NCBI GenBank assembly: GCA_036226585.1
Contig: CP108997.1
Coordinates: forward strand, 4,588,001-4,652,000
Length of the DNA stretch: 64,000 nt
Origin: Streptomyces sp. NBC_00708
GTDB taxonomy: Bacteria; Actinomycetota; Actinomycetes; Streptomycetales; Streptomycetaceae
Reading direction: 5' to 3'
This document shows, piece after piece, positions 1 through 64,000 of the stretch. The notes under the pieces were generated by a model. The model saw nothing but the letters and a program-made list of their open reading frames with translations, did no database searches and was not told the DNA's origin. The position numbers and the translations under genes were made by a program. Within the stretch, counting starts at the first letter, position 1; the number at the start of each line of letters is the position of its first letter.

Positions 1-267
1 CACACGGAGATCCAGCCCGCGCTGATCGAGAGGATCACGGCCACGAAGGTCGCCAGGATCGCGGTCCCGGCGAACTTCAAGGAGCTCCAGGCCGTGGTCG
101 ACGCCGGGCGCCTCCAGGACCTGGACGCCAAGTCCACGGTGAAGCAGGCCCTGTGGGCGGTCGCCGGGGATCTCGGTCTGGTCAAGAACGCGGAAGGAGC
201 CGCCCGAGCGGGCAGAACGAAGGGGGACCGCGCCCTGGCCGGCGGCCGGCGGGGGCGTGGGAAGTGA
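1..267 (+). CDS. C-terminal end of a CpaE/TadZ-like pilus-localisation ATPase (5' cut by window edge)
   Basis: The first 88 codons are the tail of a gene that begins outside the window. The readable part (for example ITATKVARIAVPANFKELQ, then a helical stretch and a basic tail ending RRGRGK) resembles the C-terminus of the ParA/MinD-like CpaE/TadZ proteins that open Tad pilus loci and place the machinery in the cell. No nucleotide-binding motif is visible because that part is off-window, so the family call rests on position directly upstream of tadE-tadA-tadB-tadC and on weak tail similarity. The stop lies about 30 nt before the next gene's preferred start, consistent with one transcription unit. 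Confidence 0.6.
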   Translation, partial: HTEIQPALIERITATKVARIAVPANFKELQAVVDAGRLQDLDAKSTVKQALWAVAGDLGLVKNAEGAARAGRTKGDRALAGGRRGRGK

Positions 268-298
268 ACCTGCGGCGACCGAGGGGGCGCGTTGCGTC

Positions 299-721
299 AT
301 GAACCTCTTACCAGCGGACCGGCGGCGGGGGACGGCGGCGTCCGGCGCGCCCGCCCGGGATGACCGGGGCCAGACCGCCGTCGAGTTCGTCGGCGCCCTG
401 CCCCTGATCCTCGTCACCCTCGCCCTGCTCTGGCAGGCCGCGGTGGTCGGTTACACCTACGTCCTGGCGGGGAACGCCGCCGACAAGGCGGCCAGGGCCG
501 CCGCGGTCGCGGAGGGCGGCCGGGCGGCGGCCTGCGAAGCGGCGGTGCGCGAGGACGTCCCCGGCGGCTGGAGCACCCAGGTCGACTGCGGCGGATCCGG
601 CGAACTGGTCACCGCGACCGTACGCATCGACGTGCCGCTCCTGTTCCCCGGGGCGTTCAGCCTGCCCATGCACGCGACGGGCGAGGCCAAGGCGAGGAAC
701 GAGGGGCGTGACGCGTGGTGA
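299..721 (+). CDS. TadE-like minor pilin (first copy)
   Basis: A protein of about 140 residues. A short basic N-terminus is followed by a class III prepilin-like signal DRG/QTAVEFVG (Glu at +5, Phe at +6 after the Gly) and a hydrophobic segment. The rest is a small exported domain with two Cys that could pair. TadE family proteins are minor pilins or pseudopilins of the Tad (Flp) pilus, processed by the TadV-type peptidase and held in the membrane. ATG 299 was chosen because GAGGGGG lies 11 nt upstream. A GTG at 257 in the same frame would overlap the previous gene and is an alternative. The stop overlaps the start of the next gene, which points to translational coupling. Confidence 0.8.
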   Translation: MNLLPADRRRGTAASGAPARDDRGQTAVEFVGALPLILVTLALLWQAAVVGYTYVLAGNAADKAARAAAVAEGGRAAACEAAVREDVPGGWSTQVDCGGSGELVTATVRIDVPLLFPGAFSLPMHATGEAKARNEGRDAW

Positions 722-762
722 GGCGCGTGGTGAGGCGCCTGGTGAGGCGCGTGGTGAGGCGC
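715..762 (+). repeat. Four 12-bp tandem repeats at the start of the second tadE
   Basis: Four consecutive copies of GTGGTGAGGCGC lie at 715-726, 727-738, 739-750 (first base C instead of G) and 751-762. Each unit adds four residues in frame (V/L-V-R-R). Copy-number change would alter the length and charge of the N-terminus and the number of available GTG starts without a frameshift. The first unit also contains the TGA stop of the preceding gene. Confidence 0.9.
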
Positions 763-1119
763 CACCCCACGGGTTCCCGGCAACGCGGGCAGGCCGTCAT
801 CGAGTACGTGGGCGTGCTCACCCTGCTCCTCGTCGTCGCGCTGGCCGTCGTCCAGCTGGGCATCGCGGTGTACGCGGCCCAGCAGGCGGGTACGGCCGCG
901 CGGACGGCGGCGCGGGTCGCCTCGACCGACGACCAGACGTACCGAGCGGGCACGGTGGCACGGGAGTCCATGAGCGGCTGGCTGGCGGACGGGGCCACGG
1001 TCACCTCGGGGGGCGGCGGCGATTCCGTCACCGTCACGGTCCGGGTCGCCATCCCCAGCCTGCTGCCGATGTTCTCCTTCGGCTCCGTCGAGAAGAGCGC
1101 CACCATGCCGAGCGACTGA
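715..1119 (+). CDS. TadE-like minor pilin (second copy) with a repeat-encoded Arg-rich N-terminus
   Basis: A 134-residue protein. The first 16 residues are encoded by four 12-bp tandem repeats, giving a VVRR-type basic stretch. Then come a class III signal QRG/QAVIEYVG (Glu +5, Tyr +6), one hydrophobic helix and a short exported domain without Cys. It overlaps the upstream tadE by 7 nt, with GAGGGG 8 nt before GTG 715. Several in-frame GTG codons inside the repeat (718, 727, 730, 742, 751, 754) could also start translation. As a TadE/TadF-type minor pilin it should be anchored with its C-terminal part outside the membrane. The repeat makes the N-terminal charge potentially variable between strains. 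Confidence 0.8.
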   Translation: MVRRVVRRLVRRVVRRHPTGSRQRGQAVIEYVGVLTLLLVVALAVVQLGIAVYAAQQAGTAARTAARVASTDDQTYRAGTVARESMSGWLADGATVTSGGGGDSVTVTVRVAIPSLLPMFSFGSVEKSATMPSD

Positions 1120-1164
1120 CCCGGAACCGACCATGCGGCCAAAGGAAACGAGGGAGTCGAGCAC

Positions 1165-2505
1165 ATGAGCCTGCGGGCGCGCATCACCAGTCCCGAACCG
1201 GCGAACGGGATCAGCGAGGAGAGCCGGCTCGTCGGCGCCTACCGCGCCAAGCTCCTGGAGGAGATCGACCTCGCGGAGATGTCCGCCCTCGCCGCCGCCG
1301 AACGCAGGGCGCGGCTCGAACGCGTCCTCGGCCACATCATCAGCCGCGAAGGCCCCGTCCTGTCCTCCATGGAACGCTCGCAGCTCATCCGGCGGGTCGT
1401 CGACGAGGCCCTGGGCCTCGGCATCCTCGAACCCCTCCTGGAGGACGCCTCCATCAGCGAGATCATGGTCAACGGCCCCGAACAGGTCTACGTGGAGCGC
1501 GGCGGCCGGCTCGAACTCCTCCCGATGCGCTTCTCGTCCAACGAGCAGCTGATGCAGACCATCGAACGCATCGTCTCCACGGTCAACCGCCGCGTGGACG
1601 AGTCGAACCCGATGGTCGACGCCCGGCTCCCCTCGGGCGAGCGCGTCAACGTGATCATCCCGCCGCTCTCCCTGTCGGGACCGATCCTCACCATCCGGCG
1701 CTTCCCCCGCGCCTTCACGCTCCAGGAGATGATCACGCTCGGCTCGCTGGACGAGCACATGCTGGTCCTGCTCGCCGGCTTCGTCCGCGCCAAGTTCAAC
1801 GTGATCGTCTCCGGTGCCACCGGCACCGGCAAGACCACCCTGCTCAACGCGCTCTCCGGACTCATCCCCGGCGCCGAGCGCATCGTGACCATCGAGGACT
1901 CCGCCGAACTCCAGCTCCAGCAGTCCCACGTCATCACGCTGGAGAGCCGGCCGCCCAACGTCGAGGGCAAGGGCCGGGTCACCATCCGCGACCTCGTCCG
2001 CAACTCGCTGCGCATGCGGCCCGACCGCATCATCGTCGGCGAGGTCCGCGGCGGCGAGACCCTGGACATGCTCCAGGCCATGTCCACCGGCCACGACGGC
2101 TCCCTCGCCACCGTCCACGCCAACAGCGCCGAGGACGCGCTGATGCGGCTCCAGACCCTCAGCTCCATGTCCGAGGTCGAGATCCCGTTCGCCGCGATCC
2201 ACGACCAGATCAACAGCGCCGTCGACGTGATCATCCAGCTGACCCGGCACGGCGACGGCTCCCGCCGCATCACCGAGATCGCCGTCGTCGACTCGTACGG
2301 CCGCGAGGACTACCGCATCGTCTCCGTCTGCCGCTTCGAGGCCCTCCCGATGGCGGCGGACGGGCGTGTGTACGGGCGCTTCGCGTACTTCCCGGTGCCG
2401 CGCCGGGTCGCCGAACGCTTCTACATGGCGAACGAGGCCGTCCCGGTGGCCTTCGGAGTCGCCGAAACCGACGACCACCTCCTGGTCCGCACCTCCACCG
2501 CCTAG
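1165..2505 (+). CDS. tadA: TadA/CpaF secretion ATPase of the Flp pilus
   Basis: A 446-residue VirB11/GspE-superfamily ATPase that powers Tad pilus assembly from the cytoplasmic face. The all-alpha/N-terminal domain covers about residues 1-190. Walker A is GATGTGKTT (about 217-225). The Asp/Walker-B region and the His box lie around 290-325 (IIVGEVRGGE, then TGHDGSLATVHAN). Length and motifs are typical of TadA/CpaF. ATG 1165 follows a GAGGGAG-type ribosome-binding site. The gene sits between the tadE pair and tadB in the order usual for actinobacterial Tad loci. Confidence 0.95.
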   Translation: MSLRARITSPEPANGISEESRLVGAYRAKLLEEIDLAEMSALAAAERRARLERVLGHIISREGPVLSSMERSQLIRRVVDEALGLGILEPLLEDASISEIMVNGPEQVYVERGGRLELLPMRFSSNEQLMQTIERIVSTVNRRVDESNPMVDARLPSGERVNVIIPPLSLSGPILTIRRFPRAFTLQEMITLGSLDEHMLVLLAGFVRAKFNVIVSGATGTGKTTLLNALSGLIPGAERIVTIEDSAELQLQQSHVITLESRPPNVEGKGRVTIRDLVRNSLRMRPDRIIVGEVRGGETLDMLQAMSTGHDGSLATVHANSAEDALMRLQTLSSMSEVEIPFAAIHDQINSAVDVIIQLTRHGDGSRRITEIAVVDSYGREDYRIVSVCRFEALPMAADGRVYGRFAYFPVPRRVAERFYMANEAVPVAFGVAETDDHLLVRTSTA

Positions 2506-2567
2506 CGCCCCCCGCCGTTCCCGGCGCCGTCCCCCGTCCGCCGCTCACCCAGAAGGCCCTCCCCGAC

Positions 2568-3506
2568 ATGGACAACCTCCCGCTCCTGACGGTCGGCGTG
2601 ACCCTGCTCGCCTGTGTGCTCGCCGTGGTCGGCCTGCATGTCCTCTCCTCGGGCAGGGAACAGCAGCGGGCACTGATCGACCGTCTGTCCCGGACCGGGC
2701 CACCCGCGCTCACGGGCCGCGTCCGCCGCTTCCGTGGCGTCGACCGGCGGCTGCGCAGGACCCGCCTGGGCAAGCGCGTCGAGCGGAAGATCGCGGTCAC
2801 CGGCCTCGACCTCACCCCCGGGGAGTACGTCGTCTACGTCGCGGCGGCCCTGCTCGGCCTCTACTTCGTCACGGCGTCCGTCTTCGCCCCGTTCTTCGGG
2901 CTCCTGGCCGTCCTCATCGGTGCCTGGGGCGGCAACGCCTTCCTCAACTGGCAGCGCGCCAAACGCACCGAGGCGTTCATCAACCAGCTCCCCGAACTCA
3001 CCCGCGTCCTCGCCAACGCCACCCAGGCCGGCCTCGCCCTGCGCACCGCCATCTCCATGGCCGTCGAGGAACTGGACGACCCCGCCCACGAGGAGCTGCG
3101 CCGGGTCGCCGACCGCCTGGCCATCGGCCACTCCCTCGACGACGCCCTGAACGAACTCGTCGAACGGCTGCCCTCCCGCGAACTGACCGTCCTGGTCTCC
3201 ACCCTCATCCTCTCCAACCGGGCGGGCGGCACCATCGTCTCCTCGCTGCGCAACCTCACGAACACGCTGGAGGAGCGCAAGGAGACCCGGCGCGAGGTCA
3301 CCACCCTGCTCTCCCAGGTGAAGGTCACCGCCGTCGCCGTCCCCGTCCTCGGCCTGATCTTCCTGCTCGTCATCAACGGCATGCGGGGCGGCGCACTCGA
3401 CGACATGGCCGCCGCGACGCCGGGCCGCATCGCCATCGTCGTGGCCGCCGGTCTCTACGGCCTCGGCTTCTTCCTCATCAACCGCCTCACCCGCGTCCGT
3501 ATCTGA
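2568..3506 (+). CDS. tadB: TadB-like inner-membrane platform protein (T2SSF domain)
   Basis: A 312-residue membrane protein of the GspF/T2SSF family. An N-terminal membrane helix (about residues 6-26) is followed by a basic linker, a paired membrane segment near 85-125, the cytoplasmic F domain (about 135-265, with ELTRVLANATQAGLALRTA and SNRAGGTIVSSLRNL) and a C-terminal pair of helices. TadB and TadC together form the platform on which TadA acts. ATG 2568 is preceded by AGAAGG; the same frame stays open far upstream over tadA, but that is shadow reading. It is separated from tadC by 27 nt. Confidence 0.9.
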   Translation: MDNLPLLTVGVTLLACVLAVVGLHVLSSGREQQRALIDRLSRTGPPALTGRVRRFRGVDRRLRRTRLGKRVERKIAVTGLDLTPGEYVVYVAAALLGLYFVTASVFAPFFGLLAVLIGAWGGNAFLNWQRAKRTEAFINQLPELTRVLANATQAGLALRTAISMAVEELDDPAHEELRRVADRLAIGHSLDDALNELVERLPSRELTVLVSTLILSNRAGGTIVSSLRNLTNTLEERKETRREVTTLLSQVKVTAVAVPVLGLIFLLVINGMRGGALDDMAAATPGRIAIVVAAGLYGLGFFLINRLTRVRI

Positions 3507-3533
3507 CGGCCGGAAAGGGACGAGGAGACACAG

Positions 3534-4421
3534 ATGGAATACCTGCTCGCGGCCGTCGTCGCACTCGCCGTACTCGGCGCCTTCCAGGGCATCCGCATGT
3601 ACCGCGCCGAGGCCAGGCTCCCCGGCGACCTGGCCATCGCCCTGGAGGTCGGCGCCAGCCGCACCAGCGCGGCCGGCTCGGCCATCGACCGGATCGGCAT
3701 GCCGTACGCCCCCCGGGTCCTGTCCATGATGGGCCCCAAGCGCGTCGACCGGATCCGCCGCAAACTCGACATGGCCGGCAACCCGCGCGGTCTGACCGTC
3801 GACCGCTACGCCGCCCGGCGCGCGGTCTACGGCGGCCTGGGCATCCTGGCGGCCCTCGCGATGCTGATGAACGGACAGGTGGTCCTGGCCGTCGTCCTGC
3901 TCGTCTACGGGCTGTTCTGGACGGACGTGATCATCCGGGCCGCCATCAGCCGGCGCAAGGACGACATCGAACGCACCCTGCCCGACTTCCTCGACGTCCT
4001 CGCGGTCGTCGTCTCCGCCGGACTCGGCTTCCGGCAGGCACTGGAACGGGTCGCGGAGAAGTACACCGGCCCGTGGTCCGACGAACTGCGCATCACCCTG
4101 CGCCAGATGGACATGGGCGTCAGCAGGCGCGAGGCCTTCGACCAGCTCCGCCGGCGCAACGAGTCCGAACAGGTCTCCATGTTCGTCTCCGCGCTCCAGC
4201 AGGGCGAGGAGCTGGGCGCCCCCATCGTCGACACCCTGATCCAGATCGCCAACGACATGCGGCGCACCGACGCGCAGAACGCCCGGCGCAAGGCGTCCAA
4301 GGCCGTCCCCAAGGCCACGCTGATCGTCACCAGCTTCATGCTCCCGGGCACGATCATCCTGATCGCGGTCGGCTTCTACTACGCGGCGAACGTCGACATC
4401 GGCGAGGTCTTCGGCAGCTGA
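3534..4421 (+). CDS. tadC: TadC-like inner-membrane platform protein (T2SSF domain)
   Basis: A 295-residue second GspF-type platform protein. It has an N-terminal membrane helix, a paired hydrophobic region around residues 95-135, a cytoplasmic F domain (about 140-265, with LPDFLDVLAVVVSAGLGFRQ and ALQQGEELGAPI) and a C-terminal helix. It partners TadB under the TadA ATPase. ATG 3534 is preceded by AGGAG about 8 nt upstream. The downstream gene is a sensor kinase 51 nt away, so the pilus assembly genes and the regulatory pair probably share a transcript. Confidence 0.9.
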   Translation: MEYLLAAVVALAVLGAFQGIRMYRAEARLPGDLAIALEVGASRTSAAGSAIDRIGMPYAPRVLSMMGPKRVDRIRRKLDMAGNPRGLTVDRYAARRAVYGGLGILAALAMLMNGQVVLAVVLLVYGLFWTDVIIRAAISRRKDDIERTLPDFLDVLAVVVSAGLGFRQALERVAEKYTGPWSDELRITLRQMDMGVSRREAFDQLRRRNESEQVSMFVSALQQGEELGAPIVDTLIQIANDMRRTDAQNARRKASKAVPKATLIVTSFMLPGTIILIAVGFYYAANVDIGEVFGS

Positions 4422-4472
4422 CACGCACGCGCACACCGCCCCGACCCCGCCACGAGGAGGTGAGAGGACACC

Positions 4473-5783
4473 ATGGCCCCACGACCGGCCGGCCCCGCCC
4501 TGACCGGCGGCCCCGACGCGACGACACCGGCGAGCTCCCCCGGCCAGGTGCCGCCCCTGCCGATCCAGGTCAACGCCCTCCAGGCCCTGTGCCGCCAGCT
4601 CTTCGGCTTCCGGCTCGCGATGACCGCGCTGGCCGCCCCCTTCGCACTCGCCGCGGTCCACGACGAACTCGGCAGCTGGCTGGCCGGAGCCGCGGTCCTG
4701 GTCACCGTCATGGTGTCGTACATGCTGATGCGCGACTGGGAGCGCTTCGGGCCGTTCCTCCTGCGCCACCCCTCGCTGCTCGCCGCCGACATGCTGTTCG
4801 GCGCGCTGCTGCTGTTCGCGGCCGGTCCGGCGTCGACCCTCTCCTACGTGTCGGTGTGCACCCCGCTCCTCGCGGGCCTCGTCTACAGCTGGCGGGGCGG
4901 GGCCGTCTTCGCCGCGCTGCAGACCCTGCTGCTGGCCGCCGCCTACGGCATCAGCGAGACGGACGAGGCCGACGCGGCGGCGCTCCTCATGGCCGGCCTC
5001 TGCGTCCTGGCCGGCGCGGTCGGCAGCACGCTGCGGGGCCTGCTCCTGCGGTTCGGCGCCGCCTCCCAGGCCCTGACCGAGACCCGGGCACGGCTCGCGG
5101 TCAGCGGGGCCGTGGAGGCCGAACGCGCCCGCCTCGCCCGCGAGATGCACGACTCCGTCGCCAAGACCCTGCACGGTCTCGCCCTGGCGGCCGAAGGCCT
5201 GGCCCGCACCGCCGACCGGTCGGACCCGGAGACCGTCCGGCACCGCGCGGAACTGGTCGCCCGCTCCGCCCGCAGGGCCGCCGCCGAATCCCGCGAACTC
5301 CTCTCGGACCTGCGCCGCGAGTCCGGTCTCGACGGCGGTGTGGACCTCCTCGGCGAACTGGCCGCCCGCACGGCCGACTTCGAGCGCAGGTCCGGCATCC
5401 GGGCCGTCTTCCGCCGCCTCGGCGAGGGCCGGGTCCCGCCCGTCCCGCACGCCGTCGCCCGGCACGCCCTCACCATCGCCGCCGAGGCCCTGGAGAACGT
5501 CCGGCAGCACGCCCGCGCCGGCCTGGTGGACGTCTCGGCCGGCCTCGTCCGCGATGTCGTACGGATCAGCGTGTACGACGACGGCGAGGGCCTGCCGCCC
5601 GGCACCTCGCTGGCCGCCCTGCGCAAGGCCGGCCACTTCGGCCTGGTCGGCATGGTCGAGCGGGCCGCGTCGATCGGCGCCCGCATCCGCATAGGGCGCG
5701 GCCCCGCGGCCCGGGGCACCGAGGTCCGTCTCGACCTGTCCCTCGCCGCGATGGACCTGCCCCCCACCGTCCCCGCCCCCTGA
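4473..5783 (+). CDS. NarL/DegS-type sensor histidine kinase inside the Tad locus
   Basis: A 436-residue membrane sensor kinase. Five to six membrane segments fill residues 45-195 with no sizeable extracellular loop, suggesting sensing in or near the membrane. A HisKA_3 dimerisation region follows, with the phospho-acceptor H226 in REMHDSVAKT, then an HATPase domain (N box EALENVRQHA, G1 box YDDGEGLPP, G2 box HFGLVGM). It is immediately upstream of its response regulator (15 nt). GAGGAGG sits before ATG 4473. Placement between tadC and the Flp pilin gene suggests that the pair controls pilus or pilin expression; that is inference. Confidence 0.9.
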   Translation: MAPRPAGPALTGGPDATTPASSPGQVPPLPIQVNALQALCRQLFGFRLAMTALAAPFALAAVHDELGSWLAGAAVLVTVMVSYMLMRDWERFGPFLLRHPSLLAADMLFGALLLFAAGPASTLSYVSVCTPLLAGLVYSWRGGAVFAALQTLLLAAAYGISETDEADAAALLMAGLCVLAGAVGSTLRGLLLRFGAASQALTETRARLAVSGAVEAERARLAREMHDSVAKTLHGLALAAEGLARTADRSDPETVRHRAELVARSARRAAAESRELLSDLRRESGLDGGVDLLGELAARTADFERRSGIRAVFRRLGEGRVPPVPHAVARHALTIAAEALENVRQHARAGLVDVSAGLVRDVVRISVYDDGEGLPPGTSLAALRKAGHFGLVGMVERAASIGARIRIGRGPAARGTEVRLDLSLAAMDLPPTVPAP

Positions 5784-5798
5784 GAGGAGGCCCGCGCC

Positions 5799-6503
5799 AT
5801 GCCCGACGCCCTGCCCCCCACCCCCGCCGCCGCCCCGCTCCGGGTGCTCGTCGCCGACGACAACCCCGTCGTACGGGCGGGCCTGACGGCCCTGCTGCAC
5901 GGCCGCGACGCGATCACCGTGGTCGCGGAGGCGGACGACGGCCGCCAGGCGTACGAGGGGGCGCTGCGGCACCGCCCGGACGTCGTCCTGCTCGATGTGC
6001 GCATGCCCGGCGTCGACGGCCTTTCGGCCCTGCCGCACCTGGTCCGCCTGGCCCCGGTCCTGATGCTCACCTACAGCCGCGAGAGCGAGGTGGTCCGCCG
6101 GGCGCTGCGGCTGGGGGCGGGGGGCTATCTGGTGCACGGCGAGTTCACCGCGGACGAACTGGTCACCGCGGTGCGCGACACGGCGGCGGGCCGGTCCCGC
6201 TTCACCCCCTCGGCGAACAGCGCCCTGCTGGAGGCCCTGCGGGAGCGGGGGTCCCCGCGAAATGCCCCGCCACCGGGGCCCTTTGTGGGACATTCGGAGC
6301 TGAGCGAACGGGAGGTGGAAGTGATGGACCTGATCGCGTCGGGCCTGTCCAATCAGCAGATCGCCGCCGCCTGTTTCATCAGCCAGAAGACCGTGAAGAA
6401 CCACATCAACCGGATCTTCACCAAACTCCGGGCCGGCAGCCGCGGCGAGGCCATCGCCCTGTGGCACCGCGGGCCGGCCGGGGGAACGGCGCGCCATGGC
6501 TGA
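5799..6503 (+). CDS. NarL/LuxR-family response regulator paired with the Tad-locus kinase
   Basis: A 234-residue two-domain regulator. The receiver domain covers residues 14-130, with the acidic pocket VADDN and phospho-acceptor D66 in LLDVRMPG. A linker precedes the C-terminal LuxR-type HTH (about residues 165-228, LSEREVEVMDLIASGLSNQQ). It follows the kinase gene by 15 nt with a GAGAGGAGG site. The most economical target is the adjacent upstream region of the Flp pilin (6504-6667), since pilin genes need much more product than the assembly genes. No binding motif can be assigned by eye. Confidence 0.92.
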   Translation: MPDALPPTPAAAPLRVLVADDNPVVRAGLTALLHGRDAITVVAEADDGRQAYEGALRHRPDVVLLDVRMPGVDGLSALPHLVRLAPVLMLTYSRESEVVRRALRLGAGGYLVHGEFTADELVTAVRDTAAGRSRFTPSANSALLEALRERGSPRNAPPPGPFVGHSELSEREVEVMDLIASGLSNQQIAAACFISQKTVKNHINRIFTKLRAGSRGEAIALWHRGPAGGTARHG

Positions 6504-6667
6504 AAGCGGTACGGCTTTCGGCCGCCTGTCGCGGGAGTGGGCCCGGAGTTGGGCCCACAGGCCCATGATGAGGGGTGTTGTACCGACGTACGTTGCCGCT
6601 GTCGGGCGGGCACACGGATCAGCGTCGACCGATTCCCGGTCGGTCGGACTCGTAGGGGGACATCCTC
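6504..6667 (+). promoter_or_regulatory. Upstream region of the Flp pilin gene with two hairpins
   Basis: This 164-nt gap separates the response regulator from the pilin. It contains an 8-bp inverted repeat (6537-6544 / 6551-6558, GTGGGCCC and complement, 6-nt loop) that could be a weak terminator or attenuator. A second 6-bp hairpin (6626-6631 / 6637-6642) ends about 10 nt before the pilin's GGGGG ribosome-binding site. A separate pilin promoter is likely because Flp subunits are needed in excess, but no clear -10/-35 pair was identified. Confidence 0.4.
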
Positions 6668-6901
6668 ATGAAGGACATCGCACTCAAGGCGGCGACGCAC
6701 ACCCAGACTTATGTGACTCACTGGGCGAACACCACGGTCGACCACATGAAACGCCGGAGGGACAGGGGGCAGGGGGCGATCGAGTATGTGGGCATCACGA
6801 TTCTGGTGGTGGCGATCGTGATCGCTCTGATCAATACGAAGATGGGCACGTCCATCGCCAACAAGTTCAAGGCGAAGATCACTTCGGTCCTGACGAAGTG
6901 A
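6668..6901 (+). CDS. flp: Flp-family major pilin (type IVb)
   Basis: A 77-residue pilin precursor. A leader of about 34 residues is followed by the class III cleavage motif RDRG/QGAIEYVG (Glu +5, Tyr +6), a 20-residue hydrophobic helix and a short Lys-rich tail (NKFKAKITSVLTK). This is the size and architecture of actinobacterial Flp pilins, the fibre subunit assembled by TadA/B/C after cleavage by the prepilin peptidase. The leader is longer than in Gram-negative Flp proteins, as is usual in Streptomyces. GTAGGGGG precedes ATG 6668. The stop overlaps the GTG start of the next gene. Confidence 0.93.
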   Translation: MKDIALKAATHTQTYVTHWANTTVDHMKRRRDRGQGAIEYVGITILVVAIVIALINTKMGTSIANKFKAKITSVLTK

Positions 6902-7584
6902 GGTTGAGGGGTCGCGAGGACTCGGGGCAGGCGGCACCGCTGTACATCGCGGCGGTGACGGGCCTGCTCTTCGTCGCGTTGATCTTCTTCGCGTTCGGTG
7001 AGGCGGATATTCAGCGCAACGGTGCCCAGGGCGCGGCCGATGCCGCCGCGCTGGCGGCGGCCAAGGAATCGCGCAGCCAGCTCGAACCGGACCTGACGGC
7101 GCATCTCACCGACCCCGACTACTTCGAATCTGTGTTCAATAGGCCCTTCCCGGGGAGCCCCGGCAACGCCTGTGGGAAGGCATCCGAGTTCGCCGCCCTC
7201 AACAAGGCCACTGACGTCCTGTGCCGTCCACTCTCCGATGGCAGATGGGGCTACGAGGTCAGCTTGAAGTCGGACAAGGGCATGAGTACGGACATCGTGC
7301 CGGGCACCGAGGGCAAGAGGGCCGAAGCCGAGGCCGTGGCAGTGGTCGAGCCCCGCTGTACGTTCACGCCTGTCCCTGAGAGCACTCCGGACCCGGAAAG
7401 TACGCCCGACCCGGGCGGCTCGCCGGACGTGGACACGGAAGCGGATCCGGATCCTGATGCGGAGGTCGCGTCGGTCGGCAAGGTTCACTGTGACGGGGGT
7501 CAGGAATGGGCGGTGGACCCCGAGGACTTGGCGCTCATGCCCGACATGGCCGACCTTTTTTCCGTGCGCTTGGCCGAAAACTGA
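6898..7584 (+). CDS. TadG-like pilus-associated protein
   Basis: A 228-residue protein starting at GTG 6898, coupled to flp by a GTGA overlap. Residues 7-40 contain DSGQAAPLYIAAVTGLLFVA, the N-terminal hydrophobic segment of TadG/DUF2134-type proteins, followed by the family's Ala-rich AQGAADAAALAAAKES stretch. The exported part carries several Cys and a low-complexity Pro/Asp/Glu/Ser linker (around 165-200). Unlike Flp and the TadE proteins it has Leu, not Glu, at the +5 position, so peptidase processing is doubtful. TadG-like proteins are thought to anchor or cap the pilus at the cell surface. Confidence 0.75.
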   Translation: MRLRGREDSGQAAPLYIAAVTGLLFVALIFFAFGEADIQRNGAQGAADAAALAAAKESRSQLEPDLTAHLTDPDYFESVFNRPFPGSPGNACGKASEFAALNKATDVLCRPLSDGRWGYEVSLKSDKGMSTDIVPGTEGKRAEAEAVAVVEPRCTFTPVPESTPDPESTPDPGGSPDVDTEADPDPDAEVASVGKVHCDGGQEWAVDPEDLALMPDMADLFSVRLAEN

Positions 7585-7609
7585 CCGCGATGAACGCAAA
7601 GGATCTCGA

Positions 7610-8203
7610 ATGAACTTCCGCCACGTGAGGAAAGTACGCCGGGCTGGGGCCGTAACTCTCCTGGCCGCTTCTCTCCTGCTCTCCGTGACAGCGTGCGGCG
7701 GCGACGAAAAGGGGGCGGAGAAGGCGCCTGCGGCTTCGTCCGACGCGGGAAAGAACCGGAGTGAGAAGGCTACGGGGGACGAAACGCTGCCCGACCGCAG
7801 CAAGACCCTTGCGACCCTCAAGAATGACGAGGGTGTCGAGATGGTCGTGTACTCGGCCAAGAGGGACAGCGGCGGGTTTCTCACCGTCAGCGGCGACTTC
7901 AAGAACTCCGGGGGACAGAGCTTCGTCACACCTGTCCAGTGGAGCGGGCAGGAAGAGGCCGTGGCCGGTGCCGGACCTTCGCTCGCCGGTATGACGCTGG
8001 TGGACTCGGTCGGCAAGAAGCGCTATTACGTACTCCGGGACACCGATAACCGCCCACTCACCACCAGCAATTACGAGCCGAGTATCGAGCCCGGCAAGAG
8101 CCTGAACTTCTTCGCCCAGTTCCCGGCCCCGCCCAGCACGACCGCCAAGGTCGACCTCCAGTTCCCCGGGTTCCCCAACGCGACGATCGAGATCTCCGGA
8201 TGA
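7610..8203 (+). CDS. Putative lipoprotein of the Tad locus
   Basis: A 197-residue protein with a lipoprotein signal: basic n-region (FRHVRKVRR), hydrophobic core (VTLLAASLLLSV) and lipobox TACG with Cys at about residue 32, then an acidic/Ala-rich linker. The mature domain is not recognised beyond resembling small secreted Streptomyces proteins that may form an Ig-like fold (WSGQEEA, then PGKSLNFFAQFPAPP). It lies 25 nt after the TadG gene and overlaps the OmpA-like gene by 4 nt. A surface anchoring or accessory role for the pilus is inferred from context only. Confidence 0.75.
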   Translation: MNFRHVRKVRRAGAVTLLAASLLLSVTACGGDEKGAEKAPAASSDAGKNRSEKATGDETLPDRSKTLATLKNDEGVEMVVYSAKRDSGGFLTVSGDFKNSGGQSFVTPVQWSGQEEAVAGAGPSLAGMTLVDSVGKKRYYVLRDTDNRPLTTSNYEPSIEPGKSLNFFAQFPAPPSTTAKVDLQFPGFPNATIEISG

Positions 8204-8820
8204 CCGCCCGCGGCATGGTGACGACCGTCCTCGCCGGGGTGGTCGCACTGGGAGTCATCGGGGTCCCGCCCGCATCCGCCGACGACAGCCCCTACCCCTC
8301 CGCCTCCGCCGAACCCCCCGTCGAGGTCGACCCCAACGACTCCGACCTCAAGCTCCCCGAGGGCGCCACCCTTGCCCCGCCCAAGGTGCTCGACATCAAG
8401 TCCGTCATCGAGGATCTCGGCGGTGAGGAGCGGCGCGAGGACACCAACGCGGACATCAAGTTCGCCCTCCAGGCCGAAGTGCTCTTCGGCAAGGACAGTG
8501 CCAAGCTGAGCGCCGAGGCGACCGGGCGGATCAACGCCATCGCCGAGGAGATCAAGAAGCAGGACGCCAAGAAAGTCAGGGTGTTCGGGTTCACCGACGA
8601 CCTCGGCTCGTCCGAGCACGGCGACATGCTGTCCAAGAAGCGCGCCGAGGCCGTCCACAACGTGCTGGACCAGGCGCTCGGCGGCACCGGGATCACCTTC
8701 GAGATCCGGGGCTACGGCGAGGACTACCCGATCGCGAGCAACGAGGACGAGGAGGGCCGCCGCAAGAACCGCCGTGTGGAGGTCTCCTTCCAGCGCGGCG
8801 AGAGCGGTGCGCGGAGCTGA
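8200..8820 (+). CDS. OmpA-family (peptidoglycan-binding) secreted protein
   Basis: A 206-residue protein. An N-terminal signal peptide (MTARGMVTTVLAGVVALG, ending near APPASA-like residues) and an acidic linker are followed by an OmpA C-terminal domain at about residues 80-203. The domain carries the typical FGKDSAKLSAEATGRI, the middle segment VFGFTDDLGSSEHGDMLSKK and the end motif GRRKNRRVEVSF. Such domains bind peptidoglycan non-covalently. In a bacterium without an outer membrane this most likely tethers an envelope structure to the wall. Coupled by an ATGA overlap to the lipoprotein gene and last in the Tad operon, it is a good candidate for anchoring the pilus. Confidence 0.88.
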   Translation: MTARGMVTTVLAGVVALGVIGVPPASADDSPYPSASAEPPVEVDPNDSDLKLPEGATLAPPKVLDIKSVIEDLGGEERREDTNADIKFALQAEVLFGKDSAKLSAEATGRINAIAEEIKKQDAKKVRVFGFTDDLGSSEHGDMLSKKRAEAVHNVLDQALGGTGITFEIRGYGEDYPIASNEDEEGRRKNRRVEVSFQRGESGARS

Positions 8821-8829
8821 CCGGTCCCA

Positions 8830-8859
8830 CGCGGCGGCGGCACCCGTGCCGCCGCCGCG
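8830..8859. terminator. Hairpin between the convergent Tad operon and ABC-F gene
   Basis: Perfect 14-bp GC stem (8830-8843 / 8846-8859) with a 2-nt tip, no T-tract. It sits between two converging genes and probably ends transcription from both sides. Confidence 0.7.
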
Positions 8860-8916
8860 CAAGGATCAGAACAGGCCGTTGCAGATGTGAAGTGGTAGCC
8901 GATCCGATCCCGCCTC

Positions 8917-10542
8917 CTATGCCACGCGTCCACCGGCAATTTCCAGCCTCCGCCCGTCGAACCGGTCCCGCAGCCGCCGGTCGTGCGTCACCACGACCAC
9001 CGCCCCCGGGAACCCGGCCAGCGCGCCCTCCAGCTCCTCCACCAGGGCCGGGGAGAGGTGGTTCGTCGGCTCGTCGAGCAGCAGCAGATCGACCGGTTCG
9101 CCGACCAGACGGGCCAGTTCGATCCGTCGTCGCTGTCCGTACGACAGCTCGCCCACCTTCAGGCGCAGGTCGGCGGGGCGGAACAGGCCCAGCGACAGCA
9201 GCCGGTCGGTGTGCTCGTCGAGGTCCCCGCCGCGCCCGTGGGCGTACGCCTCCGGGAGCGTCAGGCCGGGCGCCCACGGCGTCTCCTCCTGGCGCAGGTG
9301 CCCGACCCGGCCCCGCGTCCGCACGGTCCCCGCGTCGGGCCGCAGCTCACCCGCGAGCACCCGCATCAGCGTCGACTTGCCGGCCCCGTTGGCCCCTGTG
9401 ACCAGCAGCCGTTCCGTGCCGCCGATCCGCAGCGCGGGCACGGACAGCCGGCCGTCGACCCGTACGCCGTCCAGCTCCGCCGCGATCCGGGGCGCGGCGG
9501 CCTCGGCGGTGGCCATCCGGGCGGCGAACACCAGCGGGTCGGGCGGCGGTGCGACCGGGCGCTCCGTGAGCCGCTCGACGCGCTCCTTCGCGTTGCGGAT
9601 ACGGACCATCGCCCCGTGCCCCCGCCCCCGCGCCCGGAACCCTCCGTGCCCGAACACGCTGAGCGGCACCTTGCGCGGGATCGCGTCCAGCCGGGCCACG
9701 TTGGAGGCGGCCAGCTCGCGGTTGCGGGCCAGCTCGTCGCACCAGTCCTCGTACTCCCGCAGCCGGCGCCGGCGCTCCGCGGCCTTCGCGGCGAGGTACC
9801 CCTCGTAGCCGTCGCCGTACCGCGTCACCCGGCCCTCGCCGACCTCCAGGATCGTGGTGGTGACCCGCTCCAGGAACACCCGGTCGTGGGTGACCGCGAG
9901 CACGGTGCCCCGGTGCGCCCGGAGATGGGCCTCCAGCCAGGCCACCGCCTCGTCGTCCAGGTCGTTGGTCGGCTCGTCGAGCAGCAGCAGCTCCGGCCGG
10001 GAGGCCAGCGTCGCCGCCAGCGCCAGCCGGGACCGCTCGCCGCCCGAGAGGGTGGACAGCGGCCGGTCCCGGTCCAGACCGGGCAGGCCGAGCCCGTGCA
10101 GGGCGATGTCCACCCGCGCGTCCGCCTCGTAACCGGCCCGCGCCTCGAACCGGGCGACCAGCCCGGCGTACTCCTCCAGCGCGGCGGCCAGCTCTGCCCC
10201 GGCCAGGCCCTTCAGCCCGGTCTCGGCCCGGCGCATCCGGGCCTCCAGCTCGCGCAGACCGGCGAGCGCCGCGTCCACCGCGTCCTGGACGGTGGACCCG
10301 GCGGGCAGGTCGAGGGACTGGGCGAGATGGCCCGTACCGCCGGGCGCGACCACGGTCAGCTCACCGTTGTCCGCCCGGTCCTGCCCGGCGATCAGCCGGA
10401 GCAGCGTGGACTTGCCGGCGCCGTTGTCGCCGATGATGCCGGCCTTCTCGCCCGGCCTGATGCTGAAGGTGACGTCGTCCAGCACGACGTGGTCGTCGTA
10501 GCGGCGGGTGACGTTCTGAAGAGTGAGTTGTCCGGTGTGCAT
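8917..10542 (-). CDS. ABC-F ATPase, likely antibiotic ribosome-protection type
   Basis: A 541-residue soluble protein with two ABC domains and no membrane segments. Domain 1 has Walker A GDNGAGKST (about 39-47), signature LSGGERSR and Walker B LLLLDEPTNDL. Domain 2 has GANGAGKST, LSYGQRRR and LLLLDEPTNHL. The linker between them contains the long basic helix pair and the FGHGGFRARGRGHGAM stretch seen in actinomycete drug-resistance ABC-F proteins (OleB, TlrC, CarA type). These bind the ribosomal E site and displace drugs such as macrolides. ATG 10542 is preceded by AGGGGG. An in-frame upstream ATG at 10626 lacks a binding site. The upstream leader suggests drug-induced expression (see 10732-10782). 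Confidence 0.9.
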   Translation of the reverse strand: MHTGQLTLQNVTRRYDDHVVLDDVTFSIRPGEKAGIIGDNGAGKSTLLRLIAGQDRADNGELTVVAPGGTGHLAQSLDLPAGSTVQDAVDAALAGLRELEARMRRAETGLKGLAGAELAAALEEYAGLVARFEARAGYEADARVDIALHGLGLPGLDRDRPLSTLSGGERSRLALAATLASRPELLLLDEPTNDLDDEAVAWLEAHLRAHRGTVLAVTHDRVFLERVTTTILEVGEGRVTRYGDGYEGYLAAKAAERRRRLREYEDWCDELARNRELAASNVARLDAIPRKVPLSVFGHGGFRARGRGHGAMVRIRNAKERVERLTERPVAPPPDPLVFAARMATAEAAAPRIAAELDGVRVDGRLSVPALRIGGTERLLVTGANGAGKSTLMRVLAGELRPDAGTVRTRGRVGHLRQEETPWAPGLTLPEAYAHGRGGDLDEHTDRLLSLGLFRPADLRLKVGELSYGQRRRIELARLVGEPVDLLLLDEPTNHLSPALVEELEGALAGFPGAVVVVTHDRRLRDRFDGRRLEIAGGRVA

Positions 10543-10731
10543 AAAAGCCCCCTGTTCTCGGCCCGTGCCGATCGGCGCGCGGTGGTCGGGGCGCGTCCGC
10601 GCACGCCGGCAGCACACCGAGGACACCTGCCGGACAGGCAGGCGTCACGGAGCTACAGAGGCGTGGAAGTGCGGATGCGCGGGAGAATGCGCTGCTGCGG
10701 AGCCGGGCTCAACGCAGGCGCAGGGGGAATA
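10543..10731 (-). promoter_or_regulatory. Long 5' leader of the ABC-F gene
   Basis: About 190 nt lie between the candidate leader ORF and the ABC-F start. It contains a 6-bp hairpin (10626-10631 / 10637-10642) and GC-rich segments that could form alternative structures. ABC-F resistance genes in several bacteria are controlled by ribosome-mediated attenuation in such leaders. Here that is inference from layout; alternative folds were not computed. Confidence 0.4.
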
Positions 10732-10746
10732 TCACAGAGAACCCAT
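10732..10746 (-). CDS. Candidate four-residue leader peptide (MGSL) for the ABC-F gene
   Basis: Reading on the minus strand: ATG at 10746-10744, then GGT TCT CTG and TGA at 10734-10732. It begins exactly 7 nt after the predicted -10 hexamer, the spacing of leaderless starts seen repeatedly in this window, so the transcript would begin at or next to its ATG. Very short leader ORFs that stall drug-bound ribosomes are known upstream of resistance genes. No conservation evidence is available here. Confidence 0.35.
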   Translation of the reverse strand: MGSL

Positions 10747-10753
10747 GCGCCCC

Positions 10754-10782
10754 ACGGTAGGCGGGGGACCGGACGCCTGCAA
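10754..10782 (-). promoter_or_regulatory. Predicted promoter of the ABC-F gene
   Basis: On the minus strand a -35 element TTGCAG (10782-10777) and a -10 element TACCGT (10759-10754) are separated by 17 bp, a good match to the main Streptomyces vegetative sigma-factor consensus. Predicted transcription start is near 10746-10748, about 205 nt upstream of the ABC-F start codon. Confidence 0.55.
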
Positions 10783-10815
10783 GCGGTTTTCGGTCGATCA
10801 GTGATCACTTCGTGC

Positions 10816-10850
10816 CCAACAGCCAACAGCCAACAGCCAACAGCCAACAG
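10816..10850. repeat. Heptanucleotide tandem repeat, five copies of CCAACAG
   Basis: Five perfect head-to-tail copies of CCAACAG at 10816-10850, followed by one degenerate copy (CCAGCAA). It lies 15 bp beyond the stop codon of the SUKH gene and about 35 bp upstream of the ABC-F promoter, outside any supported coding sequence. A 10-bp palindrome AGTGATCACT (10800-10809) is adjacent. Likely variable in copy number between strains. Confidence 0.9.
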
Positions 10851-10865
10851 CCAGCAACCGGGTGC

Positions 10866-11987
10866 TCAGTCCGAGGCATGGCGGCCGTTGACGACCGCGC
10901 GCACGGCCCGGTCGCCGCGGGGGTCGGCCATCAGGCGGGCGATGTCCCACCAGCGCAGCAGCAGCGCCGGATAGTGCGGCGGGATCGCGGCCATCAGGTC
11001 CTGATCGAACCGTGTGCGGACGCTCTCGTGGCGCAGGGCCGCACGGATGTCGTCCAGGGACGGCGGACGGTGGCGGACGGCGGCAGGAAGCGAGGCCTCG
11101 TGCGCGGGTGTCAGTGCGCGACCGGGCCGGGCCATGACGCTTCCGCCCAGCGCGGCGGCGACCTCGCGCTCCAGTTCCTCCTGGGCCCGCACGGCGCGCT
11201 CCCACCAGTGGTCCCGGAAGGCGGCGACGGCCTCGGGGTCGAGCAGATCGAGGGCGTCGCGCCGAGCGTCGAACTCCTCACCCGCACCGTCGGGCAGGGC
11301 CTCCCGGATCGCCCCGAGCGTCTTCGCGGGGTGGCGCGGCGGGGCCTGGCCGAGGTGGGGCATCCACGGGTCCCCGCGCTCCTCGTCGTGCGGGGGACCC
11401 CACACCAGGGCGCCGCCCACCAGACCGGGCTTCTCCGGGCCGGCCGCCGCCAAGGGGGCGTCCAGGCTCAGCGCCATGAGTTCGACGTAGGCGGCCAGCG
11501 ACTCGTACTCCCGCACGTGCTCCCCGAACCTGGTCCACCGGCACACCTCCCCGGTCCGGCCGTTCAGGTAGAGGCCGTTGGCGGTGTCGCCGGGGGCGCG
11601 GAGGCAGAACGGTATCCAGGACGGCCGCCACGACACCGGGGAGTCCTCGTCGTCGGTGTCGTCCGCCGCGCCCATCTCCTGGAACCCCTCCAGGAACCCC
11701 GTCCGCATCCGGTGGACCTCGATCACGGAGTCGAGCGGCATCAGGGCCCAGCCGCCCAGCATGAGTCCCGAACCGTTGACGCCGTCCTCACCGGCGGACA
11801 GCCGCCACAGTGCCCTCAACTCCTCGGGTACGTCCACGCCGAGTGCTGCCTCCAGGGCCGCGATCTCGTTGTCCGGGGCGCCGGGTCTGAGGGCCGCGTA
11901 CGACGGCGGCGTGTACGTGGCCAGCCATTCCATGATGCGGTTCCATGCCCGGGTGACGCGTATGTCTTCCGGAGTGTCGGCAGTCAT
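10866..11987 (-). CDS. SMI1/KNR4 (SUKH) family protein, possible immunity protein
   Basis: A 373-residue protein. The N-terminal 190 residues match the SMI1/KNR4 (SUKH) fold: the family's start region with a Trp-rich helix (RAWNRIMEWLATYTPPSY), the conserved PGAPDNEIAALEAALGVDVPEELRALWRLSAG segment, and a GWALMPLDSVIEVHR-type continuation. The C-terminal half is helical and not recognised. Bacterial SUKH proteins often act as immunity proteins against polymorphic toxins, but no toxin gene is adjacent, so it is an orphan. ATG 11987 is used; a GTG nine bases upstream is possible. Confidence 0.8.
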   Translation of the reverse strand: MTADTPEDIRVTRAWNRIMEWLATYTPPSYAALRPGAPDNEIAALEAALGVDVPEELRALWRLSAGEDGVNGSGLMLGGWALMPLDSVIEVHRMRTGFLEGFQEMGAADDTDDEDSPVSWRPSWIPFCLRAPGDTANGLYLNGRTGEVCRWTRFGEHVREYESLAAYVELMALSLDAPLAAAGPEKPGLVGGALVWGPPHDEERGDPWMPHLGQAPPRHPAKTLGAIREALPDGAGEEFDARRDALDLLDPEAVAAFRDHWWERAVRAQEELEREVAAALGGSVMARPGRALTPAHEASLPAAVRHRPPSLDDIRAALRHESVRTRFDQDLMAAIPPHYPALLLRWWDIARLMADPRGDRAVRAVVNGRHASD

Positions 11988-12036
11988 GGTCACCACGTTC
12001 GCACCGCGCCCGGACCCGTCGCACGGCGGGGGCCGT

Positions 12037-12774
12037 TCAGGACGCCCGGAACGGGCCGCCCAGGCGGACCGGGACGCCCGGTGAGTACAGCACGCTGACC
12101 GGGGCCCCGCTCGGGGCCGGCAGGCCTGCCGCCTCGATCAGGTTCTCCTCGCAGACGAGCAGGTCCGCGCGGTGCAGGGGCCAGCGGGGGTGGTCGTTGC
12201 GCAGGTAGGACGTGTTGCCGAGGAGGGAGTGGTGCAGGCCCCAGCGCGCGGTGAGGAAGTGTTCCAACTCCGTGGGCCTGCCTATGCGTTCGCCGGGGCG
12301 CACGGTGATGCGGCTGTACGCGCCGCGCGGGCCGGGTACGCGGCGCGCGCTGGTGTAGCCGATCGTGTCGCCGGTCGCCTCCACACGCATCCGGGACCAC
12401 ACGTACGGCAGCCGGAAGCCCAGCCGGCCCATCGCCGCGGGGAGCAGCCGGGACGCGTCCAGCGAGCGGAAGACGACCCCGCGCCGTCCCCGCTCGTCGA
12501 CCGAGTACAGGCGGACGTTCGTCTCGGGGAACGAGCCGAGATAGGGCACACCGGGCAGTCCCAGCCACCCCACGCGATGCATCCGGAAGGCCACGAGCCC
12601 CACGTACGTGACCCCGTCGAAGGTGTCGGGCACCGTCCCCGCGGGCAGCAGCGGCGCCACCGCCTCCGGCTCCACGGCCCAGTGGACGAAGCAGAGGTCG
12701 AGCCACTGCTGGGTCAGGAGCGGCCGGCGCAGGATGCCGGGCGCGTCGGGCGTCAGGGGCTCGGGCGTCGTCAT
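12037..12774 (-). CDS. DUF2071 (YqjF-like) family protein
   Basis: A 245-residue protein covering the DUF2071 family along its length: RPLLTQQWLDLCFVHWAVEP near the start, then GVTYVGLVAFRMHRVG, SFPETNVRLYSVDERGRRGV, and the C-terminal HHSLLGNTSYLRNDHPRWPL block. The family (YqjF in Bacillus) has no established biochemical activity. It is coupled by a 4-nt overlap to the upstream small gene at 12771-13202, so the two are co-expressed. Confidence 0.85.
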   Translation of the reverse strand: MTTPEPLTPDAPGILRRPLLTQQWLDLCFVHWAVEPEAVAPLLPAGTVPDTFDGVTYVGLVAFRMHRVGWLGLPGVPYLGSFPETNVRLYSVDERGRRGVVFRSLDASRLLPAAMGRLGFRLPYVWSRMRVEATGDTIGYTSARRVPGPRGAYSRITVRPGERIGRPTELEHFLTARWGLHHSLLGNTSYLRNDHPRWPLHRADLLVCEENLIEAAGLPAPSGAPVSVLYSPGVPVRLGGPFRAS

Positions 12775-13202
12775 GGGCCAAGCGTGGCACGGCCGCCCGG
12801 CGCGTCCGCCACGGCCTCCGGGCCCGCCGCCGACAGCTCCGCCGCCAGGTCCGCGTCACGCATCCCCGGCAGCTCGTACCCTCTGGCCCCGTCCCACTCG
12901 ACGTCCAGGTCGTCCAGGTGCACGCGCCACTCCGCGTCGGGCAGAGCCCGGCGCAACTCCGTGACGGAGTCCAGCACATGGGCGACCACCGGCAGCAGAC
13001 GGCCCGGGTCGAACGGCATCTTGGTGGAGCCGTCGAGGACGGTCCCCGGCTCCGCCGCCCGCGGCTCGTACACGTACAGGCCCTCCTCGTCCCCGTACGG
13101 GAACGACGCATGGCGCGCGGCGACGATACGGGTGACGGCGGCCGACTCCGGCCCGCTCAGCGGGGCCGTGCGGCACGCGGTGTAGTACAGGGAGACGCTC
13201 AT
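12771..13202 (-). CDS. Hypothetical protein of 143 residues
   Basis: Start ATG 13202 gives MSVSLYYTACR; a TTG 30 nt upstream is less likely. The predicted protein is soluble, acidic and without a signal peptide, with a conserved-looking YGDEEGLYVYEPR segment and EWRVHLDDLDVEWDG. The family is not recognised. It is translationally coupled to the DUF2071 gene downstream (ATGA overlap). Confidence 0.65.
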   Translation of the reverse strand: MSVSLYYTACRTAPLSGPESAAVTRIVAARHASFPYGDEEGLYVYEPRAAEPGTVLDGSTKMPFDPGRLLPVVAHVLDSVTELRRALPDAEWRVHLDDLDVEWDGARGYELPGMRDADLAAELSAAGPEAVADAPGGRATLGP

Positions 13203-13311
13203 GAGGGGGAGCGTACGGGCGGGGTCCGACAACCGGCCCCGGCACCGGGCAAGGCGGGGCTGTTAGCCTGGCGCCGCTTCGGGTCCGTAGTGCGTCAACG
13301 GGGGGAAATCC

Positions 13312-13932
13312 GTGCTCAAGTCCCGGCGAGTGATGGCCTGGTGTGTCGACTTCGCTCTGGTGGTCACCCTGGCGGTGCTGCTCGGGTGGTTCACCGTCCA
13401 CCGGGTGTCCGCGCTCCTCACCGATGTGCCCGACCTCGCCACGCGGGGCGGCTGGGAGTTCCTGCGCTCCAAGGGCGAAGCGCTCGACGTGGCCGAGGGC
13501 ATGGGCCTGTCGCTGTGGGGGAAGGCCGTGGGCTACGTCGAGCAGGCGTTCGGCGCGCTCGTGCTCCTCACGTTCCTCTACCAGTGGGCCTCGATCTCCC
13601 TCACCGGCCGCACCCTGGGCAAGGCCCTCGTGGGGCTGCGGATCACTCCGGTGGCCGCGCACCGCGCGGCGCTGCGGGCGGTGACCACCACCGTCGCCGA
13701 CGTGGCGCTGTACGCGCTGGCGTGCTGCCTGCTGGTCGAGGGCGAGTTCTTCCTGTCCGCGCTGTGCTGGGCCGCCTCGGTCGTCGTCTTCCTGCTGAAC
13801 GCCGTCCCGGTCCTCGCCCCGTCCTGCCGCTCCCTGGCGGACCGGCTCACCGGGACCGCCGTGGAGAGCGTCCGGCTGCCCGTCCCCGCCGCGCCCCGGC
13901 CGCCGGCCCCGGGTGACGTGCCCGCCTGGTGA
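13312..13932 (+). CDS. RDD family membrane protein
   Basis: A 206-residue integral membrane protein with four hydrophobic segments. It carries the RDD family hallmarks: RVMAWCVDFALVV at the first helix, LTGRTLGKALVGLRITP after the second, and the ending SLADRLTGT. The function of RDD proteins is poorly defined; some are ion antiporters. GTG 13312 is preceded by GGGGGGAAA. A TAGCCT hexamer about 45 nt upstream could be its -10. Confidence 0.85.
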   Translation: MLKSRRVMAWCVDFALVVTLAVLLGWFTVHRVSALLTDVPDLATRGGWEFLRSKGEALDVAEGMGLSLWGKAVGYVEQAFGALVLLTFLYQWASISLTGRTLGKALVGLRITPVAAHRAALRAVTTTVADVALYALACCLLVEGEFFLSALCWAASVVVFLLNAVPVLAPSCRSLADRLTGTAVESVRLPVPAAPRPPAPGDVPAW

Positions 13933-13957
13933 CGCACCGGGTGTACCGGACGGGAAC

Positions 13958-14986
13958 ATGAGCAGAAGAGGAGAGACGAGGGGCGGTGCAGCGCACCCGC
14001 CTCCCGGCACCGACCCCTTCCGAGCCTCCTACGCCCCCGGAGCCGCAACCGTGTCCAGCCAGTCCGGCGCCGCCGCCGGGGCCCCGCCCCACCCGCCCGG
14101 AACCCCGCACCCCGCCGCCCCGCCGGCCGCCCGCCCCGGCACAGCACGAGGGGCCCGGACCTGGCCCCTCGCCCTGCGCCGGACCCCCGTCTCGCTGTGG
14201 AACGACGACCTCTCGGACTGGGCCGCGGCCCTCACGTACTACGCGATCCTCGCCCTGCTGCCCGCGCTCCTGGTGACCGTGTCCGTCATCGGTCTCGCCA
14301 GCCCCGGGGCCACCGGTGCGCTGATCGCCGACATCACGGCCTTCGCCCCCGCGGAGGCCGCCGCCGCGCTGCGGGAGCCGCTGGAGGCCGCCACCCAGCA
14401 GCGCACCGCCGTCTGGCTGCTCGTCGCGACCGGCGGGGTCAGCGCGCTGTGGTCCGCCTCCAGCTATCTGGCGGTGTTCCGGCGCGCGCTGCACGCCATG
14501 CACGGCGTACGGGACACCCGGCCCGCCCTGCGCCAGGCGCATGTCATCGTGGCGTGGGCCCTCGGACTGCTGCTGCTGATGGTGACCAGCGCGTTCGCCC
14601 TCGTGCTCACCGGGCCGCCGGCGCGCTGGGCCGGGCGCCGGCTGGGCATGACGCATGTGGGCGACGCGGTGTGGGAGGTGCTGAAGTGGCCCCTGCTGCT
14701 CTGCCTGGTCGCCGCGCTGATCACGGTTCTCTTCCGCACCGGTCCGGGCCCGGCGCGCGGGGCGCGCCGGGCCCTGCCGGGCGGAATGCTCGCGGCGCTG
14801 CTGTGGCTGGCCGCGTCCGCGGGGTTCGCGCTGTACGCCACGTACATCGGGTCCTACAGCCGGCTGTACGGCTCACTGGCGGGACCCGTGGTGTTCCTGA
14901 TCTGGGTGTGGTTCACCAACCTGGCGCTGCTCGCCGGGGCCCAGTTCAACGTCGAGCTGGACCGGGCCCGGGGCGGCGCCGCGTAG
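13958..14986 (+). CDS. YihY/virulence factor BrkB family membrane protein
   Basis: A 342-residue protein. About 75 residues of Pro/Ala-rich, poorly ordered N-terminus precede a six-helix BrkB/YihY domain. The conserved start is SLWNDDLSDWAAALTYYAILALLPALL (residues about 79-105), and the end motif region SYSRLYGSLAGPVVFLIWVWFTNLALLAGAQFNVELD is intact. The family was once called RNase BN but is an envelope protein of unclear role. ATG 13958 lies 25 nt after the RDD gene, so the two may be an operon. Confidence 0.9.
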   Translation: MSRRGETRGGAAHPPPGTDPFRASYAPGAATVSSQSGAAAGAPPHPPGTPHPAAPPAARPGTARGARTWPLALRRTPVSLWNDDLSDWAAALTYYAILALLPALLVTVSVIGLASPGATGALIADITAFAPAEAAAALREPLEAATQQRTAVWLLVATGGVSALWSASSYLAVFRRALHAMHGVRDTRPALRQAHVIVAWALGLLLLMVTSAFALVLTGPPARWAGRRLGMTHVGDAVWEVLKWPLLLCLVAALITVLFRTGPGPARGARRALPGGMLAALLWLAASAGFALYATYIGSYSRLYGSLAGPVVFLIWVWFTNLALLAGAQFNVELDRARGGAA

Positions 14987-14992
14987 TAACCC

Positions 14993-15496
14993 TCAGTCGC
15001 CGGTCGTGCCGTCGACGATCTCGCGGATGATGTCGAGGTGGCCGTTGTGCCGGGCTGTCTCCTCGATCAGATGCAGCAGGATCCAGCGCAGATCGGGCCG
15101 GCGTCCGCCCACCCGTTCCCGCTGGGCCGAGGCGTCCAGGCCGTGGGCCGCGACGAGCTCCCGGTAACGGGCGCTCTGCTCCTCGTACTCCTTCAGCACA
15201 TCGGCGAGCGGCATGTCGACGGCGATCCGCATCTCGCGGTCCGGGTCCTCGTCCGTCCACGGGCCCTCGTCCTCACCGCCGAGGAAGATGACCTCGAACC
15301 AGTAGTACTCGACCCAGCGCAGATGGTTGACGACCCCCGCGAGCGTCATCAGCGGGGAGCCGGGCAGGGGCGAGCGGACGGCGTTCTCCTGCGAGAGCCC
15401 CTCGCACTTGGCCACGGCGGTGGCGCGGGTGTAGTCGAGGAAGGTGGTCAGCTGGGTGCGCTCGTCCCATGCGGGAGGCGAATCGGTGCGTGTCAT
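14993..15496 (-). CDS. DinB-family (DUF664) protein
   Basis: A 167-residue four-helix-bundle protein of the DinB/DUF664 superfamily, which in actinobacteria includes mycothiol-dependent enzymes. Metal-ligand His candidates are H58 in VVNHLRWVEYYWF near residue 60, and the HLIEETARHNGHLDIIRE block near the C-terminus, which is the family signature. The substrate is unknown. It converges on the BrkB gene with only 6 bp between stops. Confidence 0.85.
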   Translation of the reverse strand: MTRTDSPPAWDERTQLTTFLDYTRATAVAKCEGLSQENAVRSPLPGSPLMTLAGVVNHLRWVEYYWFEVIFLGGEDEGPWTDEDPDREMRIAVDMPLADVLKEYEEQSARYRELVAAHGLDASAQRERVGGRRPDLRWILLHLIEETARHNGHLDIIREIVDGTTGD

Positions 15497-15537
15497 CGCC
15501 GCACAGCCTTACGGTCCGGCGCCCGGCTGTCCAGCGC

Positions 15538-16125
15538 TTATCCCTCGTGGTGTTCCTCGGCCCCGGGGTGTCCGGGGCCGAGGAACACCACGAGGTCCGG
15601 GCCGCCCGCCGGCGCCGGAACCTCACGCCAGCCGAGGCGCCGGTAGAGGCGTACGGCGGCCCCGGCGTTCCGTGAGGTCAGCAGCCAGCAGCGGCCCTCG
15701 GGCGCGGACGTGGTCACCGACTCCAGCAGCGCCGCCGCCAGTCCGGCGCCCCGGGCCGCCGGGCTGAGCGCCAGCTCGTCCACCTCCCGCGCGCCGACGA
15801 GCCAGGCGGCCGTGCGCTCAGGGCCCAGCAGCGAGGCGACGGCCGCGTAGGCGCGGGTGGCGGGAAAGGGGGCGGGTGTGGTCCAGGCCGTGGCGAACCC
15901 CACCACGGCGGCGGAGCCCGGCTCGTCCGGGTCGCCGCTCAGCGCCAGCGCCGCCCGGAACCCCGGGCGCCGGGCGTCCTCGCGCAGCCGCTCCGTGTAG
16001 CCGGCGGCCTCGGCCGGGTCCTCGTGCCATGGCGGCCCCGCGAACGCCTCCGCGTAGACGCGGCGCACCCCGTCCTCGTACGCCAACACGTCGCTCGGCC
16101 CCACCTGTTGGACCCACATGGCCAT
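15538..16125 (-). CDS. GNAT-family N-acetyltransferase with a hairpin-encoded C-terminus
   Basis: A 195-residue acetyltransferase. The acetyl-CoA-binding region is visible as VDELALSPAARGAGLAAALL (motif A, Arg/Gly-rich loop), followed by the NAGAAVRLYRRLGWREV motif typical of GNAT enzymes. The substrate is unknown. The last 18 codons lie within a perfect 24-bp inverted repeat, so the C-terminal VVFLGPG-to-EEHHEG segment is dictated by a terminator-like hairpin. ATG 16125 is used; a second ATG at 16119 is possible. Confidence 0.85.
   Translation of the reverse strand: MAMWVQQVGPSDVLAYEDGVRRVYAEAFAGPPWHEDPAEAAGYTERLREDARRPGFRAALALSGDPDEPGSAAVVGFATAWTTPAPFPATRAYAAVASLLGPERTAAWLVGAREVDELALSPAARGAGLAAALLESVTTSAPEGRCWLLTSRNAGAAVRLYRRLGWREVPAPAGGPDLVVFLGPGHPGAEEHHEG
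15543..15595. terminator. Perfect 24-bp hairpin inside the 3' end of the GNAT gene
   Basis: Arms 15543-15566 and 15572-15595 are exact complements with a 5-nt loop. The structure begins 3 bp from the stop codon, entirely within the coding sequence. It is stable enough to act as a terminator in either direction, so the GNAT gene appears to carry its own terminator in its last codons. Confidence 0.8.
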
Positions 16126-16368
16126 GTCCCGGCCCCCCGTCGTCCATGTCGCGCGCACCGGTCGGCCCGCCCCGGGGAGTCTACGAACGGCATCCGGAGG
16201 ACGCGTGCGCGCACAGGGGGCCCGCCCCTGGGCCCCTGGGCCCACGCCCCGGACCAGGGGTGCCCCCTACTCTCGTGAACCGACCACCCGCCAGCCGCCC
16301 CCGTGCCGCCGCCCGCGGTGCGACGGGAGAGGAGGGCGGCCCCTCACGTGTTCCGAGGTGACGTGCCG
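16126..16368. other. Divergent intergenic region between the GNAT gene and the 16369 gene
   Basis: A 243-bp gap between divergently transcribed genes, rich in GGGCCC-type short palindromes (around 16218-16260). Promoters for both directions must lie here. A TACTCT hexamer near 16269 could serve the rightward gene, but no convincing -35 is seen. Confidence 0.3.
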
Positions 16369-16962
16369 ATGAGTGACGGTTTCTTCTGCTCGTACCACCT
16401 GTGCTGGAGCCGCCCCGACGCCGAGTCCCTGCTCGGCGACCTGGAGGCGGCGGGGGTGCGGGCCGACCACCCGGTCACCCGGCGCATCTCCCTGCTCGGC
16501 CCCGGCGCCGAGCCGTCCGCCACCCAGTCCTTCGTGACCCGGGAGCAGCTGGTGCTGCTGGCCGGTCTGCAACGCCTCGACCGGGTCGACTTCCTGCTCT
16601 GGCTGCCCTGCGGGGGAGAGGTCCGGGCCCGGGTCGGACGCGGCGCGGACGGGGCGGTCGAGCTGCGCTTCGGCCTCGGCCTGCTGGACCGCGCCGACCA
16701 GGAGCGGGCGGTGCGCGCGATACGCGAGGCGATCGGGCGGGCCTCGCTGCTCTGCGTCGGCTTCGTGCTCGACCGCGAGGGCGCCTCCGGGGCCACCGAC
16801 TGGCCCGGCTTCATCGTCAAGGGCTCGGTGTACTTCGACTGCTGGCCGGACACGCTCGCCGTGCTGCCCGAAGTGGCCGCAGCCCAGCCGCAGCTGTCCG
16901 GCGTCAACTCCTTCGAGCAGTCGCCGTGGGTCGTCTACGGCAGCGACGTGCCCAACCGCTAG
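16369..16962 (+). CDS. Hypothetical protein of 197 residues
   Basis: Start ATG 16369 has GAGGTGA upstream. The protein is soluble, without signal peptide or membrane helices, and starts MSDGFFCSYHLCWSRPDAESLL. It contains an alternating hydrophobic core (RVDFLLWLPCGGEVRARVG, then SLLCVGFVLDREG and GFIVKGSVYFDCWPD). The family is not recognised. It ends 9 bp from the convergent lipoprotein gene, leaving no room for a separate terminator. Confidence 0.7.
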   Translation: MSDGFFCSYHLCWSRPDAESLLGDLEAAGVRADHPVTRRISLLGPGAEPSATQSFVTREQLVLLAGLQRLDRVDFLLWLPCGGEVRARVGRGADGAVELRFGLGLLDRADQERAVRAIREAIGRASLLCVGFVLDREGASGATDWPGFIVKGSVYFDCWPDTLAVLPEVAAAQPQLSGVNSFEQSPWVVYGSDVPNR

Positions 16963-16971
16963 CGGGGACGG

Positions 16972-17547
16972 CTACTTGACCGTGATCGAGGCGACGAACG
17001 CGTCCAGATCGTCCGCGCTGAGCGCGCCCTTCACCGCGTTGATCCGGATCGCGAACGGCACGTCCTTCGAGTCGACGCCCGCGACCACCACGCCCGTCAT
17101 CCGGGTGCCCTTCGCCGGGGTGCGCTCCGTGCCGGCCGAGGTGAACTCGTAGTCGATCCTGCGGGCCTGCCGGGCGCTCTCCTCGCCCGCGAGCCGCACG
17201 TCCGTCGTCTCCTTGCGCGTCGTGCCCAGCCCGATTCCGGCGCCCGCCGCCGCTGCCGCCTCCCCGGCGTCGCTCACCCCCCGGGCGAAGTCCAGCTGGA
17301 CCGAGACCATGCCCGTGCGCAGCCCCGACTCCTCCTTGAGCGCGACCGCCGCGTTCGCCGCGCCGCGCCCGGACGCGGACTGCTCCCGGTACCCCTCGTC
17401 CTTCGGGTAGCCGACGGACACGCTCGCCGTGTCCAGCGTCGCCCAGCCGTCCGGGACGGACGCGGCGGACCCGCCCCCGCAGCCGGTGAGCAGGGTCAGA
17501 CCGATGGCGGCGGCAGCGGCCGTGCCGCGTGCCCGGTACCTCTTCAT
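16972..17547 (-). CDS. Putative lipoprotein co-transcribed with the pilin-fusion gene
   Basis: A 191-residue protein. The lipoprotein signal has a basic start (KRYRARG), a short hydrophobic core and lipobox LTGC (Cys about residue 24), followed by a Gly/Ser linker. The mature part (SVGYPKDEGYREQ, then GVVVAGVDSKDVPFAIRINAV and a final ADDLDAFVASITVK) looks like a small secreted Streptomyces domain of unknown function. Its start is 38 bp after the stop of the gene at 17586-19544, with GAGG before the ATG, so both are probably one operon and may act together at the membrane. Confidence 0.75.
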   Translation of the reverse strand: MKRYRARGTAAAAAIGLTLLTGCGGGSAASVPDGWATLDTASVSVGYPKDEGYREQSASGRGAANAAVALKEESGLRTGMVSVQLDFARGVSDAGEAAAAAGAGIGLGTTRKETTDVRLAGEESARQARRIDYEFTSAGTERTPAKGTRMTGVVVAGVDSKDVPFAIRINAVKGALSADDLDAFVASITVK

Positions 17548-17585
17548 CGTCGTCCTCGCCTCTCGCCTCGTGAGTCGTACGGGGG

Positions 17586-19544
17586 TCAGTTCGCGCAGTA
17601 GCTGTACGGAAGGTACGTGCGCGTGCCGTCCTGCGGGGCTCCCAGGAACCGCGCGTCGGTCAGGGTCTCCTCCTTGTGCTCCTCGGTGACGTTCATCCCC
17701 AGGCTCATGCCCAGCGAGAGCTCGAATCCGAACTCCTGGGCGTCGGTCTCGCCGTGGTACCGCATGTCCGTGGAGAGCCCGTCCTCGAACATCAGCTGCT
17801 CGAAGGGGTCGTTCCCGGCCGGCTTCTTCTGGAGCGAGTGGTCCCCGAACAGGTAGGCGAAGGGGGCGGTGTTGTCGCCCGAGCCGTCCAGCCACTGTTC
17901 GGCGACGGCCCGTTCGTCCTCGGTGGCCCGGTCCGTGCCCTTGCCGAAGACGAGCGAGTTGCCGGTCACCCGGATGCCGGACTCGGTGGAGGAGCCGGTC
18001 ACCCCGCCCTTCCCGCCGCGCTTGTCCTTGTCCTTCTTGCCGTTGTCGACGCCGTCCTCGATCTTCCCGGAGGCCGTACCGCTGCTCTCGACGGTCTGCG
18101 TCATGTCGATCCGTACGAGCCTGCCGGTCTTCTGGTCGCGGGTGACCGTCATCGTTCCCGTACGGCTCTGCCGGCCGCCCAGCGCACCGGTCACCGGGCC
18201 CGCCGTCCCCGACGCCTTGGCCTCCAGGTCCAGCTTGGCGCTGTAGGTGTACGACTCGTTGCCGCTGATGTCGTCCTTGGTGACGGTCACATCGGGAGCG
18301 AACGTGGCCCTGCCGCCGAGCCGCGCGCCGAGTCCGGACGCCTCGCCCGCGTCGACCGACAGCCCGCCGTCCGCGTAGGCGTTCAGACCGACCGTCGCGT
18401 AGGAGATCTTCTTGTCACCGATCTTCCTCTCGACGTCCTCCTTCTTCTCGGCCCACTTCATGCCCGAGTACCAGCCGCCGCCGTAGCCTCCGCTGTACTT
18501 CGTCGAGGTCTCCCACATCTTCATCTCCTCGATGTCGTCCCGCAGTTCAGCGGCCTGCTCCTCACTCTCGAAGACCCAGGTGTCACCGTTGGTGATCTTG
18601 ATCCCGCCGCCGACGTCGACCTCCGCCCTGCCGTACTTGCCGAGCTTCCCGCCCGCCTTGGCGCTCGCCCCGACGGACGCGGCGTCCGTGAACGTCATGG
18701 TGACGACCTTGTCGTCCCCGTCCACCGTGCCGTCCCCGTTCACATCGGTGCTGGCGAGGCTCACCGTCTGCTGGAAGCCGTACTCGTTGCCCCACTCGAA
18801 CCAGCCGACCTTCACCTTGTCGCCCACCGTGTCCGAGATGCTGGATATCTGGCACTGGTCGGGCTCGTAGTCCGCGTCGGTCCTCGGCCCGGCCTCGTCG
18901 CCGCCGTCCGCGTCGGCGCAGGCCGCCCCACCGCCGGTGACCGACGCGACGGCGCAGCGGAACCGGTCGCTGATGCCGGCCGCCACCCCGGTCGTGATCA
19001 GCGCCAGCACGATGGCGGTGGCCAGGACGATCACCCCGAGGTACTCGGTCGCGGAGGCGCCCGCGTCCCGCCAGCTGTACGGGGCGGCCATCGGCTCCGG
19101 CTCGCCGTCCTCCATCAGCCGGTCGAGGCCCAGGCCCACCACCGTCCCGGTCGCCGCCGCCACGAGGGGCATCAGGACGCCCTCGGCCCCGACGGCCTGC
19201 CGGGCCATCGCGTAGCCGTAGCAGAGGCCGCCCAGCGGCACGCCCAGACCGGCGAGCAGGTACGACGCCCGGGAACCGCGCCGCTCCTCGGGCAGCACCC
19301 GGACGGCGGCGAGCACGGTGAGCACGGTGGTGAGGACGGCCGGCACGTGCAGCAGGCCCAGCCGCCAGGCGAAGGAATCGAGCCGGTCCCCGGTGGCCAG
19401 CATGGCGACGAGACCGCGCGAGACCAGGTATCCGGCGGCGAGGTAGACGACCGTGCCGGCGGCCCAGCTGCGGGCCAGCGGGAAGAACGCGCTCCCGGGG
19501 CCGCCCCCGTCCCCCGCCGTGCTCCTGCCGCTGCCACCGCTCAC
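17586..19544 (-). CDS. Multi-span membrane protein with an embedded Flp-type pilin segment and a large exported domain
   Basis: A 652-residue protein of unusual architecture; the whole is not recognised. Residues 26-145 form four hydrophobic spans. Residues 158-200 read WRDAG/ASATEYLGVIVLA and continue as a 20-residue hydrophobic helix and GISDRFRCAVASV, aligning well with the Flp pilin at 6668 (Glu +5, Tyr +6 after Gly). After this comes about 450 residues of polar, beta-prone sequence. It includes a Ca-binding-like DVNGDGTVDGDD loop (267-278), Gly/Tyr-rich and Lys/Asp-rich stretches, and a final YLPYSYCAN. GTG 19544 follows GGAGGGGGAG. A prepilin peptidase gene lies 770 bp away. Cleavage at the pilin site would separate the four-span domain from the exported part. 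Confidence 0.85.
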   Translation of the reverse strand: MSGGSGRSTAGDGGGPGSAFFPLARSWAAGTVVYLAAGYLVSRGLVAMLATGDRLDSFAWRLGLLHVPAVLTTVLTVLAAVRVLPEERRGSRASYLLAGLGVPLGGLCYGYAMARQAVGAEGVLMPLVAAATGTVVGLGLDRLMEDGEPEPMAAPYSWRDAGASATEYLGVIVLATAIVLALITTGVAAGISDRFRCAVASVTGGGAACADADGGDEAGPRTDADYEPDQCQISSISDTVGDKVKVGWFEWGNEYGFQQTVSLASTDVNGDGTVDGDDKVVTMTFTDAASVGASAKAGGKLGKYGRAEVDVGGGIKITNGDTWVFESEEQAAELRDDIEEMKMWETSTKYSGGYGGGWYSGMKWAEKKEDVERKIGDKKISYATVGLNAYADGGLSVDAGEASGLGARLGGRATFAPDVTVTKDDISGNESYTYSAKLDLEAKASGTAGPVTGALGGRQSRTGTMTVTRDQKTGRLVRIDMTQTVESSGTASGKIEDGVDNGKKDKDKRGGKGGVTGSSTESGIRVTGNSLVFGKGTDRATEDERAVAEQWLDGSGDNTAPFAYLFGDHSLQKKPAGNDPFEQLMFEDGLSTDMRYHGETDAQEFGFELSLGMSLGMNVTEEHKEETLTDARFLGAPQDGTRTYLPYSYCAN

Positions 19545-19674
19545 GGTTCTCCCCCTCCGACGCCCGTCCCCGCCCCGCAGGACCTGGGTGTGGCGCGAGC
19601 GTAGGGGCGCCGGTGCCGTCCACGCGCGGGCCCCCGGGCCCCAATTCCGGGCCCAAATCCGGGAGAACAGGCCC

Positions 19675-19853
19675 TAGGGCGTGTCCGAAAAGTCCCGTCT
19701 GGCCCGCGACGCCTGGCACGCACTCTCGCCGCACCGGCCAACATCCCAAGTACGTCCAGTACGAGGGATGTCGGCCGGCACGCCGAGAGCACGCACCAGA
19801 CGCCGCAGGCCACGCCCTTCGGGCGTACGACGGGACTTTGCGGACACGCCCTA
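19675..19853. mobile_element. MITE-like 179-bp long inverted-repeat element
   Basis: The outer 25 bases at 19675-19699 and 19829-19853 are inverted copies with one mismatch (ends TAGGGCGTGTCCG). Inside, the arms continue as an imperfect palindrome (for example ACATCCC at 19741 against GGGATGT at 19765). The right arm has an extra small hairpin (GCCCTTCGGGC, 19814-19824). No open reading frame of transposase type is present, so it would be non-autonomous. TA is present at both tips, which could be a TA target duplication. Its right tip supplies the TAG stop of the DUF192 gene. Confidence 0.7.
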
Positions 19854-20222
19854 CGGAGCCTGGGTCACCCGCACCTGTACGCCCGGTCGCAGCCCCCACG
19901 CCGCCATGGCACCGGCCTCCGCCTCGATCACATGCCGGCCGCGCAGCCGGGGCAGACCCAGCCGGCCCGGCCGCAGGGTGTGGACCGCCAGCACGTTGAA
20001 CCTCCGGTCCAGGTACGCCACATCGATCGTGAACCGCATCCGGAAGGAGTGCACACTCCCGCACGGCGTGATCATCAGCGCCCCGTCGACCCCGTCCCGC
20101 CCGAGCAGCCCGCGCGCCCGGTGCCGGTAGGAGGCCGCGATCCGCAGCGGCACCCGGATCTCGGTCACCCCGTCCCGGTCCGTGATCGTGAGCGTTCCCG
20201 TGCCATCGCGCCATCGAGCCAT
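19851..20222 (-). CDS. DUF192 family protein
   Basis: A 123-residue protein covering the DUF192 fold: LRIAASYRHRARGLLGRDGVDGALMITPCGSVHSFRMRFTIDVAYLD near the middle, then a C-terminal AGAMAAWGLRPGVQVRV. The conserved Leu-Leu-Gly-Arg and the Cys/His-containing PCGSVHSFRM segment are present. The biochemical role is unknown; in actinobacteria the gene is often near prepilin peptidase and pilus genes. Its stop codon TAG (19853-19851) coincides with the tip of the inverted-repeat element, so the original C-terminus may have been changed by insertion. Start ATG 20222. Confidence 0.85.
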   Translation of the reverse strand: MARWRDGTGTLTITDRDGVTEIRVPLRIAASYRHRARGLLGRDGVDGALMITPCGSVHSFRMRFTIDVAYLDRRFNVLAVHTLRPGRLGLPRLRGRHVIEAEAGAMAAWGLRPGVQVRVTQAP

Positions 20223-20297
20223 GGCCCGACGGTAGCGGCGCCGTTGTGCCGCCGGGCCCGAATCCACAGGGCCAACCCCCTGCCCGCGCGCGCCGAT

Positions 20298-20303
20298 TAG
20301 GAT
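20298..20303 (+). promoter_or_regulatory. -10 hexamer of a predicted leaderless prepilin peptidase transcript
   Basis: TAGGAT ends 7 nt before GTG 20311, placing the predicted transcription start at the start codon; there is no ribosome-binding site. Confidence 0.45.
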
Positions 20304-20310
20304 CGCCGGG

Positions 20311-21171
20311 GTGTACGCCATGCTGATAGGGATCGCCGCGCTCTGGGGCGGAGCGACCGGCCTGCTGGTCCCGCGCGCCGCCTACCGGTTCTCCGTCCCG
20401 TCCGGCGAACCCTGGCGGGACGCCTGCCCGGCGGGCCACTGCCTCACCGGCCCCGCCCGCGGCTGGCTCGGCCCCGCCCGCTGCCGGGCCTGCGGGGAGC
20501 CGGTGGCGATGGGGGTGCGAACGGGTGCGGCGGTGCCCGGCACCGTGGCACCGGAACCGGCGGCCGTGGCGCCCGAACCCCGTACGGAACCGGCGGAGGG
20601 GGACCCCGTCACCCCGCCCCCCGGCACCCCCCGTTACGCCCACCGCCTCGCCCCCGTCCTCACCGCGCTGATCTGTGCCGCGCTCGCGTGGGGCACCGGG
20701 ACGCGGCCCGAGCTGGCGGTCTGGCTGGTGCTCGCACCGGTCGGCGTGCTCCTCGCGAGCATCGACCACCGCGTCCACCGGCTCCCCGACGCACTGACGC
20801 TGCCGGGCGCCGGGGCCGCCGCCGTGCTCCTGGGCCCGGCGGCACTCCTGCCGGAACACGCGGGGTCCTGGCTCTCCGCCCTGCTCGGCGGACTCGCCCT
20901 GGGCGGCTTCTACTTCCTGCTGTTCCTGATCAACCCGAACGGCATGAGCTTCGGCGACGTCAAACTCGCCCTCTCCCTGGGCACGGTCCTCGGCTGGTAC
21001 GGCTGGGCCGTCGTCTTCGCCGGAGGCTTCGCGGGCTTCCTCTTCGGGGCGGTGTACGGGGTGGGGCTCGTCGCTCTGCGGCGCGCCGGGCGGAACGCGA
21101 GCATCCCGTTCGGCCCGTTCATGCTCGCCGGAACGCTCCTGGGCCTGCTGTTCGGCGGGCTGGGCGCCTGA
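20311..21171 (+). CDS. Type IV prepilin peptidase (A24 family)
   Basis: A 286-residue integral membrane aspartic peptidase. Residues 1-75 resemble the N-terminal methylase-type domain, with a Cys cluster (ACPAGHC, then ARCRACGEP) that could bind a metal. After a Pro-rich linker come about six membrane helices with the two catalytic Asp motifs, SIDHRVHRLPDALT and GMSFGDVKLALSLG. It should cut the class III signals of Flp and the TadE proteins at 1-8820 and is the only such peptidase in the window. It is divergent from the DUF192 gene (88 bp). GTG 20311 appears leaderless. Confidence 0.9.
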   Translation: MYAMLIGIAALWGGATGLLVPRAAYRFSVPSGEPWRDACPAGHCLTGPARGWLGPARCRACGEPVAMGVRTGAAVPGTVAPEPAAVAPEPRTEPAEGDPVTPPPGTPRYAHRLAPVLTALICAALAWGTGTRPELAVWLVLAPVGVLLASIDHRVHRLPDALTLPGAGAAAVLLGPAALLPEHAGSWLSALLGGLALGGFYFLLFLINPNGMSFGDVKLALSLGTVLGWYGWAVVFAGGFAGFLFGAVYGVGLVALRRAGRNASIPFGPFMLAGTLLGLLFGGLGA

Positions 21172-21230
21172 GCGGCCCCGCCGGCGTAATCCGGTCGCGC
21201 CCGGTGACCGTCCCCTGTCAGCATGGGCCC

Positions 21231-22031
21231 ATGCCCGCGACTGCCGACAACGACGCGCCCCTGCCCGGAGAGTCCGCCCGGTTCGACGCCCTGGTCTCCG
21301 AGGCCGACAGCGTCTCCGTCGACGGCTGGGACTTCTCCTGGCTCGACGGCCGGGCCACCGAACAGCGCCCCTCCTGGGGGTACGCGCGGGCCATGGGGGA
21401 GCGGATGGGCCGCGCGCGGGCCGCGCTGGACATCCAGACGGGCGGGGGCGAGGTGCTGGCCTCCGTGCCGGAGCTGCCGCCGCTGGCCGTGGCCACCGAG
21501 TCCTGGCCGCCGAACATCGCCCGCGCCACCGCGCTGCTGCACCCGCGCGGGGCCGTCGTCGTCGCGGACGCGGACGAGCCGCCGCTGCCCTTCGCCGACG
21601 CGGCGTTCGACCTGGTGGTCAGCCGGCATCCGGTGACCACCTGGTGGGACGAGATCGCCCGGGTGCTGGCCCCCGGCGGCACGTACTTCTCCCAACAGGT
21701 GGGCCCCGCCAGCGTCTTCGAACTCGTCGAGTACTTCCTCGGACCGCAGCCGCCCGAGGTGCGCGGCGGGCGTGACCCGGAGCGGGCGCGGGCGGACGCG
21801 GAGGCGGCCGGGCTCGACGTCGTGGACCTGCGGTTCGAGCGGCTGCGCACCGAGTTCCTCGACATCGGCGCCGTCGTCTACTTCCTGCGCAAGGTGATCT
21901 GGATGGTGCCCGGCTTCACCGTCGAGCGGTACCGGGACCAACTCGCCGCGCTCCACCACCGGCTGGAGACCGAGGGCCCGTTCGTCGCCCACACCACCCG
22001 GTTCCTGATCGAGGCACGCAAACCCGTGTGA
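21231..22031 (+). CDS. SAM-dependent methyltransferase (class I)
   Basis: A 266-residue soluble protein with a class I methyltransferase core. The glycine-rich loop region is LDIQTGGGEVLASVP (about 67-81), the motif II area is VVVADADEPPLPFADAAFDLVVSRH (the last part equals the usual FDLV signature), and RVLAPGGTYFSQQVG is motif III. The C-terminal half probably selects the substrate, which is unknown. ATG 21231 has no ribosome-binding site; a CAGCAT hexamer 6 nt upstream could be a -10 for a leaderless mRNA. Confidence 0.85.
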   Translation: MPATADNDAPLPGESARFDALVSEADSVSVDGWDFSWLDGRATEQRPSWGYARAMGERMGRARAALDIQTGGGEVLASVPELPPLAVATESWPPNIARATALLHPRGAVVVADADEPPLPFADAAFDLVVSRHPVTTWWDEIARVLAPGGTYFSQQVGPASVFELVEYFLGPQPPEVRGGRDPERARADAEAAGLDVVDLRFERLRTEFLDIGAVVYFLRKVIWMVPGFTVERYRDQLAALHHRLETEGPFVAHTTRFLIEARKPV

Positions 22032-22099
22032 GGCCGACGCCCCCACCGGGCCCGAAGGATGGCACTCTGTTCGCTGAGCGCTCGGGGAAGGAGCAGGCC

Positions 22100-22558
22100 A
22101 TGGTGGACCGCGGCACCGACGGGGAGTCCACCGGCCCGCGCCGGGGCGGCGCCGAGTGGCTCAAGGGAGCCAGGATCGTCGCCGTCCTCGGCATCTTCTA
22201 CCGCCCCGAGGGCCGCATGGGCGAGCCGGAGGCCGTCTCGTTCGTGCTGGACGACGGCCAGTCGGTCCGTTTCACCTGTACGTCCGACGGCACCCTGCAC
22301 GTGGGCGCCGGCACCTGGCCGCGGCTGCCCGACTGGTGTGTGCCCGCCGCCCAGTGGGAGTTCGCCGCCCTGGCCGGTCTGCCGCAGCCGCCCGAGGGCG
22401 GGTGGACGGCCCTCAGCACCGACGAGCGCAGGGACGAGCGGGGCGAGGTCCACAGGGCCGTGATCCGCTGCGAGGGCGGCCGGTTCGTGATCGTCGGCGG
22501 GGACACCGTGGGCGTCCGCTTCACCCGGGGGCACCGGGGCGCCGCCGCCGCGACCTGA
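22100..22558 (+). CDS. Hypothetical protein of 152 residues
   Basis: ATG 22100 is supported by AAGGAG 7 nt upstream. A longer reading from GTG 22028 would overlap the methyltransferase stop. The protein is soluble, with VAVLGIFYRPEGRMGEPEAVSFVLDDGQSVRFTC suggesting a small beta-rich fold and two Trp-rich turns. The family is not recognised. It probably belongs to the methyltransferase transcript. Confidence 0.65.
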   Translation: MVDRGTDGESTGPRRGGAEWLKGARIVAVLGIFYRPEGRMGEPEAVSFVLDDGQSVRFTCTSDGTLHVGAGTWPRLPDWCVPAAQWEFAALAGLPQPPEGGWTALSTDERRDERGEVHRAVIRCEGGRFVIVGGDTVGVRFTRGHRGAAAAT

Positions 22559-22606
22559 CGGGCCACCACGGACCAACTCCCGCCGCCTGCAAGCGGGTTC
22601 CTGTTC

Positions 22607-22612
22607 CATACT
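22607..22612 (+). promoter_or_regulatory. -10 hexamer of a predicted leaderless lipoprotein transcript
   Basis: CATACT ends 7 nt before ATG 22620, with no ribosome-binding site between them. Confidence 0.4.
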
Positions 22613-22619
22613 TGTACCC

Positions 22620-23135
22620 ATGGCCTCTGCGAGACGTACGGCCCCGTTCCGCGCCGGTGCGGCCCTGATCCTCCTGGGCGCGGCCCTCACGGGCTGCGGC
22701 ACGGTCCTGGTCTACGACGACGGCTCCGGCTCCCCGACCTCCGCGGCCTCCCCGCAGGGCGACGAGGCCCGCGGCGACGCCGTCCCGCACTACGCGGAGA
22801 ACCACGCCTTCCAGTCCACCGCCGACCTGTCCGAGGCCGACCGGGTCCGGGGCGAGGCGGAGGTGGAGAAGGTGAAGTGGGGACTCGCCGCGCTCGCGGA
22901 GGGGCGCAAGTCCACCGAGGCCGGTGTCCTCAAGGTGCTGCACGGCCTCGGATACCCCGACGGGACCGTCACCACCGGCTCCTTCGGTCCGCACCGCACC
23001 TCGTTCACCGTGTCGCTCGGCACCCTGTGCGTGCAGGGGTCGCTGGACGGTGTGGTCAACGGACTCGTCCGGGCCGAGGCGCATGGCCTCTACATGGAGG
23101 GGACGGGCTGCGTGAAGCCGCAGGGCGGCCATTGA
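22620..23135 (+). CDS. Putative lipoprotein
   Basis: A 171-residue protein. It has a basic start (ASARRTAPFR), hydrophobic core and lipobox LTGC (Cys about residue 25), then a Ser/Pro/Asp linker. The mature domain (TADLSEADRVRGEAEVEKVKWGLAALAEG, then VLKVLHGLGYPDGTVTTG) is probably alpha/beta and carries two further Cys, one in the final GTGCVKPQ segment. The function is unknown. The gene is monocistronic, followed by a region with a strong T-tract terminator. Confidence 0.75.
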   Translation: MASARRTAPFRAGAALILLGAALTGCGTVLVYDDGSGSPTSAASPQGDEARGDAVPHYAENHAFQSTADLSEADRVRGEAEVEKVKWGLAALAEGRKSTEAGVLKVLHGLGYPDGTVTTGSFGPHRTSFTVSLGTLCVQGSLDGVVNGLVRAEAHGLYMEGTGCVKPQGGH

Positions 23136-23336
23136 CGAACGGAATGTGGACATCCTGTGGACGTCTCGGGCGTGTTTCCGGTGGTGGTCCCGTACTCCTG
23201 GGTATCTGCGCAGGTCACAGCCTTACGGGGCCGTCGCAGCAGTGTCCGGAGCGGAGTCCTTCACTCTCGGAGAGTAATTATTTCGCGCCGCGGCACCCAC
23301 CATCACTTACGAAGGGTTATGGTGGAAACCCCCCTC
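23136..23336 (+). ncRNA. Candidate small RNA or long 3' UTR upstream of a strong terminator
   Basis: No supported coding sequence lies in this 200-nt stretch. It has a locally AT-richer patch (GAGAGTAATTATTTCG near 23268-23284), a small hairpin (ACTCT/AGAGT near 23262-23274) and a second one, CCACCAT (23297-23303) with ATGGTGG (23319-23325), directly followed by the intrinsic terminator. This arrangement resembles a free-standing small RNA, but it may equally be the 3' UTR of the lipoprotein mRNA. Confidence 0.3.
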
Positions 23337-23377
23337 GGGCCGGTCCGTAACCCCCCCCACGGACCGGCCCGTTTTTT
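23337..23377 (+). terminator. Intrinsic terminator with T-tract
   Basis: 12-bp perfect stem (23337-23348 / 23359-23370), 10-nt C-rich loop and a run of six T (23372-23377), rare in Streptomyces. It serves the rightward transcript and lies 26 bp from the stop of the convergent aldo/keto reductase. Confidence 0.85.
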
Positions 23378-23402
23378 GTGCCCGGGGTGTTCCCGCCGGG
23401 CT

Positions 23403-24443
23403 TCAGCCCCGGCCGGCCCAGATGTTGGTGCCCTCGGTGTCGACCGCGAAGGTGTCGATCTCCTTCAGCTCGGCGGCCGACAGCGGGGGAGCCGCCAGCG
23501 CCGCGACGTTCTCCTCCAGCTGGCCCACGCTCGACGCGCCGATCAGCGCCGACGTCATCCGGCTGTCGCGCAGCACCCACGTCAGGGCGAGCTGGGCGAG
23601 CGACTGGCCCCGGCGGCTCGCGATGTCGTTCAGCCCGTTCAGCCGGCGTACCACCTCCTGCGACAGCAGGCCCGGGTCGAGCGACTTGCCCTGCGTGGCC
23701 CGCGACCCCTCCGGGATGCCCTTCAGGTACTTCCCGGTCAGCAGGCCCTGGGCCAGCGGCACGAAGGAGATGCAGCCCATCCCGGCCGCCTCCAGGGTGT
23801 CCAGCAGGCCGTCCTCCTCGGTCCAGCGGTTGATCATCGAGTAGCTCGGCTGGTGGATCAGGGCCGGCACCCCCATCTCGCGCAGCAGCCGCGCCGCCTC
23901 GGCGGTCTGCGCGGCGTTGTACGAGGACACCCCCACGTACAGCGCCTTGCCCTGCCGCACGGCGGAGGCCAGCGCCCCCATCGTCTCCTCCAGCGGAGTG
24001 TCCGGGTCGAAGCGGTGCGAGTAGAAGATGTCGACGTAGTCGAGGCCCATCCGCTTCAGCGAGGCGTCCAGCGACGACAGCAGGTACTTGCGCGAGCCCC
24101 ACTCCCCGTACGGGCCGGGGTGCATCTCGTACCCCGCCTTGGTCGAGATCAGCAGCTCGTCCCGGTACGGGGCGAAGTCCTGCCGGAAGAGCTTGCCGAA
24201 GTTCAGCTCGGCCGAGCCGGGCGGCGGCCCGTAGTTGTTGGCCAGGTCGAAATGGGTCACGCCGAGGTCGAAGGCGCGCCGCAGGATGGCCCGCTGGGAG
24301 CCGAGGGAGCGGTCGTCGCCGAAGTTGTGCCAGAGGCCGAGCGAGACGGCCGGGAGCTTGAGGCCGCTGCGTCCGCTGCGCCGGTACTCCATGGAGTCGT
24401 AGCGCGAACCGGCGGCCCGGTAGGGGGAGGAGGAATCAGTCAC
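23403..24443 (-). CDS. Aldo/keto reductase (AKR14, YghZ/MgrA-like)
   Basis: A 346-residue TIM-barrel NADPH-dependent oxidoreductase. The catalytic tetrad is visible: Asp and Tyr in FDLANNYGPPPGSAE, Lys in STKAGYEM, His in YSHRFDPDTP. The NNYGPPPGSAE motif is characteristic of the L-glyceraldehyde-3-phosphate / methylglyoxal reductase group. The NADPH-binding end is seen in the LIGASSVGQLEENV segment. GTG 24443 follows GGGAGAG. It is likely involved in detoxifying reactive aldehydes and is transcribed divergently from uppS. Confidence 0.92.
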   Translation of the reverse strand: MTDSSSPYRAAGSRYDSMEYRRSGRSGLKLPAVSLGLWHNFGDDRSLGSQRAILRRAFDLGVTHFDLANNYGPPPGSAELNFGKLFRQDFAPYRDELLISTKAGYEMHPGPYGEWGSRKYLLSSLDASLKRMGLDYVDIFYSHRFDPDTPLEETMGALASAVRQGKALYVGVSSYNAAQTAEAARLLREMGVPALIHQPSYSMINRWTEEDGLLDTLEAAGMGCISFVPLAQGLLTGKYLKGIPEGSRATQGKSLDPGLLSQEVVRRLNGLNDIASRRGQSLAQLALTWVLRDSRMTSALIGASSVGQLEENVAALAAPPLSAAELKEIDTFAVDTEGTNIWAGRG

Positions 24444-24643
24444 GATTCTCTCCCTATCACGTACTTGTGACAGGCCGGGTTGGGTGGGTGCGGGGCCCGC
24501 GCAGTAATGTGGCCTGACGGGACTGCCATGACACGGCGGGGCGATCCGCCCCCTTCCAGTGCGGCGATCCGATCCCCAGGGGACGACCCCGGACCCCTGG
24601 TGAAGGGGCCGGCGGGCCCGCACGGAACCGAGAGGTGGACTCA

Positions 24644-25405
24644 GTGAACTTGCGCGACCTGGTGTACGGGCTCTACGCGCGCCGGGTGGAGGCCCGCCTC
24701 GACCACTCCCAGGTGCCCAAGCACATCGGCGTCATCCTCGACGGGAACCGGCGATGGGCCAAGGCGTCCGGCGGCACCGCCGCCGAAGGGCACCAGGCCG
24801 GAGCCGACAAGATCAAGGAGCTCCTCGGCTGGTGCAGCGAGACCGACGTCGAGGTCGTCACGCTCTGGCTGCTGTCCACGGACAACTTCGACCGGCCCGA
24901 GTCCGAGCTGACGCCCCTGCTCGGCATCATCGAGAACACCGTCCGCGGCCTGGCCGCGGACGGCCGCTGGCGCGTCCACCACGTCGGCACGCTCGACCTC
25001 CTGCCCGCCCACACCCAGACGGTCCTCAAGGAGGCCGAGCAGGCCACGGTCGGCATCGACGGGATACTCGTCAACGTCGCCGTCGGCTACGGCGGCCGGC
25101 AGGAGATCGCCGACGCGGTGCGCTCCCTGCTCCTGGACCACTCCACCAAGGGCACCTCCTTCGAGGACCTCGCCGAGATCGTCTCCACCGACCTGATCTC
25201 CGAGCACCTCTACACGCGCGGCCAGCCCGACCCCGACCTCGTCATCCGCACCAGCGGCGAGCAGCGGCTGTCCGGCTTCATGCTCTGGCAGAGCGCGCAC
25301 TCGGAGTACTACTTCTGCGAGGTCTTCTGGCCGGCCTTCCGCCGCGTCGACTTCCTCCGGGCACTGCGCGACTACGCCGCCCGCCACCGCCGCTACGGGG
25401 GCTGA
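24644..25405 (+). CDS. uppS: Isoprenyl transferase (undecaprenyl / cis-polyprenyl diphosphate synthase family)
   Basis: A 253-residue cis-prenyltransferase. The family signatures are intact: HIGVILDGNRRWAK with the catalytic Asp, LWLLSTDNFDRPE, and RTSGEQRLSGFMLWQSAHSEYYF near the C-terminus. It makes polyprenyl diphosphate carriers for cell-wall or secondary lipid pathways. Streptomyces usually have more than one, so chain length cannot be stated. GTG 24644 has AGAGG 6 nt upstream and is preferred to GTG 24635. Confidence 0.93.
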   Translation: MNLRDLVYGLYARRVEARLDHSQVPKHIGVILDGNRRWAKASGGTAAEGHQAGADKIKELLGWCSETDVEVVTLWLLSTDNFDRPESELTPLLGIIENTVRGLAADGRWRVHHVGTLDLLPAHTQTVLKEAEQATVGIDGILVNVAVGYGGRQEIADAVRSLLLDHSTKGTSFEDLAEIVSTDLISEHLYTRGQPDPDLVIRTSGEQRLSGFMLWQSAHSEYYFCEVFWPAFRRVDFLRALRDYAARHRRYGG

Positions 25406-25723
25406 GGCGGCCGGGTGCGCGTGATCCCGCACCCCTTCCCCCGGAAGTGGGCCGGTCGGCATGGCCGGCCGTGTAAGAGGGCATATCCCTGACAGGTCGG
25501 CGTCCGGTCACCAACCAGGCGGACGCCGTGTCCAAGTGAGCGGCGTCGAGTCCGCTCGCCCGGGAGGCCCTTTGCACACGAAGGACCGTACGTACAGTGC
25601 GGCTGACGCGGAGGGCCGGCGCGCGGCCCGCGCAAGGTGGCCGGAGCCCGGTCCGTCCTCTCCCATTGGGATGCTCCGCGACGCCGTCGCACCCCAACCT
25701 CTTCCGAGGGGGTACGTCCTTCC
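25406..25723 (+). promoter_or_regulatory. phoH upstream region
   Basis: A 318-bp gap. It holds an 8-bp hairpin (25499-25506 / 25520-25527, 13-nt loop) without T-tract, and a plausible promoter with TTTGCA (25571-25576) and TACAGT (25593-25598) 16 bp apart, which would give a leader of about 120 nt before the PhoH start. No supported coding sequence lies within it. Confidence 0.4.
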
Positions 25724-27046
25724 GTGGTGACCAGCACTAAGCGCCGCATGCCCGACAGGCGCACTTACGTTCTCGACACCAGCGTCCTGCTGGCCGATCC
25801 GAACGCCATGGCCCGCTTCGACGAGCACGAAGTCGTGCTCCCGGTCGTCGTGGTCACGGAACTGGAGGCCAAACGGCACCATCCGGAGCTCGGCTACTTC
25901 GCCCGCCAGGCCCTGCGCCTGCTGGACGACTTCCGGGTCCGCTACGGCCGGCTGGACGCGCCGATCCCCCTGGGGGACCTCGGCGGGACGCTCCGCGTCG
26001 AACTCAACCACTCCGATCCCGGCGTTCTGCCCGCCGGCTACCGGCTGGGGGACAACGACTCACGCATCCTCGCGGTCGCGCGCAACCTCCAGGCCGAGGG
26101 GTACGACGTCACGGTCGTCTCCAAGGACCTGCCGCTGCGCATCAAGGCGTCCTCGGTGGGCCTCCTCGCCGAGGAGTACCGCGCGGAGCTGGCGATCACC
26201 GACTCCGGCTGGACGGGCATGGCCGAACTGCCCCTCGCCGCCGACCAGGTCGACCTGCTCTTCGCGGAGGAGCGGCTGTACGTCCCCGAGGCGGCGGACC
26301 TGCCCGTGCACACCGGCCTGGTCCTCCAGTCCGAACGGGGCAAGGCGCTCGGCCGGGTGACGCCCGAGGGCCAGGTGCGGCTCGTCCGCGGCGACCGGGA
26401 GGCCTTCGGTATCCACGGCCGCAGCGCCGAGCAGCGCATCGCCCTGGACCTGCTGCTCGACCAGGAGGTCGGCATCGTCTCGCTGGGCGGCCGGGCCGGC
26501 ACCGGCAAGTCGGCGCTGGCGCTCTGCGCGGGCCTCGAAGCGGTGCTGGAGCGCGGGCAGCACAAGAAGGTGATGGTCTTCCGCCCGCTGTACGCGGTGG
26601 GCGGGCAGGAGCTCGGCTATCTCCCCGGCAGCGAGGCCGAGAAGATGAGCCCCTGGGCCCAGGCCGTCTTCGACACCCTCTCGGCCGTCTCCGGGCGCGA
26701 GGTCATCGAAGAGGTGCTGGGGCGCGGCATGCTGGAGATCCTGCCGCTCACCCACATCCGGGGCCGTTCCCTGCACGACGCCTTCGTGATCGTCGACGAG
26801 GCCCAGTCGCTCGAACGGAACGTCCTGCTGACCGTGTTGTCCAGGATCGGCACGAATTCCCGTGTCGTGCTCACCCATGACGTCGCCCAGCGGGACAACC
26901 TCAGGGTCGGCCGGTACGACGGAGTGGTCGCCGTCGTCGAGAAACTGAAGGGGCATCCGCTCTTCGCGCACGTCACGCTGACCCGCTCCGAGCGTTCCCG
27001 CATCGCCGCCCTGGTGACCGAAATGCTGGAGGAAGGCCAGATCTGA
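25724..27046 (+). CDS. PIN-PhoH fusion ATPase/ribonuclease
   Basis: A 440-residue protein. An N-terminal PIN ribonuclease domain (about residues 13-140: [15 protein letters not shown] with the first acidic residue, [11 protein letters not shown], and [14 protein letters not shown] with the later Asp cluster) joins a C-terminal PhoH ATPase/helicase-like domain (Walker [13 protein letters not shown]; Walker [12 protein letters not shown]). PhoH2-type proteins unwind and cleave RNA. GTG 25724 or 25727 is the likely start, with GAGGGGG upstream. A strong hairpin follows the stop. Confidence 0.92.
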
Positions 27047-27064
27047 CACGGATTGGGAGACCGA

Positions 27065-27101
27065 TGCCGCCCGGCGGGCCAAGCAGCCTAGCCGGGCGGC
27101 A
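27065..27101 (+). terminator. Hairpin terminator after phoH
   Basis: 11-bp perfect stem TGCCGCCCGGC (27065-27075) with its complement (27091-27101), beginning 18 nt after the stop codon. Confidence 0.7.
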
Positions 27102-27435
27102 GCGTGTTGCGGCGCCTTTTCCGTCATTCGGGTGCTCCAAACGAGGTGTGAGCTTTCACACGCAACGGAGAATTGCTTCCCGTGGTGCCGTTCCGGCAGA
27201 GTCTTGCTTCCGTCAGGCCCCGCATACGGCACACCGGCACCTCCAGAGGCGCCACGCACCACACAACTCAACAACCGCCGTCCGTATGCCGCCCGCGAGC
27301 ACCACGCGGCGCTCCCTTTGGGGAGTCGCCCACCGGGCCCGTGCCTCCCGTGACCCAAGCAGTAGGGAGGCCAGTGTCAAGGGCACGATTGCGCTCGCGA
27401 GGTCACCTAAGCGGGCGATGCTGGAAGGACACCGT
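27102..27435 (+). promoter_or_regulatory. Long upstream region of the transglycosylase gene
   Basis: 334 nt without a supported gene. There is a 6-bp hairpin GTGTGA/TCACAC (27146-27161) with a 4-nt loop. Muralytic genes in Streptomyces can have long regulated leaders, so the c-di-AMP riboswitch signature was looked for and not found by eye. The promoter is not identified. Confidence 0.35.
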
Positions 27436-28149
27436 GTGAGCCGGATCTCGGTCCGGGGGTTCGCCGTGGCATCTGCCACCGCGGTCACCACCGTTGGCGC
27501 CGTCGTAGGCGTTGCATCGGGCAGCACTCCCGCTGCCGACGACAACAACTTCGAGGCGACCGCAGCCGACACCACGCTGCTCGCAGACATCCCCGCGGGC
27601 CAGCAGGCCCAGGTGCAGACCGCCTCGCTGACGCAGCAGGCCGACGCCCAGGCGTCCGCCGCCGACGCCGCCGCGAAGAAGTCCGCGGAGGAGACGGCCC
27701 GCGTACAGGCCGCCAAGGACGCCAAGTCCAAGAAGCAGGCCGCCGAGGACAAGCTGGAGCGCGAGCGCCAGGCGAAGAAGGACAAGGAAGCCCAGGAGCG
27801 CGCCAGCCGCTCCCAGGTCCGGTCCACCGCCACGTTCGCCGCCCAGGGCTCGTACACGGTGGCCGAGATCCAGGCCATCGCGCGCCAGATCGTGCCGGCC
27901 GACCAGTTCCAGTGCTTCAGCAACATCGTGAACGTCGAGTCGAGCTGGAACTACAAGGCGAGCAACCCGTCTTCGGGTGCCTACGGTCTTGTCCAGGCCC
28001 TGCCCGGCTCGAAGATGGCCTCGGCCGGCGCCGACTGGATGACCAACCCGGCCACCCAGATCAAGTGGGGCCTCAGCTACATGAACAGCTCGCGCTACGG
28101 CAGTCCGTGCGCGGCCTGGTCCTTCTGGCAGGCCAACCACTGGTACTAG
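27436..28149 (+). CDS. Secreted lytic transglycosylase-like (SLT/lysozyme-fold) protein
   Basis: A 237-residue protein. It has a signal peptide (about residues 1-35, AVTTVGAVVGVASGS), a Ala/Lys/Glu-rich coiled linker (about 75-135) and a C-terminal lysozyme-like domain. The catalytic Glu is in NVESSWNYKASNPSSGAYGLVQA, and the ending WGLSYMNSSRYGSPCAAWSFWQANHWY is the standard finish of Streptomyces wall-lytic enzymes, with a Cys pair (QCFS and PCAA). It cleaves or remodels peptidoglycan outside the cell. GTG 27436 is chosen for GGAAGGA 6-7 nt upstream; an in-frame ATG lies at 27418. Confidence 0.9.
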   Translation: MSRISVRGFAVASATAVTTVGAVVGVASGSTPAADDNNFEATAADTTLLADIPAGQQAQVQTASLTQQADAQASAADAAAKKSAEETARVQAAKDAKSKKQAAEDKLERERQAKKDKEAQERASRSQVRSTATFAAQGSYTVAEIQAIARQIVPADQFQCFSNIVNVESSWNYKASNPSSGAYGLVQALPGSKMASAGADWMTNPATQIKWGLSYMNSSRYGSPCAAWSFWQANHWY

Positions 28150-28177
28150 AACCTCAAGAGGTTCAGAGCTCAACCTC

Positions 28178-28214
28178 GTGAAGCCCCCCGCCGTCCTACG
28201 GTGAGGGGCTTCAC
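28178..28214 (+). terminator. Terminator after the transglycosylase gene
   Basis: 10-bp stem GTGAAGCCCC (28178-28187) with complement (28205-28214), 29 nt after the stop. A smaller AACCTC/GAGGTT hairpin (28150-28163) precedes it. Confidence 0.75.
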
Positions 28215-28283
28215 GCGTGTACGGTCGTGCGGAACCGCTCCCGGGGGGCGGTGGGGAGAGCGGACGGGGGTAGAGGAACCGTT

Positions 28284-29666
28284 ATGTCGAAACTGCCGGG
28301 GTGGCTCGGACAACTGGGTGCTGAACTGAGCAGGCTGAGCGAGCGCCTTGACGAACGGCGGGCGGAGTCGGAGGCCGACGCCCCCCTGCCCGGGGACCCG
28401 CCCGGTCCGCAGCCGGCGGCCGCCGGGAAGGACGAGGCTGCCCTCGTCGACCAGGTGCCCGCCCCGCCCACGTACGCGCCCTCCGTGGCCGCGCGGCCCG
28501 ATCCGGTCGCGGCGATCCCGTGGGGGATGCGGGTCGCGGCCGAGGCGGGCTGGCGGCTGCTGGTGCTCGCGGGGACCCTGTGGGTGCTGATGCGGGTCAT
28601 CAGCGCGGTGCAGCTGGTGGTGCTGGCCTTCGTCGCCGCACTGCTCGTCACCGCGCTGCTCCAGCCGACCGTCGCCCGGCTGCGGCGCCACGGACTGCCG
28701 AGGGGACTGGCCACCGCCGTCACCGCGGTCTCCGGCTTCGTCATCATGGGCCTGGTCGGCTGGTTCGTGGTGTGGCAGGTCATGGACAACATCGACACCC
28801 TCTCCGACAAGGTGACGAAGGGGATCGACGACCTCAAGAACTGGCTCCTGGACAGCCCGTTCCATGTGACCGACAAGCAGATCAACGACATCGCGAAGAA
28901 CCTCAGCGACACGGTCGGCACCAACACCGAGGCGATCACCTCCGCCGGGCTCCAGGGCGTCACCGTGGTCGTGGAGTTCATGACCGGCGCGCTGCTGGCG
29001 ATGTTCTCGACGCTCTTCCTGCTCTACGACGGCGCGCGCATCTGGCAGTGGGTGCTCAAGCTGGTGCCCGCGCAGGCGAGGCCCGGAGTCGCCGGAGCGG
29101 GGCCGCGCGCCTGGCGGACGCTGACCGCCTATGTGCGCGGCACGGTCATCGTCGCCCTGATCGACGCGATCTTCATCGGGCTGGGGATCTACTTCCTCAA
29201 TGTGCCGATGGCGGTGCCGCTGGCCGTCTTCATCTTCCTGTTCGCCTTCATCCCGCTCGTCGGCGCCGTGGTCTCCGGGGCGCTGGCGGTGGTGGTCGCC
29301 CTGGTCACCGAGGGCGTGTTCACGGCGCTGATGGTGCTGGCCGTGGTCCTCGCGGTGCAGCAGATCGAGGGCCACGTCCTGCAGCCGTTCATCCTGGGCC
29401 GCGCGGTGCGGGTGCACCCGCTGGCCGTGGTGCTCTCGGTCGCCGCGGGCGGCATGATCGCCGGGATCGGCGGCGCGGTCGTGGCGGTGCCGCTGGTCGC
29501 CGTGACCAATACGGTGGTCGGCTATCTGCGCTCGTACGGCCAGGAGGAGTCGCGCCGGCACTCGCCGCCGCCGCACGGGTCGACCTCGCTGGACGCGGCG
29601 CCGACCCGGGCTCCCGGCGCGCCGCCGGAGAAGGGCGACGCGGAACCGGCGCCGGACGCCTCGTAG
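28284..29666 (+). CDS. AI-2E/PerM family transporter-like membrane protein
   Basis: A 460-residue integral membrane protein. A polar N-terminus of about 90 residues (Pro/Ala-rich) is followed by two helices, a loop domain (about 160-225, DNIDTLSDKVTKGIDDLK) and five to six further helices ending with the conserved GHVLQPFILGRAVRVHPLAVVLSV block. The C-terminal tail is Pro/Ala/Glu-rich and cytoplasmic. The family exports AI-2 or moves ions in other bacteria; no substrate can be assigned here. ATG 28284 has AGAGGA upstream. Confidence 0.9.
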   Translation: MSKLPGWLGQLGAELSRLSERLDERRAESEADAPLPGDPPGPQPAAAGKDEAALVDQVPAPPTYAPSVAARPDPVAAIPWGMRVAAEAGWRLLVLAGTLWVLMRVISAVQLVVLAFVAALLVTALLQPTVARLRRHGLPRGLATAVTAVSGFVIMGLVGWFVVWQVMDNIDTLSDKVTKGIDDLKNWLLDSPFHVTDKQINDIAKNLSDTVGTNTEAITSAGLQGVTVVVEFMTGALLAMFSTLFLLYDGARIWQWVLKLVPAQARPGVAGAGPRAWRTLTAYVRGTVIVALIDAIFIGLGIYFLNVPMAVPLAVFIFLFAFIPLVGAVVSGALAVVVALVTEGVFTALMVLAVVLAVQQIEGHVLQPFILGRAVRVHPLAVVLSVAAGGMIAGIGGAVVAVPLVAVTNTVVGYLRSYGQEESRRHSPPPHGSTSLDAAPTRAPGAPPEKGDAEPAPDAS

Positions 29667-29680
29667 CGCGTACGCATGGA

Positions 29681-29722
29681 AGAAGGGCCCCTCGGACGGT
29701 CGGTCGTCCGCGGGGCCCTTCT
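29681..29722. terminator. Bidirectional terminator between the AI-2E gene and ahpD
   Basis: 11-bp outer stem (29681-29691 / 29712-29722) plus inner GGACG/CGTCC stem; it lies between convergent genes. Confidence 0.8.
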
Positions 29723-29741
29723 CGTACTCAGGGTACGGCGC

Positions 29742-30275
29742 CTACTCGGCGAGTACCGCCTCGGCGTCGAGGGTCACACCCACCGCCTGGATCACCGAGG
29801 CGATCTTGACGGCTTCCTGGATGGTCTCGCGGTCCACGCCGGCCTTGCGCAGCACCTGCTCGTGGGAGTCGAGGCACTGGCCGCAGCCGTTGATCGCGGA
29901 GACGGCCAGCGACCACAGCTCGAAGTCGACCTTCTCCACGCCCGGCTTGCCGATGACGTTCATCCGCAGGCCCGCGCGCAGGTTCCCGTACTCGGGGTCC
30001 GAGAGCAGGTGGCGGGTCCGGTAGAAGACGTTGTTCATCGCCATGATGGCGGCGGCCGACTTCGCGGCGGTGTACGCCTCCGCGGAGAGACTGGCCTTCG
30101 CCTCCGGCTCCAGCTCGCGCAGCACCTTCGGCGAGCGCGAGGCGATCGCGCAGGCCAGGACGGTGCCCCAGAGCTGCTGCTGCGGGAGTTCGCTGTTGCC
30201 GATGACCGAGCCGAGGTTCAGCTTCAGGTCCTTGGCGAAGTCCGGTAGGGCGGACTTGAGTTCGTCGAGTGCCAT
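29742..30275 (-). CDS. ahpD: Alkyl hydroperoxide reductase AhpD
   Basis: A 177-residue AhpD. The active-site motif is [11 protein letters not shown] with C131 and C134 and the proton-relay His138; Glu residues upstream complete the charge relay. In actinobacteria AhpD reduces AhpC through a lipoamide-dependent chain. It is 12 bp downstream of ahpC on the same strand, forming the ahpC-ahpD operon divergent from oxyR. Confidence 0.95.
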
Positions 30276-30287
30276 GGTGGTATCAGC

Positions 30288-30842
30288 TCACTCGCCCGAG
30301 AGGAGCGCGACCGGGTCCAGGGTGTTCTCGCCCTTGGTCCAGTTGCACGGGCACAGCTCGTCGGTCTGCAGGGCGTCGAGGACCCGCAGGACCTCCTTGG
30401 GGTTACGGCCCACGGAACCGGCGGTCACCATCGTGAACTGGATCTCGTTGTTCTGGTCGACGATGAAGACGGCGCGCTGCGCGAAGCCGTCCTCGCCCTC
30501 GATGCCGAGGTCACGCATGAGCTCGTGCTTCGAGTCGGCCAGCATCGGGAAGGGCAGGTCGGTCAGGTCCGGGTGGTCCTTGCGCCAGGCGTGGTGCACG
30601 AACTCGGAGTCGCCGGAGAAGCCGAGGATCTGCGCGTCACGGTCGGCGAACTCGTCGTTCAGCTTGCCGAAGGCGGCGATCTCGGTGGGGCACACGAAGG
30701 TGAAGTCCTTCGGCCACGCGAAGACGATCTTCCACTGACCCTCGTAGGTCTTGTGGTTGATCTGCTCGAACTCCTTGCCGCTCTCCAGCGACACACAAGC
30801 GGTCAGGTCGAACTCGGGGAACTTGTCACCGACAGTGAGCAC
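30288..30842 (-). CDS. ahpC: Alkyl hydroperoxide reductase AhpC (2-Cys peroxiredoxin)
   Basis: A 184-residue peroxiredoxin. The peroxidatic Cys is C51 in DFTFVCPTEIAAF, and Thr48 completes the usual pocket. Two C-terminal Cys (C164, C166 in ELCPCNWTKG) are resolving candidates, the arrangement of actinobacterial AhpC. It reduces organic and hydrogen peroxide. GTG 30842 follows AAGGAGA. It is first gene of the operon with ahpD and is probably activated by the divergent OxyR. Confidence 0.96.
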   Translation of the reverse strand: MLTVGDKFPEFDLTACVSLESGKEFEQINHKTYEGQWKIVFAWPKDFTFVCPTEIAAFGKLNDEFADRDAQILGFSGDSEFVHHAWRKDHPDLTDLPFPMLADSKHELMRDLGIEGEDGFAQRAVFIVDQNNEIQFTMVTAGSVGRNPKEVLRVLDALQTDELCPCNWTKGENTLDPVALLSGE

Positions 30843-30974
30843 GCGCTCTCCTTGCAGCGTAGGTTCTCCCCTTTTGAGGGAGTTCCTGGGGGTTGGACGA
30901 TCACCACCATGGCACAGAGTGCATTGATCGCGGAAATAGCTACACTCGGTCGTGATGATCGGAGGTGCCTATCA
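30843..30974. promoter_or_regulatory. ahpC / oxyR divergent control region
   Basis: 132 bp between divergent genes. AT-richer sequence around 30935-30958 (GCGGAAATAGCTACACT) and a partly repeated GATGATCG/TGATCG are where OxyR would be expected to bind. An exact OxyR motif was not confirmed by eye. The regulatory role is established for this gene arrangement in actinobacteria. Confidence 0.5.
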
Positions 30975-31940
30975 GTGGCGCAGAGTAATCCGGGCAACCG
31001 GCCCAAACAGCCCAGCCTCTCGCAGCTGCGCGCCTTCGCGGCCGTCGCCGAATATCTGCACTTCCGGGACGCGGCGGCCGCAATCGGGATGAGTCAGCCC
31101 GCGCTCTCCGGGGCCGTGTCCACGCTGGAGGAGGCACTGGGTGTCCAGCTCATCGAGCGTACGACGCGCAAGGTGCTGCTCTCGCCCGCCGGGGAACGGC
31201 TCGCGGTGCGGGCGCGCGTCGTGCTCGAAGCCGTCGGCGAGCTGATGGAGGAGGCCGAGGCGGTCCGCGCGCCGTTCACCGGAGTGCTCCGGCTCGGCGT
31301 GATCCCGACCGTCGCCCCGTATCTGCTGCCGACCGTGCTGCGGCTGGTCCACGAGCGCTACCCGGAACTCGACCTCCAGGTGCACGAGGAGCAGACCTCC
31401 TCGCTGATCGAGGGGCTGGCCGCCGGACGGCTCGACCTGCTGCTGCTCGCGGTGCCGCTCGGTGTCCCCGGGGTCAGCGAACTCCCGCTCTTCGACGAGG
31501 ACTTCGTCCTGGTGATGGAGCGGAGCCACGGGCTCGGCGGGCGGGCCGACATCCCCCGCGACGCGCTGCGCGAGCTGCCGCTGCTGCTGCTCGACGAGGG
31601 GCACTGCCTGCGGGACCAGGCGCTCGACATCTGCCGCGAGGCCGGGCGGACGGAGGGCGCCCCGGTCACCACGACCGCGGCCGGGCTCTCCACGCTGGTG
31701 CAGCTGGTGGCCGGCGGGCTCGGCGTGACGCTGCTGCCGCGCACCGCGGTCACCGTCGAGACCGCCCGCAACGAGGCACTGACCACGGGGTACTTCGCGG
31801 ACCCGGCCCCGACCCGGCGGGTGGCGCTGGCCATGCGGACCGGGGCCGCGCGCCAGGAGGAGTTCGAGGAGTTCGCGGCGGCGCTGCGCGAGGCGATGCG
31901 GGGGCTGCCGGTGCGCGTGACGGCGGGCGGCCGGGCCTGA
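30975..31940 (+). CDS. oxyR: LysR-family peroxide regulator OxyR
   Basis: A 321-residue LysR-type regulator. The N-terminal winged HTH is PSLSQLRAFAAVAEYLHFRDAAAAIGMSQPALSGAVSTLEEALG, a form typical of OxyR. The effector domain contains the two redox Cys in LLLLDEGHCLRDQALDICREAG (nine residues apart, roughly residues 206 and 215), the peroxide-sensing disulfide pair. GTG 30975 has GGAGG 9 nt upstream. It is divergent from ahpCD, its expected target. The stop codon is inside a large hairpin. Confidence 0.95.
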   Translation: MAQSNPGNRPKQPSLSQLRAFAAVAEYLHFRDAAAAIGMSQPALSGAVSTLEEALGVQLIERTTRKVLLSPAGERLAVRARVVLEAVGELMEEAEAVRAPFTGVLRLGVIPTVAPYLLPTVLRLVHERYPELDLQVHEEQTSSLIEGLAAGRLDLLLLAVPLGVPGVSELPLFDEDFVLVMERSHGLGGRADIPRDALRELPLLLLDEGHCLRDQALDICREAGRTEGAPVTTTAAGLSTLVQLVAGGLGVTLLPRTAVTVETARNEALTTGYFADPAPTRRVALAMRTGAARQEEFEEFAAALREAMRGLPVRVTAGGRA

Positions 31941-31980
31941 TCCGTACGCGGAGGTACGGAACCGGCCCGGCCGCCCGCCG
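31921..31980. terminator. Composite hairpin spanning the oxyR stop codon
   Basis: A perfect 17-bp outer stem (31921-31937 / 31964-31980) encloses a perfect 7-bp stem TCCGTAC (31941-31947) / GTACGGA (31954-31960). The left arm encodes the last residues of OxyR. It lies between convergent oxyR and the permease gene. Confidence 0.8.
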
Positions 31981-32000
31981 GTGGGATCGCCCCTGGGGCG

Positions 32001-34400
32001 CTACTCGGTGCGCAGGCCGTCCGGGCGCATCATGCGCCACAGCGGCGGCAGGGACAGCAGGGTCACCAGCAGGATGAGCGCCCCGCCCGCGCCCGCCAGG
32101 GGCAGGAACAGCAGCCAGTCGGACACCTGCTTGCCGACCATCCAGCACAGCGCCGCGCCCAGGGTGAGGCCGCCGGCCACCGCCACCGCGAGCCCGATGA
32201 CCACCGGGACGGCCGTCTGCCACAGCACCGACCAGCCGAGCGTGCTCCGCCGGGTGCCGAAGGCGACCAGCACCGACAGGAGCCGCTTGCGTTCGCGGAG
32301 CTGTTCCAGCTGGGAGACCAGCATGGAGGCGGCGATCAGCAGCAGTGTGACGGTCGCGCCGACCTGGAGACCGGTCTGGATGCTGGCGTACTGGCGGTCG
32401 CGTTCGACGGACGTCATCGTGACGAGGCGCATGCCGGGGTCGATGCGGGCCGCCGTGTTGCGTACGTACTCGGCGGCGTCCGGCACGCTGTCGTCGATGC
32501 GGATCTGGGAGACGGTGCTGGCGCCCGGCAGGGTGGTCGCGTCGATCGCTCCGGGCGTGACCATGATGCCCCAGCGGTCCTCGCCGACCGGGTCCTTGCG
32601 GCCGACGACGGTCCGCGCGTCGGCCGGCAGCGTCCAGCGCAGCTTCCTGCCGGTGCCGGACTCGAACTCGATCTCCTTGCCCTTGCGGGCGGTCTTGTCC
32701 ATCCAGCCGGACATGTCCTTGTCGTTCCTGGGGTGCACGACGAAGGTGTCGCCGTCCTTGCAGGAGTCGATGCGGGCGACCTCGCGCAGGGTGGCGCAGT
32801 CGCCGATGCTGAAGGAGGTGGTGGGCTGGATGTCGTCCTCGGAGTACTTCCCGGGCTTGCTGGCGTACGCCTCGATCATGCCGATGACCTGGGTGACGCC
32901 CTCGGTGGCGCGGAACTCCTTGATGGTCTCCACGGCGGCGTTGCCGCTGACCTGCTCCGACGAGGCGTAGAACTGGGCGCGGCTGGTGTCCTGCCCGGTG
33001 GCCTTGTTGAAGTCGGCGTTCATCGCGGCGAACAGCATCTGCACGGCCACCGCACCGGCCACCGCCACCGTCACGCCGCTCACCGCGCGGGAGGCGGTCC
33101 CGCTGCTCAGCTGGAGCCTGCGGGTGGCGAGCTGCCAGGGCACCGGGCCGCCGCGCAGCCGGTTCACACAGGCCTCGACGAGCCATGGCAGCAGCAGGGC
33201 GAGTCCGACGAGGACCAGGACCGCGCCGGAGGCGATGGCGTACGGGTTGACGACCTCGTACTCGCCGGCCTTGCCGGTGAGCCCGAACACGCCGAGCCCC
33301 GCGAGGGGGAACAGCAGCCGCCACCACAGGCGGCGCTTGCGGGCCCGGCTGTTGCGTACGACGCCGAGCGGTTCGATGACCACCGAGCGCATCGCGGTCA
33401 GCGTGACGAGCACCGCGGTCAGCGGGACGGCGACCGCGACGAGCAGGCAGAGCCGCAGGTCCGGGGCGAGGTCGGCGGGGAACACGCTGACGTCCCACAC
33501 CTCGATGTACCCCACGAACCGGCGGCCCACCAGGAAGAAGGCGAGGCCGATCAGCAGACCGAGCACCGAGCCGAACAGGGCCTCGCCCGCCGCGATCCTG
33601 CGGGTCGACCTGATGTCCGTACCGACCAGGCGCAACGCGGCCAGCCGGCGGTCGCGGCGCTCGCCGCCGAAGCGCACGGCGGTGGCGATGAAGATGGCGA
33701 CGGGCGCGAGCAGCACCACGCAGACCATGATCACCAGCACGATGAGCAGCGGGGCGAGCGGCGGGGTCGGTCCGGGGTCGCCGTAGCCGATGAGCCGGTG
33801 GCCGCCCGCGGCCGTGGTCAGGGTGTCACTGCCGGCGTAGAACCAGAGTTCGTTGGGTGAACGCAGCCCCTCGTCCCCGATCGTGCCGGTCACCTTGTAC
33901 GGGAAACGCTCCTTGAGCAGGGCGTTGTCCGGGGAGTCCAGCAGGTCCTTCAGAGCGGGGGAGACGACCATCTCGCCGGCCGCCGGCAGGGCGTCGATGC
34001 CCGGCGGGAGGATCGGGTGGCTGCCCTCGGCGCGCATCAGATAGCCGGTGATCGTGCGGTCGTGGTACTCGGTGTCCGCCGCGATCCGCAGGACCGAGGT
34101 GTCGGACTTCTTCGCCTGCGCGTCGGGGTTCTCGGAGATCCGGGTCTCGCTGCGCGCGTCGGTCCGCTCGGTACGCGCGTCGAGCGCGTGCGGCACGGAG
34201 GCGGCGAGGAACAGCAGCGTCACACCGAGGCCGACGCCGACGGCGGTGAGCAGGGTGCGGGTCCAGCCCTCGCGTCCGCCGCCGGCGGCGAACCGGATGC
34301 CGAGGGCAAGGTCGCGCAGCCAGGGCGCGGTACGGGAGGCGCGGGCCGGCGGTGGCGCGGGCAGGGGGGCCGGGGTCCGCTTCTCGTCGAGCAGCGTCAT
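32001..34400 (-). CDS. FtsX-type ABC transporter permease (MacB-like)
   Basis: A 799-residue permease with two FtsX modules. The first helix (about 47-67) is followed by an extracellular domain to about 230, three helices (230-345), a second block with helices near 370-420, another first-type helix around 450, a second extracellular domain (about 470-660) and three C-terminal helices. There is no fused ATPase; its ATPase is the adjacent gene, overlapping by 4 nt. Such exporters move peptides, lipoproteins or antibiotics, or act by mechanotransmission at the envelope. It is controlled by the PadR gene at the head of the operon. Confidence 0.9.
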   Translation of the reverse strand: MTLLDEKRTPAPLPAPPPARASRTAPWLRDLALGIRFAAGGGREGWTRTLLTAVGVGLGVTLLFLAASVPHALDARTERTDARSETRISENPDAQAKKSDTSVLRIAADTEYHDRTITGYLMRAEGSHPILPPGIDALPAAGEMVVSPALKDLLDSPDNALLKERFPYKVTGTIGDEGLRSPNELWFYAGSDTLTTAAGGHRLIGYGDPGPTPPLAPLLIVLVIMVCVVLLAPVAIFIATAVRFGGERRDRRLAALRLVGTDIRSTRRIAAGEALFGSVLGLLIGLAFFLVGRRFVGYIEVWDVSVFPADLAPDLRLCLLVAVAVPLTAVLVTLTAMRSVVIEPLGVVRNSRARKRRLWWRLLFPLAGLGVFGLTGKAGEYEVVNPYAIASGAVLVLVGLALLLPWLVEACVNRLRGGPVPWQLATRRLQLSSGTASRAVSGVTVAVAGAVAVQMLFAAMNADFNKATGQDTSRAQFYASSEQVSGNAAVETIKEFRATEGVTQVIGMIEAYASKPGKYSEDDIQPTTSFSIGDCATLREVARIDSCKDGDTFVVHPRNDKDMSGWMDKTARKGKEIEFESGTGRKLRWTLPADARTVVGRKDPVGEDRWGIMVTPGAIDATTLPGASTVSQIRIDDSVPDAAEYVRNTAARIDPGMRLVTMTSVERDRQYASIQTGLQVGATVTLLLIAASMLVSQLEQLRERKRLLSVLVAFGTRRSTLGWSVLWQTAVPVVIGLAVAVAGGLTLGAALCWMVGKQVSDWLLFLPLAGAGGALILLVTLLSLPPLWRMMRPDGLRTE

Positions 34401-35083
34401 GCGGAGTGCTCCAGGTCGCGGGCGCGGCCGTCGCGCACGGTGACGTCACGGTCGGAGTAGGCGGCGACGCGGGCCTCGTGGGTCACCAGGACGACGGCCA
34501 CGTTGGCGGAGCGGGCGGCCTCGGTGAGCAGCTGCATGACCCGCTCGCCGTTGAGGGAGTCCAGCGCGCCGGTCGGCTCGTCCGCGAAGATCACCTTCGG
34601 GGAGCCGGCGAGCGCGCGGGCCACGGCGACGCGCTGGCCCTGGCCGCCGGAGACCTCGCCGGGGCGCTTGGCGCCGATGTCCTCGACCTCCAGGCGCTCC
34701 ATCCAGGCGAGGGCGGTGCGCTCGGCGTCCTTGCGGCGGGTGCCGTTCAGCCGGAGCGGCAGGGCCACGTTCTCCACGCAGGTGAGTTCCGGGACGAGCT
34801 GGCCGAACTGGAAGACGAAGCCGAAGTCGCTGCGGCGCAGGGCGCTGCGGTCGGCGTCGGACATGGCGGACAGCTCGCGGCCGTCGTAGGTGATGGTGCC
34901 GGAGTCCGGGGTGATGATCCCGGCGAGGCAGTGCAGCAGCGTGGACTTGCCGGAGCCGGACGGGCCCATGACGGCGACGACCTCGCCGGGGTGGACGGAG
35001 AACGAGGCGCCGTCGAGGGCGGGGGTCGACCCGTAGGTCTTGCGCAGGTCGTGCGCGGCGAGCAGGGAGCCGGCGGGGGTCAC
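34397..35083 (-). CDS. ABC transporter ATP-binding protein of the FtsX-type exporter (LolD/MacB-like)
   Basis: A 228-residue ATPase with Walker A MGPSGSGKST (about 40-49), Q loop VFQFGQLVP, signature VSGGQGQRVAVARAL and Walker B VIFADEPTGALDS. The GALDS D-loop is typical of MacB/LolD exporters. It lies between the PadR regulator and the permease with 4-nt overlaps on both sides, so the three genes are one translationally coupled operon. Confidence 0.95.
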   Translation of the reverse strand: MTPAGSLLAAHDLRKTYGSTPALDGASFSVHPGEVVAVMGPSGSGKSTLLHCLAGIITPDSGTITYDGRELSAMSDADRSALRRSDFGFVFQFGQLVPELTCVENVALPLRLNGTRRKDAERTALAWMERLEVEDIGAKRPGEVSGGQGQRVAVARALAGSPKVIFADEPTGALDSLNGERVMQLLTEAARSANVAVVLVTHEARVAAYSDRDVTVRDGRARDLEHSA

Positions 35084-35604
35084 GCGGTCACCACTTTCTG
35101 GAGCTGGCCGAGGCGGGCGGCGGTCAGTTCCAGCCAGCGCAGATCGGCTTCGAGATGGAACAGGGCGTGGTCGCAGATCAGCTGGTCCGCGAGGTCGCCG
35201 CGCCGCTTCCGGTCGGTGAGGATGCGCATCAGGCGCAGGTGTTCGGAGCGCTGGGCGTCGAGCACGTCCCCGGCCTCGCGGCCGGTGAGCATGGCGAGGA
35301 CGACCTTGGTGTACAGGGTCGACTGGAGGTACGGCTCGGGCTTCTCGGGCTGTGCGAGCCAGGTGGCGACATCGGTGATGCCGGCATCGGTGATCGCGTA
35401 GCGCTTGCGCTCGGGGCCACCCCCGTGCTCCACGCCGTCGACCTCGACGAGGCCGTTCTTCAGGAGCCGGGACATCGTCGAGTAGACCTGCCCGTAGTGC
35501 AGGGGGCGGTCGTGCCCGAACTTCTCGTCGAACGTCCGCTTGAGGTCGTAACCGTGGCGTGGGCCGGACTCCAGGAGCCCGAGCAGGGTGTGGCCGATAG
35601 ACAT
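35080..35604 (-). CDS. PadR-family transcriptional regulator of the exporter operon
   Basis: A 174-residue PadR-type repressor. The N-terminal winged helix is IGHTLLGLLESGPRHGYDLK, followed by YGQVYSTMSRLLKNGLVEVDGVEHGGGPERKRYAITDAG; the C-terminal half is the dimerising helix region (Vir_act_alpha_C type). It is first in the operon with the ABC genes and autoregulation is likely, because two direct TGTGTATAC repeats lie just upstream of its -10. ATG 35604 appears leaderless. Confidence 0.92.
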   Translation of the reverse strand: MSIGHTLLGLLESGPRHGYDLKRTFDEKFGHDRPLHYGQVYSTMSRLLKNGLVEVDGVEHGGGPERKRYAITDAGITDVATWLAQPEKPEPYLQSTLYTKVVLAMLTGREAGDVLDAQRSEHLRLMRILTDRKRRGDLADQLICDHALFHLEADLRWLELTAARLGQLQKVVTA

Positions 35605-35611
35605 GACCGGC

Positions 35612-35644
35612 ACTCTACATGGTGTGTATACCTGCTGTGTATAC
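35612..35644 (-). promoter_or_regulatory. padR promoter and predicted operator
   Basis: On the minus strand the -10 hexamer TAGAGT (35617-35612) ends 7 nt before ATG 35604. Two direct repeats of TGTGTATAC (plus-strand 35623-35631 and 35636-35644, 13 bp apart, each with the palindrome GTATAC) cover the spacer and -35 area. Binding there would block RNA polymerase. Confidence 0.6.
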
Positions 35645-35695
35645 GCGGGGGGTACACCCGAACGGCGCACGTCAACGGCCTGGGGGGGCACAGGA

Positions 35696-35723
35696 ACGGC
35701 CCGCCCCTCGCGGGACGGGCCGT
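35696..35723 (-). terminator. Terminator of the SPFH-RHH operon
   Basis: 8-bp stem ACGGCCCG (35696-35703) with complement (35716-35723), 7 bp beyond the stop of the small gene at 35731. Confidence 0.65.
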
Positions 35724-35730
35724 GGATCCG

Positions 35731-35988
35731 TCACTCCTCGCCCGGTGGCTCCTCGGCGGCCTTGGGCGGGCGTCCCCGGCGGGGGATCGGCGCCGCGCCG
35801 CCCGGCAGCCGGCCCGCCTCGGCGAGCGCCCGGCGCAGCAGGAACTCGATCTGCGCGTTCGCGCTGCGCAGCTCGTCCGACGCCCAGCGGGCCAGCGCGT
35901 CGTGCACGACGGGGTCCAGCCGCAGCAGCATCTGCTTGCGCTGCCGCGGCCGGGCGCGGGGCGCGTCCCCCGGGCTCCGGTCGGTCAC
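35731..35988 (-). CDS. Small ribbon-helix-helix-like protein coupled to the SPFH gene
   Basis: An 85-residue basic protein. The central MLLRLDPVVHDALARWASDELRSANAQIEFLLRRAL (residues about 20-55) reads like an Arc/MetJ ribbon-helix-helix domain: one beta strand and two helices. The C-terminus is Pro/Gly/Arg-rich (IPRRGRPPK resembles an AT-hook) with an acidic end. It starts with a GTGA overlap on the SPFH stop, so it is made with it. It may be a DNA-binding regulator; there is no toxin partner beside it. Confidence 0.8.
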   Translation of the reverse strand: MTDRSPGDAPRARPRQRKQMLLRLDPVVHDALARWASDELRSANAQIEFLLRRALAEAGRLPGGAAPIPRRGRPPKAAEEPPGEE

Positions 35989-36956
35989 TGGTAGAGCGTG
36001 CCCGTGTTGAGGACCGGCTGGGCGGCGCGGTCACCGCACAGGACCACCATCAGATTGCTCACCATGGAGGCCTTGCGCTCCGCGTCCAGCTCCACGATGT
36101 CCTGCTCGGCGATCCGGGTCAGCGCCATCTCGACCATGCCGACCGCACCCTCGACGATCTGCTGCCGGGCCGCGACGACCGCGCCGGCCTGCTGGCGCTG
36201 GAGCATCGCGGAGGCGATCTCGGGGGCGTACGCGAGGTGGCTGAAACGCGACTCGATGATCCGGACGCCCGCCGCCTGCACCCGGGCGGTCAGCTCGACG
36301 GCCAGCTTCTCGGTGATCTCCTCCGCGTTGCCCCGCAGCGAGAGGCCGCCCTCCTCGTGGGCGTCGTACGGGTACTCGATGGCGATGTGCCGGACGGCGG
36401 ACTCGGTCTGGGTGGCCACGAACTCCAGGAAGTCGTCGACCTCGAAGAGCGCCTGCGCGGTGTCCTCGACCTTCCATACGACGATCGCGGCCAGCTCGAT
36501 GGGGTTGCCGTAGGCGTCGTTGACCTTGAGGACGGCGGTCTCGTGGTTGCGGACGCGGGTGGAGATCTTCCGGCTGGAGGTCAGCGGGTTCACCCAGCGC
36601 AGGCCGTCGGTGCGGATGGTGCCCACGTACCGGCCGAACAGCTGGATGACCCGCGCCTCGCCCGGTGCGACCATCTTCACACCGCCCATGCAGAAGAACG
36701 AGGCGATGGCGAGCAGGACGCCCAGGATGCAGACCGGGATGCCCACGGCGTTGTTCCCGTTCGAGCCGATGACCCCGCCGACGACGGCGAGGGCGATGCC
36801 GGCGATCACGCCGAGCACGGTCAGCAGCAGCCCGAGACCGCCCGCGATGCTGTGCGCCTTCGTCTCGCGGACCTGCGGTTCCGGCATCTCCGGGGCGTCC
36901 GGGGTGAGGTCGGCGGCCGGCTGGACGGCGATGTTCCGGTCGTGCGGATCGGTCAT
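35985..36956 (-). CDS. SPFH/Band 7 domain membrane protein
   Basis: A 323-residue protein. A polar N-terminus of about 35 residues is followed by two hydrophobic spans (about 37-62 and 70-92) and then an SPFH domain ([29 protein letters not shown], to [37 protein letters not shown], the flotillin/stomatin core). The C-terminal part continues as helices. SPFH proteins assemble into membrane microdomain scaffolds and often bind proteases. It is expressed with the RHH gene. Palindromes upstream suggest dedicated control. Confidence 0.92.
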
Positions 36957-36976
36957 GGTTTCCCCCGTGGTGACGA

Positions 36977-37009
36977 GCTAGCCGGTCGCTAGCAATGTGA
37001 TTACACATT
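36977..37009. promoter_or_regulatory. Palindromic operator-like sites upstream of the SPFH gene
   Basis: Two GCTAGC hexamers (36977-36982 and 36988-36993, 5 bp between) are directly followed by a perfect 6-4-6 inverted repeat AATGTG/CACATT (36994-37009). They lie 20-53 bp upstream of the SPFH start in an AT-rich pocket that may overlap its promoter. The binding protein is unknown. Confidence 0.55.
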
Positions 37010-37178
37010 AACGGTTCTCGCAACCTTGTGCACCCCTCGGGAGTCGGTTCCCTCGGGGACAGGTGCTGATTCTCACGTCCGTAAAACGTCGGATCGCCTG
37101 CTTTTTGGCCTTGCCAACGGTGTTAGCTGGCAGGTCCGAGCTGATCCGGCCGAGCAGAGAAACGGGAGCGACCAAGCG

Positions 37179-39458
37179 ATGGGTCGAGCGGAAGCGCGAC
37201 GAGCCCAGAAGCGGGCTGCGAAGAGCGGCATACGCAGGCTCTTCACCTGGCGCAAACTTCTGGGCACGGCCTTCGGGGTGATCCTGTTGGGCATGGGCGC
37301 CTTCGCCGCGCTCTACATGCTCGTGGACGTGCCGGAGGGCAACCCCAAGATGGAGTTGCAGGCGAACGTCTACAAGTACGCCGACGGCAGCCTGCTCGCC
37401 AGGACCGGCGAGGTCAACCGCGAGGTCGTGAGCCTCGCGGAGGTGCCCAAGGAGGTGCAGGACACCTTCGTCGCGGCCGAGAACAAGTCCTTCTACAAGG
37501 ACCACGGCGTCGACTTCAAGGGCACCGCCCGCGGCCTGCTCAACACGCTCTCCGGCAAGGGCAAGCAGGGTGGCTCGACCATCACCCAGCAGTACGTGAA
37601 GAACTACTACCTCGACCAGAACCAGACGGTCAGCCGGAAGCTCAAAGAGCTGGTCATCTCGCTGAAGCTGGACCAGAAGAAGACCAAGAAGGAAATCCTC
37701 GCCGGGTACATCAACACCAGCTACTACGGACGCGGCGCCTGGGGCATCCAGGCCGCCGCGCAGGCGTACTACGGCGTGGACGCCAAGGACCTGAACGTCT
37801 CGCAGGGCGCCTACCTCGCCGCGCTGCTCCAGGCACCGAGCCAGTACGACTGGGCCGTCGCCGGTCCGAACGGCAAGCGGCTCGTCAAGGCGCGCTGGGC
37901 CTACACCCTGAACAACATGGTGGAGGAGGGCTGGCTCGACTCCGGCAAGCGCCAGAAGCAGACGTTCCCGGTGCCGCACGAACCCAAGCCGCTCAACGGG
38001 ACGGCCGGCCAGAAGGGCTACATCGTCCAGGCGGCCCGCGAGGCCGTGATCAAGCAGGCGGGCATCACCGAGGACCAGTTCGACCGCGGCGGCTGGACGA
38101 TCACCGTCAACATCGACAAGAAGAAGCAGAAGCAGCTGGAGAAGTCGGTCGAGGCCAAGCTGCTCGACAAGCTGGACACCAAGAAGCGCAAGCTCGACCA
38201 GGACATCCAGGCGGGCGCCGCCTCGGTCGACCCGAAGACCGGCGCGGTCCTCGCGCTGTACGGCGGACGCGGCCAGAGCGAGCACTGGATCTCGAACGCC
38301 GGGCGCAGGGACTACCAGCCCGCGTCCACCTTCAAGCCGGTCATCCTCGCCGCCGCCCTCGACAACGAGTCGAAGACGCAGGACGACGAGAAGATCACCG
38401 CGAACACCCGCTACGACGGCACCAGCAAGCGCCCCGTAGTCGGCGGCGACCGGTACTTCGCGCCGGAGAACGAGGACGACCACAACTACGGGCAGATCAC
38501 CGTCCAGACCGCGATGAACGCGTCCGTCAACTCCGTCTTCGCGCAGATGGGCGTGGACGTCGGCATGGACAAGGTGCTGGCGACCGCGGGCAAGCTCGGC
38601 ATGAACGTGGACAAGCTGGAGGCAGCACCCGCGATGACCCTCGGCTCCATGGGCGCGAGTCCGCTGGAGATGGCCGGGGTCTACGCCACGCTCGACAACC
38701 ACGGCAAGAAGGTCACCCCGCAGATCGTGAAGACCGCCGTGCACCAGGGCGACTCCCCGCTCGACCTGCCCGACGCCATCGGCGACCAGGTGATCTCCCG
38801 CCCGGCGGCGGACTCCGTGACGTCCGTGCTGACCGGTGTGGTCGACGACGGTACGGCCCGCGGGTCGGTCCGCAACGCGGAGGGGCTCTCCGACAAGGAC
38901 ATCGCGGGCAAGACCGGTACCTCCGACGACAACAAGTCGGCCTGGTTCACCGGCTACACCCCCGACCTGGTCACCTCGGTCGGGCTCTTCGGCGAGGCGG
39001 CCTTCGACCGTACCGACGACGACGGCAAGAAGATCAAGAAGAACGCGCAGGTGACCCTCCAGGGCGCCGGCGGCGGCGGCCGTGTCAACGGCGGCGGCTT
39101 CCCGGCCGAGATCTGGGCCGACTACATGGGCCACTCCGTCGGCAAGGCCGCCGAGTTCGACCTCGACACCGACATGGGCGCCGCGGTCACCCCGCCGCCC
39201 GTGTCCCACTCGCCGAGCCCGAGCATCTCGCCGTCCGACAAGCCCACGCCCTCCACGTCGCCGTCCACCTCGCCGTCCTCGGAGCCGCCGCCGGCCAGCG
39301 AGTCCCCGCAGAGCTCCCCGCCCGCCTCGCCCTCCGACGACACCTCGGGCGAGCCGCCCACCAACCCGTCGACCCAGCCGGGACCGGACCCCTCGACGTC
39401 CGTGGGCCTGCCGGACCTCTCGGGGGACAAGAAGCCGGACAACAACGACGACAGGTGA
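37179..39458 (+). CDS. Class A penicillin-binding protein (transglycosylase/transpeptidase)
   Basis: A 759-residue bifunctional wall synthase. The cytoplasmic basic start and membrane anchor lie at about 30-50. The GT51 domain covers about 75-245, with the catalytic Glu in AAENKSFYKDHG (E101) and GGSTITQQYVKN. The transpeptidase domain has SxxK at S383-TF-K386, SxN at S449-V-N451 and KTG at 578-580. It ends in about 100 residues of Ser/Pro-rich low complexity after residue 655, common in Streptomyces PBPs. It polymerises and cross-links peptidoglycan outside the membrane. ATG 37179 has GGGAG upstream. Confidence 0.95.
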   Translation: MGRAEARRAQKRAAKSGIRRLFTWRKLLGTAFGVILLGMGAFAALYMLVDVPEGNPKMELQANVYKYADGSLLARTGEVNREVVSLAEVPKEVQDTFVAAENKSFYKDHGVDFKGTARGLLNTLSGKGKQGGSTITQQYVKNYYLDQNQTVSRKLKELVISLKLDQKKTKKEILAGYINTSYYGRGAWGIQAAAQAYYGVDAKDLNVSQGAYLAALLQAPSQYDWAVAGPNGKRLVKARWAYTLNNMVEEGWLDSGKRQKQTFPVPHEPKPLNGTAGQKGYIVQAAREAVIKQAGITEDQFDRGGWTITVNIDKKKQKQLEKSVEAKLLDKLDTKKRKLDQDIQAGAASVDPKTGAVLALYGGRGQSEHWISNAGRRDYQPASTFKPVILAAALDNESKTQDDEKITANTRYDGTSKRPVVGGDRYFAPENEDDHNYGQITVQTAMNASVNSVFAQMGVDVGMDKVLATAGKLGMNVDKLEAAPAMTLGSMGASPLEMAGVYATLDNHGKKVTPQIVKTAVHQGDSPLDLPDAIGDQVISRPAADSVTSVLTGVVDDGTARGSVRNAEGLSDKDIAGKTGTSDDNKSAWFTGYTPDLVTSVGLFGEAAFDRTDDDGKKIKKNAQVTLQGAGGGGRVNGGGFPAEIWADYMGHSVGKAAEFDLDTDMGAAVTPPPVSHSPSPSISPSDKPTPSTSPSTSPSSEPPPASESPQSSPPASPSDDTSGEPPTNPSTQPGPDPSTSVGLPDLSGDKKPDNNDDR

Positions 39459-39488
39459 CCCGCTGAACCGCGACGCCTGACAGCGACG

Positions 39489-39527
39489 ACGGGCGGTGTA
39501 CGAGGCTCCTCCTCGTACACCGCCCGT
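39489..39527. terminator. Bidirectional terminator between the PBP and SpoIIE-type phosphatase
   Basis: Perfect 17-bp stem (39489-39505 / 39511-39527), 5-nt loop CTCCT; genes converge on it. Confidence 0.85.
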
Positions 39528-39546
39528 TCGCGTGTCTCCGTCGGCG

Positions 39547-41436
39547 CTACCCGCGCACCGGCATCTCGAACCACACGACCTTGCCGGTCGACAGGCGCGT
39601 CGCGCCCCACCGCCGGGCCAGCCGGTTGACCAGGAACAGGCCGCGCCCGTTCTCGTCCATGTCCTTGGCGCGGCGCTGCCGGGGCAGCTGCGGGGAGTCG
39701 TCGCCGACCTCGCAGCGCAGGGTGTCGGTGCGCAGCAGGCGCAGGGTCACCGGGCGCTCCGCGTACCGCACGGCGTTGGTGACCACCTCGCTGATCAGGA
39801 GCTCCACCGAGTCCGAGAGGTCGTCCAGGCCCCACCGGCCGAGCGCCCTGCGCGCCAGCCTGCGGGCCCGGCCGGGGGCGGACTCGTCCGGCTCAAGGAA
39901 CCAGTACGCGACGTCGCTCGGCGCGATCCCGTCGAAGCGGGCGGCCAGCAGCGCGATGTCGTCGTCCCGGTCACCCGGGCCGAGCATGTCCAGCACGTCG
40001 TCGCACAGGGCCTCCAGCGGCGGCGAGTGGTCCGGGCCGGTCAGCCGGGCGGTCGCGGCGAGCCGTTCGCGCAGCATCTCGATGCCCGTCCACACGTCCC
40101 GCAGCCGCGACTCGACCAGGCCGTCGGTGTACAGCAGCAGCGTCGCACCGGCCGGCGCGTCCAGCTCGACCGCCTCGAAGTCCACCCCGCCGACACCGAT
40201 CGGGGCGCCCGGGGGCACCCGCAGCACCTCCGCGCGTCCGCCCAGGTGGAGCAGGACGGGCGGCGGATGGCCGGCGTTGGCGACGGTGATGCGGTGCGCG
40301 ACGGGGTCGTACACCGCGTACAGGCAGGTGGCCATGCGGTCGCTGCCGAGGCGCTGGGCCTGTTCGTCGAGGTGGTGCAGCACCTCCTGCGGGGGCAGGT
40401 CGAGCCCGGCCAGGGTCTGTGCGGTGGTGCGGAGCTGCCCCATGATCGCGGCGGACGTCATGGAGTGGCCCATGACGTCACCGACGACCAGGGCGACCCG
40501 GCTGCCGGGCAGCGGGATCGCGTCGTACCAGTCGCCGCCGACCCGGGCCGTCTCGGCGGCCGGGAGGTAGCGCGAGGCGAGCTTCACGCCGGTCGGCTGG
40601 GGGAGCGAGTCGGGCAGCATCGTGCGCTGGAGCTCGTCCGCGATGTACGCCTCGCGCCCGTAGAGCACGGCCTTGTCGATGCCGAGGGCGGTGTGCGTCG
40701 CCAGCTGGGCGGCCACCAGCAGGTCGTTGGCCTCGAACGCCGGGCGTTCGGCGCCGCGCAGGAAGACCGCCGCCCCGATGACCCGTCGCCGGCCGCGCAG
40801 CGGGGCCAGGATCACCCGGTGTCCGGACGGCACCGGACGGTCCGCGCCGAGCAGTTCGGGCAGCGCGACACGGGCCGCGGCGGAGTCGCCGAAGACCGGC
40901 CGCACCCCGCGCAGCACCTCGGCGAGCGCGCTCCCGGCCCGCACCTCGCACAGCTCGGCGGCGGGCATCAGATCGGCCTGCGGGTCGACGGCGGGCAGCC
41001 GCAGCCGCTCGGTCTCCGACAGGCTCTCGGTCTCCTCGTCGGTCAGCCGCAGCCGGTCCGAGCGGCGCAGCCGCAGCACGAACGGGTTGACCGGCCGCTC
41101 GTCGCCGACGGGCAGCGGGTCGCGGAGGTAGACGAGTATGGCGTCGGAGAACGTCGGCACGCTGGCCCGGCACAGCCCCAGCACGATCTCGTCCAGGTCT
41201 ATGCCCCGGGCGATCCGCCGGGTCGCGGCCCCCACGAAGCGCAGCCGGTCGCCCTCGCGCCGGGTCGCAGCCTGTGGGTCGGGGGCCGCGGCGCCCGGAC
41301 CCTTGGCGGGTGCCGGGATCGCGGTGGCGGCAGCGGCGGCCGCCACGGCGGCGTCCCGCTGCCGCGGCCGGGTGCGTTCCTGCGGCCGGGCGGCGAGAGG
41401 CTGCCGGCCTTCGTGGGAGGTGGGGTGCTCCGTCAC
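39547..41436 (-). CDS. GAF - PP2C (SpoIIE) - HATPase regulatory phosphatase
   Basis: A 629-residue protein. An Ala/Pro-rich N-terminus of about 75 residues precedes a GAF-like sensor region (about 80-270). Then comes a SpoIIE-type PP2C phosphatase (about 290-480: VGGDWYDAIPLPGSRVALVVGDVMGHSM, ANAGHPPPVLL, LLLYTDGLVESR, metal-binding Asp conserved) and a C-terminal HATPase_c domain (about 510-625: LLISEVVTNAVRYA, ENGRGLFLVNRLA). Such proteins dephosphorylate anti-anti-sigma factors and can phosphorylate them like RsbW; in Streptomyces they take part in sigma-factor switching. GTG 41436 has no good ribosome-binding site. Confidence 0.92.
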   Translation of the reverse strand: MTEHPTSHEGRQPLAARPQERTRPRQRDAAVAAAAAATAIPAPAKGPGAAAPDPQAATRREGDRLRFVGAATRRIARGIDLDEIVLGLCRASVPTFSDAILVYLRDPLPVGDERPVNPFVLRLRRSDRLRLTDEETESLSETERLRLPAVDPQADLMPAAELCEVRAGSALAEVLRGVRPVFGDSAAARVALPELLGADRPVPSGHRVILAPLRGRRRVIGAAVFLRGAERPAFEANDLLVAAQLATHTALGIDKAVLYGREAYIADELQRTMLPDSLPQPTGVKLASRYLPAAETARVGGDWYDAIPLPGSRVALVVGDVMGHSMTSAAIMGQLRTTAQTLAGLDLPPQEVLHHLDEQAQRLGSDRMATCLYAVYDPVAHRITVANAGHPPPVLLHLGGRAEVLRVPPGAPIGVGGVDFEAVELDAPAGATLLLYTDGLVESRLRDVWTGIEMLRERLAATARLTGPDHSPPLEALCDDVLDMLGPGDRDDDIALLAARFDGIAPSDVAYWFLEPDESAPGRARRLARRALGRWGLDDLSDSVELLISEVVTNAVRYAERPVTLRLLRTDTLRCEVGDDSPQLPRQRRAKDMDENGRGLFLVNRLARRWGATRLSTGKVVWFEMPVRG

Positions 41437-41823
41437 GCGTGGGATTCCGTCCGTCCGGGCCGGTTGTATGAGGCAATCACCTTGTGGGGCGCTACTGTGC
41501 CCCGGCAGGAGCGGCAATAACAACGGCTGACATCGCCTTCCCCGCCACGCGGGGCCGAAACCGTATGTCTGCTCGGAATGCCGGTGACAACGTTTCCGAA
41601 GGGGCGGCAGCGGACAGCGGCGGCCACGTCTCCACCCCCTCGTAGTGGCTCATGCGATGCGGGCAACTCGTGCGGCTCGTGACGCCGGTGCGGCCCTCGG
41701 GCCGCCGTTTGTGCGACGAGACGATGACTTACGGTCAGGTCCTGCGCCCCGCCTGCCGGTTGGGGCCGAGCCGCTCTCCTCGGGACGATCCTACGTTTGC
41801 CCCCCTGGGGTGCATCAAGGGTC
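41437..41823. other. 387-bp gap between the phosphatase and DUF402 genes
   Basis: No convincing gene. A 7-bp hairpin GCGGCCC (41690-41696) / GGGCCGC (41699-41705) could terminate DUF402 transcription. TTGCCG near 41512 and TAGCGC near 41491 on the minus strand are a weak candidate promoter for the phosphatase. A 77-codon reading on the minus strand (41433-41666) has no family features. Confidence 0.35.
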
Positions 41824-42531
41824 TCACGACGGCATGGCGGAAGCCGTGCGGTCGGAACCGTCCGGCCGGCGGTCCCAGTCGTCCGGCAGTTCGGGCACCC
41901 GCCACGCCGGGTCGGGCCGCCAGTTCTCCCAGCCGTCCCGGAACGGCGCCCCCCAGTCGCGGATCAGCCCGACCGCGGCGCGCCCCGCCTCCCGCACCCG
42001 GTGCGCCACGTCCGGCGTGATCAGGCCCACCCGCTGGGCCTGCTCGAACTCGTCCTCGTCGCGCCAGAGCCAGCTGCGGTCCGGGTAGACGGAGATGTCC
42101 AGGAAGTGGTCCTCGGAGTCGGTGCCGCCCGCCCACCTGGTGCGCGGCTCCTCCAGGTTCACGTACCAGCTGCGGAACTGCCAGCCGCGCTCCCAGAACA
42201 GCCAGACGGACCAGGGCTGGCCGGGCCCGGCCAGCTTCAGCACCCCGTTGCCCAGCCACTGCGAACGGGCCGTCGTGCGCGGGGCGGTGTACCGGGTGGC
42301 GAGCGGCTCGGCGTGCACGTCGGTGCCGTCGGCCAGGACCGGCTTGACGCACTCGGTGCCGGGCGCCACCCACACCGCGAGCAGGTCCTCGGTGTCCTGG
42401 ACGACCGTGACGGGGCGGCAGATGTGGAACGCGTGAGCGGCTGAATCCGGCCGTCGGGGGCCGTTCCCGCGGTAGCGCCACAGGATCTGGTCACCCGGCG
42501 CCCAGCGCTCGGTCCCTCCGGTACCTGTCAT
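41824..42531 (-). CDS. DUF402 (FomD-like) family protein
   Basis: A 235-residue protein of the DUF402 family. Shared features are the N-terminal GDQILWRYRGNG, a central WSVWLFWERGWQFRSWYVNLEEP with two Trp-rich strands and DHFLDISVYPDRSWLWRDEDEFEQAQRVGLI, the acidic metal-binding block of the family. FomD is a nucleotide-phosphonate hydrolase in fosfomycin pathways; relatives act on nucleoside diphosphates. Which substrate this protein uses is unknown. It is a single gene upstream of fumC with a short gap. Confidence 0.85.
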   Translation of the reverse strand: MTGTGGTERWAPGDQILWRYRGNGPRRPDSAAHAFHICRPVTVVQDTEDLLAVWVAPGTECVKPVLADGTDVHAEPLATRYTAPRTTARSQWLGNGVLKLAGPGQPWSVWLFWERGWQFRSWYVNLEEPRTRWAGGTDSEDHFLDISVYPDRSWLWRDEDEFEQAQRVGLITPDVAHRVREAGRAAVGLIRDWGAPFRDGWENWRPDPAWRVPELPDDWDRRPDGSDRTASAMPS

Positions 42532-42575
42532 GGAGAGATCCTACGGAGCGTGCCGCCCCCGCGCGGTGGCGCCCG

Positions 42576-43979
42576 TCACGGACGGGTCATGCGCAGCACG
42601 TCCAGGGCCTCGTCGAGCTGCTCCTCGGTCAGGTCTCCGCGCTCCACATAGCCGGATTCGAGGACCACTTCACGGATCGTCCGGCGTTCCGCGAGCGACT
42701 TCTTGGCGACCTTGGCCGCTTCCTCGTAGCCGATGTACTTGTTCAGCGGGGTGACGACGGAGGGCGAGGACTCGGCGTACTCCCTGGCACGCTCGGCGTG
42801 GGCGGTGATCCCGTCGACCGTGCGGTCCGCGAGCAGCCGGGAGGCGTGGGTGAGGAGCCGTACGGACTCCAGGAGGTTCTTGGCGATGACCGGGAGCATC
42901 ACGTTCAGCTCGAAGTTCCCCGCGGCGCCCGCCGCGGCGACCGTGGCGTCGTTCCCCGTCACCTGCGCGGCCACCATCAGCACCGCCTCGGGGATGACCG
43001 GGTTGACCTTGCCCGGCATGATCGAGGAGCCGGGCTGGAGGTCGGGCAGGGAGATCTCGGCGAGACCGGTGCGCGGGCCGGACGCCATCCAGCGCAGGTC
43101 GTTGCAGATCTTGGTCAGCGAGACTCCGATGGTGCGCAGCTGGCCCGAGGTCTCCACCAGGCCGTCCCGCGCGCCCTGTGCCTCGAAGTGGTCGCGCGCC
43201 TCGGTGAGCGGCAGCCCGGTGACGCGGGCCACCTCGGCGATCACGGCGGCCGAGAAGCCGGGCGGGGTGTTGATGCCGGTGCCCACGGCCGTGCCGCCGA
43301 GGGGGAGTTCGGCGAGGCGGGGGAGCGAGGCGCGCAGCCGCTCGACGCCGTAGCGGATCTGGGCGGCGTACCCCCCGAACTCCTGGCCGAGGGTGACGGG
43401 CGTGGCGTCCATGAGGTGGGTGCGCCCGGACTTCACGACCGTCGCGAACTCCTCCGCCTTGCGCTCCAGGGCGGCGGCCAGGTGTTCCAGGGCGGGGATG
43501 AGGCCGGCGGTGACCGCGGCGGTCGCGGCGATGTGGATGGAGGACGGGAAGACGTCGTTGGAGGACTGCGAGGCGTTGACGTGGTCGTTGGGGTGGACCT
43601 CGCGGCCGAGGCGCTCGGTGGCGAGGGTGGCCACGACCTCGTTGGTGTTCATGTTCGACGAGGTACCCGAGCCCGTCTGGAAGACGTCGACCGGGAAGTG
43701 CGCGTCCCAGCGCCCCTCGGCGACCTCCTCGGCCGCTTCCTGGACGGCCCGCGCGATGTCCGGGTCGAGGACCTTCAGCTCGGCGTTGACCTTGGCGGCG
43801 GCGGCCTTGATACGGGCCAGGGCCTCGATGTGGGCCCGCTCCAGGCGCTGTCCGGAGACCGGGAAGTTCTCCACGGCCCGCTGCGTCTGGGCCCGCCACT
43901 TCGCGTCCGCGGGCACCCTGACCTCGCCCATCGAGTCGTGCTCGACGCGGTAGCCGTCGTGCGTTCCCTGATCCGTCAT
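42576..43979 (-). CDS. fumC: Fumarate hydratase, class II
   Basis: A 467-residue class II (iron-independent, homotetrameric) fumarase of the TCA cycle, interconverting fumarate and malate. Signatures are [21 protein letters not shown], the [19 protein letters not shown] region with the catalytic base neighbourhood, [17 protein letters not shown], and the mobile loop [19 protein letters not shown] 43979 is preceded by AGAGG. A class I fumarase lies about 6 kb away on the same strand. Confidence 0.97.
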
Positions 43980-44093
43980 CGTTCAACCTCTCTGAAGTCA
44001 CCCAAAAAGATGAGCACTTGTCTTGTTCCATGTATTCCCAAGTCGCCTACCGACCAGTAAATACCGGGGGTAACAACAACCCGGGGAGGCGCA

Positions 44094-45620
44094 ATGACGC
44101 GCACCAGGCACAGAATCCGCTGTACCGTCGCGGCCGCCGCGGCCATCGCGGCGGCGTTCGGCGGGATGACCGCGGCGACGGGCACGGCCGCCGCCGCACA
44201 GCCCGGTACCACCAGTACCGCATCGACACCCCTGTCGCCCGAACTGGAGGCCATCCGCGCCGCCGAGGCCACCCAGCTGTACGGCGACCCGGCCGAGCGG
44301 CCGCTCGCACAGCGCAAGACCGGGCTCATCTCGCTCGGCGACAGCGAGATCTCCGGCGAGGGCGTCGGCACGTACGAGGCGGGCACCAACGGCCCCGACA
44401 ACTGGTGCCACCGCTCGCCCGACTCCGCCATCCACCGCACGGGCATCGCGGCCGACGTCACGTACAACGTCTCGTGCTCCGGCGCGTACACCGGAAACAT
44501 CGTCATCGGCGGCTCCAAGCAGTACGCCGACGAGCTGGTCCAGAGCGACAACCTGGCCGTCAAGGCGCGCAACACCCGCATCAAGATGATCGTGCTGGTG
44601 GCGGGTGCCAACGACGACCTCCAGTTCGGGCCCGTCATGACGGACTGCGTCGAGCGCTGGGTCCTCATCCAGGGCCCGTGCCAGTCGAAGTACGAGGGCG
44701 GCTGGCAGGCCCGCGTGGACGGGCTCGTCCCCAAGGTCGAGAAGACCGTGCGCGACCTGCGGACGGTGATGACCGGGGCCGGTTACGCGGACAGCGACTA
44801 CAAGCTCGTCGTCATGGGCTACCCGAGCCCCATCGGCCCGGACTTCTACGACAACCCGAACTTCCCCGGGAAGCTTCCCGGCGGCTGCGCCGGGTACGAC
44901 TCCGACGCCGCCTGGGGCCGCAACGCCGCCGTTCCCGCCTTCGAGCGCGGTATGCGCAAGGCGGCGGCCGACACCGGCGCCGTCTACCTGGACAACTCCC
45001 GGCTCTTCCATGGCCACGAGGTGTGCAGCGAGTCCACCTGGGCGCGCGGCCTCTACATCGACCTGTCGCACTTCCCGCCGGACTCCAATTCGGTGCGCCA
45101 GTCCTTCCACCCGAACGCGTCCGGGCACGGCGCCTTCGCCTCCTGCCTGACCCAGATCTACAACTCCGGCCTGCGCGAGGCGAGCTGCGCCGACCCGGCG
45201 AGCACCGGGCAGCCCGTCCTCCAGCCGGTCGCCTGGGACGACGCCTTCAAGCCGCTGCGCGGCGAGGCGGCGGCCACCTGCCTGGACGCCCCCGCCTCCG
45301 TCACCCGTAACAACACCGGGGTGACCGGCTGGGAGTGCCACGGCGGGCGCAACCAGGGCTGGTGGTACGACGCCGGTACGCAGACCCTGCGCACCGAGCT
45401 GAGCCACGACCGCTGCCTGGACGTCCCGGGCGCCGACTACCGGGCCGGCGCCTCGCTCATCCTCTACAACTGCTCCGGCGCCGCCAACCAGCGCTTCGTC
45501 CGCCAGTCGGGGACCCTGCGCCCGGCCGCCTCCACGGGCCTGTGCGCGACCCTCGCGGGCGCCCACGACCCGCTGAGGCTCCAGGCCTGCGACGGCAGCG
45601 CGAAGCAGCGCTTCGCGTAA
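44094..45620 (+). CDS. Secreted SGNH/GDSL hydrolase (lipase/esterase) with C-terminal ricin-type lectin domain
   Basis: A 508-residue exported enzyme. The signal peptide is residues 1-35 (ending ATGTAAAAQ). The SGNH domain has block I SLGDSEISGEG with the catalytic Ser, VAGANDDLQFG for block III, and block V SFHPNASGHG with His and the preceding Asp-equivalent. From about residue 385 a beta-trefoil lectin region appears, with repeats ending NQGWWY, NQRFV and KQRFA (QxW-like). Many Cys suggest disulfides. GGGGAGG precedes ATG 44094. Streptomyces lipases of this type act on extracellular esters and may bind glycans. Confidence 0.9.
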   Translation: MTRTRHRIRCTVAAAAAIAAAFGGMTAATGTAAAAQPGTTSTASTPLSPELEAIRAAEATQLYGDPAERPLAQRKTGLISLGDSEISGEGVGTYEAGTNGPDNWCHRSPDSAIHRTGIAADVTYNVSCSGAYTGNIVIGGSKQYADELVQSDNLAVKARNTRIKMIVLVAGANDDLQFGPVMTDCVERWVLIQGPCQSKYEGGWQARVDGLVPKVEKTVRDLRTVMTGAGYADSDYKLVVMGYPSPIGPDFYDNPNFPGKLPGGCAGYDSDAAWGRNAAVPAFERGMRKAAADTGAVYLDNSRLFHGHEVCSESTWARGLYIDLSHFPPDSNSVRQSFHPNASGHGAFASCLTQIYNSGLREASCADPASTGQPVLQPVAWDDAFKPLRGEAAATCLDAPASVTRNNTGVTGWECHGGRNQGWWYDAGTQTLRTELSHDRCLDVPGADYRAGASLILYNCSGAANQRFVRQSGTLRPAASTGLCATLAGAHDPLRLQACDGSAKQRFA

Positions 45621-45629
45621 CCCGCCACC

Positions 45630-45677
45630 GACGCGGGTACGGGCAGGGGCCGCGCGGCCCTTCCCCGTACCCGCGTC
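45630..45677. terminator. Terminator between the lipase and aminopeptidase genes
   Basis: 14-bp outer stem (45630-45643 / 45664-45677) with an inner GGGCCGCGCGGCCC palindrome; genes converge on it. Confidence 0.8.
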
Positions 45678-45679
45678 TC

Positions 45680-46981
45680 TCAACCGGATGTCACGAACGC
45701 CGTCAGGATCGCCGCCAGATGGCCCGGGTCCCGGGCCCCGCACAGCTCGCGTGCCGAGTGCATGGAGAGCCCCGGGACCCCCACGTCGACGGTCGGCACA
45801 CCCAGCCGGGCCGCCGTGAGCGGGCCGATCGACGTGCCGCACGGCATCGCGTTGTTGGAGACGAACGGCTGCCACGGCGCGCCCGCCCGCTCGCAGGCCG
45901 ACGCGAACACCGCGATCCCGGTCGAGTCGGTCGCGTACCGCTGGTTGACGTTGACCTTGACCGTCGGGCCGCAGTTGGGCAGCGGCTGGTGGCCCGGGTC
46001 GTGGCGCTCCGCGTAGTTCGGGTGCACCGCGTGCGCCATGTCGGCGGAGACGCAGTAGGCACCGGCCAGCGCCCGCGACCAGTCCTCCGCGCTGCCGCCC
46101 CGGGCCGTCACCGACCGGCTCAGCACCCGTTCCAGCATCGGGCTCTGCGCGCCCGTGTCCGAGCCGCTGCCGACCTCCTCGTGGTCGAAGGCCGCCAGCA
46201 CCGGGATGTACGCCGGCGGCTCGGCGGCCGTCGCCGCGGCCGTCAGCGCGGTCACCCCGGCGTGCACCGACACCAGGTTGTCCAGCCGCGAGGACACCAG
46301 GAACTCCCGCTCCGCGCCCAGGTATCCGGGCGGCTGCACGTCGTGCAGCATCAGGTCCCAGCCCAGCACGTCGCCCGGCTCCGCCTCGGCCGCCGCCGCG
46401 ACCCGGCGCAGCAGCGCGCCCTCGTCGGCCGCGCCGAGCGACCAGACGGGGGCGATGTGGCGCTGCCGGTCCAGGGCCAGCCCGTCGTTGACGGCGCGGT
46501 CCAGGTGGATCGCCAGCTGCGGCACCCGCAGCAGGGGCTCGTCGATCTGCACGAGCCGGCTCTCGGCCGTACCGCCCGGCCCCCGCAGCGCGAGACGGCC
46601 GGAGATGCCCAGGTCGCGGTCGAGCCAGGTGTTGAGCGGCACCCCGCCGTAGATCTCCACCGCGACCTGCCGCCAGCCCGCCGAAGCCGTGTCCGGGGTG
46701 GGCTTGACCCGCAGGTTCGGCGAGTCGGTGTGCGTGCCGATGATCCGGAACGGGGTGTGGGCGGGCAGCGACTCGGGAACGTACCAGGCGATCAGCGCGC
46801 CCCCGTGGACGACGAAGCCGCCGCCCGTGGTGCCCGTCCAGTCGTCGGTTCCGCGCAGTTCGCTGAAGCCCGCCTTCTCCAGCCGCTGGGCGGCGCTCGC
46901 CACGGCGTGGTACGGGGAGGGGCTGGCGCTGATGAAGGTGAGCAGGTCGTCGGCATGGCTGCGGTGGGGGACCGGCGTCAT
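45680..46981 (-). CDS. M18 family aminopeptidase
   Basis: A 433-residue cytosolic zinc aminopeptidase (ApeA/DNPEP type, usually acting on acidic or general N-termini). Metal-ligand regions are IIGTHTDSPNLRVKPTP (His and Asp), AAFDHEEVGSGSDTGAQSP (Glu-Glu catalytic pair), SADMAHAVHPNY (Asp) and the C-terminal GLSMHSARELCG (His). Length is usual. ATG 46981 is preceded by GGAAAGG. The stop is 2 bp from the terminator shared with the convergent lipase gene. Confidence 0.93.
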   Translation of the reverse strand: MTPVPHRSHADDLLTFISASPSPYHAVASAAQRLEKAGFSELRGTDDWTGTTGGGFVVHGGALIAWYVPESLPAHTPFRIIGTHTDSPNLRVKPTPDTASAGWRQVAVEIYGGVPLNTWLDRDLGISGRLALRGPGGTAESRLVQIDEPLLRVPQLAIHLDRAVNDGLALDRQRHIAPVWSLGAADEGALLRRVAAAAEAEPGDVLGWDLMLHDVQPPGYLGAEREFLVSSRLDNLVSVHAGVTALTAAATAAEPPAYIPVLAAFDHEEVGSGSDTGAQSPMLERVLSRSVTARGGSAEDWSRALAGAYCVSADMAHAVHPNYAERHDPGHQPLPNCGPTVKVNVNQRYATDSTGIAVFASACERAGAPWQPFVSNNAMPCGTSIGPLTAARLGVPTVDVGVPGLSMHSARELCGARDPGHLAAILTAFVTSG

Positions 46982-47402
46982 GCGGTGTCCGCCTTTCCGG
47001 AGTGGGACGGTGAGGGTGGTGCGGCCGCGCGGGTTCGGGCAGCCGTACGGCGAGGCTCGGCAGGGGCGTCGGCGGGTGCGTGGGGGAGGGCCCGGCGGCC
47101 GTCGGTGGCACCGGGCCGGCCGCCCGGCGGTGCGGAGGTCTCCGGCAACGCCGGACAACCCACCGCATTCGTACGGCGCCCCGCAAGTCCGGCGGCCGGA
47201 CCGGTGCGCGAAAGCGGCGGTGCGGTGCGGGCGCCCCCGGAGCGCGGACGGCGGCCGGTGCCCCGGCCCGGTCCGTACCGGGGTCCCGCCGTCCGGGCCG
47301 GTGCCGCCGCACGGCAACCGAGGGGCTTGCGCGAGATTGGCCGATTTCCGCTGTACGGGGATGCGCCCCGCGCTCTGCCGTCGCCCCGGTCGCCCCCGCC
47401 GG
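46982..47402. other. 421-bp GC-rich gap between the aminopeptidase and MFS genes
   Basis: Both flanking genes run leftward. The gap should hold the aminopeptidase promoter and the MFS terminator. A 9-bp inverted repeat (47263-47271 / 47293-47301) is the best terminator candidate. Six-frame readings here show no family features. No insertion sequence or RNA gene was recognised. Confidence 0.35.
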
Positions 47403-48677
47403 TCATGGCGCCGACGCGGCCGGACGCGCGCGCCGCGCCCCCGCCGTGCGGACCAGGAACACCACCGCGAAGGCGAGGGCCGCCCCGTGCGACCAGCCGA
47501 CGACCGCCAACGGACTGAAGCGCTCCAGGGCCGCCGCCACCGCGATCATGCCGGCCCCGAAGCCCAGGTTCTCCACCGTCGCGGACAGCCCGAAGGCGTG
47601 CGCGCGCGGCCTGGCCGGCAGGGTCTGGAGGTGCGAGGTGTACGAGACCTCGGTCAGCCCGTCCGCCGCGCCGGCCACCAGGGCGATCACGGCCGTGGCC
47701 ACCGTAGGGAACCCCGCGAAGGCCAGGATGAAGGCCGCCGACATGACACAGGTGCCGTAGCCGAAGCCGGCCGCGCCCACGGACCGGCCGGTGCGGCGCC
47801 CGTACCGCTGGATCACCTGCTGCGCCACGATGTTGCCGACCGCCCACAGGCACCAGAACGCGCTGACGAACAGGGCGGGGTGCGCGTCGTCCAGCGCCGC
47901 GGAGTGCACGGGCAGCGCCGCGTTGTGCGACGAGGAGCCGAGCGCGTCCACCCCGCGCAGCGCGACCATCAGCGTCAGGCCCGGCACCGCGGCGAGCGCG
48001 GCGAACGCGACGGGCGTCCGCCGCCGGGGCCGTTCCCCCTCCGACTCTCCCGTAACCGCCTTGCCCCGACCGCCACCCGCCACCGGCAGCAGGGCCACCG
48101 TCAGCGCGCAGACGGCGAAGGTGGCGAGGTCCACCACGAACGCGGCGGTGTACCCCACCAGCGAGACGACGACACCCGCCGAGGCGAAGCCCGCCACCAT
48201 CGCCAGCGAACGTCCCGTCACCGACAGCGAGTTCGCCCAGGACCGCCGCTCCTCGCCCACCATCTCCGGCACGGAGCTGCGCAGGGCCACCATGAACAGC
48301 GTCCCGCAGGACCCGACCACCACGGAGACCGCGAACAGCGCGGGCGTACGCCAGCCGTCCGGGGCGAAAATGAGCGGGATCATCACCGCGCCCTGCGCGA
48401 TATTCGTCCAGAGCATCACGCTCTTCGCCGTGCAGCGCGCGAGCAGCCCGCCCGCGATCAGCCCGGCGAGGAATCCGGCACCCAGCCGCAGGGCCATGAA
48501 CAGCCCCATCGCGAGCGCCCGCCCCGTCGTTTCGTAGACGAAGAGATTGAGCGCCACCATATTCAGGAACGTGCCGTACGAGGAGACCGCGTACCCGGCC
48601 ACCAGAAAACGGAAGAAGCGCTCACCGCGCGGTGGTGCGGGCGGCTCGCCGACGGGAGCGGGGCTGCTGGAGGACAC
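47403..48677 (-). CDS. Major facilitator superfamily transporter
   Basis: A 424-residue integral membrane protein with about 12 hydrophobic segments and a basic cytoplasmic loop around residues 205-225 separating the halves. It resembles the MFS_3/DHA3-type drug exporters (FRFLVAGYAVSSYGTFLNMVALNLFVYETTG at the start). GTG 48677 follows CACGAT by 6 nt, suggesting a leaderless mRNA. It is divergent, 65 bp apart, from a LuxR-type regulator, the layout of a regulated exporter; the substrate is unknown. Confidence 0.88.
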   Translation of the reverse strand: MSSSSPAPVGEPPAPPRGERFFRFLVAGYAVSSYGTFLNMVALNLFVYETTGRALAMGLFMALRLGAGFLAGLIAGGLLARCTAKSVMLWTNIAQGAVMIPLIFAPDGWRTPALFAVSVVVGSCGTLFMVALRSSVPEMVGEERRSWANSLSVTGRSLAMVAGFASAGVVVSLVGYTAAFVVDLATFAVCALTVALLPVAGGGRGKAVTGESEGERPRRRTPVAFAALAAVPGLTLMVALRGVDALGSSSHNAALPVHSAALDDAHPALFVSAFWCLWAVGNIVAQQVIQRYGRRTGRSVGAAGFGYGTCVMSAAFILAFAGFPTVATAVIALVAGAADGLTEVSYTSHLQTLPARPRAHAFGLSATVENLGFGAGMIAVAAALERFSPLAVVGWSHGAALAFAVVFLVRTAGARRARPAASAP

Positions 48678-48742
48678 CCGGTCATCGTGGGCCGGAGCCC
48701 GCAGCCGCGAGCTGTTCCCCCGTATGCACAAAGGTAATCTGC

Positions 48743-49765
48743 ATGCTTGTGAAGGACGATCAATCCCGCCCAACGGCATGTGATTGCCGCGAATCGGCGC
48801 CGGACGGCACCGGTCGGCCGGGAGACCCGCCGCAGCAGCCGTGCGAGCGCGCCCTCGCCACGTACCGGCGCGCGCTGGTGGCGGGCAGCCTGCCGCGCGA
48901 GGAGGTGGCCGGCTGTCTGACCGCCCTTCACCTGATGGTCCCGGACCGCGCCTCACCCGGCTCGATGGTCCCCGTACCGCCGGAGACCGCCTCCCACGCC
49001 GCGCTCGCCCCGCTGGAGGAGGCCGTCCTCGAACGGCGCCGCGCCCTGCGGTCCACCCGCGCCGCGCTCACCGCCTTCGAGACCCTGTACGCGGACGCGC
49101 ACCGGCTCGAACAGCCCGCGCTCACCCGGCTGTCCGGGGAAGCGGTCATCAGCAGGGCCCTGGAGGCCGGGGTGGCCGGCTGCCGCGAGGAGATCCGCAC
49201 CGCGCAGCCCGGCGGCGGCCGCCCCGAACAGGCGCTCGGGGAGGCGCTGGTCCGCGATCTGGGCAACCTGCGGCGCGGTATCCGTCAGCGGACCGTCTAC
49301 CAGCACACCGTCCGCTCGGACCGGGCCACCCTCGCCTACATCGAGCAGGTGAGCGCGGCAGGGGCGGAGATCAGGACGCTCGCCGAGGTGACCGACCGGG
49401 TGATCGTCGTCGACCTCGACCTCGCCTTCGTCCCGTTCTCCGACGCACCGCACGAGGCGCTGTGCGTACGCCACCCGGCGCTGGTGCGCTTCCTGGCCCG
49501 CGGCTTCGACGAGGCATGGGCGCGCGCCCTGCCCGTACGGCCCGAACGGGCGCCGCTGCGCACCCCGGTCGTCACCTCCGACCTGCAACGGGCCATCCTC
49601 CAGGCGGTGGTGAACGGCGAGACGGACGCCGCGATAGCCCGCCGGATCGGGATGAGCCGGCGCAGCGTCGCCGAGCACATGCGCAAGGTCTCCGAGCAGC
49701 TGGGCAGCACCAGCCGCGCCCAGCTCGGCTATCTGGTCGCCACGTCGGGGCTGCTCGACGGCTGA
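48743..49765 (+). CDS. LuxR-family transcriptional regulator divergent from the MFS gene
   Basis: A 340-residue one-component regulator. The N-terminal 80 residues (Cys-containing, with RALVAGSLPREEVAGCLTALHL, a winged-helix-like segment) and a central PLD/TrmB-like sensor region (about 100-260, helices then VIVVDLDLAFVPFSD) precede a C-terminal LuxR HTH (DLQRAILQAVVNGETDAAIARRIGMSRRSVAEHMRKV). The same domain order occurs in many Streptomyces regulators near biosynthetic or export genes. ATG 48743 has AAGG 8 nt upstream. Probable control of the adjacent exporter is inferred. Confidence 0.85.
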   Translation: MLVKDDQSRPTACDCRESAPDGTGRPGDPPQQPCERALATYRRALVAGSLPREEVAGCLTALHLMVPDRASPGSMVPVPPETASHAALAPLEEAVLERRRALRSTRAALTAFETLYADAHRLEQPALTRLSGEAVISRALEAGVAGCREEIRTAQPGGGRPEQALGEALVRDLGNLRRGIRQRTVYQHTVRSDRATLAYIEQVSAAGAEIRTLAEVTDRVIVVDLDLAFVPFSDAPHEALCVRHPALVRFLARGFDEAWARALPVRPERAPLRTPVVTSDLQRAILQAVVNGETDAAIARRIGMSRRSVAEHMRKVSEQLGSTSRAQLGYLVATSGLLDG

Positions 49766-49766
49766 C

Positions 49767-49796
49767 CGCCGCCGGAGGGACGCCCCTCCGGCGGCG
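49767..49796. terminator. Terminator between the LuxR gene and class I fumarase
   Basis: Perfect 13-bp stem (49767-49779 / 49784-49796), tetraloop ACGC, between convergent genes. Confidence 0.85.
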
Positions 49797-49802
49797 CGGG
49801 AA

Positions 49803-51470
<1,668 letters not shown>

Positions 51471-51666
51471 TACGGCCATTCCTCACTCGGCAGACAGCGG
51501 CTGGCCACCCTTGGACAGCGCACCCACCAGGGTAGGACGCGCCGGGGGCGCCGGGCTTGTGAGGTAGGGCTCACCACCCGGGCTCGCATCCGGGCTCGCA
51601 TCCGGGCCGTCCCAGGGGCTCCCCGGGGCGCACGGCCCGGCGCGCGGCGCGCCGTCCGGCCCCTGT

Positions 51667-51692
51667 CGCGATCTATCGCGTTTCGGTACGCT
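51667..51692 (+). promoter_or_regulatory. DUF1707 gene promoter with palindrome
   Basis: Palindrome CGCGATCTATCGCG (51667-51680) lies immediately upstream of the -10 hexamer TACGCT (51687-51692), which ends 6 nt before GTG 51699. A protein bound to the palindrome would sit over the promoter spacer. Confidence 0.5.
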
Positions 51693-51698
51693 GGGGCG

Positions 51699-52379
51699 GT
51701 GGACCTCGAGAAGCAGCCCCAGCAGCCCACCGCACCGGCGGACACCGACGTCATCCGCGCCTCCGACGCGGACCGCGACCGCATCGCGGACATCCTGCGG
51801 GAAGCGCTGGCCGAGGGCCGGCTGACCGCCGACGAGCACGCGGAGCGGGTCGATTCCGTCTACCGCGCCAAGACCGTCGGTGAGCTCGAACCGCTCGTCC
51901 GGGACCTGCCGGCGCCGGGCGGGGCGCCCAGGGCCGCCGCCGGTGCCTCGTACGCCCGCGAGCCCGAGCCGGCGACCGGACCCGCCGACAACCTGGTGGC
52001 CATCTTCAGCAGTTCGACCCGCAGGGGCCGCTGGCGGGTGGGTGCCCGTACGAACGCCTTCTCGCTGTTCGGCAGTGTGGAAATCGACCTGACGGAGGCG
52101 CTTTTCGGACAGCGTCTCACCGTGATCAACGCGACCTCCGTTTTCGGCAGCGTGGAGATCCGGGTGCCCGAGAACATCTCGCTGCGCGGCAGCGGCACGG
52201 GTGTTTTCGGCAGTTTCGAAGTGCGCACGCTGGAATCCGCCGACCCCGAGGCGCCGGTGGTCGTCGTCAACGGATATTCGGTGTTCGGCAGCGTCGAGGC
52301 GAAGCCGAAACGTGGCAAGTTCATCGCGGATCTCCAGGACCGGCTGCGCAAGCACCTCGATAAGCACCTCGACCGCTGA
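51699..52379 (+). CDS. DUF1707 domain protein with LiaF-like beta-helical C-terminus
   Basis: A 226-residue soluble protein. The DUF1707 domain (about 20-72, IRASDADRDRIADILREALAEGRLTADEHAERVD) is followed by a linker and repeated short beta units, each built around the sequence VFGSVE (residues about 120-205), similar to the C-terminal domain of LiaF/DUF2154 cell-envelope stress proteins. Where such proteins act is unclear; a link to cell-envelope sensing is plausible. GTG 51699 appears leaderless. The next gene rightward is wblE-like, 166 bp on. Confidence 0.85.
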   Translation: MDLEKQPQQPTAPADTDVIRASDADRDRIADILREALAEGRLTADEHAERVDSVYRAKTVGELEPLVRDLPAPGGAPRAAAGASYAREPEPATGPADNLVAIFSSSTRRGRWRVGARTNAFSLFGSVEIDLTEALFGQRLTVINATSVFGSVEIRVPENISLRGSGTGVFGSFEVRTLESADPEAPVVVVNGYSVFGSVEAKPKRGKFIADLQDRLRKHLDKHLDR

Positions 52380-52455
52380 CGGCCCACGGCCGCGCGTCGC
52401 GGCGGGGATTCTTTCCGGCCGAAAAGGGACTCGACCGCAATTGCGTGGAACGGAC

Positions 52456-52470
52456 CTGAGTGCCACTCAG
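52456..52470 (+). promoter_or_regulatory. Perfect 7-1-7 palindrome upstream of the WhiB-family gene
   Basis: CTGAGTG-C-CACTCAG lies 76 nt before the start codon, a few bases after a GGAAC element (52447-52451) that matches sigma-E/sigma-R type -35 sequences. It may be an operator of the WhiB-family gene. Confidence 0.5.
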
Positions 52471-52545
52471 TGCATAGGCGCACGCACAGCGGGTAGGGAC
52501 TGCTGCATCGTCTCTCGCTCGCGAAGCCGTCGTCAGGAGTGGACC

Positions 52546-52917
52546 GTGCTGCAACTGCCGCATCAGCCCCTGCAGGTCGCCGCCGTTCCCCCGCAGCGGG
52601 TCCCCGCTCGGGAGGACCAGGCCGGCCCCTGGCACTCGGAGGCGGTGTGCCGCCGGGACGAAGCCGGGTTGTTCTTCGCCCCGTCGAAGGAGCCGACCGC
52701 TGCCCGGCTCTCGCGCGAGGAGTCCGCGAAGCGGGTCTGCGCGCGCTGTCCCGTGATGGTGGAGTGCCGCGAGCACGCCCTGATGCAGCCCGAGCCGTAC
52801 GGGGTGTGGGGCGGTCTCACGGCCGCCGAGCGCCGCGTCGCGCTCGCCCGGCGCAGGCGGCGCGAGGCGGAGCTGAAGGCCTCGGGCGCGACCGGCCGGA
52901 TCGCGGCGGCGGGCTGA
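52546..52917 (+). CDS. wblE: WhiB-family iron-sulfur transcription factor, WblE-like
   Basis: A 123-residue WhiB protein. The four cluster-ligand Cys are C35, C65, C68 and C74 (spacing C-x29-C-x2-C-x5-C), followed by the beta-turn YGVWGGLTAAER and a basic DNA-binding C-terminus (RRRRREAELKASG). The N-terminus of about 30 residues is longer than the minimal family. It sits next to glpX as wblE does in S. coelicolor by my recollection. WblE-type proteins are linked to redox and growth control. GTG 52546 has CAGGAG upstream. Confidence 0.92.
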   Translation: MLQLPHQPLQVAAVPPQRVPAREDQAGPWHSEAVCRRDEAGLFFAPSKEPTAARLSREESAKRVCARCPVMVECREHALMQPEPYGVWGGLTAAERRVALARRRRREAELKASGATGRIAAAG

Positions 52918-52945
52918 CCGGCCGCCGGTCCCGTACGCGTACGTA

Positions 52946-52985
52946 CGAAGAGGCGCCCCCACCGCACATGGGGGGCGCCTCTTCG
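52946..52985. terminator. Terminator between wblE and glpX
   Basis: Perfect 15-bp stem (52946-52960 / 52971-52985), convergent genes on both sides. Confidence 0.85.
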
Positions 52986-53025
52986 GGCGGAAGCGCGGAC
53001 GCGGGCCGTGGGTGCGGCCCGGCCG

Positions 53026-54057
53026 TTACTTCGCGCGGTCGAAGTCGACGGCGCTGTAGGCGCGCAGCTTCGACAGCCGGTGGGTGGAGCTGATCGTCCG
53101 GATGGTGCCGGACTTGGACCGCATGACGATGGACTCGGTGGTCGCCGTCTCCGAGCGGTAGCGCACCCCGCGCATCAGCTCGCCGTCGGTGATCCCGGTC
53201 GCCACGAAGAACACGTTGTCCCCGCTGACCAGGTCGTCCGTGGACAGCACCCGGTCCAGGTCGTGCCCGGCGTCCAGCGCGCGCCGGCGTTCGGCCTCGT
53301 CCTTCGGCCAGAGCTTGCCCTGGATGACGCCGCCGAGGCACTTTATGGCGCAGGCCGAGATGATGCCCTCGGGCGTGCCGCCGATGCCCATGAGCAGGTC
53401 GACGCCGGTGCCTTCGCGGGCCGCCATGATCGACCCGGCCACGTCGCCGTCGGAGATGAACTTGATGCGGGCGCCGGTCTCCCGGATCTCCTTGACGATG
53501 CCCTCGTGGCGGGGGCGGTCCAGGATGACGACGGTGACGTCCTCGGGCGTGGAGTTCTTCGCCCGCGCGACCCGGCGGATGTTCGCCGAGACGGGGGCGT
53601 TGATGTCCACGAAGTCGGCCGCCTCCGGGCCGGTGACCAGCTTGTCCATGTAGAAGACGGCGGACGGGTCGAACATCGCGCCCCGGTCGGCGGCGGCCAG
53701 GACGGCGATCGCGTTGGGCATGCCCTTGGCGTTGAGGGTCGTGCCGTCGATCGGGTCGACGGCGATGTCGACCTCGGGCCCGGTGCCGTCCCCGACGTGC
53801 TCGCCGTTGAACAGCATGGGGGCTTCGTCCTTCTCGCCCTCACCGATGACGACGACACCGTTCATGGACACGGTGGAGACGAGGGTCCGCATGGCGTTCA
53901 CGGCGGCACCGTCGGCCCCGATCTTGTCCCCGCGGCCGACCCAGCGCCCGGCGGCCATGGCGGCGGCCTCGGTGACCCGGACCAGCTCCAGGGCGAGGTT
54001 GCGGTCGGGGGCCTCCGGGGAGACCTCGAGCTGGGACGGCAGATGATGCTCGGACAT
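53026..54057 (-). CDS. glpX: Fructose-1,6-bisphosphatase, class II
   Basis: A 343-residue GlpX-type FBPase of gluconeogenesis. Metal and substrate motifs: [66 protein letters not shown] (lithium-sensitive phosphatase-type DPIDGT), [21 protein letters not shown]. No class I FBPase is visible in the window. ATG 54057 has GAAAGG 11 nt upstream. It is divergent from DUF4245. Confidence 0.96.
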
Positions 54058-54107
54058 CGGAGCGCACCTTTCTGTACGACGACGACCGGATGAGGGTGAT
54101 CTGACTC

Positions 54108-54123
54108 TATCGCCAGGTCGATA
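54108..54123. promoter_or_regulatory. TATCG-N6-CGATA inverted repeat upstream of glpX
   Basis: 5-bp arms (54108-54112 / 54119-54123), about 50 bp upstream of the glpX start in the glpX/DUF4245 divergent gap. The left half, CTATCGC, also occurs in the palindrome at 51667. Confidence 0.35.
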
Positions 54124-54200
54124 AAATGAGCAGACCGGGTCACGTTTGAGCGGGGCGGCCCCCGGTGAGGCCTCTCAGGGGCTGATGCGACGATGGACCC

Positions 54201-54719
54201 GTGGCAAGCAAGCGAGGCAAGCAGACCGTCCGGGACATGATCCTGTCGTTGTTGGCGATCGCCGCCGTGGCGGGTGTCGTCTACATCTTCATCCCGCACG
54301 ACGACAAGGCCGATCCGATCAAGGCGGTCGACTACCGCGTCGAACTCCTGACCGCGCGGCGTGCGGCCCCGTACCCGGTGGCGGCCCCCGAGGGCCTGCC
54401 CGCGGGCTGGAAGCCGACCTCGGTCACGTACAGCCGGGACAAGGGCAACAGCTGGCACCTGGGCTTCCTCGCCCCGGACGGCGGGTATGTCGCGGTGGAG
54501 CAGTCCACGTCCCCCTCGAAGCTCTACGTCGACCAGGTGAGCCAGCAGGCCGAGAACACCGGGCGCACGCAGGAGGTCGGCGGGCAGACCTGGCAGCGCT
54601 GGGAGGGCTCGAAGTACGACGCGCTGGTGCGCGAGGAGAAGGGCGCGACGACGGTCGTGACCGGCTCGGCCCCGGCGAAGCGGCTGGCGGAGATGGCGGC
54701 GGCGCTCAGGACGTCCTGA
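54201..54719 (+). CDS. DUF4245 family membrane-anchored protein
   Basis: A 172-residue protein with an N-terminal membrane anchor (MILSLLAIAAVAGVVYIFIP, residues 13-32) and an extracellular DUF4245 domain (VDYRVELLTARRAAPYPVAAPEGLPAGWKPTSVTY, then TWQRWEGSKYDALVREE). The function is unknown; the family is conserved beside glpX in actinobacteria. GTG 54201 has no ribosome-binding site, and GACGAT 6 nt upstream could be a -10. After the stop come three 13-bp repeats and a terminator. Confidence 0.85.
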   Translation: MASKRGKQTVRDMILSLLAIAAVAGVVYIFIPHDDKADPIKAVDYRVELLTARRAAPYPVAAPEGLPAGWKPTSVTYSRDKGNSWHLGFLAPDGGYVAVEQSTSPSKLYVDQVSQQAENTGRTQEVGGQTWQRWEGSKYDALVREEKGATTVVTGSAPAKRLAEMAAALRTS

Positions 54720-54729
54720 CCTCCCGACG

Positions 54730-54768
54730 CCGCGTACGGATGCCGCGTACCGATACCGCGTACGGACA
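54730..54768. repeat. Three 13-bp tandem repeats
   Basis: Units CCGCGTACGGATG (54730-54742), CCGCGTACCGATA (54743-54755) and CCGCGTACGGACA (54756-54768), between the DUF4245 stop and its terminator, with the third unit running into the terminator stem. Confidence 0.85.
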
Positions 54769-54811
54769 CGGGGAAGGCCCCGGAGCGAGTGCTCCGGGGC
54801 CTTCCCCGTGT
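54766..54811. terminator. Bidirectional terminator between DUF4245 and nitroreductase genes
   Basis: Perfect 21-bp stem (54766-54786 / 54791-54811) with tetraloop GAGT, the second longest perfect stem noted in this window. Confidence 0.88.
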
Positions 54812-54833
54812 TCACCGTTCAGAAGGCGGTGGC

Positions 54834-55424
54834 TCAGACGGTCGTGACGACCTCGTCGTACGCGAGACGCGGCGAGCGCGGGAACCAGGCGTCCTCGCCC
54901 GGCTTGCCGATGTTGACGACCATCAGCACGTTGTGGTCGCCGTCCAGGAACTCCTTCTCGATGCCCGCGGCGTCGTAGCCGGTCATCGGGCCGGCGGCCA
55001 GGCCGGCGGCGCGGACGCCGATGATGAAGTACGCGGCCTGGAGGGCGGCGTTCAGCGAGGCGGCCGACTCACGGACCGGGCGCTCCGAGAAGAACATGTC
55101 CTTGGCCTGCGGGAAGTGCGGCAGCAGGGCCGGCAGCTCCTCGTGGAACTCGTTGTCGGCGGCCAGGATCGCGACCAGCGGGGCGGTCGAGGTCTTGGGC
55201 TGGTTGCCCTCGGCCATGTGCTTGACGAGGCGCGCGCGGGCGTCGTCCGAACGCACCAGCACGACGCGCAGCGGCGACTGGTTGAAGGCGGTCGGGCCGA
55301 ACTTGACCAGGTCGTAGATGGCCTGGACCTGCTCGTCGGTCACCGGCTCGTCGGTGAACGTGTTGGCGGTGCGGGCCTCGCGGAAGAGGAGGTCCTGGGC
55401 GGCGGCGTCAAGGGCGAGGGACAT
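54834..55424 (-). CDS. Nitroreductase-family FMN oxidoreductase (malonic semialdehyde reductase-like)
   Basis: A 196-residue FMN protein of the RutE/HadB group. Motifs: REARTANTFTDEPV (FMN phosphate Arg), YDLVKFGPTAFNQSPLRVVLV, KDMFFSERPVRESA and a C-terminal GKPGEDAWFPRSPRL. RutE reduces malonic semialdehyde during pyrimidine breakdown; other members reduce quinones. No rut genes are adjacent. ATG 55424 has GGAAGG 9 nt upstream and is preferred to an upstream ATG at 55451. Confidence 0.88.
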   Translation of the reverse strand: MSLALDAAAQDLLFREARTANTFTDEPVTDEQVQAIYDLVKFGPTAFNQSPLRVVLVRSDDARARLVKHMAEGNQPKTSTAPLVAILAADNEFHEELPALLPHFPQAKDMFFSERPVRESAASLNAALQAAYFIIGVRAAGLAAGPMTGYDAAGIEKEFLDGDHNVLMVVNIGKPGEDAWFPRSPRLAYDEVVTTV

Positions 55425-55612
55425 CGTGGGTATTACCTTCCGGACGTACACGGGGGGATCGGGCCGCGAACACGAAGGACCGGGCCACGACGATCACCGT
55501 ACGGCGGAAGTGCGTTAACGTTCAACTAAATCGGGAGTGGGGAGACTCACGCCACAGAACCGGAATAAGGGTTACGGCCCCCACACCCCCGGTCCTGCCG
55601 CCCCGGCCCCGC

Positions 55613-55879
55613 TCAGCCGGCGTCCGCCACCGTGGAACCGGAAGGGCCTTCGCCGTCCGCAGGGCCCGCCAGCGCCGCGTCCAGCCGGGCACGGGCGCCC
55701 TCCAGCCAGTGCCGGCACACCTTCGCCAGCTCCTCGCCGCGCTCCCAGAGCGCGAGGGAGTCCTCCAGCGAGGTGCCGCCCGCCTCCAGCCGGCGTACGA
55801 CCTCGATCAGCTCGTCGCGCGCCTGCTCGTAGCCGAGCGTGCCCGTCGCGGCGGAGGCCGCCGTTCCGTCGTCCGTCAT
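55613..55879 (-). CDS. xseB: Exodeoxyribonuclease VII small subunit
   Basis: An 88-residue XseB. The conserved core LGYEQARDELIEVVRRLEAGGTSLEDSLALWERGEEL is complete. It pairs with XseA to form the single-strand DNA exonuclease VII. It lies downstream of xseA on the same strand, 68 bp apart, with its own predicted leaderless promoter. The C-terminal tail beyond residue 75 is variable. Confidence 0.95.
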   Translation of the reverse strand: MTDDGTAASAATGTLGYEQARDELIEVVRRLEAGGTSLEDSLALWERGEELAKVCRHWLEGARARLDAALAGPADGEGPSGSTVADAG

Positions 55880-55886
55880 GTGTTCC

Positions 55887-55892
55887 ACCCTA
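55887..55892 (-). promoter_or_regulatory. -10 hexamer of a predicted leaderless xseB transcript
   Basis: TAGGGT on the minus strand ends 7 nt before ATG 55879. Confidence 0.45.
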
Positions 55893-55947
55893 GGTAGAGG
55901 TATCCGTATCGGTATGTGCCGGGCCCGTACGCCCCGGGGCTCCGCCC

Positions 55948-57159
55948 CTACTCCGCGACCCGCACCGCGAACTCGCCCCCGGACACCCGGGCCCGCAGCG
56001 TCTCCCCGGCCGCGCCCGCGTCCCCGGGGTCCCGGACCACATGCCCGTCGGCGCGCTGGAGCACCGCGTAGCCGCGCTCCAGGGTCGCGGCCGGGGACAG
56101 CGCGAGGACCCGGGCCCTGGTGTGGGCCAGCTCCGAGTCCGCCCGGTCCAGCAGATGGCCCAGCACCCGGCGGGCGCGCCCGGCCAGCGCGTCGACGTCC
56201 GCCTCGCGCTCGTCCACCATCCGCCGCGGGTGCTCCATGCAGGGCCGCCCCAGTGCGTAGGCCAGGCCCCGCTCCTCCCGGTCGAGCAGCCCCCGTACCG
56301 TCCGGAGGGAGCGGTCGCGCAGCTGCCGCACCCGGTCCAGCTCCTCGCCCACGTCGGGCACGACCTTCTTCGCCGCGTCCGTCGGCGTGGAGGCCCGTAC
56401 GTCCGCGACCAGGTCGAGCAGCGGGGAGTCCGGCTCGTGCCCGATCGCCGAGACCACCGGCGTGCGGCAGGCCGCGACCGTACGGATCAGCTCCTCGTCC
56501 GAGAACGGCAGCAGGTCCTCGACGCTGCCGCCGCCGCGCGCCACGACGATCACGTCCACGTCCGGGATGCCGTCCAGCTCCTTGACCGCCCGCACCACCT
56601 GGCTGACCGCGTGCACCCCCTGTACGGCGGTGTTGCGGACCTCGAAGCGGACGGCGGGCCACCGGCGGCGGGCGTTCTCCAGCACATCGCGCTCGGCCGC
56701 CGACGCCCGGCCGCAGACCAGGCCGATCAGCTGTGGCAGGAAGGGCAGCGGCTTCTTCCGGTCGAGGGCGAACAGGCCCTCGGACGCCAGGGACTTCTTC
56801 AGCTGCTCCAGGCGCACCAGCAGCTCACCGATGCCGACCGGCCGTATCTCCGTCGCCCGCAGCGAGAGCTGCCCCCGCGGCGCGTACCACTCCGGCTTGG
56901 CGAGCACCACGACCCGCGCGCCCTCCGAGACGACGTCCGCGATCCGGTCGAAGACCTGACGGAAGCACGTCACGCTCACCGAGATGTCGTGCGACGGGTC
57001 GCGCAGCGTCAGGAACACCACACCGGCACCCGGCCGCCGGGACAGCTGGGTGATCTGGCCCTCGACCCAGACCGCACCGAGCCGGTCGATCCAGCCGCCG
57101 ATGAGCCGCGACACGTCACCGACGGGCAGCGGCGCTTCCGGAGAAGTGTTCAGAGCCAT
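55948..57159 (-). CDS. xseA: Exodeoxyribonuclease VII large subunit
   Basis: A 403-residue XseA. An N-terminal OB fold (about 15-110, [35 protein letters not shown]) precedes the catalytic domain (about 115-320, with [49 protein letters not shown] and [28 protein letters not shown]), a coiled-coil and a C-terminal segment. It degrades single-stranded DNA in repair. ATG 57159 has no ribosome-binding site but a -10 hexamer 7 nt upstream. Confidence 0.96.
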
Positions 57160-57166
57160 GCGAGCG

Positions 57167-57172
57167 AGCGTA
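57167..57172 (-). promoter_or_regulatory. -10 hexamer of a predicted leaderless xseA transcript
   Basis: TACGCT on the minus strand ends 7 nt before ATG 57159. Confidence 0.45.
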
Positions 57173-57205
57173 ACGGCCGGGACGGACAACAGGGCCCGTC
57201 CCGGG

Positions 57206-58573
57206 TCACGGGGCCACGCCCCGCCGCCCCCGCTGCTGCACCAGCACCACCACGAGCCCCACCACCAGCCAGCAGGCGCCCACCACCTGAGCGCTCCCCG
57301 TCGCCTCCACGATCACCGCGACCAGCACCCCGGCGCCCACCACCGGCACCACCAGATGCCGCCACCAGCTCGGCTCGCCCTCCATCCGCCGCACCACGAA
57401 CCAGCCCACCACCGACGCGTGCAGCAGCACGAACGCCGTCAGCGCCCCGATGTCCACCACCGAGACGAGATGGTCGAGCCCGTCGTCGCGTCGGGCCGCC
57501 CACACCGCGGCCACCATCGTCACCACGGCGGCCAGCAGGATCGCCACCCTCGGCACCCCGGACCGCGGATCGACCCGCGACAGCAGCCCCGGCAGCCTCC
57601 GCTCACGGGCCATCGCGAACAGCAGCCGCCCCGCCGCCGCCTGCCCCGCCAGCGCCGCGAACGCCGCCCCGATCGCCTTGCTGACCGCCACCAGATCGTG
57701 CAGCCAGGTGCCCACCGCGGCGTCCACCGTGTCGTAGAACGCCGAGCCCTGCGCCCCTGGATCCGCGGTCAGCTCCGCCGAGGTCACCGGCTCCAGCAGG
57801 GCGGCGAGATACGCCTGCGCCACGAACAGCGCGCCCGCGAGCACCAGGCAGAACAGCACCGCCCGCGCCACCTGCGCCGAGCCGCCCGTCACCTCCTCCG
57901 CGAACGAGGCGATGGCGTCGAACCCCAGGTACGAGAGCACCGCCACGGACACCGCGCCCAGCACCGCCGTCGCGGAGAACCCGGAATCCCCGGTGAGCGG
58001 GGTCAGCCAGCCGCGCTGCGCCCCGTCCCGTACGAGCACCACCACGGCCGACACCACGAACACCAGCAGCACCACGATCTCCATCGCCAGCACCGCGAAG
58101 CCGACCCGGGCGGCGGCGCGCACGCCCCACAGGTTGAGCAGTGTCGTCAGGACGACCGCGAGCGCCGTCCACACCCACCGCGAGACCTCGGGGACCAGCG
58201 AGTTCATCGCGATCCCGGAGAAGAGGTACGCCACGGCCGGGATCAGCAGGTAGTCGAGCATCGCCATCCACCCGGCGATGAACCCGGGCCCCTCACCGAG
58301 CCCTTTGCGGGCGTACGCGAACACCGAACCGGCCATCGGGGCGACCCGCACCATCTGGGCGTAACTGAACGCGGTGAACGCCATCACGACGGTCGCGGCG
58401 ACGTACACCAGCGCGACCGCGCCGTCCGACTTCGCGTCGAGCGTCCCGAACACGCCGACCGGTGCCATCGGGGCGATGAACAGCAGCCCGTAGACCACCA
58501 GGTCCCGGAAGCCGAGGGTCCGCCGCAGCCGGGCCCTCTCCGTGGAGCCGGAATCCGTAGCGCTGTCGGCCAT
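57206..58573 (-). CDS. APC family amino acid permease
   Basis: A 455-residue integral membrane protein with about 12 helices of the APC superfamily. The first unwound helix motif is [39 protein letters not shown]. Helix 3 has [29 protein letters not shown], and the later [25 protein letters not shown] block is typical of the amino acid/polyamine exchangers. The substrate is unknown. ATG 58573 follows GGAGGG. It is divergent from ispH (83 bp). Confidence 0.93.
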
Positions 58574-58643
58574 GAGCCCTCCGTCGGTCGCGTCAAGATC
58601 AGTCTCCCGACCCGCCGCTCCCTCCGCCCGTTCGGTACGGCCT

Positions 58644-58649
58644 TACGAT
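58644..58649 (+). promoter_or_regulatory. -10 hexamer of a predicted leaderless ispH transcript
   Basis: TACGAT ends 7 nt before ATG 58657 and overlaps the alternative in-frame ATG 58648, which argues for 58657 as the real start. Confidence 0.5.
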
Positions 58650-58656
58650 GGGACGC

Positions 58657-59637
58657 ATGACTGCTACGACCCCCCGACGCGTCCTCCTCGCCGCTCCCCG
58701 TGGCTACTGCGCGGGCGTGGACCGTGCCGTGATCGCCGTGGAGAAGGCCCTGGAGCAGTACGGCTCCCCGGTCTACGTGCGCCACGAGATCGTCCACAAC
58801 AAGTACGTCGTACAGACCCTGGAGAAGAAGGGCGCGATCTTCGTCGAGGAGACGGCGGAGGTCCCCGAGGGCTCGATCGTGATGTTCTCCGCGCACGGCG
58901 TCGCCCCGACCGTGCACCAGGAGGCGGCCGAGCGGAAGCTCGCCACGATCGACGCGACCTGCCCGCTCGTCACCAAGGTCCACAAGGAGGCCGTCCGCTT
59001 CGCGCAGGACGACTTCGACATCCTCCTGATCGGCCACGAGGGCCACGAGGAGGTCATCGGCACCTCCGGCGAGGCCCCCGACCACATCACGCTGGTCGAC
59101 GGCCCCGAGGATGTCGAGAACGTCGAGGTGCGCGACCCGTCCAAGGTCGTCTGGCTCTCCCAGACCACGCTCTCGGTCGACGAGACCATGGAGACGGTCG
59201 GCGCGCTCAAGGAGAAGTTCCCGCTGCTGATCTCGCCGCCGAGCGACGACATCTGCTACGCCACGCAGAACCGCCAGATCGCCGTGAAGCAGATGGGTGC
59301 CGACGCGGACCTGGTGATCGTCGTCGGCTCGAAGAACTCCTCCAACTCCGTCCGCCTGGTCGAGGTCGCCCTCGGCGCCGGTGCCGGTGCCTCCCACCTG
59401 GTCGACGGCGCCGACGAGATCGACGAGGCCTGGCTCGATGGCGTCTCCACGGTCGGCGTCACCTCCGGCGCCTCCGTGCCTGAGGTGCTGGTCGACGGCG
59501 TGCTGGCGTGGCTGGCCGAGCGGGGTTTCGAGGACGTCGAGATCGTGAAGGCGGCCGAGGAGTCGATCGTCTTCTCGCTGCCCAAGGAGCTGCGCCGCGA
59601 CCTGCGCGCGGAGGCGGCGGCCCTGAAGGGCGAGTAG
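58657..59637 (+). CDS. ispH: 4-hydroxy-3-methylbut-2-enyl diphosphate reductase
   Basis: A 326-residue IspH (LytB), last step of the MEP pathway, giving IPP and DMAPP from HMBPP. The [4Fe-4S] Cys are C18 ([12 protein letters not shown]), C102 (IDATCPLV) and C200 ([11 protein letters not shown]). Glu in [11 protein letters not shown] region and TQNRQ complete the active site. It supplies the isoprenoid building blocks used by uppS at 24644. ATG 58657 is chosen from the promoter; ATG 58648 is the alternative. Confidence 0.97.
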
Positions 59638-59685
59638 CGGACACCTTCGGGTGCCGTTCCGGGAGTGAGCGCGCGCCGGTGCCCG

Positions 59686-59691
59686 TACCGT
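59686..59691 (+). promoter_or_regulatory. -10 hexamer of a predicted leaderless ppgK transcript
   Basis: TACCGT ends 7 nt before ATG 59699; no ribosome-binding site is present. Confidence 0.5.
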
Positions 59692-59698
59692 GGATCAC

Positions 59699-60445
59699 AT
59701 GGAGATCTTCGGCGTGGACATCGGCGGATCCGGGATCAAGGGTGCTCCCGTGGACCTGGACCGCGGAGACCTGGCGCAGGAGCGCCACAAGGTACTGACA
59801 CCGCACCCGGCGACGCCCGAGGACGTGGCCGGGTGCGTGGCCGAGGTCGTCGGCCACTTCGACTGGAAGGGCCCGGTGGGGATCACCTTCCCGGGCGTCG
59901 TCACGGACGGCCTCACCCGCACCGCGGCCAACGTCGACAAGGGCTGGATCGACCAGGACGCCCGCACCCTGCTCGGCGACAGGCTGGGCCTCCCGGTCAC
60001 CGTGCTCAACGACGCGGACGCGGCGGGCATCGCCGAGATGACGTTCGGCGCGGGCCGGGGCCGCAAGGGCACCGTGATCATGCTGACGCTCGGTACGGGG
60101 ATCGGCAGCGCCCTCTTCGTCGACGGCACGCTCGTACCGAACACGGAGCTCGGCCACCTGGAGCTGAACGGTCACGACGCGGAGAAGCACGCGTCCACCA
60201 AGGCCAAGGAGGACGAGGACCTGGGCTGGCACCACTGGGCCCGCCGGGTGCAGAAGTACCTGGCCCATGTGGAGATGCTGTTCTCGCCCGAGCTGTTCAT
60301 CATCGGCGGCGGCATCAGCCGCAAGGCCGACAAGTTCCTGCCGCTCATCGAGCACGTACGGGCCGAGATGGTCCCGGCGGAGCTCCAGAACAACGCGGGG
60401 ATCGTGGGCGCGGCGATGGCCGCGAAGGCGGCGGCTTCGGACTGA
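59699..60445 (+). CDS. ppgK: Polyphosphate glucokinase
   Basis: A 248-residue ROK-family glucokinase of the polyphosphate type: IFGVDIGGSGIKGAPVDL at the phosphate loop, VTVLNDADAAGIAEMTFG with the catalytic Asp, GTVIMLTLGTGIGSALFVDG, and the family-specific NTELGHLELNG. PpgK phosphorylates glucose with polyphosphate or ATP. The next gene converges with only 4 bp between stops. Confidence 0.95.
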   Translation: MEIFGVDIGGSGIKGAPVDLDRGDLAQERHKVLTPHPATPEDVAGCVAEVVGHFDWKGPVGITFPGVVTDGLTRTAANVDKGWIDQDARTLLGDRLGLPVTVLNDADAAGIAEMTFGAGRGRKGTVIMLTLGTGIGSALFVDGTLVPNTELGHLELNGHDAEKHASTKAKEDEDLGWHHWARRVQKYLAHVEMLFSPELFIIGGGISRKADKFLPLIEHVRAEMVPAELQNNAGIVGAAMAAKAAASD

Positions 60446-60449
60446 CGGC

Positions 60450-61106
60450 TCAGCGCTGGGACGTCCGGCGGGCGGCCCGTCCGGCCGGGCGGGCCGCAGC
60501 CGACGGCGACGGTCCGGCGGCGGCCGGCCGCGCGGTGTGCGCGGCCAGCATCATGCGCCGCTGCCGGGCCCGCATCAGCCGCACCTTGCGTACGGAGGCG
60601 ATGAGGCCGGCGACGAGGGTGCCGCCGTACAGCCAGCCGGCGTGCACGGCGAGCGCGGTGACCACGGCCATCGTCCGGCCGCCGAGGCCGCCGGTGCCGC
60701 CCGCGATGGGGGCGATGCCGACCGCGAAGGCGATGGGCACGCTGATCGGCGCCGTCACCAGGTCCGCCGGCCGTACCCAGAGCGCGGTCAGCGCGCTGAC
60801 CGGCAGGAACAGTACGCCGAACACGACGGCGGAGTCGTCGAACAGCACCCCGTCCACGCAGCCGATCAGGAACATCGCGGCGGCCGCGAAGAGCCCGGCG
60901 CCGATGCCGGTGAGCCGGGGGTTGGGCAGCCGGCGCAGGGCGAGCACCGCGGGCGACGCCGGCCGCCCGGCGGGCGCGCTCATCACCCGGTGACCGAGGG
61001 CCCCCGGGCCGTCGGCCTTCCTGGCTCCCCCGGCCGCACCCAGCGGGGACAGCGGGGTCTGCCGGGTCTGCCTGCGCTGCGGGGGACGTGTCCTGTGCTG
61101 CTCCAC
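60450..61106 (-). CDS. DUF6542-like membrane protein
   Basis: A 218-residue protein. A polar N-terminus of about 65 residues is followed by four hydrophobic segments (LTGIGAGLFAAAAMFLIGCV; VVFGVLFLPVSALTALWV; ITAPISVPIAFAVGIAPI-type; MAVVTALAVHAGWLYGGTLVAGL) and a basic C-terminus. The family assignment is from memory of Streptomyces DUF6542 proteins; function unknown. GTG 61106 is the likely start although no ribosome-binding site is clear. Confidence 0.7.
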   Translation of the reverse strand: MEQHRTRPPQRRQTRQTPLSPLGAAGGARKADGPGALGHRVMSAPAGRPASPAVLALRRLPNPRLTGIGAGLFAAAAMFLIGCVDGVLFDDSAVVFGVLFLPVSALTALWVRPADLVTAPISVPIAFAVGIAPIAGGTGGLGGRTMAVVTALAVHAGWLYGGTLVAGLIASVRKVRLMRARQRRMMLAAHTARPAAAGPSPSAAARPAGRAARRTSQR

Positions 61107-61223
61107 CGGGACAACGTAGGTCGCCGGGGGCCGGGAACCAGGTGCGGGACACGCGCTTTGGCCGAGCTTGGCGATGAGTTCGATGCCACACGGCGCAACG
61201 GGAACCGGATCGGGGCGGCCGCT

Positions 61224-61229
61224 TAGACT
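61224..61229 (+). promoter_or_regulatory. -10 hexamer of a predicted leaderless AraC-regulator transcript
   Basis: TAGACT ends 7 nt before ATG 61237; no ribosome-binding site is present. Confidence 0.5.
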
Positions 61230-61236
61230 CGCTCGT

Positions 61237-62127
61237 ATGGTCCGGTCGTCGTCCCGTGGTGAGCTGAACCCGGGGCTGTGGCGGCGCGAGGCGGGCACGG
61301 TGATGCGGCGGGCCGGGGCGCTCCCGGAGCGGGCGACGGCCTCCGGTGCCGTCGTCGCGGAGTTCCGGATCGTCCCCGCCCCCACGGAGTGGGCGCAGCA
61401 CGCGCACCGGCTGCACGAGCTGGTCTGGGTGCGCGGCGGGACGCTGACCTCGCGGGTCGGTGACCGCGTCTTCACGGTGTGCGAGGGCCACGGGCTGTGG
61501 ATGCCCGCCGAAGTGGTGCACGCGGGCCGGGCGACGGAGGGCGCGCGGTTCCACAGCGCCTTCTTCGCGCCCGACCGCACACCGTTCGCGTTCGGGGAGC
61601 CGAAGGCGATCGCGATGACCCCGTTGCTCGTATCGCTGCTGACCCATCTGTCGCGCACCGATCTCGACGAGGCGGCCCGGCTGCGGGCCGAGGCCGTCGT
61701 CTTCGACGTGATCGAGCCCTCGGAGCACGAGCTGGCGTTGCGGCTGCCCGGCGACCCCCGGATCGACGCCGTCGCCGAAGCCCTGCTGGACGATCCCGCC
61801 GACTCCCGCTCGCTGGAGGAGTGGGCGCGGTGGCTGGGGATCAGCGACCGCACGGTCACCCGCGCGTTCCGTCAGGCGACGGGGCTCTCCTTCGCCCAGT
61901 GGAGGCAGATGCTGCGGGTGCACCGGGCGCTGATGCTCCTGTCCGACGGATTCGATGTGATGTCCGTCTCCGAGTGCCTCGGGTACGCGCAGCCCAGCTC
62001 CTTCATCGCCGCCTTCCGGCGCGTCATGGGCACCACGCCCGGCGCGTTCTTCGGGGCGGCCGACTCGGTCCCCGGAGATGTCCGGAATTCCGTATCGGGT
62101 GGCGAGAACGCCGGATTGTCTGCATGA
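61237..62127 (+). CDS. AraC-family transcriptional regulator
   Basis: A 296-residue regulator. An N-terminal cupin sensor domain (about 50-130, HRLHELVWVRGGTLTSRVGDRVFTVCEGHGLWMPAEVVHAG) precedes a C-terminal AraC double HTH (about 185-275, SLEEWARWLGISDRTVTRAFRQATG, then MSVSECLGYAQPSSFIAAFRRVMGTTPGAFF). It lies directly upstream of the iron ABC genes, separated by an iron-box-like sequence. Many such pairs use the regulator to sense a ferri-siderophore; that role is inferred. Confidence 0.92.
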   Translation: MVRSSSRGELNPGLWRREAGTVMRRAGALPERATASGAVVAEFRIVPAPTEWAQHAHRLHELVWVRGGTLTSRVGDRVFTVCEGHGLWMPAEVVHAGRATEGARFHSAFFAPDRTPFAFGEPKAIAMTPLLVSLLTHLSRTDLDEAARLRAEAVVFDVIEPSEHELALRLPGDPRIDAVAEALLDDPADSRSLEEWARWLGISDRTVTRAFRQATGLSFAQWRQMLRVHRALMLLSDGFDVMSVSECLGYAQPSSFIAAFRRVMGTTPGAFFGAADSVPGDVRNSVSGGENAGLSA

Positions 62128-62151
62128 CAAGCGGAATATAGTCTTCTTCGA

Positions 62152-62170
62152 GTTAGGTAACCCTTAGTTG
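62152..62170. promoter_or_regulatory. DtxR/IdeR-type iron box candidate
   Basis: TTAGGTAACCCTTAGTTGT matches the actinobacterial iron-box consensus at about 12 of 19 positions, the left half best. It is in the AT-rich gap between the AraC gene and the siderophore ABC ATPase, where iron-dependent repression would be expected. Confidence 0.4.
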
Positions 62171-62279
62171 TTGCTCGCCGTGCACGGTGCTGCCCGCGTG
62201 CGGGAGAGCGTGCGGCCCGGCCGATGAAGACCGGGCGGGGTGCCGCACTCCGCACCCCTCCGATCACCCGGACCTCCTC

Positions 62280-63143
62280 ATGTTCACAAGCCCCTTCCGC
62301 CGTGCCGGAAGACTCCCGGACGGCCCCGCCGGTCCGGTGGCCGCGCTCCACGGGCGCGACCTGGTCCTGCGCTACGGCGGCGAGCCGGTCGTGCACGGCG
62401 TCTCGGTCACCCTGGAACCCGGCCGCGCGACCGCCCTCGTGGGGCCGAACGGCAGCGGGAAGTCCACACTGCTGCGCGCGCTCTCCCGGCTGCACCGGGT
62501 GGACGGCGGCCGGGTGACCCTCGGCGCCCCCGGGGGCGAGGACGAGCGGGACGCGGCCCTGCTCAGCCCCCGTGGGTTCGCCCGCGAGGTCACCCTGTTC
62601 TCCCAGTCGCGGCCGGCGCCCCAGGGGCTGACGGTCGCGGAGGTCGTGGCGTTCGGCCGCCACCCCTACCGGCGCGGTTTCGCCGGACCGACGCCCGAGG
62701 ACGGTGCCGCCGTCGACCGCGCCATGGGCGTCACGGGCGTACGGGACATGGCGGAGCGGCAGGTCGGGGAGCTCTCCGGCGGGGAGATGCAGCGCGTCTG
62801 GCTCGCGGCCTGCCTCGCCCAGGACACCGGCGTCGTGCTGCTCGACGAACCGACCAACCACCTGGACCTGCGGTACCAGTTCGAGACGCTCGACCTGGTG
62901 CGGGACCTCGTGGAGCGGCACGGCCTCGCCGTCGGGATCGTGCTGCACGACCTCGACCAGGCGTCCCGGGTCGCGGACACGCTGGTCCTCATGCGGGCCG
63001 GCCGTATCCACGCGGCGGGCGCACCCGCCGATGTGCTCACCGCCGAGAACATCGGTGAGGTCTACGACATCCGGGTCGACGTCGGCGTCGACCCGCGCAC
63101 CGGCCGGCTGCGCATCGACCCCCTCGGGCGCCACCTCTCCTGA
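62280..63143 (+). CDS. Iron-siderophore ABC transporter ATP-binding protein (FecE/FepC type)
   Basis: A 287-residue ATPase. Walker A is GPNGSGKSTLL (about 82-92), the signature LSGGEMQRVWLAACLAQ and Walker B VVLLDEPTNHLDL; VVAFGRHPYRRGF is the segment typical of iron-chelate importers. It powers uptake of a ferric siderophore, with the SBP encoded next and permease genes presumably beyond the window. ATG 62280 follows an ACCTCCTC-rich stretch without a clear binding site; an earlier GTG is possible. Confidence 0.92.
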   Translation: MFTSPFRRAGRLPDGPAGPVAALHGRDLVLRYGGEPVVHGVSVTLEPGRATALVGPNGSGKSTLLRALSRLHRVDGGRVTLGAPGGEDERDAALLSPRGFAREVTLFSQSRPAPQGLTVAEVVAFGRHPYRRGFAGPTPEDGAAVDRAMGVTGVRDMAERQVGELSGGEMQRVWLAACLAQDTGVVLLDEPTNHLDLRYQFETLDLVRDLVERHGLAVGIVLHDLDQASRVADTLVLMRAGRIHAAGAPADVLTAENIGEVYDIRVDVGVDPRTGRLRIDPLGRHLS

Positions 63144-63225
63144 CGAGGACGCCACCCCTTCCTTCCGGAGCAGCCGTGCGGCGCTCCGACGCAACGTTCG
63201 AGAACTTGAGAAAGAGGACCCCTCC

Positions 63226-64000
63226 ATGAACCGCGCCAGCCGCCTGACGGCCGCAGCCACGACCGGGCTCGCCCTGTTCGCCCTCACGTCCTGCGGTACG
63301 ACCGACGCCGACGAGGTCACGGCCAAGAGCAGCGCCAAGGTCGCCCCCGCGTCGAAGAGCTGCGCCGACGACACCACGACCACGTCGACCGGTCCTGTCT
63401 CCCTCACGGACGGCGTCGGCCGCCAGGTGAAGCTCGACAAGCCCGCCCAGCGCATCGCGGTCCTGGAATGGCAGCAGGTCGAGGACGCGCTGACCCTGTG
63501 CGTCACCCCCGCCGCCGTCTCCGACGCGAAGGGGTACAGCACCTGGGTCAGCGCGGAGAAGCTGCCCAGCGGCGTGACGGACATCGGCACCCGTGAGGAG
63601 CCCGACCTCGACACCCTCTACGCGGCCAAGCCCGACCTCATCGTCGTGGAGGCGTTCGACGCCAAGGACGAGACGATCAAGAAGCTGGAGAAGCGCGGCG
63701 TCCCCGTGCTGGCCACGCGCGGCGCGAACCCGAAGGACCCGATCGGCAACATGCGCCAGGTCTTCAGCATGATCGGCGAGGCCACGGGCCGCACCGAGCG
63801 CGCCGACCAGGTCCTCAAGGAGTTCGACGACCACCTCGCCAAGGCGAAGCAGCAGGTCACCGACGCCGACCTGCCGACGAAGGACTTCGTGTTCTTCGAC
63901 GGATGGCTGGAGGGCGGCAACCTCACCGTCCGCCCCTACAGCGACGGCGCCCTGTTCACCGAGCTGGGCAAGGAGCTCGGCCTGAAGCCCGCGTGGACCA
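63226..64000 (+). CDS. Iron-siderophore substrate-binding lipoprotein (3' cut by window edge)
   Basis: The first 258 codons are visible. The lipoprotein signal (RLTAAATTGLALFALTSC, Cys 23) is followed by a Thr/Ser-rich linker and a FecB/FepB-type binding domain: VSLTDGVGRQVKLDKPAQRIAVLEWQQVED, then GTREEPDLDTLYAAKPDLIVVEAFD and MRQVFSMIGEATGRTERAD. Such proteins capture a ferri-siderophore for the ABC importer whose ATPase gene lies 82 bp upstream. AAAGAGGA precedes ATG 63226. Confidence 0.92.
   Translation, partial: MNRASRLTAAATTGLALFALTSCGTTDADEVTAKSSAKVAPASKSCADDTTTTSTGPVSLTDGVGRQVKLDKPAQRIAVLEWQQVEDALTLCVTPAAVSDAKGYSTWVSAEKLPSGVTDIGTREEPDLDTLYAAKPDLIVVEAFDAKDETIKKLEKRGVPVLATRGANPKDPIGNMRQVFSMIGEATGRTERADQVLKEFDDHLAKAKQQVTDADLPTKDFVFFDGWLEGGNLTVRPYSDGALFTELGKELGLKPAWT

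Follow-up and report, generated by a model that had tools for sequence, protein, structure and literature searches.

The closest described systems are large minor pilins of Tad pili: KilN of Myxococcus (PMC12075869) and CpaL of Caulobacter (PMC12607857), each placed or predicted at the pilus tip according to the available text of these reports. The extra domain of KilN4 is described as having no structural relative in the PDB (PMC12075869), and CpaL is described as containing vWA and beta-barrel parts (PMC12607857). PilB of the monoderm Streptococcus sanguinis is reported to be a modular type IV pilin, with a functional module attached to its pilin part (PMC8179133); together with PilC, it is also named in the available text of PMC12075869. 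PilB, however, is not a Flp/Tad protein, and the available text of PMC8179133 mentions no polytopic leader. As far as their accessible text goes, class III leaders are given as 6–26 aa long (PMC4471445), and the PilFind rule allows one membrane helix only and a length under 350 aa (PMC3244431).

The window, i.e., the whole stretch of 64,000 nucleotides that was analysed, comes from Streptomyces sp. NBC_00708. Its minus-strand ORF at 17586..19544 encodes a 652-aa protein which ORF reading and family search indicate to be a giant prepilin of the Tad type with a four-span membrane protein fused to its front. As in KilN and CpaL, a prepilin site and a pilin helix are followed by a large unusual domain, in association with a Tad system. 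The two marks of the tip pilins, a large domain and Tad linkage, are both present, as 490 residues follow the site and the tad locus lies ~9 kb away. In contrast to KilN and CpaL, fused forms such as this one carry a four-span protein before the site, and the cassette partners differ; the likeness is one of description, and a polytopic leader goes without mention for either protein in the available text of PMC12075869 and PMC12607857. With 162 residues and four predicted helices, the leader of the window protein falls outside both the 6–26 aa range (PMC4471445) and the one-helix rule (PMC3244431). Among the titles and abstract openings covered, a body of literature that takes in little of the subscription journals and bioRxiv, there was no report of a giant Tad pilin with a polytopic leader.

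The giant ORF and its neighbourhood

The sequence-only reading had proposed a membrane protein here without stating the strand; the ORF was confirmed, on the minus strand, with GTG as start codon and GGAGGGGG immediately upstream. It had also counted four membrane spans ahead of the pilin box. AlphaFold2, run on a 75-row alignment (mean pLDDT 73, pTM 0.59), agrees with this count by giving helices at residues 20–49, 58–83, 92–113 and 120–146, while a hydropathy threshold detects all four in a relative but only three in the window protein. This four-span part (4TM; residues 20–146, 19107..19487, minus strand) is moreover homologous to a separate cassette gene of split relatives, in which the prepilin stands alone. 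The positive-inside signal is modest, with five K/R in residues 82–121, yet also five in the first 60 residues past the pilin helix; we read the N-terminus and the box as cytoplasmic. The whole protein matched no family in Pfam (none up to E 1), NCBIfam or PHROGs, in line with the earlier remark that no named family is known to have such a domain order. A NifT match (E 0.11, under the cut-off) was put down to chance.

The giant ORF is followed, 38 bp downstream, by the gene of a 191-aa lipoprotein (16972..17547, minus strand). Because such a gene lies downstream on the same strand at 80 of the 81 giant ORFs of named genomes, the lipoprotein belongs to the unit, as had been suspected. It matched no Pfam family above the cut-off; weak DcrB and PsbP-like matches were obtained in one locus only, L130. 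The DUF192 gene (19851..20222, minus strand), counted earlier towards the same possible unit, is better left out of it. According to family search and locus comparison, DUF192 and the peptidase are each seen at 26/33 fused loci, and DUF192 at only 2 of 31 split loci, L046 and L047, in the stretch examined; it looks like a neighbour of the peptidase, and is probably not a member of the cassette. The prepilin peptidase itself (20311..21171, plus strand; PF01478, E 1.6e-12), a candidate for the processing enzyme, starts 766 bp from the start of the giant ORF, against the roughly 770 bp first given. Between the giant gene and DUF192 lies a near-palindromic element of ~180 bp (19676–19856), which resembles a small non-coding mobile element; one copy at 94% and six more that are partial or weaker occur elsewhere in the genome.

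The tad locus (299..8820, plus strand), delimited by family searches and reading, comprises on that strand two TadE-like genes (299–721 and 727–1119), a CpaF-type ATPase (1165–2505), two T2SSF proteins (2568–3506 and 3534–4421, which we take to be TadB and TadC, respectively), a histidine kinase and a response regulator named by reading, a Flp pilin that scores below Pfam (6668–6901), a TadG-like protein (6898–7584), a lipoprotein listed between the latter and OmpA, and OmpA (8200–8820). In the TadC-like protein at 3534–4421, the first 141 residues, ahead of the T2SSF domain, match PF19359 (DUF5936).

The prepilin site and the beta-rich domain

Sequence and family alignment place the predicted cleavage box, YSWRDAG/ASATEYLG, at residues 156–170 (19035..19079, minus strand), with the cut expected between G162 and A163. 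This is a Flp-type site, G162/A163-S-A-T-E167-Y168, with Gly at −1, Glu at +5 and Tyr at +6. The hydrophobic helix of the pilin N-terminus follows (residues 163–189, 18978..19058, minus strand); hydropathy averages 2.54 over residues 171–189, and the hydrophobic stretch of about 20 residues seen in type IV pilins is present. AlphaFold2 draws a helix at 165–183 with low confidence, as it does the whole stretch 149–217, the cleavage site itself having a pLDDT of 31–45. Residues 159–207 share 43% identity (E 6.5e-5) with the Flp pilin of the window. Flp_Fap (PF04964) matched neither the giant protein, for which families were searched up to E 1, nor the window's own Flp pilin up to E 0.01. Residues 158–200 had been taken for a class III prepilin signal and pilin helix aligning with the Flp pilin of the same region; this range indeed covers site and helix, and both the Glu +5/Tyr +6 assignment and the alignment hold.

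Of 7998 candidates scored in a protein search, 279 were relatives at E <= 1e-3. Query coverage is 94–100% in the 120 of them that were listed, and these are from Streptomyces wherever named; an alignment-based second search added at least five. In the window protein and in 125/125 database relatives among the matches listed (the 120 of 279, and five from the second search), the site reads G−1, E+5 and Y, F or L at +6. The 81 giant ORFs of named genomes have Gly at −1 in 81/81, and at +5 Glu in 79 and Asp in two (L195, where it is one of the two copies, and L229). Since the site pattern served as a filter in this set and in the set of 64 ORFs described below, the unfiltered evidence is a 42-row alignment built without the motif, in which G−1 and E+5 are invariant. 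Homologues were thus examined for loss of Glu +5 or of the aromatic +6, and the exceptions, Asp +5 in 2 of 81 and Leu +6 in two far relatives, do not refute the pilin reading.

The remainder of the protein (residues 229–652, 17589..18860, minus strand) is a conserved domain that had been described from the sequence as beta-prone. It is beta-rich in the AlphaFold2 model of the window protein, with long antiparallel strands from residue 230 to 634, and two AlphaFold models predict a 12-strand, barrel-like meander. The model of the whole protein thus consists of four helices, a pilin helix of low confidence and a beta-rich rest. C231 and C650 are nearly invariant in the family, as is C209 just upstream of the domain; conservation extends over the whole length of the domain, including the C-terminus in 16 aligned members, and the domain is not polymorphic. 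A Ca-binding-like loop had also been noticed. The motif DVNGDGTVDGDD is there at residues 267–278 (18711..18746, minus strand), but its calcium-loop character is less secure: a dockerin model matches 8 of 11 family members weakly (best E 7e-4) and does not match the window protein itself, and a loop of this type is missing from L017 and L018.

Both models match in fold 12-strand translocator barrels of autotransporters (BrkA, NalP, EspP), at 5–10% identity in the top rows. Membrane insertion is unsupported here, which sets the domain apart from these barrels. Streptomyces has no outer membrane. Amphipathic strands were counted at 12–18% in ten family members, 8–29% in 13 non-barrel E. coli controls and 15–27% in four barrel controls; as the barrel and non-barrel E. 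coli K-12 controls overlap, this count speaks neither for nor against a membrane barrel. A sequence search of the PDB with the beta domain gave no match, and a BFVD structure search gave low-probability matches only.

Fused and split architectures of one family

Across the order (293 genomes, nine genera), 53 genomes have the beta domain; all of them belong to a single genus, and three show partial matches only. Among 396 genomes of the phylum, one match fell outside the genus (G371, locus L130; giant protein at E 2.5e-27); it comes from another actinobacterial family and has the site MWVSERG/QTAPEYVG. A 30% match at G000:C1:6972406 was rejected: its right frame reads as a major facilitator type transporter (MFS_1 over the matching segment, E 7e-8, just below the cut-off), so the match is a chance likeness of membrane helices. 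Looking for the same domain order in other Streptomyces brought up the fused form (e.g., in S. griseus, S. globisporus, S. anulatus and S. microflavus) and, in addition, a split form (e.g., in S. viridochromogenes DSM 40736, S. coeruleorubidus and S. niveus).

From 66 beta-domain ORFs of the collected loci (without L048) and the window, two ORFs of G109 lacking a pilin site were dropped. The 64 ORFs with the site divide into 33 fused ones, with the four spans in frame, and 31 split ones, which are stand-alone prepilins. The dropped G109 loci, L131 and L132, show partial beta-domain matches without the pilin site. A separate four-span gene lies near 27 of the 31 split ORFs, downstream in 25 and upstream in two, and was not found at E 1e-4 in the other four (L088, L126, L127, L130). 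Near the 33 fused ORFs, such a gene occurs only in L107, where it belongs to an adjoining split cassette. The start codon nearest to the Gly lies 12–41 codons before it in 27/31 split ORFs, 5–6 codons in three and 48 in one, these starts being the nearest candidates and not established ones. After the site, the stand-alone relatives measure 460–499 aa, matching the fused form. Because the same protein is encoded in relatives behind a short leader alone, the middle of the window protein is a genuine class III prepilin segment, a pilin reading that the sequence comparison supports well.

The lipoprotein gene lies downstream in 31/31 split loci and is present in 32/33 fused ones. A DUF3592-like gene, assigned with a custom profile and from a single PF12158 match in Pfam at a fused locus, accompanies 21/31 split loci in the stretch examined. 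With respect to cpaF, 25 of the 31 split genes are divergent at a distance of ~5–6 kb and two are on the same strand; four have no cpaF in the stretch examined.

Two further samples agree on the place of the four-span gene. In a genus sample of 61 genomes (the best 20 candidates being scored in several of them, and the window's genome being scored fully), the complete fused protein was present in seven genomes, that of the window among them, and nine others had no more than the portion from residue 117–160 onward, as a separate ORF. A separate 4TM match was obtained in 9/9 split vs. 0/7 fused genomes, which therefore indicates gene fusion onto a giant Tad pilin. The 80 named loci yielded 81 giant ORFs, 44 fused and 37 split; within the flanks, a separate 4TM gene was downstream of 32/37 split and 0/44 fused ORFs, and the other five split ORFs had none. 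The comparison establishes, at the level of sequence, two architectures of one family that share cassette partners and both keep the class III box. A Flp pilin built into the middle of a membrane protein, as first described, is not what these relatives indicate; instead, a four-span cassette gene has been fused ahead of a giant prepilin.

The split order is likely ancestral, for two reasons. In L128 and L129, the giant gene is immediately preceded by the 4TM gene, and the two overlap in an ATGA that contains the TGA stop of the latter and the ATG start of the former; this order is only a short step away from fusion. L130, moreover, has the cassette of giant prepilin, lipoprotein (E 5e-8), one gene and then a four-span gene (E 3e-6), both values being from a search among the ORFs of that single locus. 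A 64-row tree built from the mature part did not resolve the fused rows into a single clade. A 44-row tree, with 20 rows left out (L130 among them), grouped 19 fused rows in one clade (100/99) with the second copy of L107 outside, and one origin was not rejected (AU p 0.21). In a 33-row tree including the two fused copies of L195, the fused state appeared in three places, one origin being just short of rejection (AU p 0.057). Long branches are involved in these trees. Two giant pilins stand side by side in L107 (G238; one split, one fused) and in L195 (S. hiroshimensis; both fused), and these double copies suggest further fusions. Overall, several fusions are likely from the sequences at hand.

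Proposed cleavage of the fused form, and pilin-headed toxins

We think it probable, though well short of assured, that the window protein is a giant minor Tad (Flp) pilin whose leader was replaced by a whole four-span protein via gene fusion, and that it is cut by the peptidase and displayed on the pilus. The separate neighbour genes of many relatives suggest that the peptidase which trims pilins would cut the fused parts apart again. The Sec machinery would insert the four-helix part so that its two ends face the cytoplasm, and the linker would hold G162/A163 at the cytoplasmic face. There, an A24 prepilin peptidase would cut between these residues and release a free 4TM protein and a mature giant pilin of 490 residues, i.e., the same two proteins that come from two genes in split genomes. 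Through its pilin helix, the mature protein may then take its place in the Tad pilus as a minor subunit, probably at the tip, and expose the beta domain on the outside, where this could serve in adhesion or sensing. Folding, holding or handing over of the subunit could be assisted by the lipoprotein and the 4TM protein, joined by DUF3592 in loci that have it.

Alternatively, the site may go unused in the fused form, the pilin helix serving as a fifth span that keeps the beta domain anchored at the outer membrane face as a fixed surface protein. We consider such an uncut anchor unlikely, even if a four-span leader of 162 residues exceeds the range reported for class III signals. In the 32 rows of the main fused group (L107 left out, L195 outside the set), Y−7, R−4, D−3, G−1, A+3, E+5, Y+6, L+7 and G+8 never change, in contrast to position −2 and the linker from −21 to −8. 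That G−1 and E+5 are unchanged in 32/32 rows beside a variable linker argues for cleavage of what is, by sequence, a prepilin site. It should be noted that this conservation is support and not proof, because the rows are 63–98% identical and 258 of 641 columns are invariant anyway, so that the group is alike enough for conservation to linger in an uncut protein. Against an anchor also stands that ordinary leaders predominate among split relatives sharing this mature part, and we know of no role for G−1 without cleavage.

A second alternative is a delivered effector, in which the Tad pilus would carry a beta barrel into the membrane of another cell and the lipoprotein would protect the producer. 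This appears improbable, given that the amphipathic-strand count, lying within both control ranges, lends it no support, that the domain lacks polymorphism and is conserved over its whole length, and that no toxin family matched. Still less probable is an internal start, by which the fused gene would also yield a short prepilin from an in-frame codon near the box, the four-span part then being no real leader. The window does have an ATG 10 codons before G162 with GGAG upstream; in a scan for ATG and GTG codons, however, a start with a Shine-Dalgarno-like sequence was present in 1/33 fused genes, that of the window only, and 8/33 had no in-frame ATG or GTG within 30 codons. Finally, an ordinary membrane helix with a coincidental G-xxxx-E-Y is scarcely credible and, in our judgement, refuted for the family: the motif alone gives many false positives according to the available text of PMC3244431, but the site recurs in 125/125 relatives among the matches listed and in 79/81 ORFs of named genomes, stand-alone prepilin relatives exist, and the segment is 43% identical to the Flp pilin of the window.

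A parallel arrangement occurs in another group of Streptomyces proteins. Several, some of which also have a Gly-rich linker, combine multiple membrane spans and a Flp box with a Tox-REase-5 domain at the C-terminus (L036:4327–6804, L037:6433–8793, L023:1054–3210, and L137, L139 and L142, of which L139 and L142 are cut by the locus end). Hydropathy gives two to four spans before the box in the three proteins examined, and 17 matches to this N-terminus at E < 1e-40 were found in 11 of the 61 genomes. By their domain order, these proteins are polymorphic toxins with a putative prepilin head. Others join a Flp box to a pretoxin HINT domain and varied C-termini (L036:13943–15424, L037:14302–15870, L043:17816–19435 and L148:253–2433); their leaders appear short in L036, L037 and L043. 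Small genes behind some Flp-box toxins could be immunity genes, the one after the Tox-REase-5 protein of L037 having an Imm52 match of E 0.099, under the cut-off. An apparently frameshifted Flp-headed, toxin-type gene was seen in L048/L140 (G005).

Pilin-headed toxins as such are already in print, as PMC12605009 in its available text names Flp pilins among the partners of ARC toxin domains; the word "pilin" does not occur in the available text of a 2012 survey (PMC3482391). These toxins resemble the window protein in that some have, in Streptomyces, a multi-span part, a Flp box and a large passenger. They differ in that several bear toxin domains, which the window protein does not, and that their multi-span part is unrelated as far as detection goes: hhalign gave a probability of 0.1 between the two leaders, lower than a reversed control, a failure to detect homology and no proof of separate origin. 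The window protein was rejected as a polymorphic toxin, as it has no toxin domain and its C-terminus is conserved. Toxin-type paralogues in the window's genome amounted to the Flp pilin and one match at E 0.06.

Tentatively, polytopic-leader prepilins may form a class of their own, in which the last cytoplasmic segment would be the peptidase site and one cut would free both a membrane partner and a giant pilin. Such leaders would have arisen more than once in Streptomyces: on the present four-span part, perhaps in up to three fusions, ahead of a conserved barrel-like domain, and again on a multi-span part of other descent, ahead of polymorphic toxins. The Tad pilus would then be a route for display or delivery of large passengers in a single-membrane bacterium. 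Should the predicted cut take place in the fused form, prepilin peptidases would tolerate substrates outside the rules of a standard pilin predictor (one span, motif near the N-terminus, <350 aa), and a class of pilus-borne proteins may therefore have been overlooked. Comparison of split and fused genomes offers a natural experiment in which to ask if cutting the fused form brings back the two-protein state of the ancestor. Moreover, the similar architecture of the toxins makes it a question directly open to testing, in harmless soil strains, whether Tad pili act as toxin carriers in monoderm bacteria.
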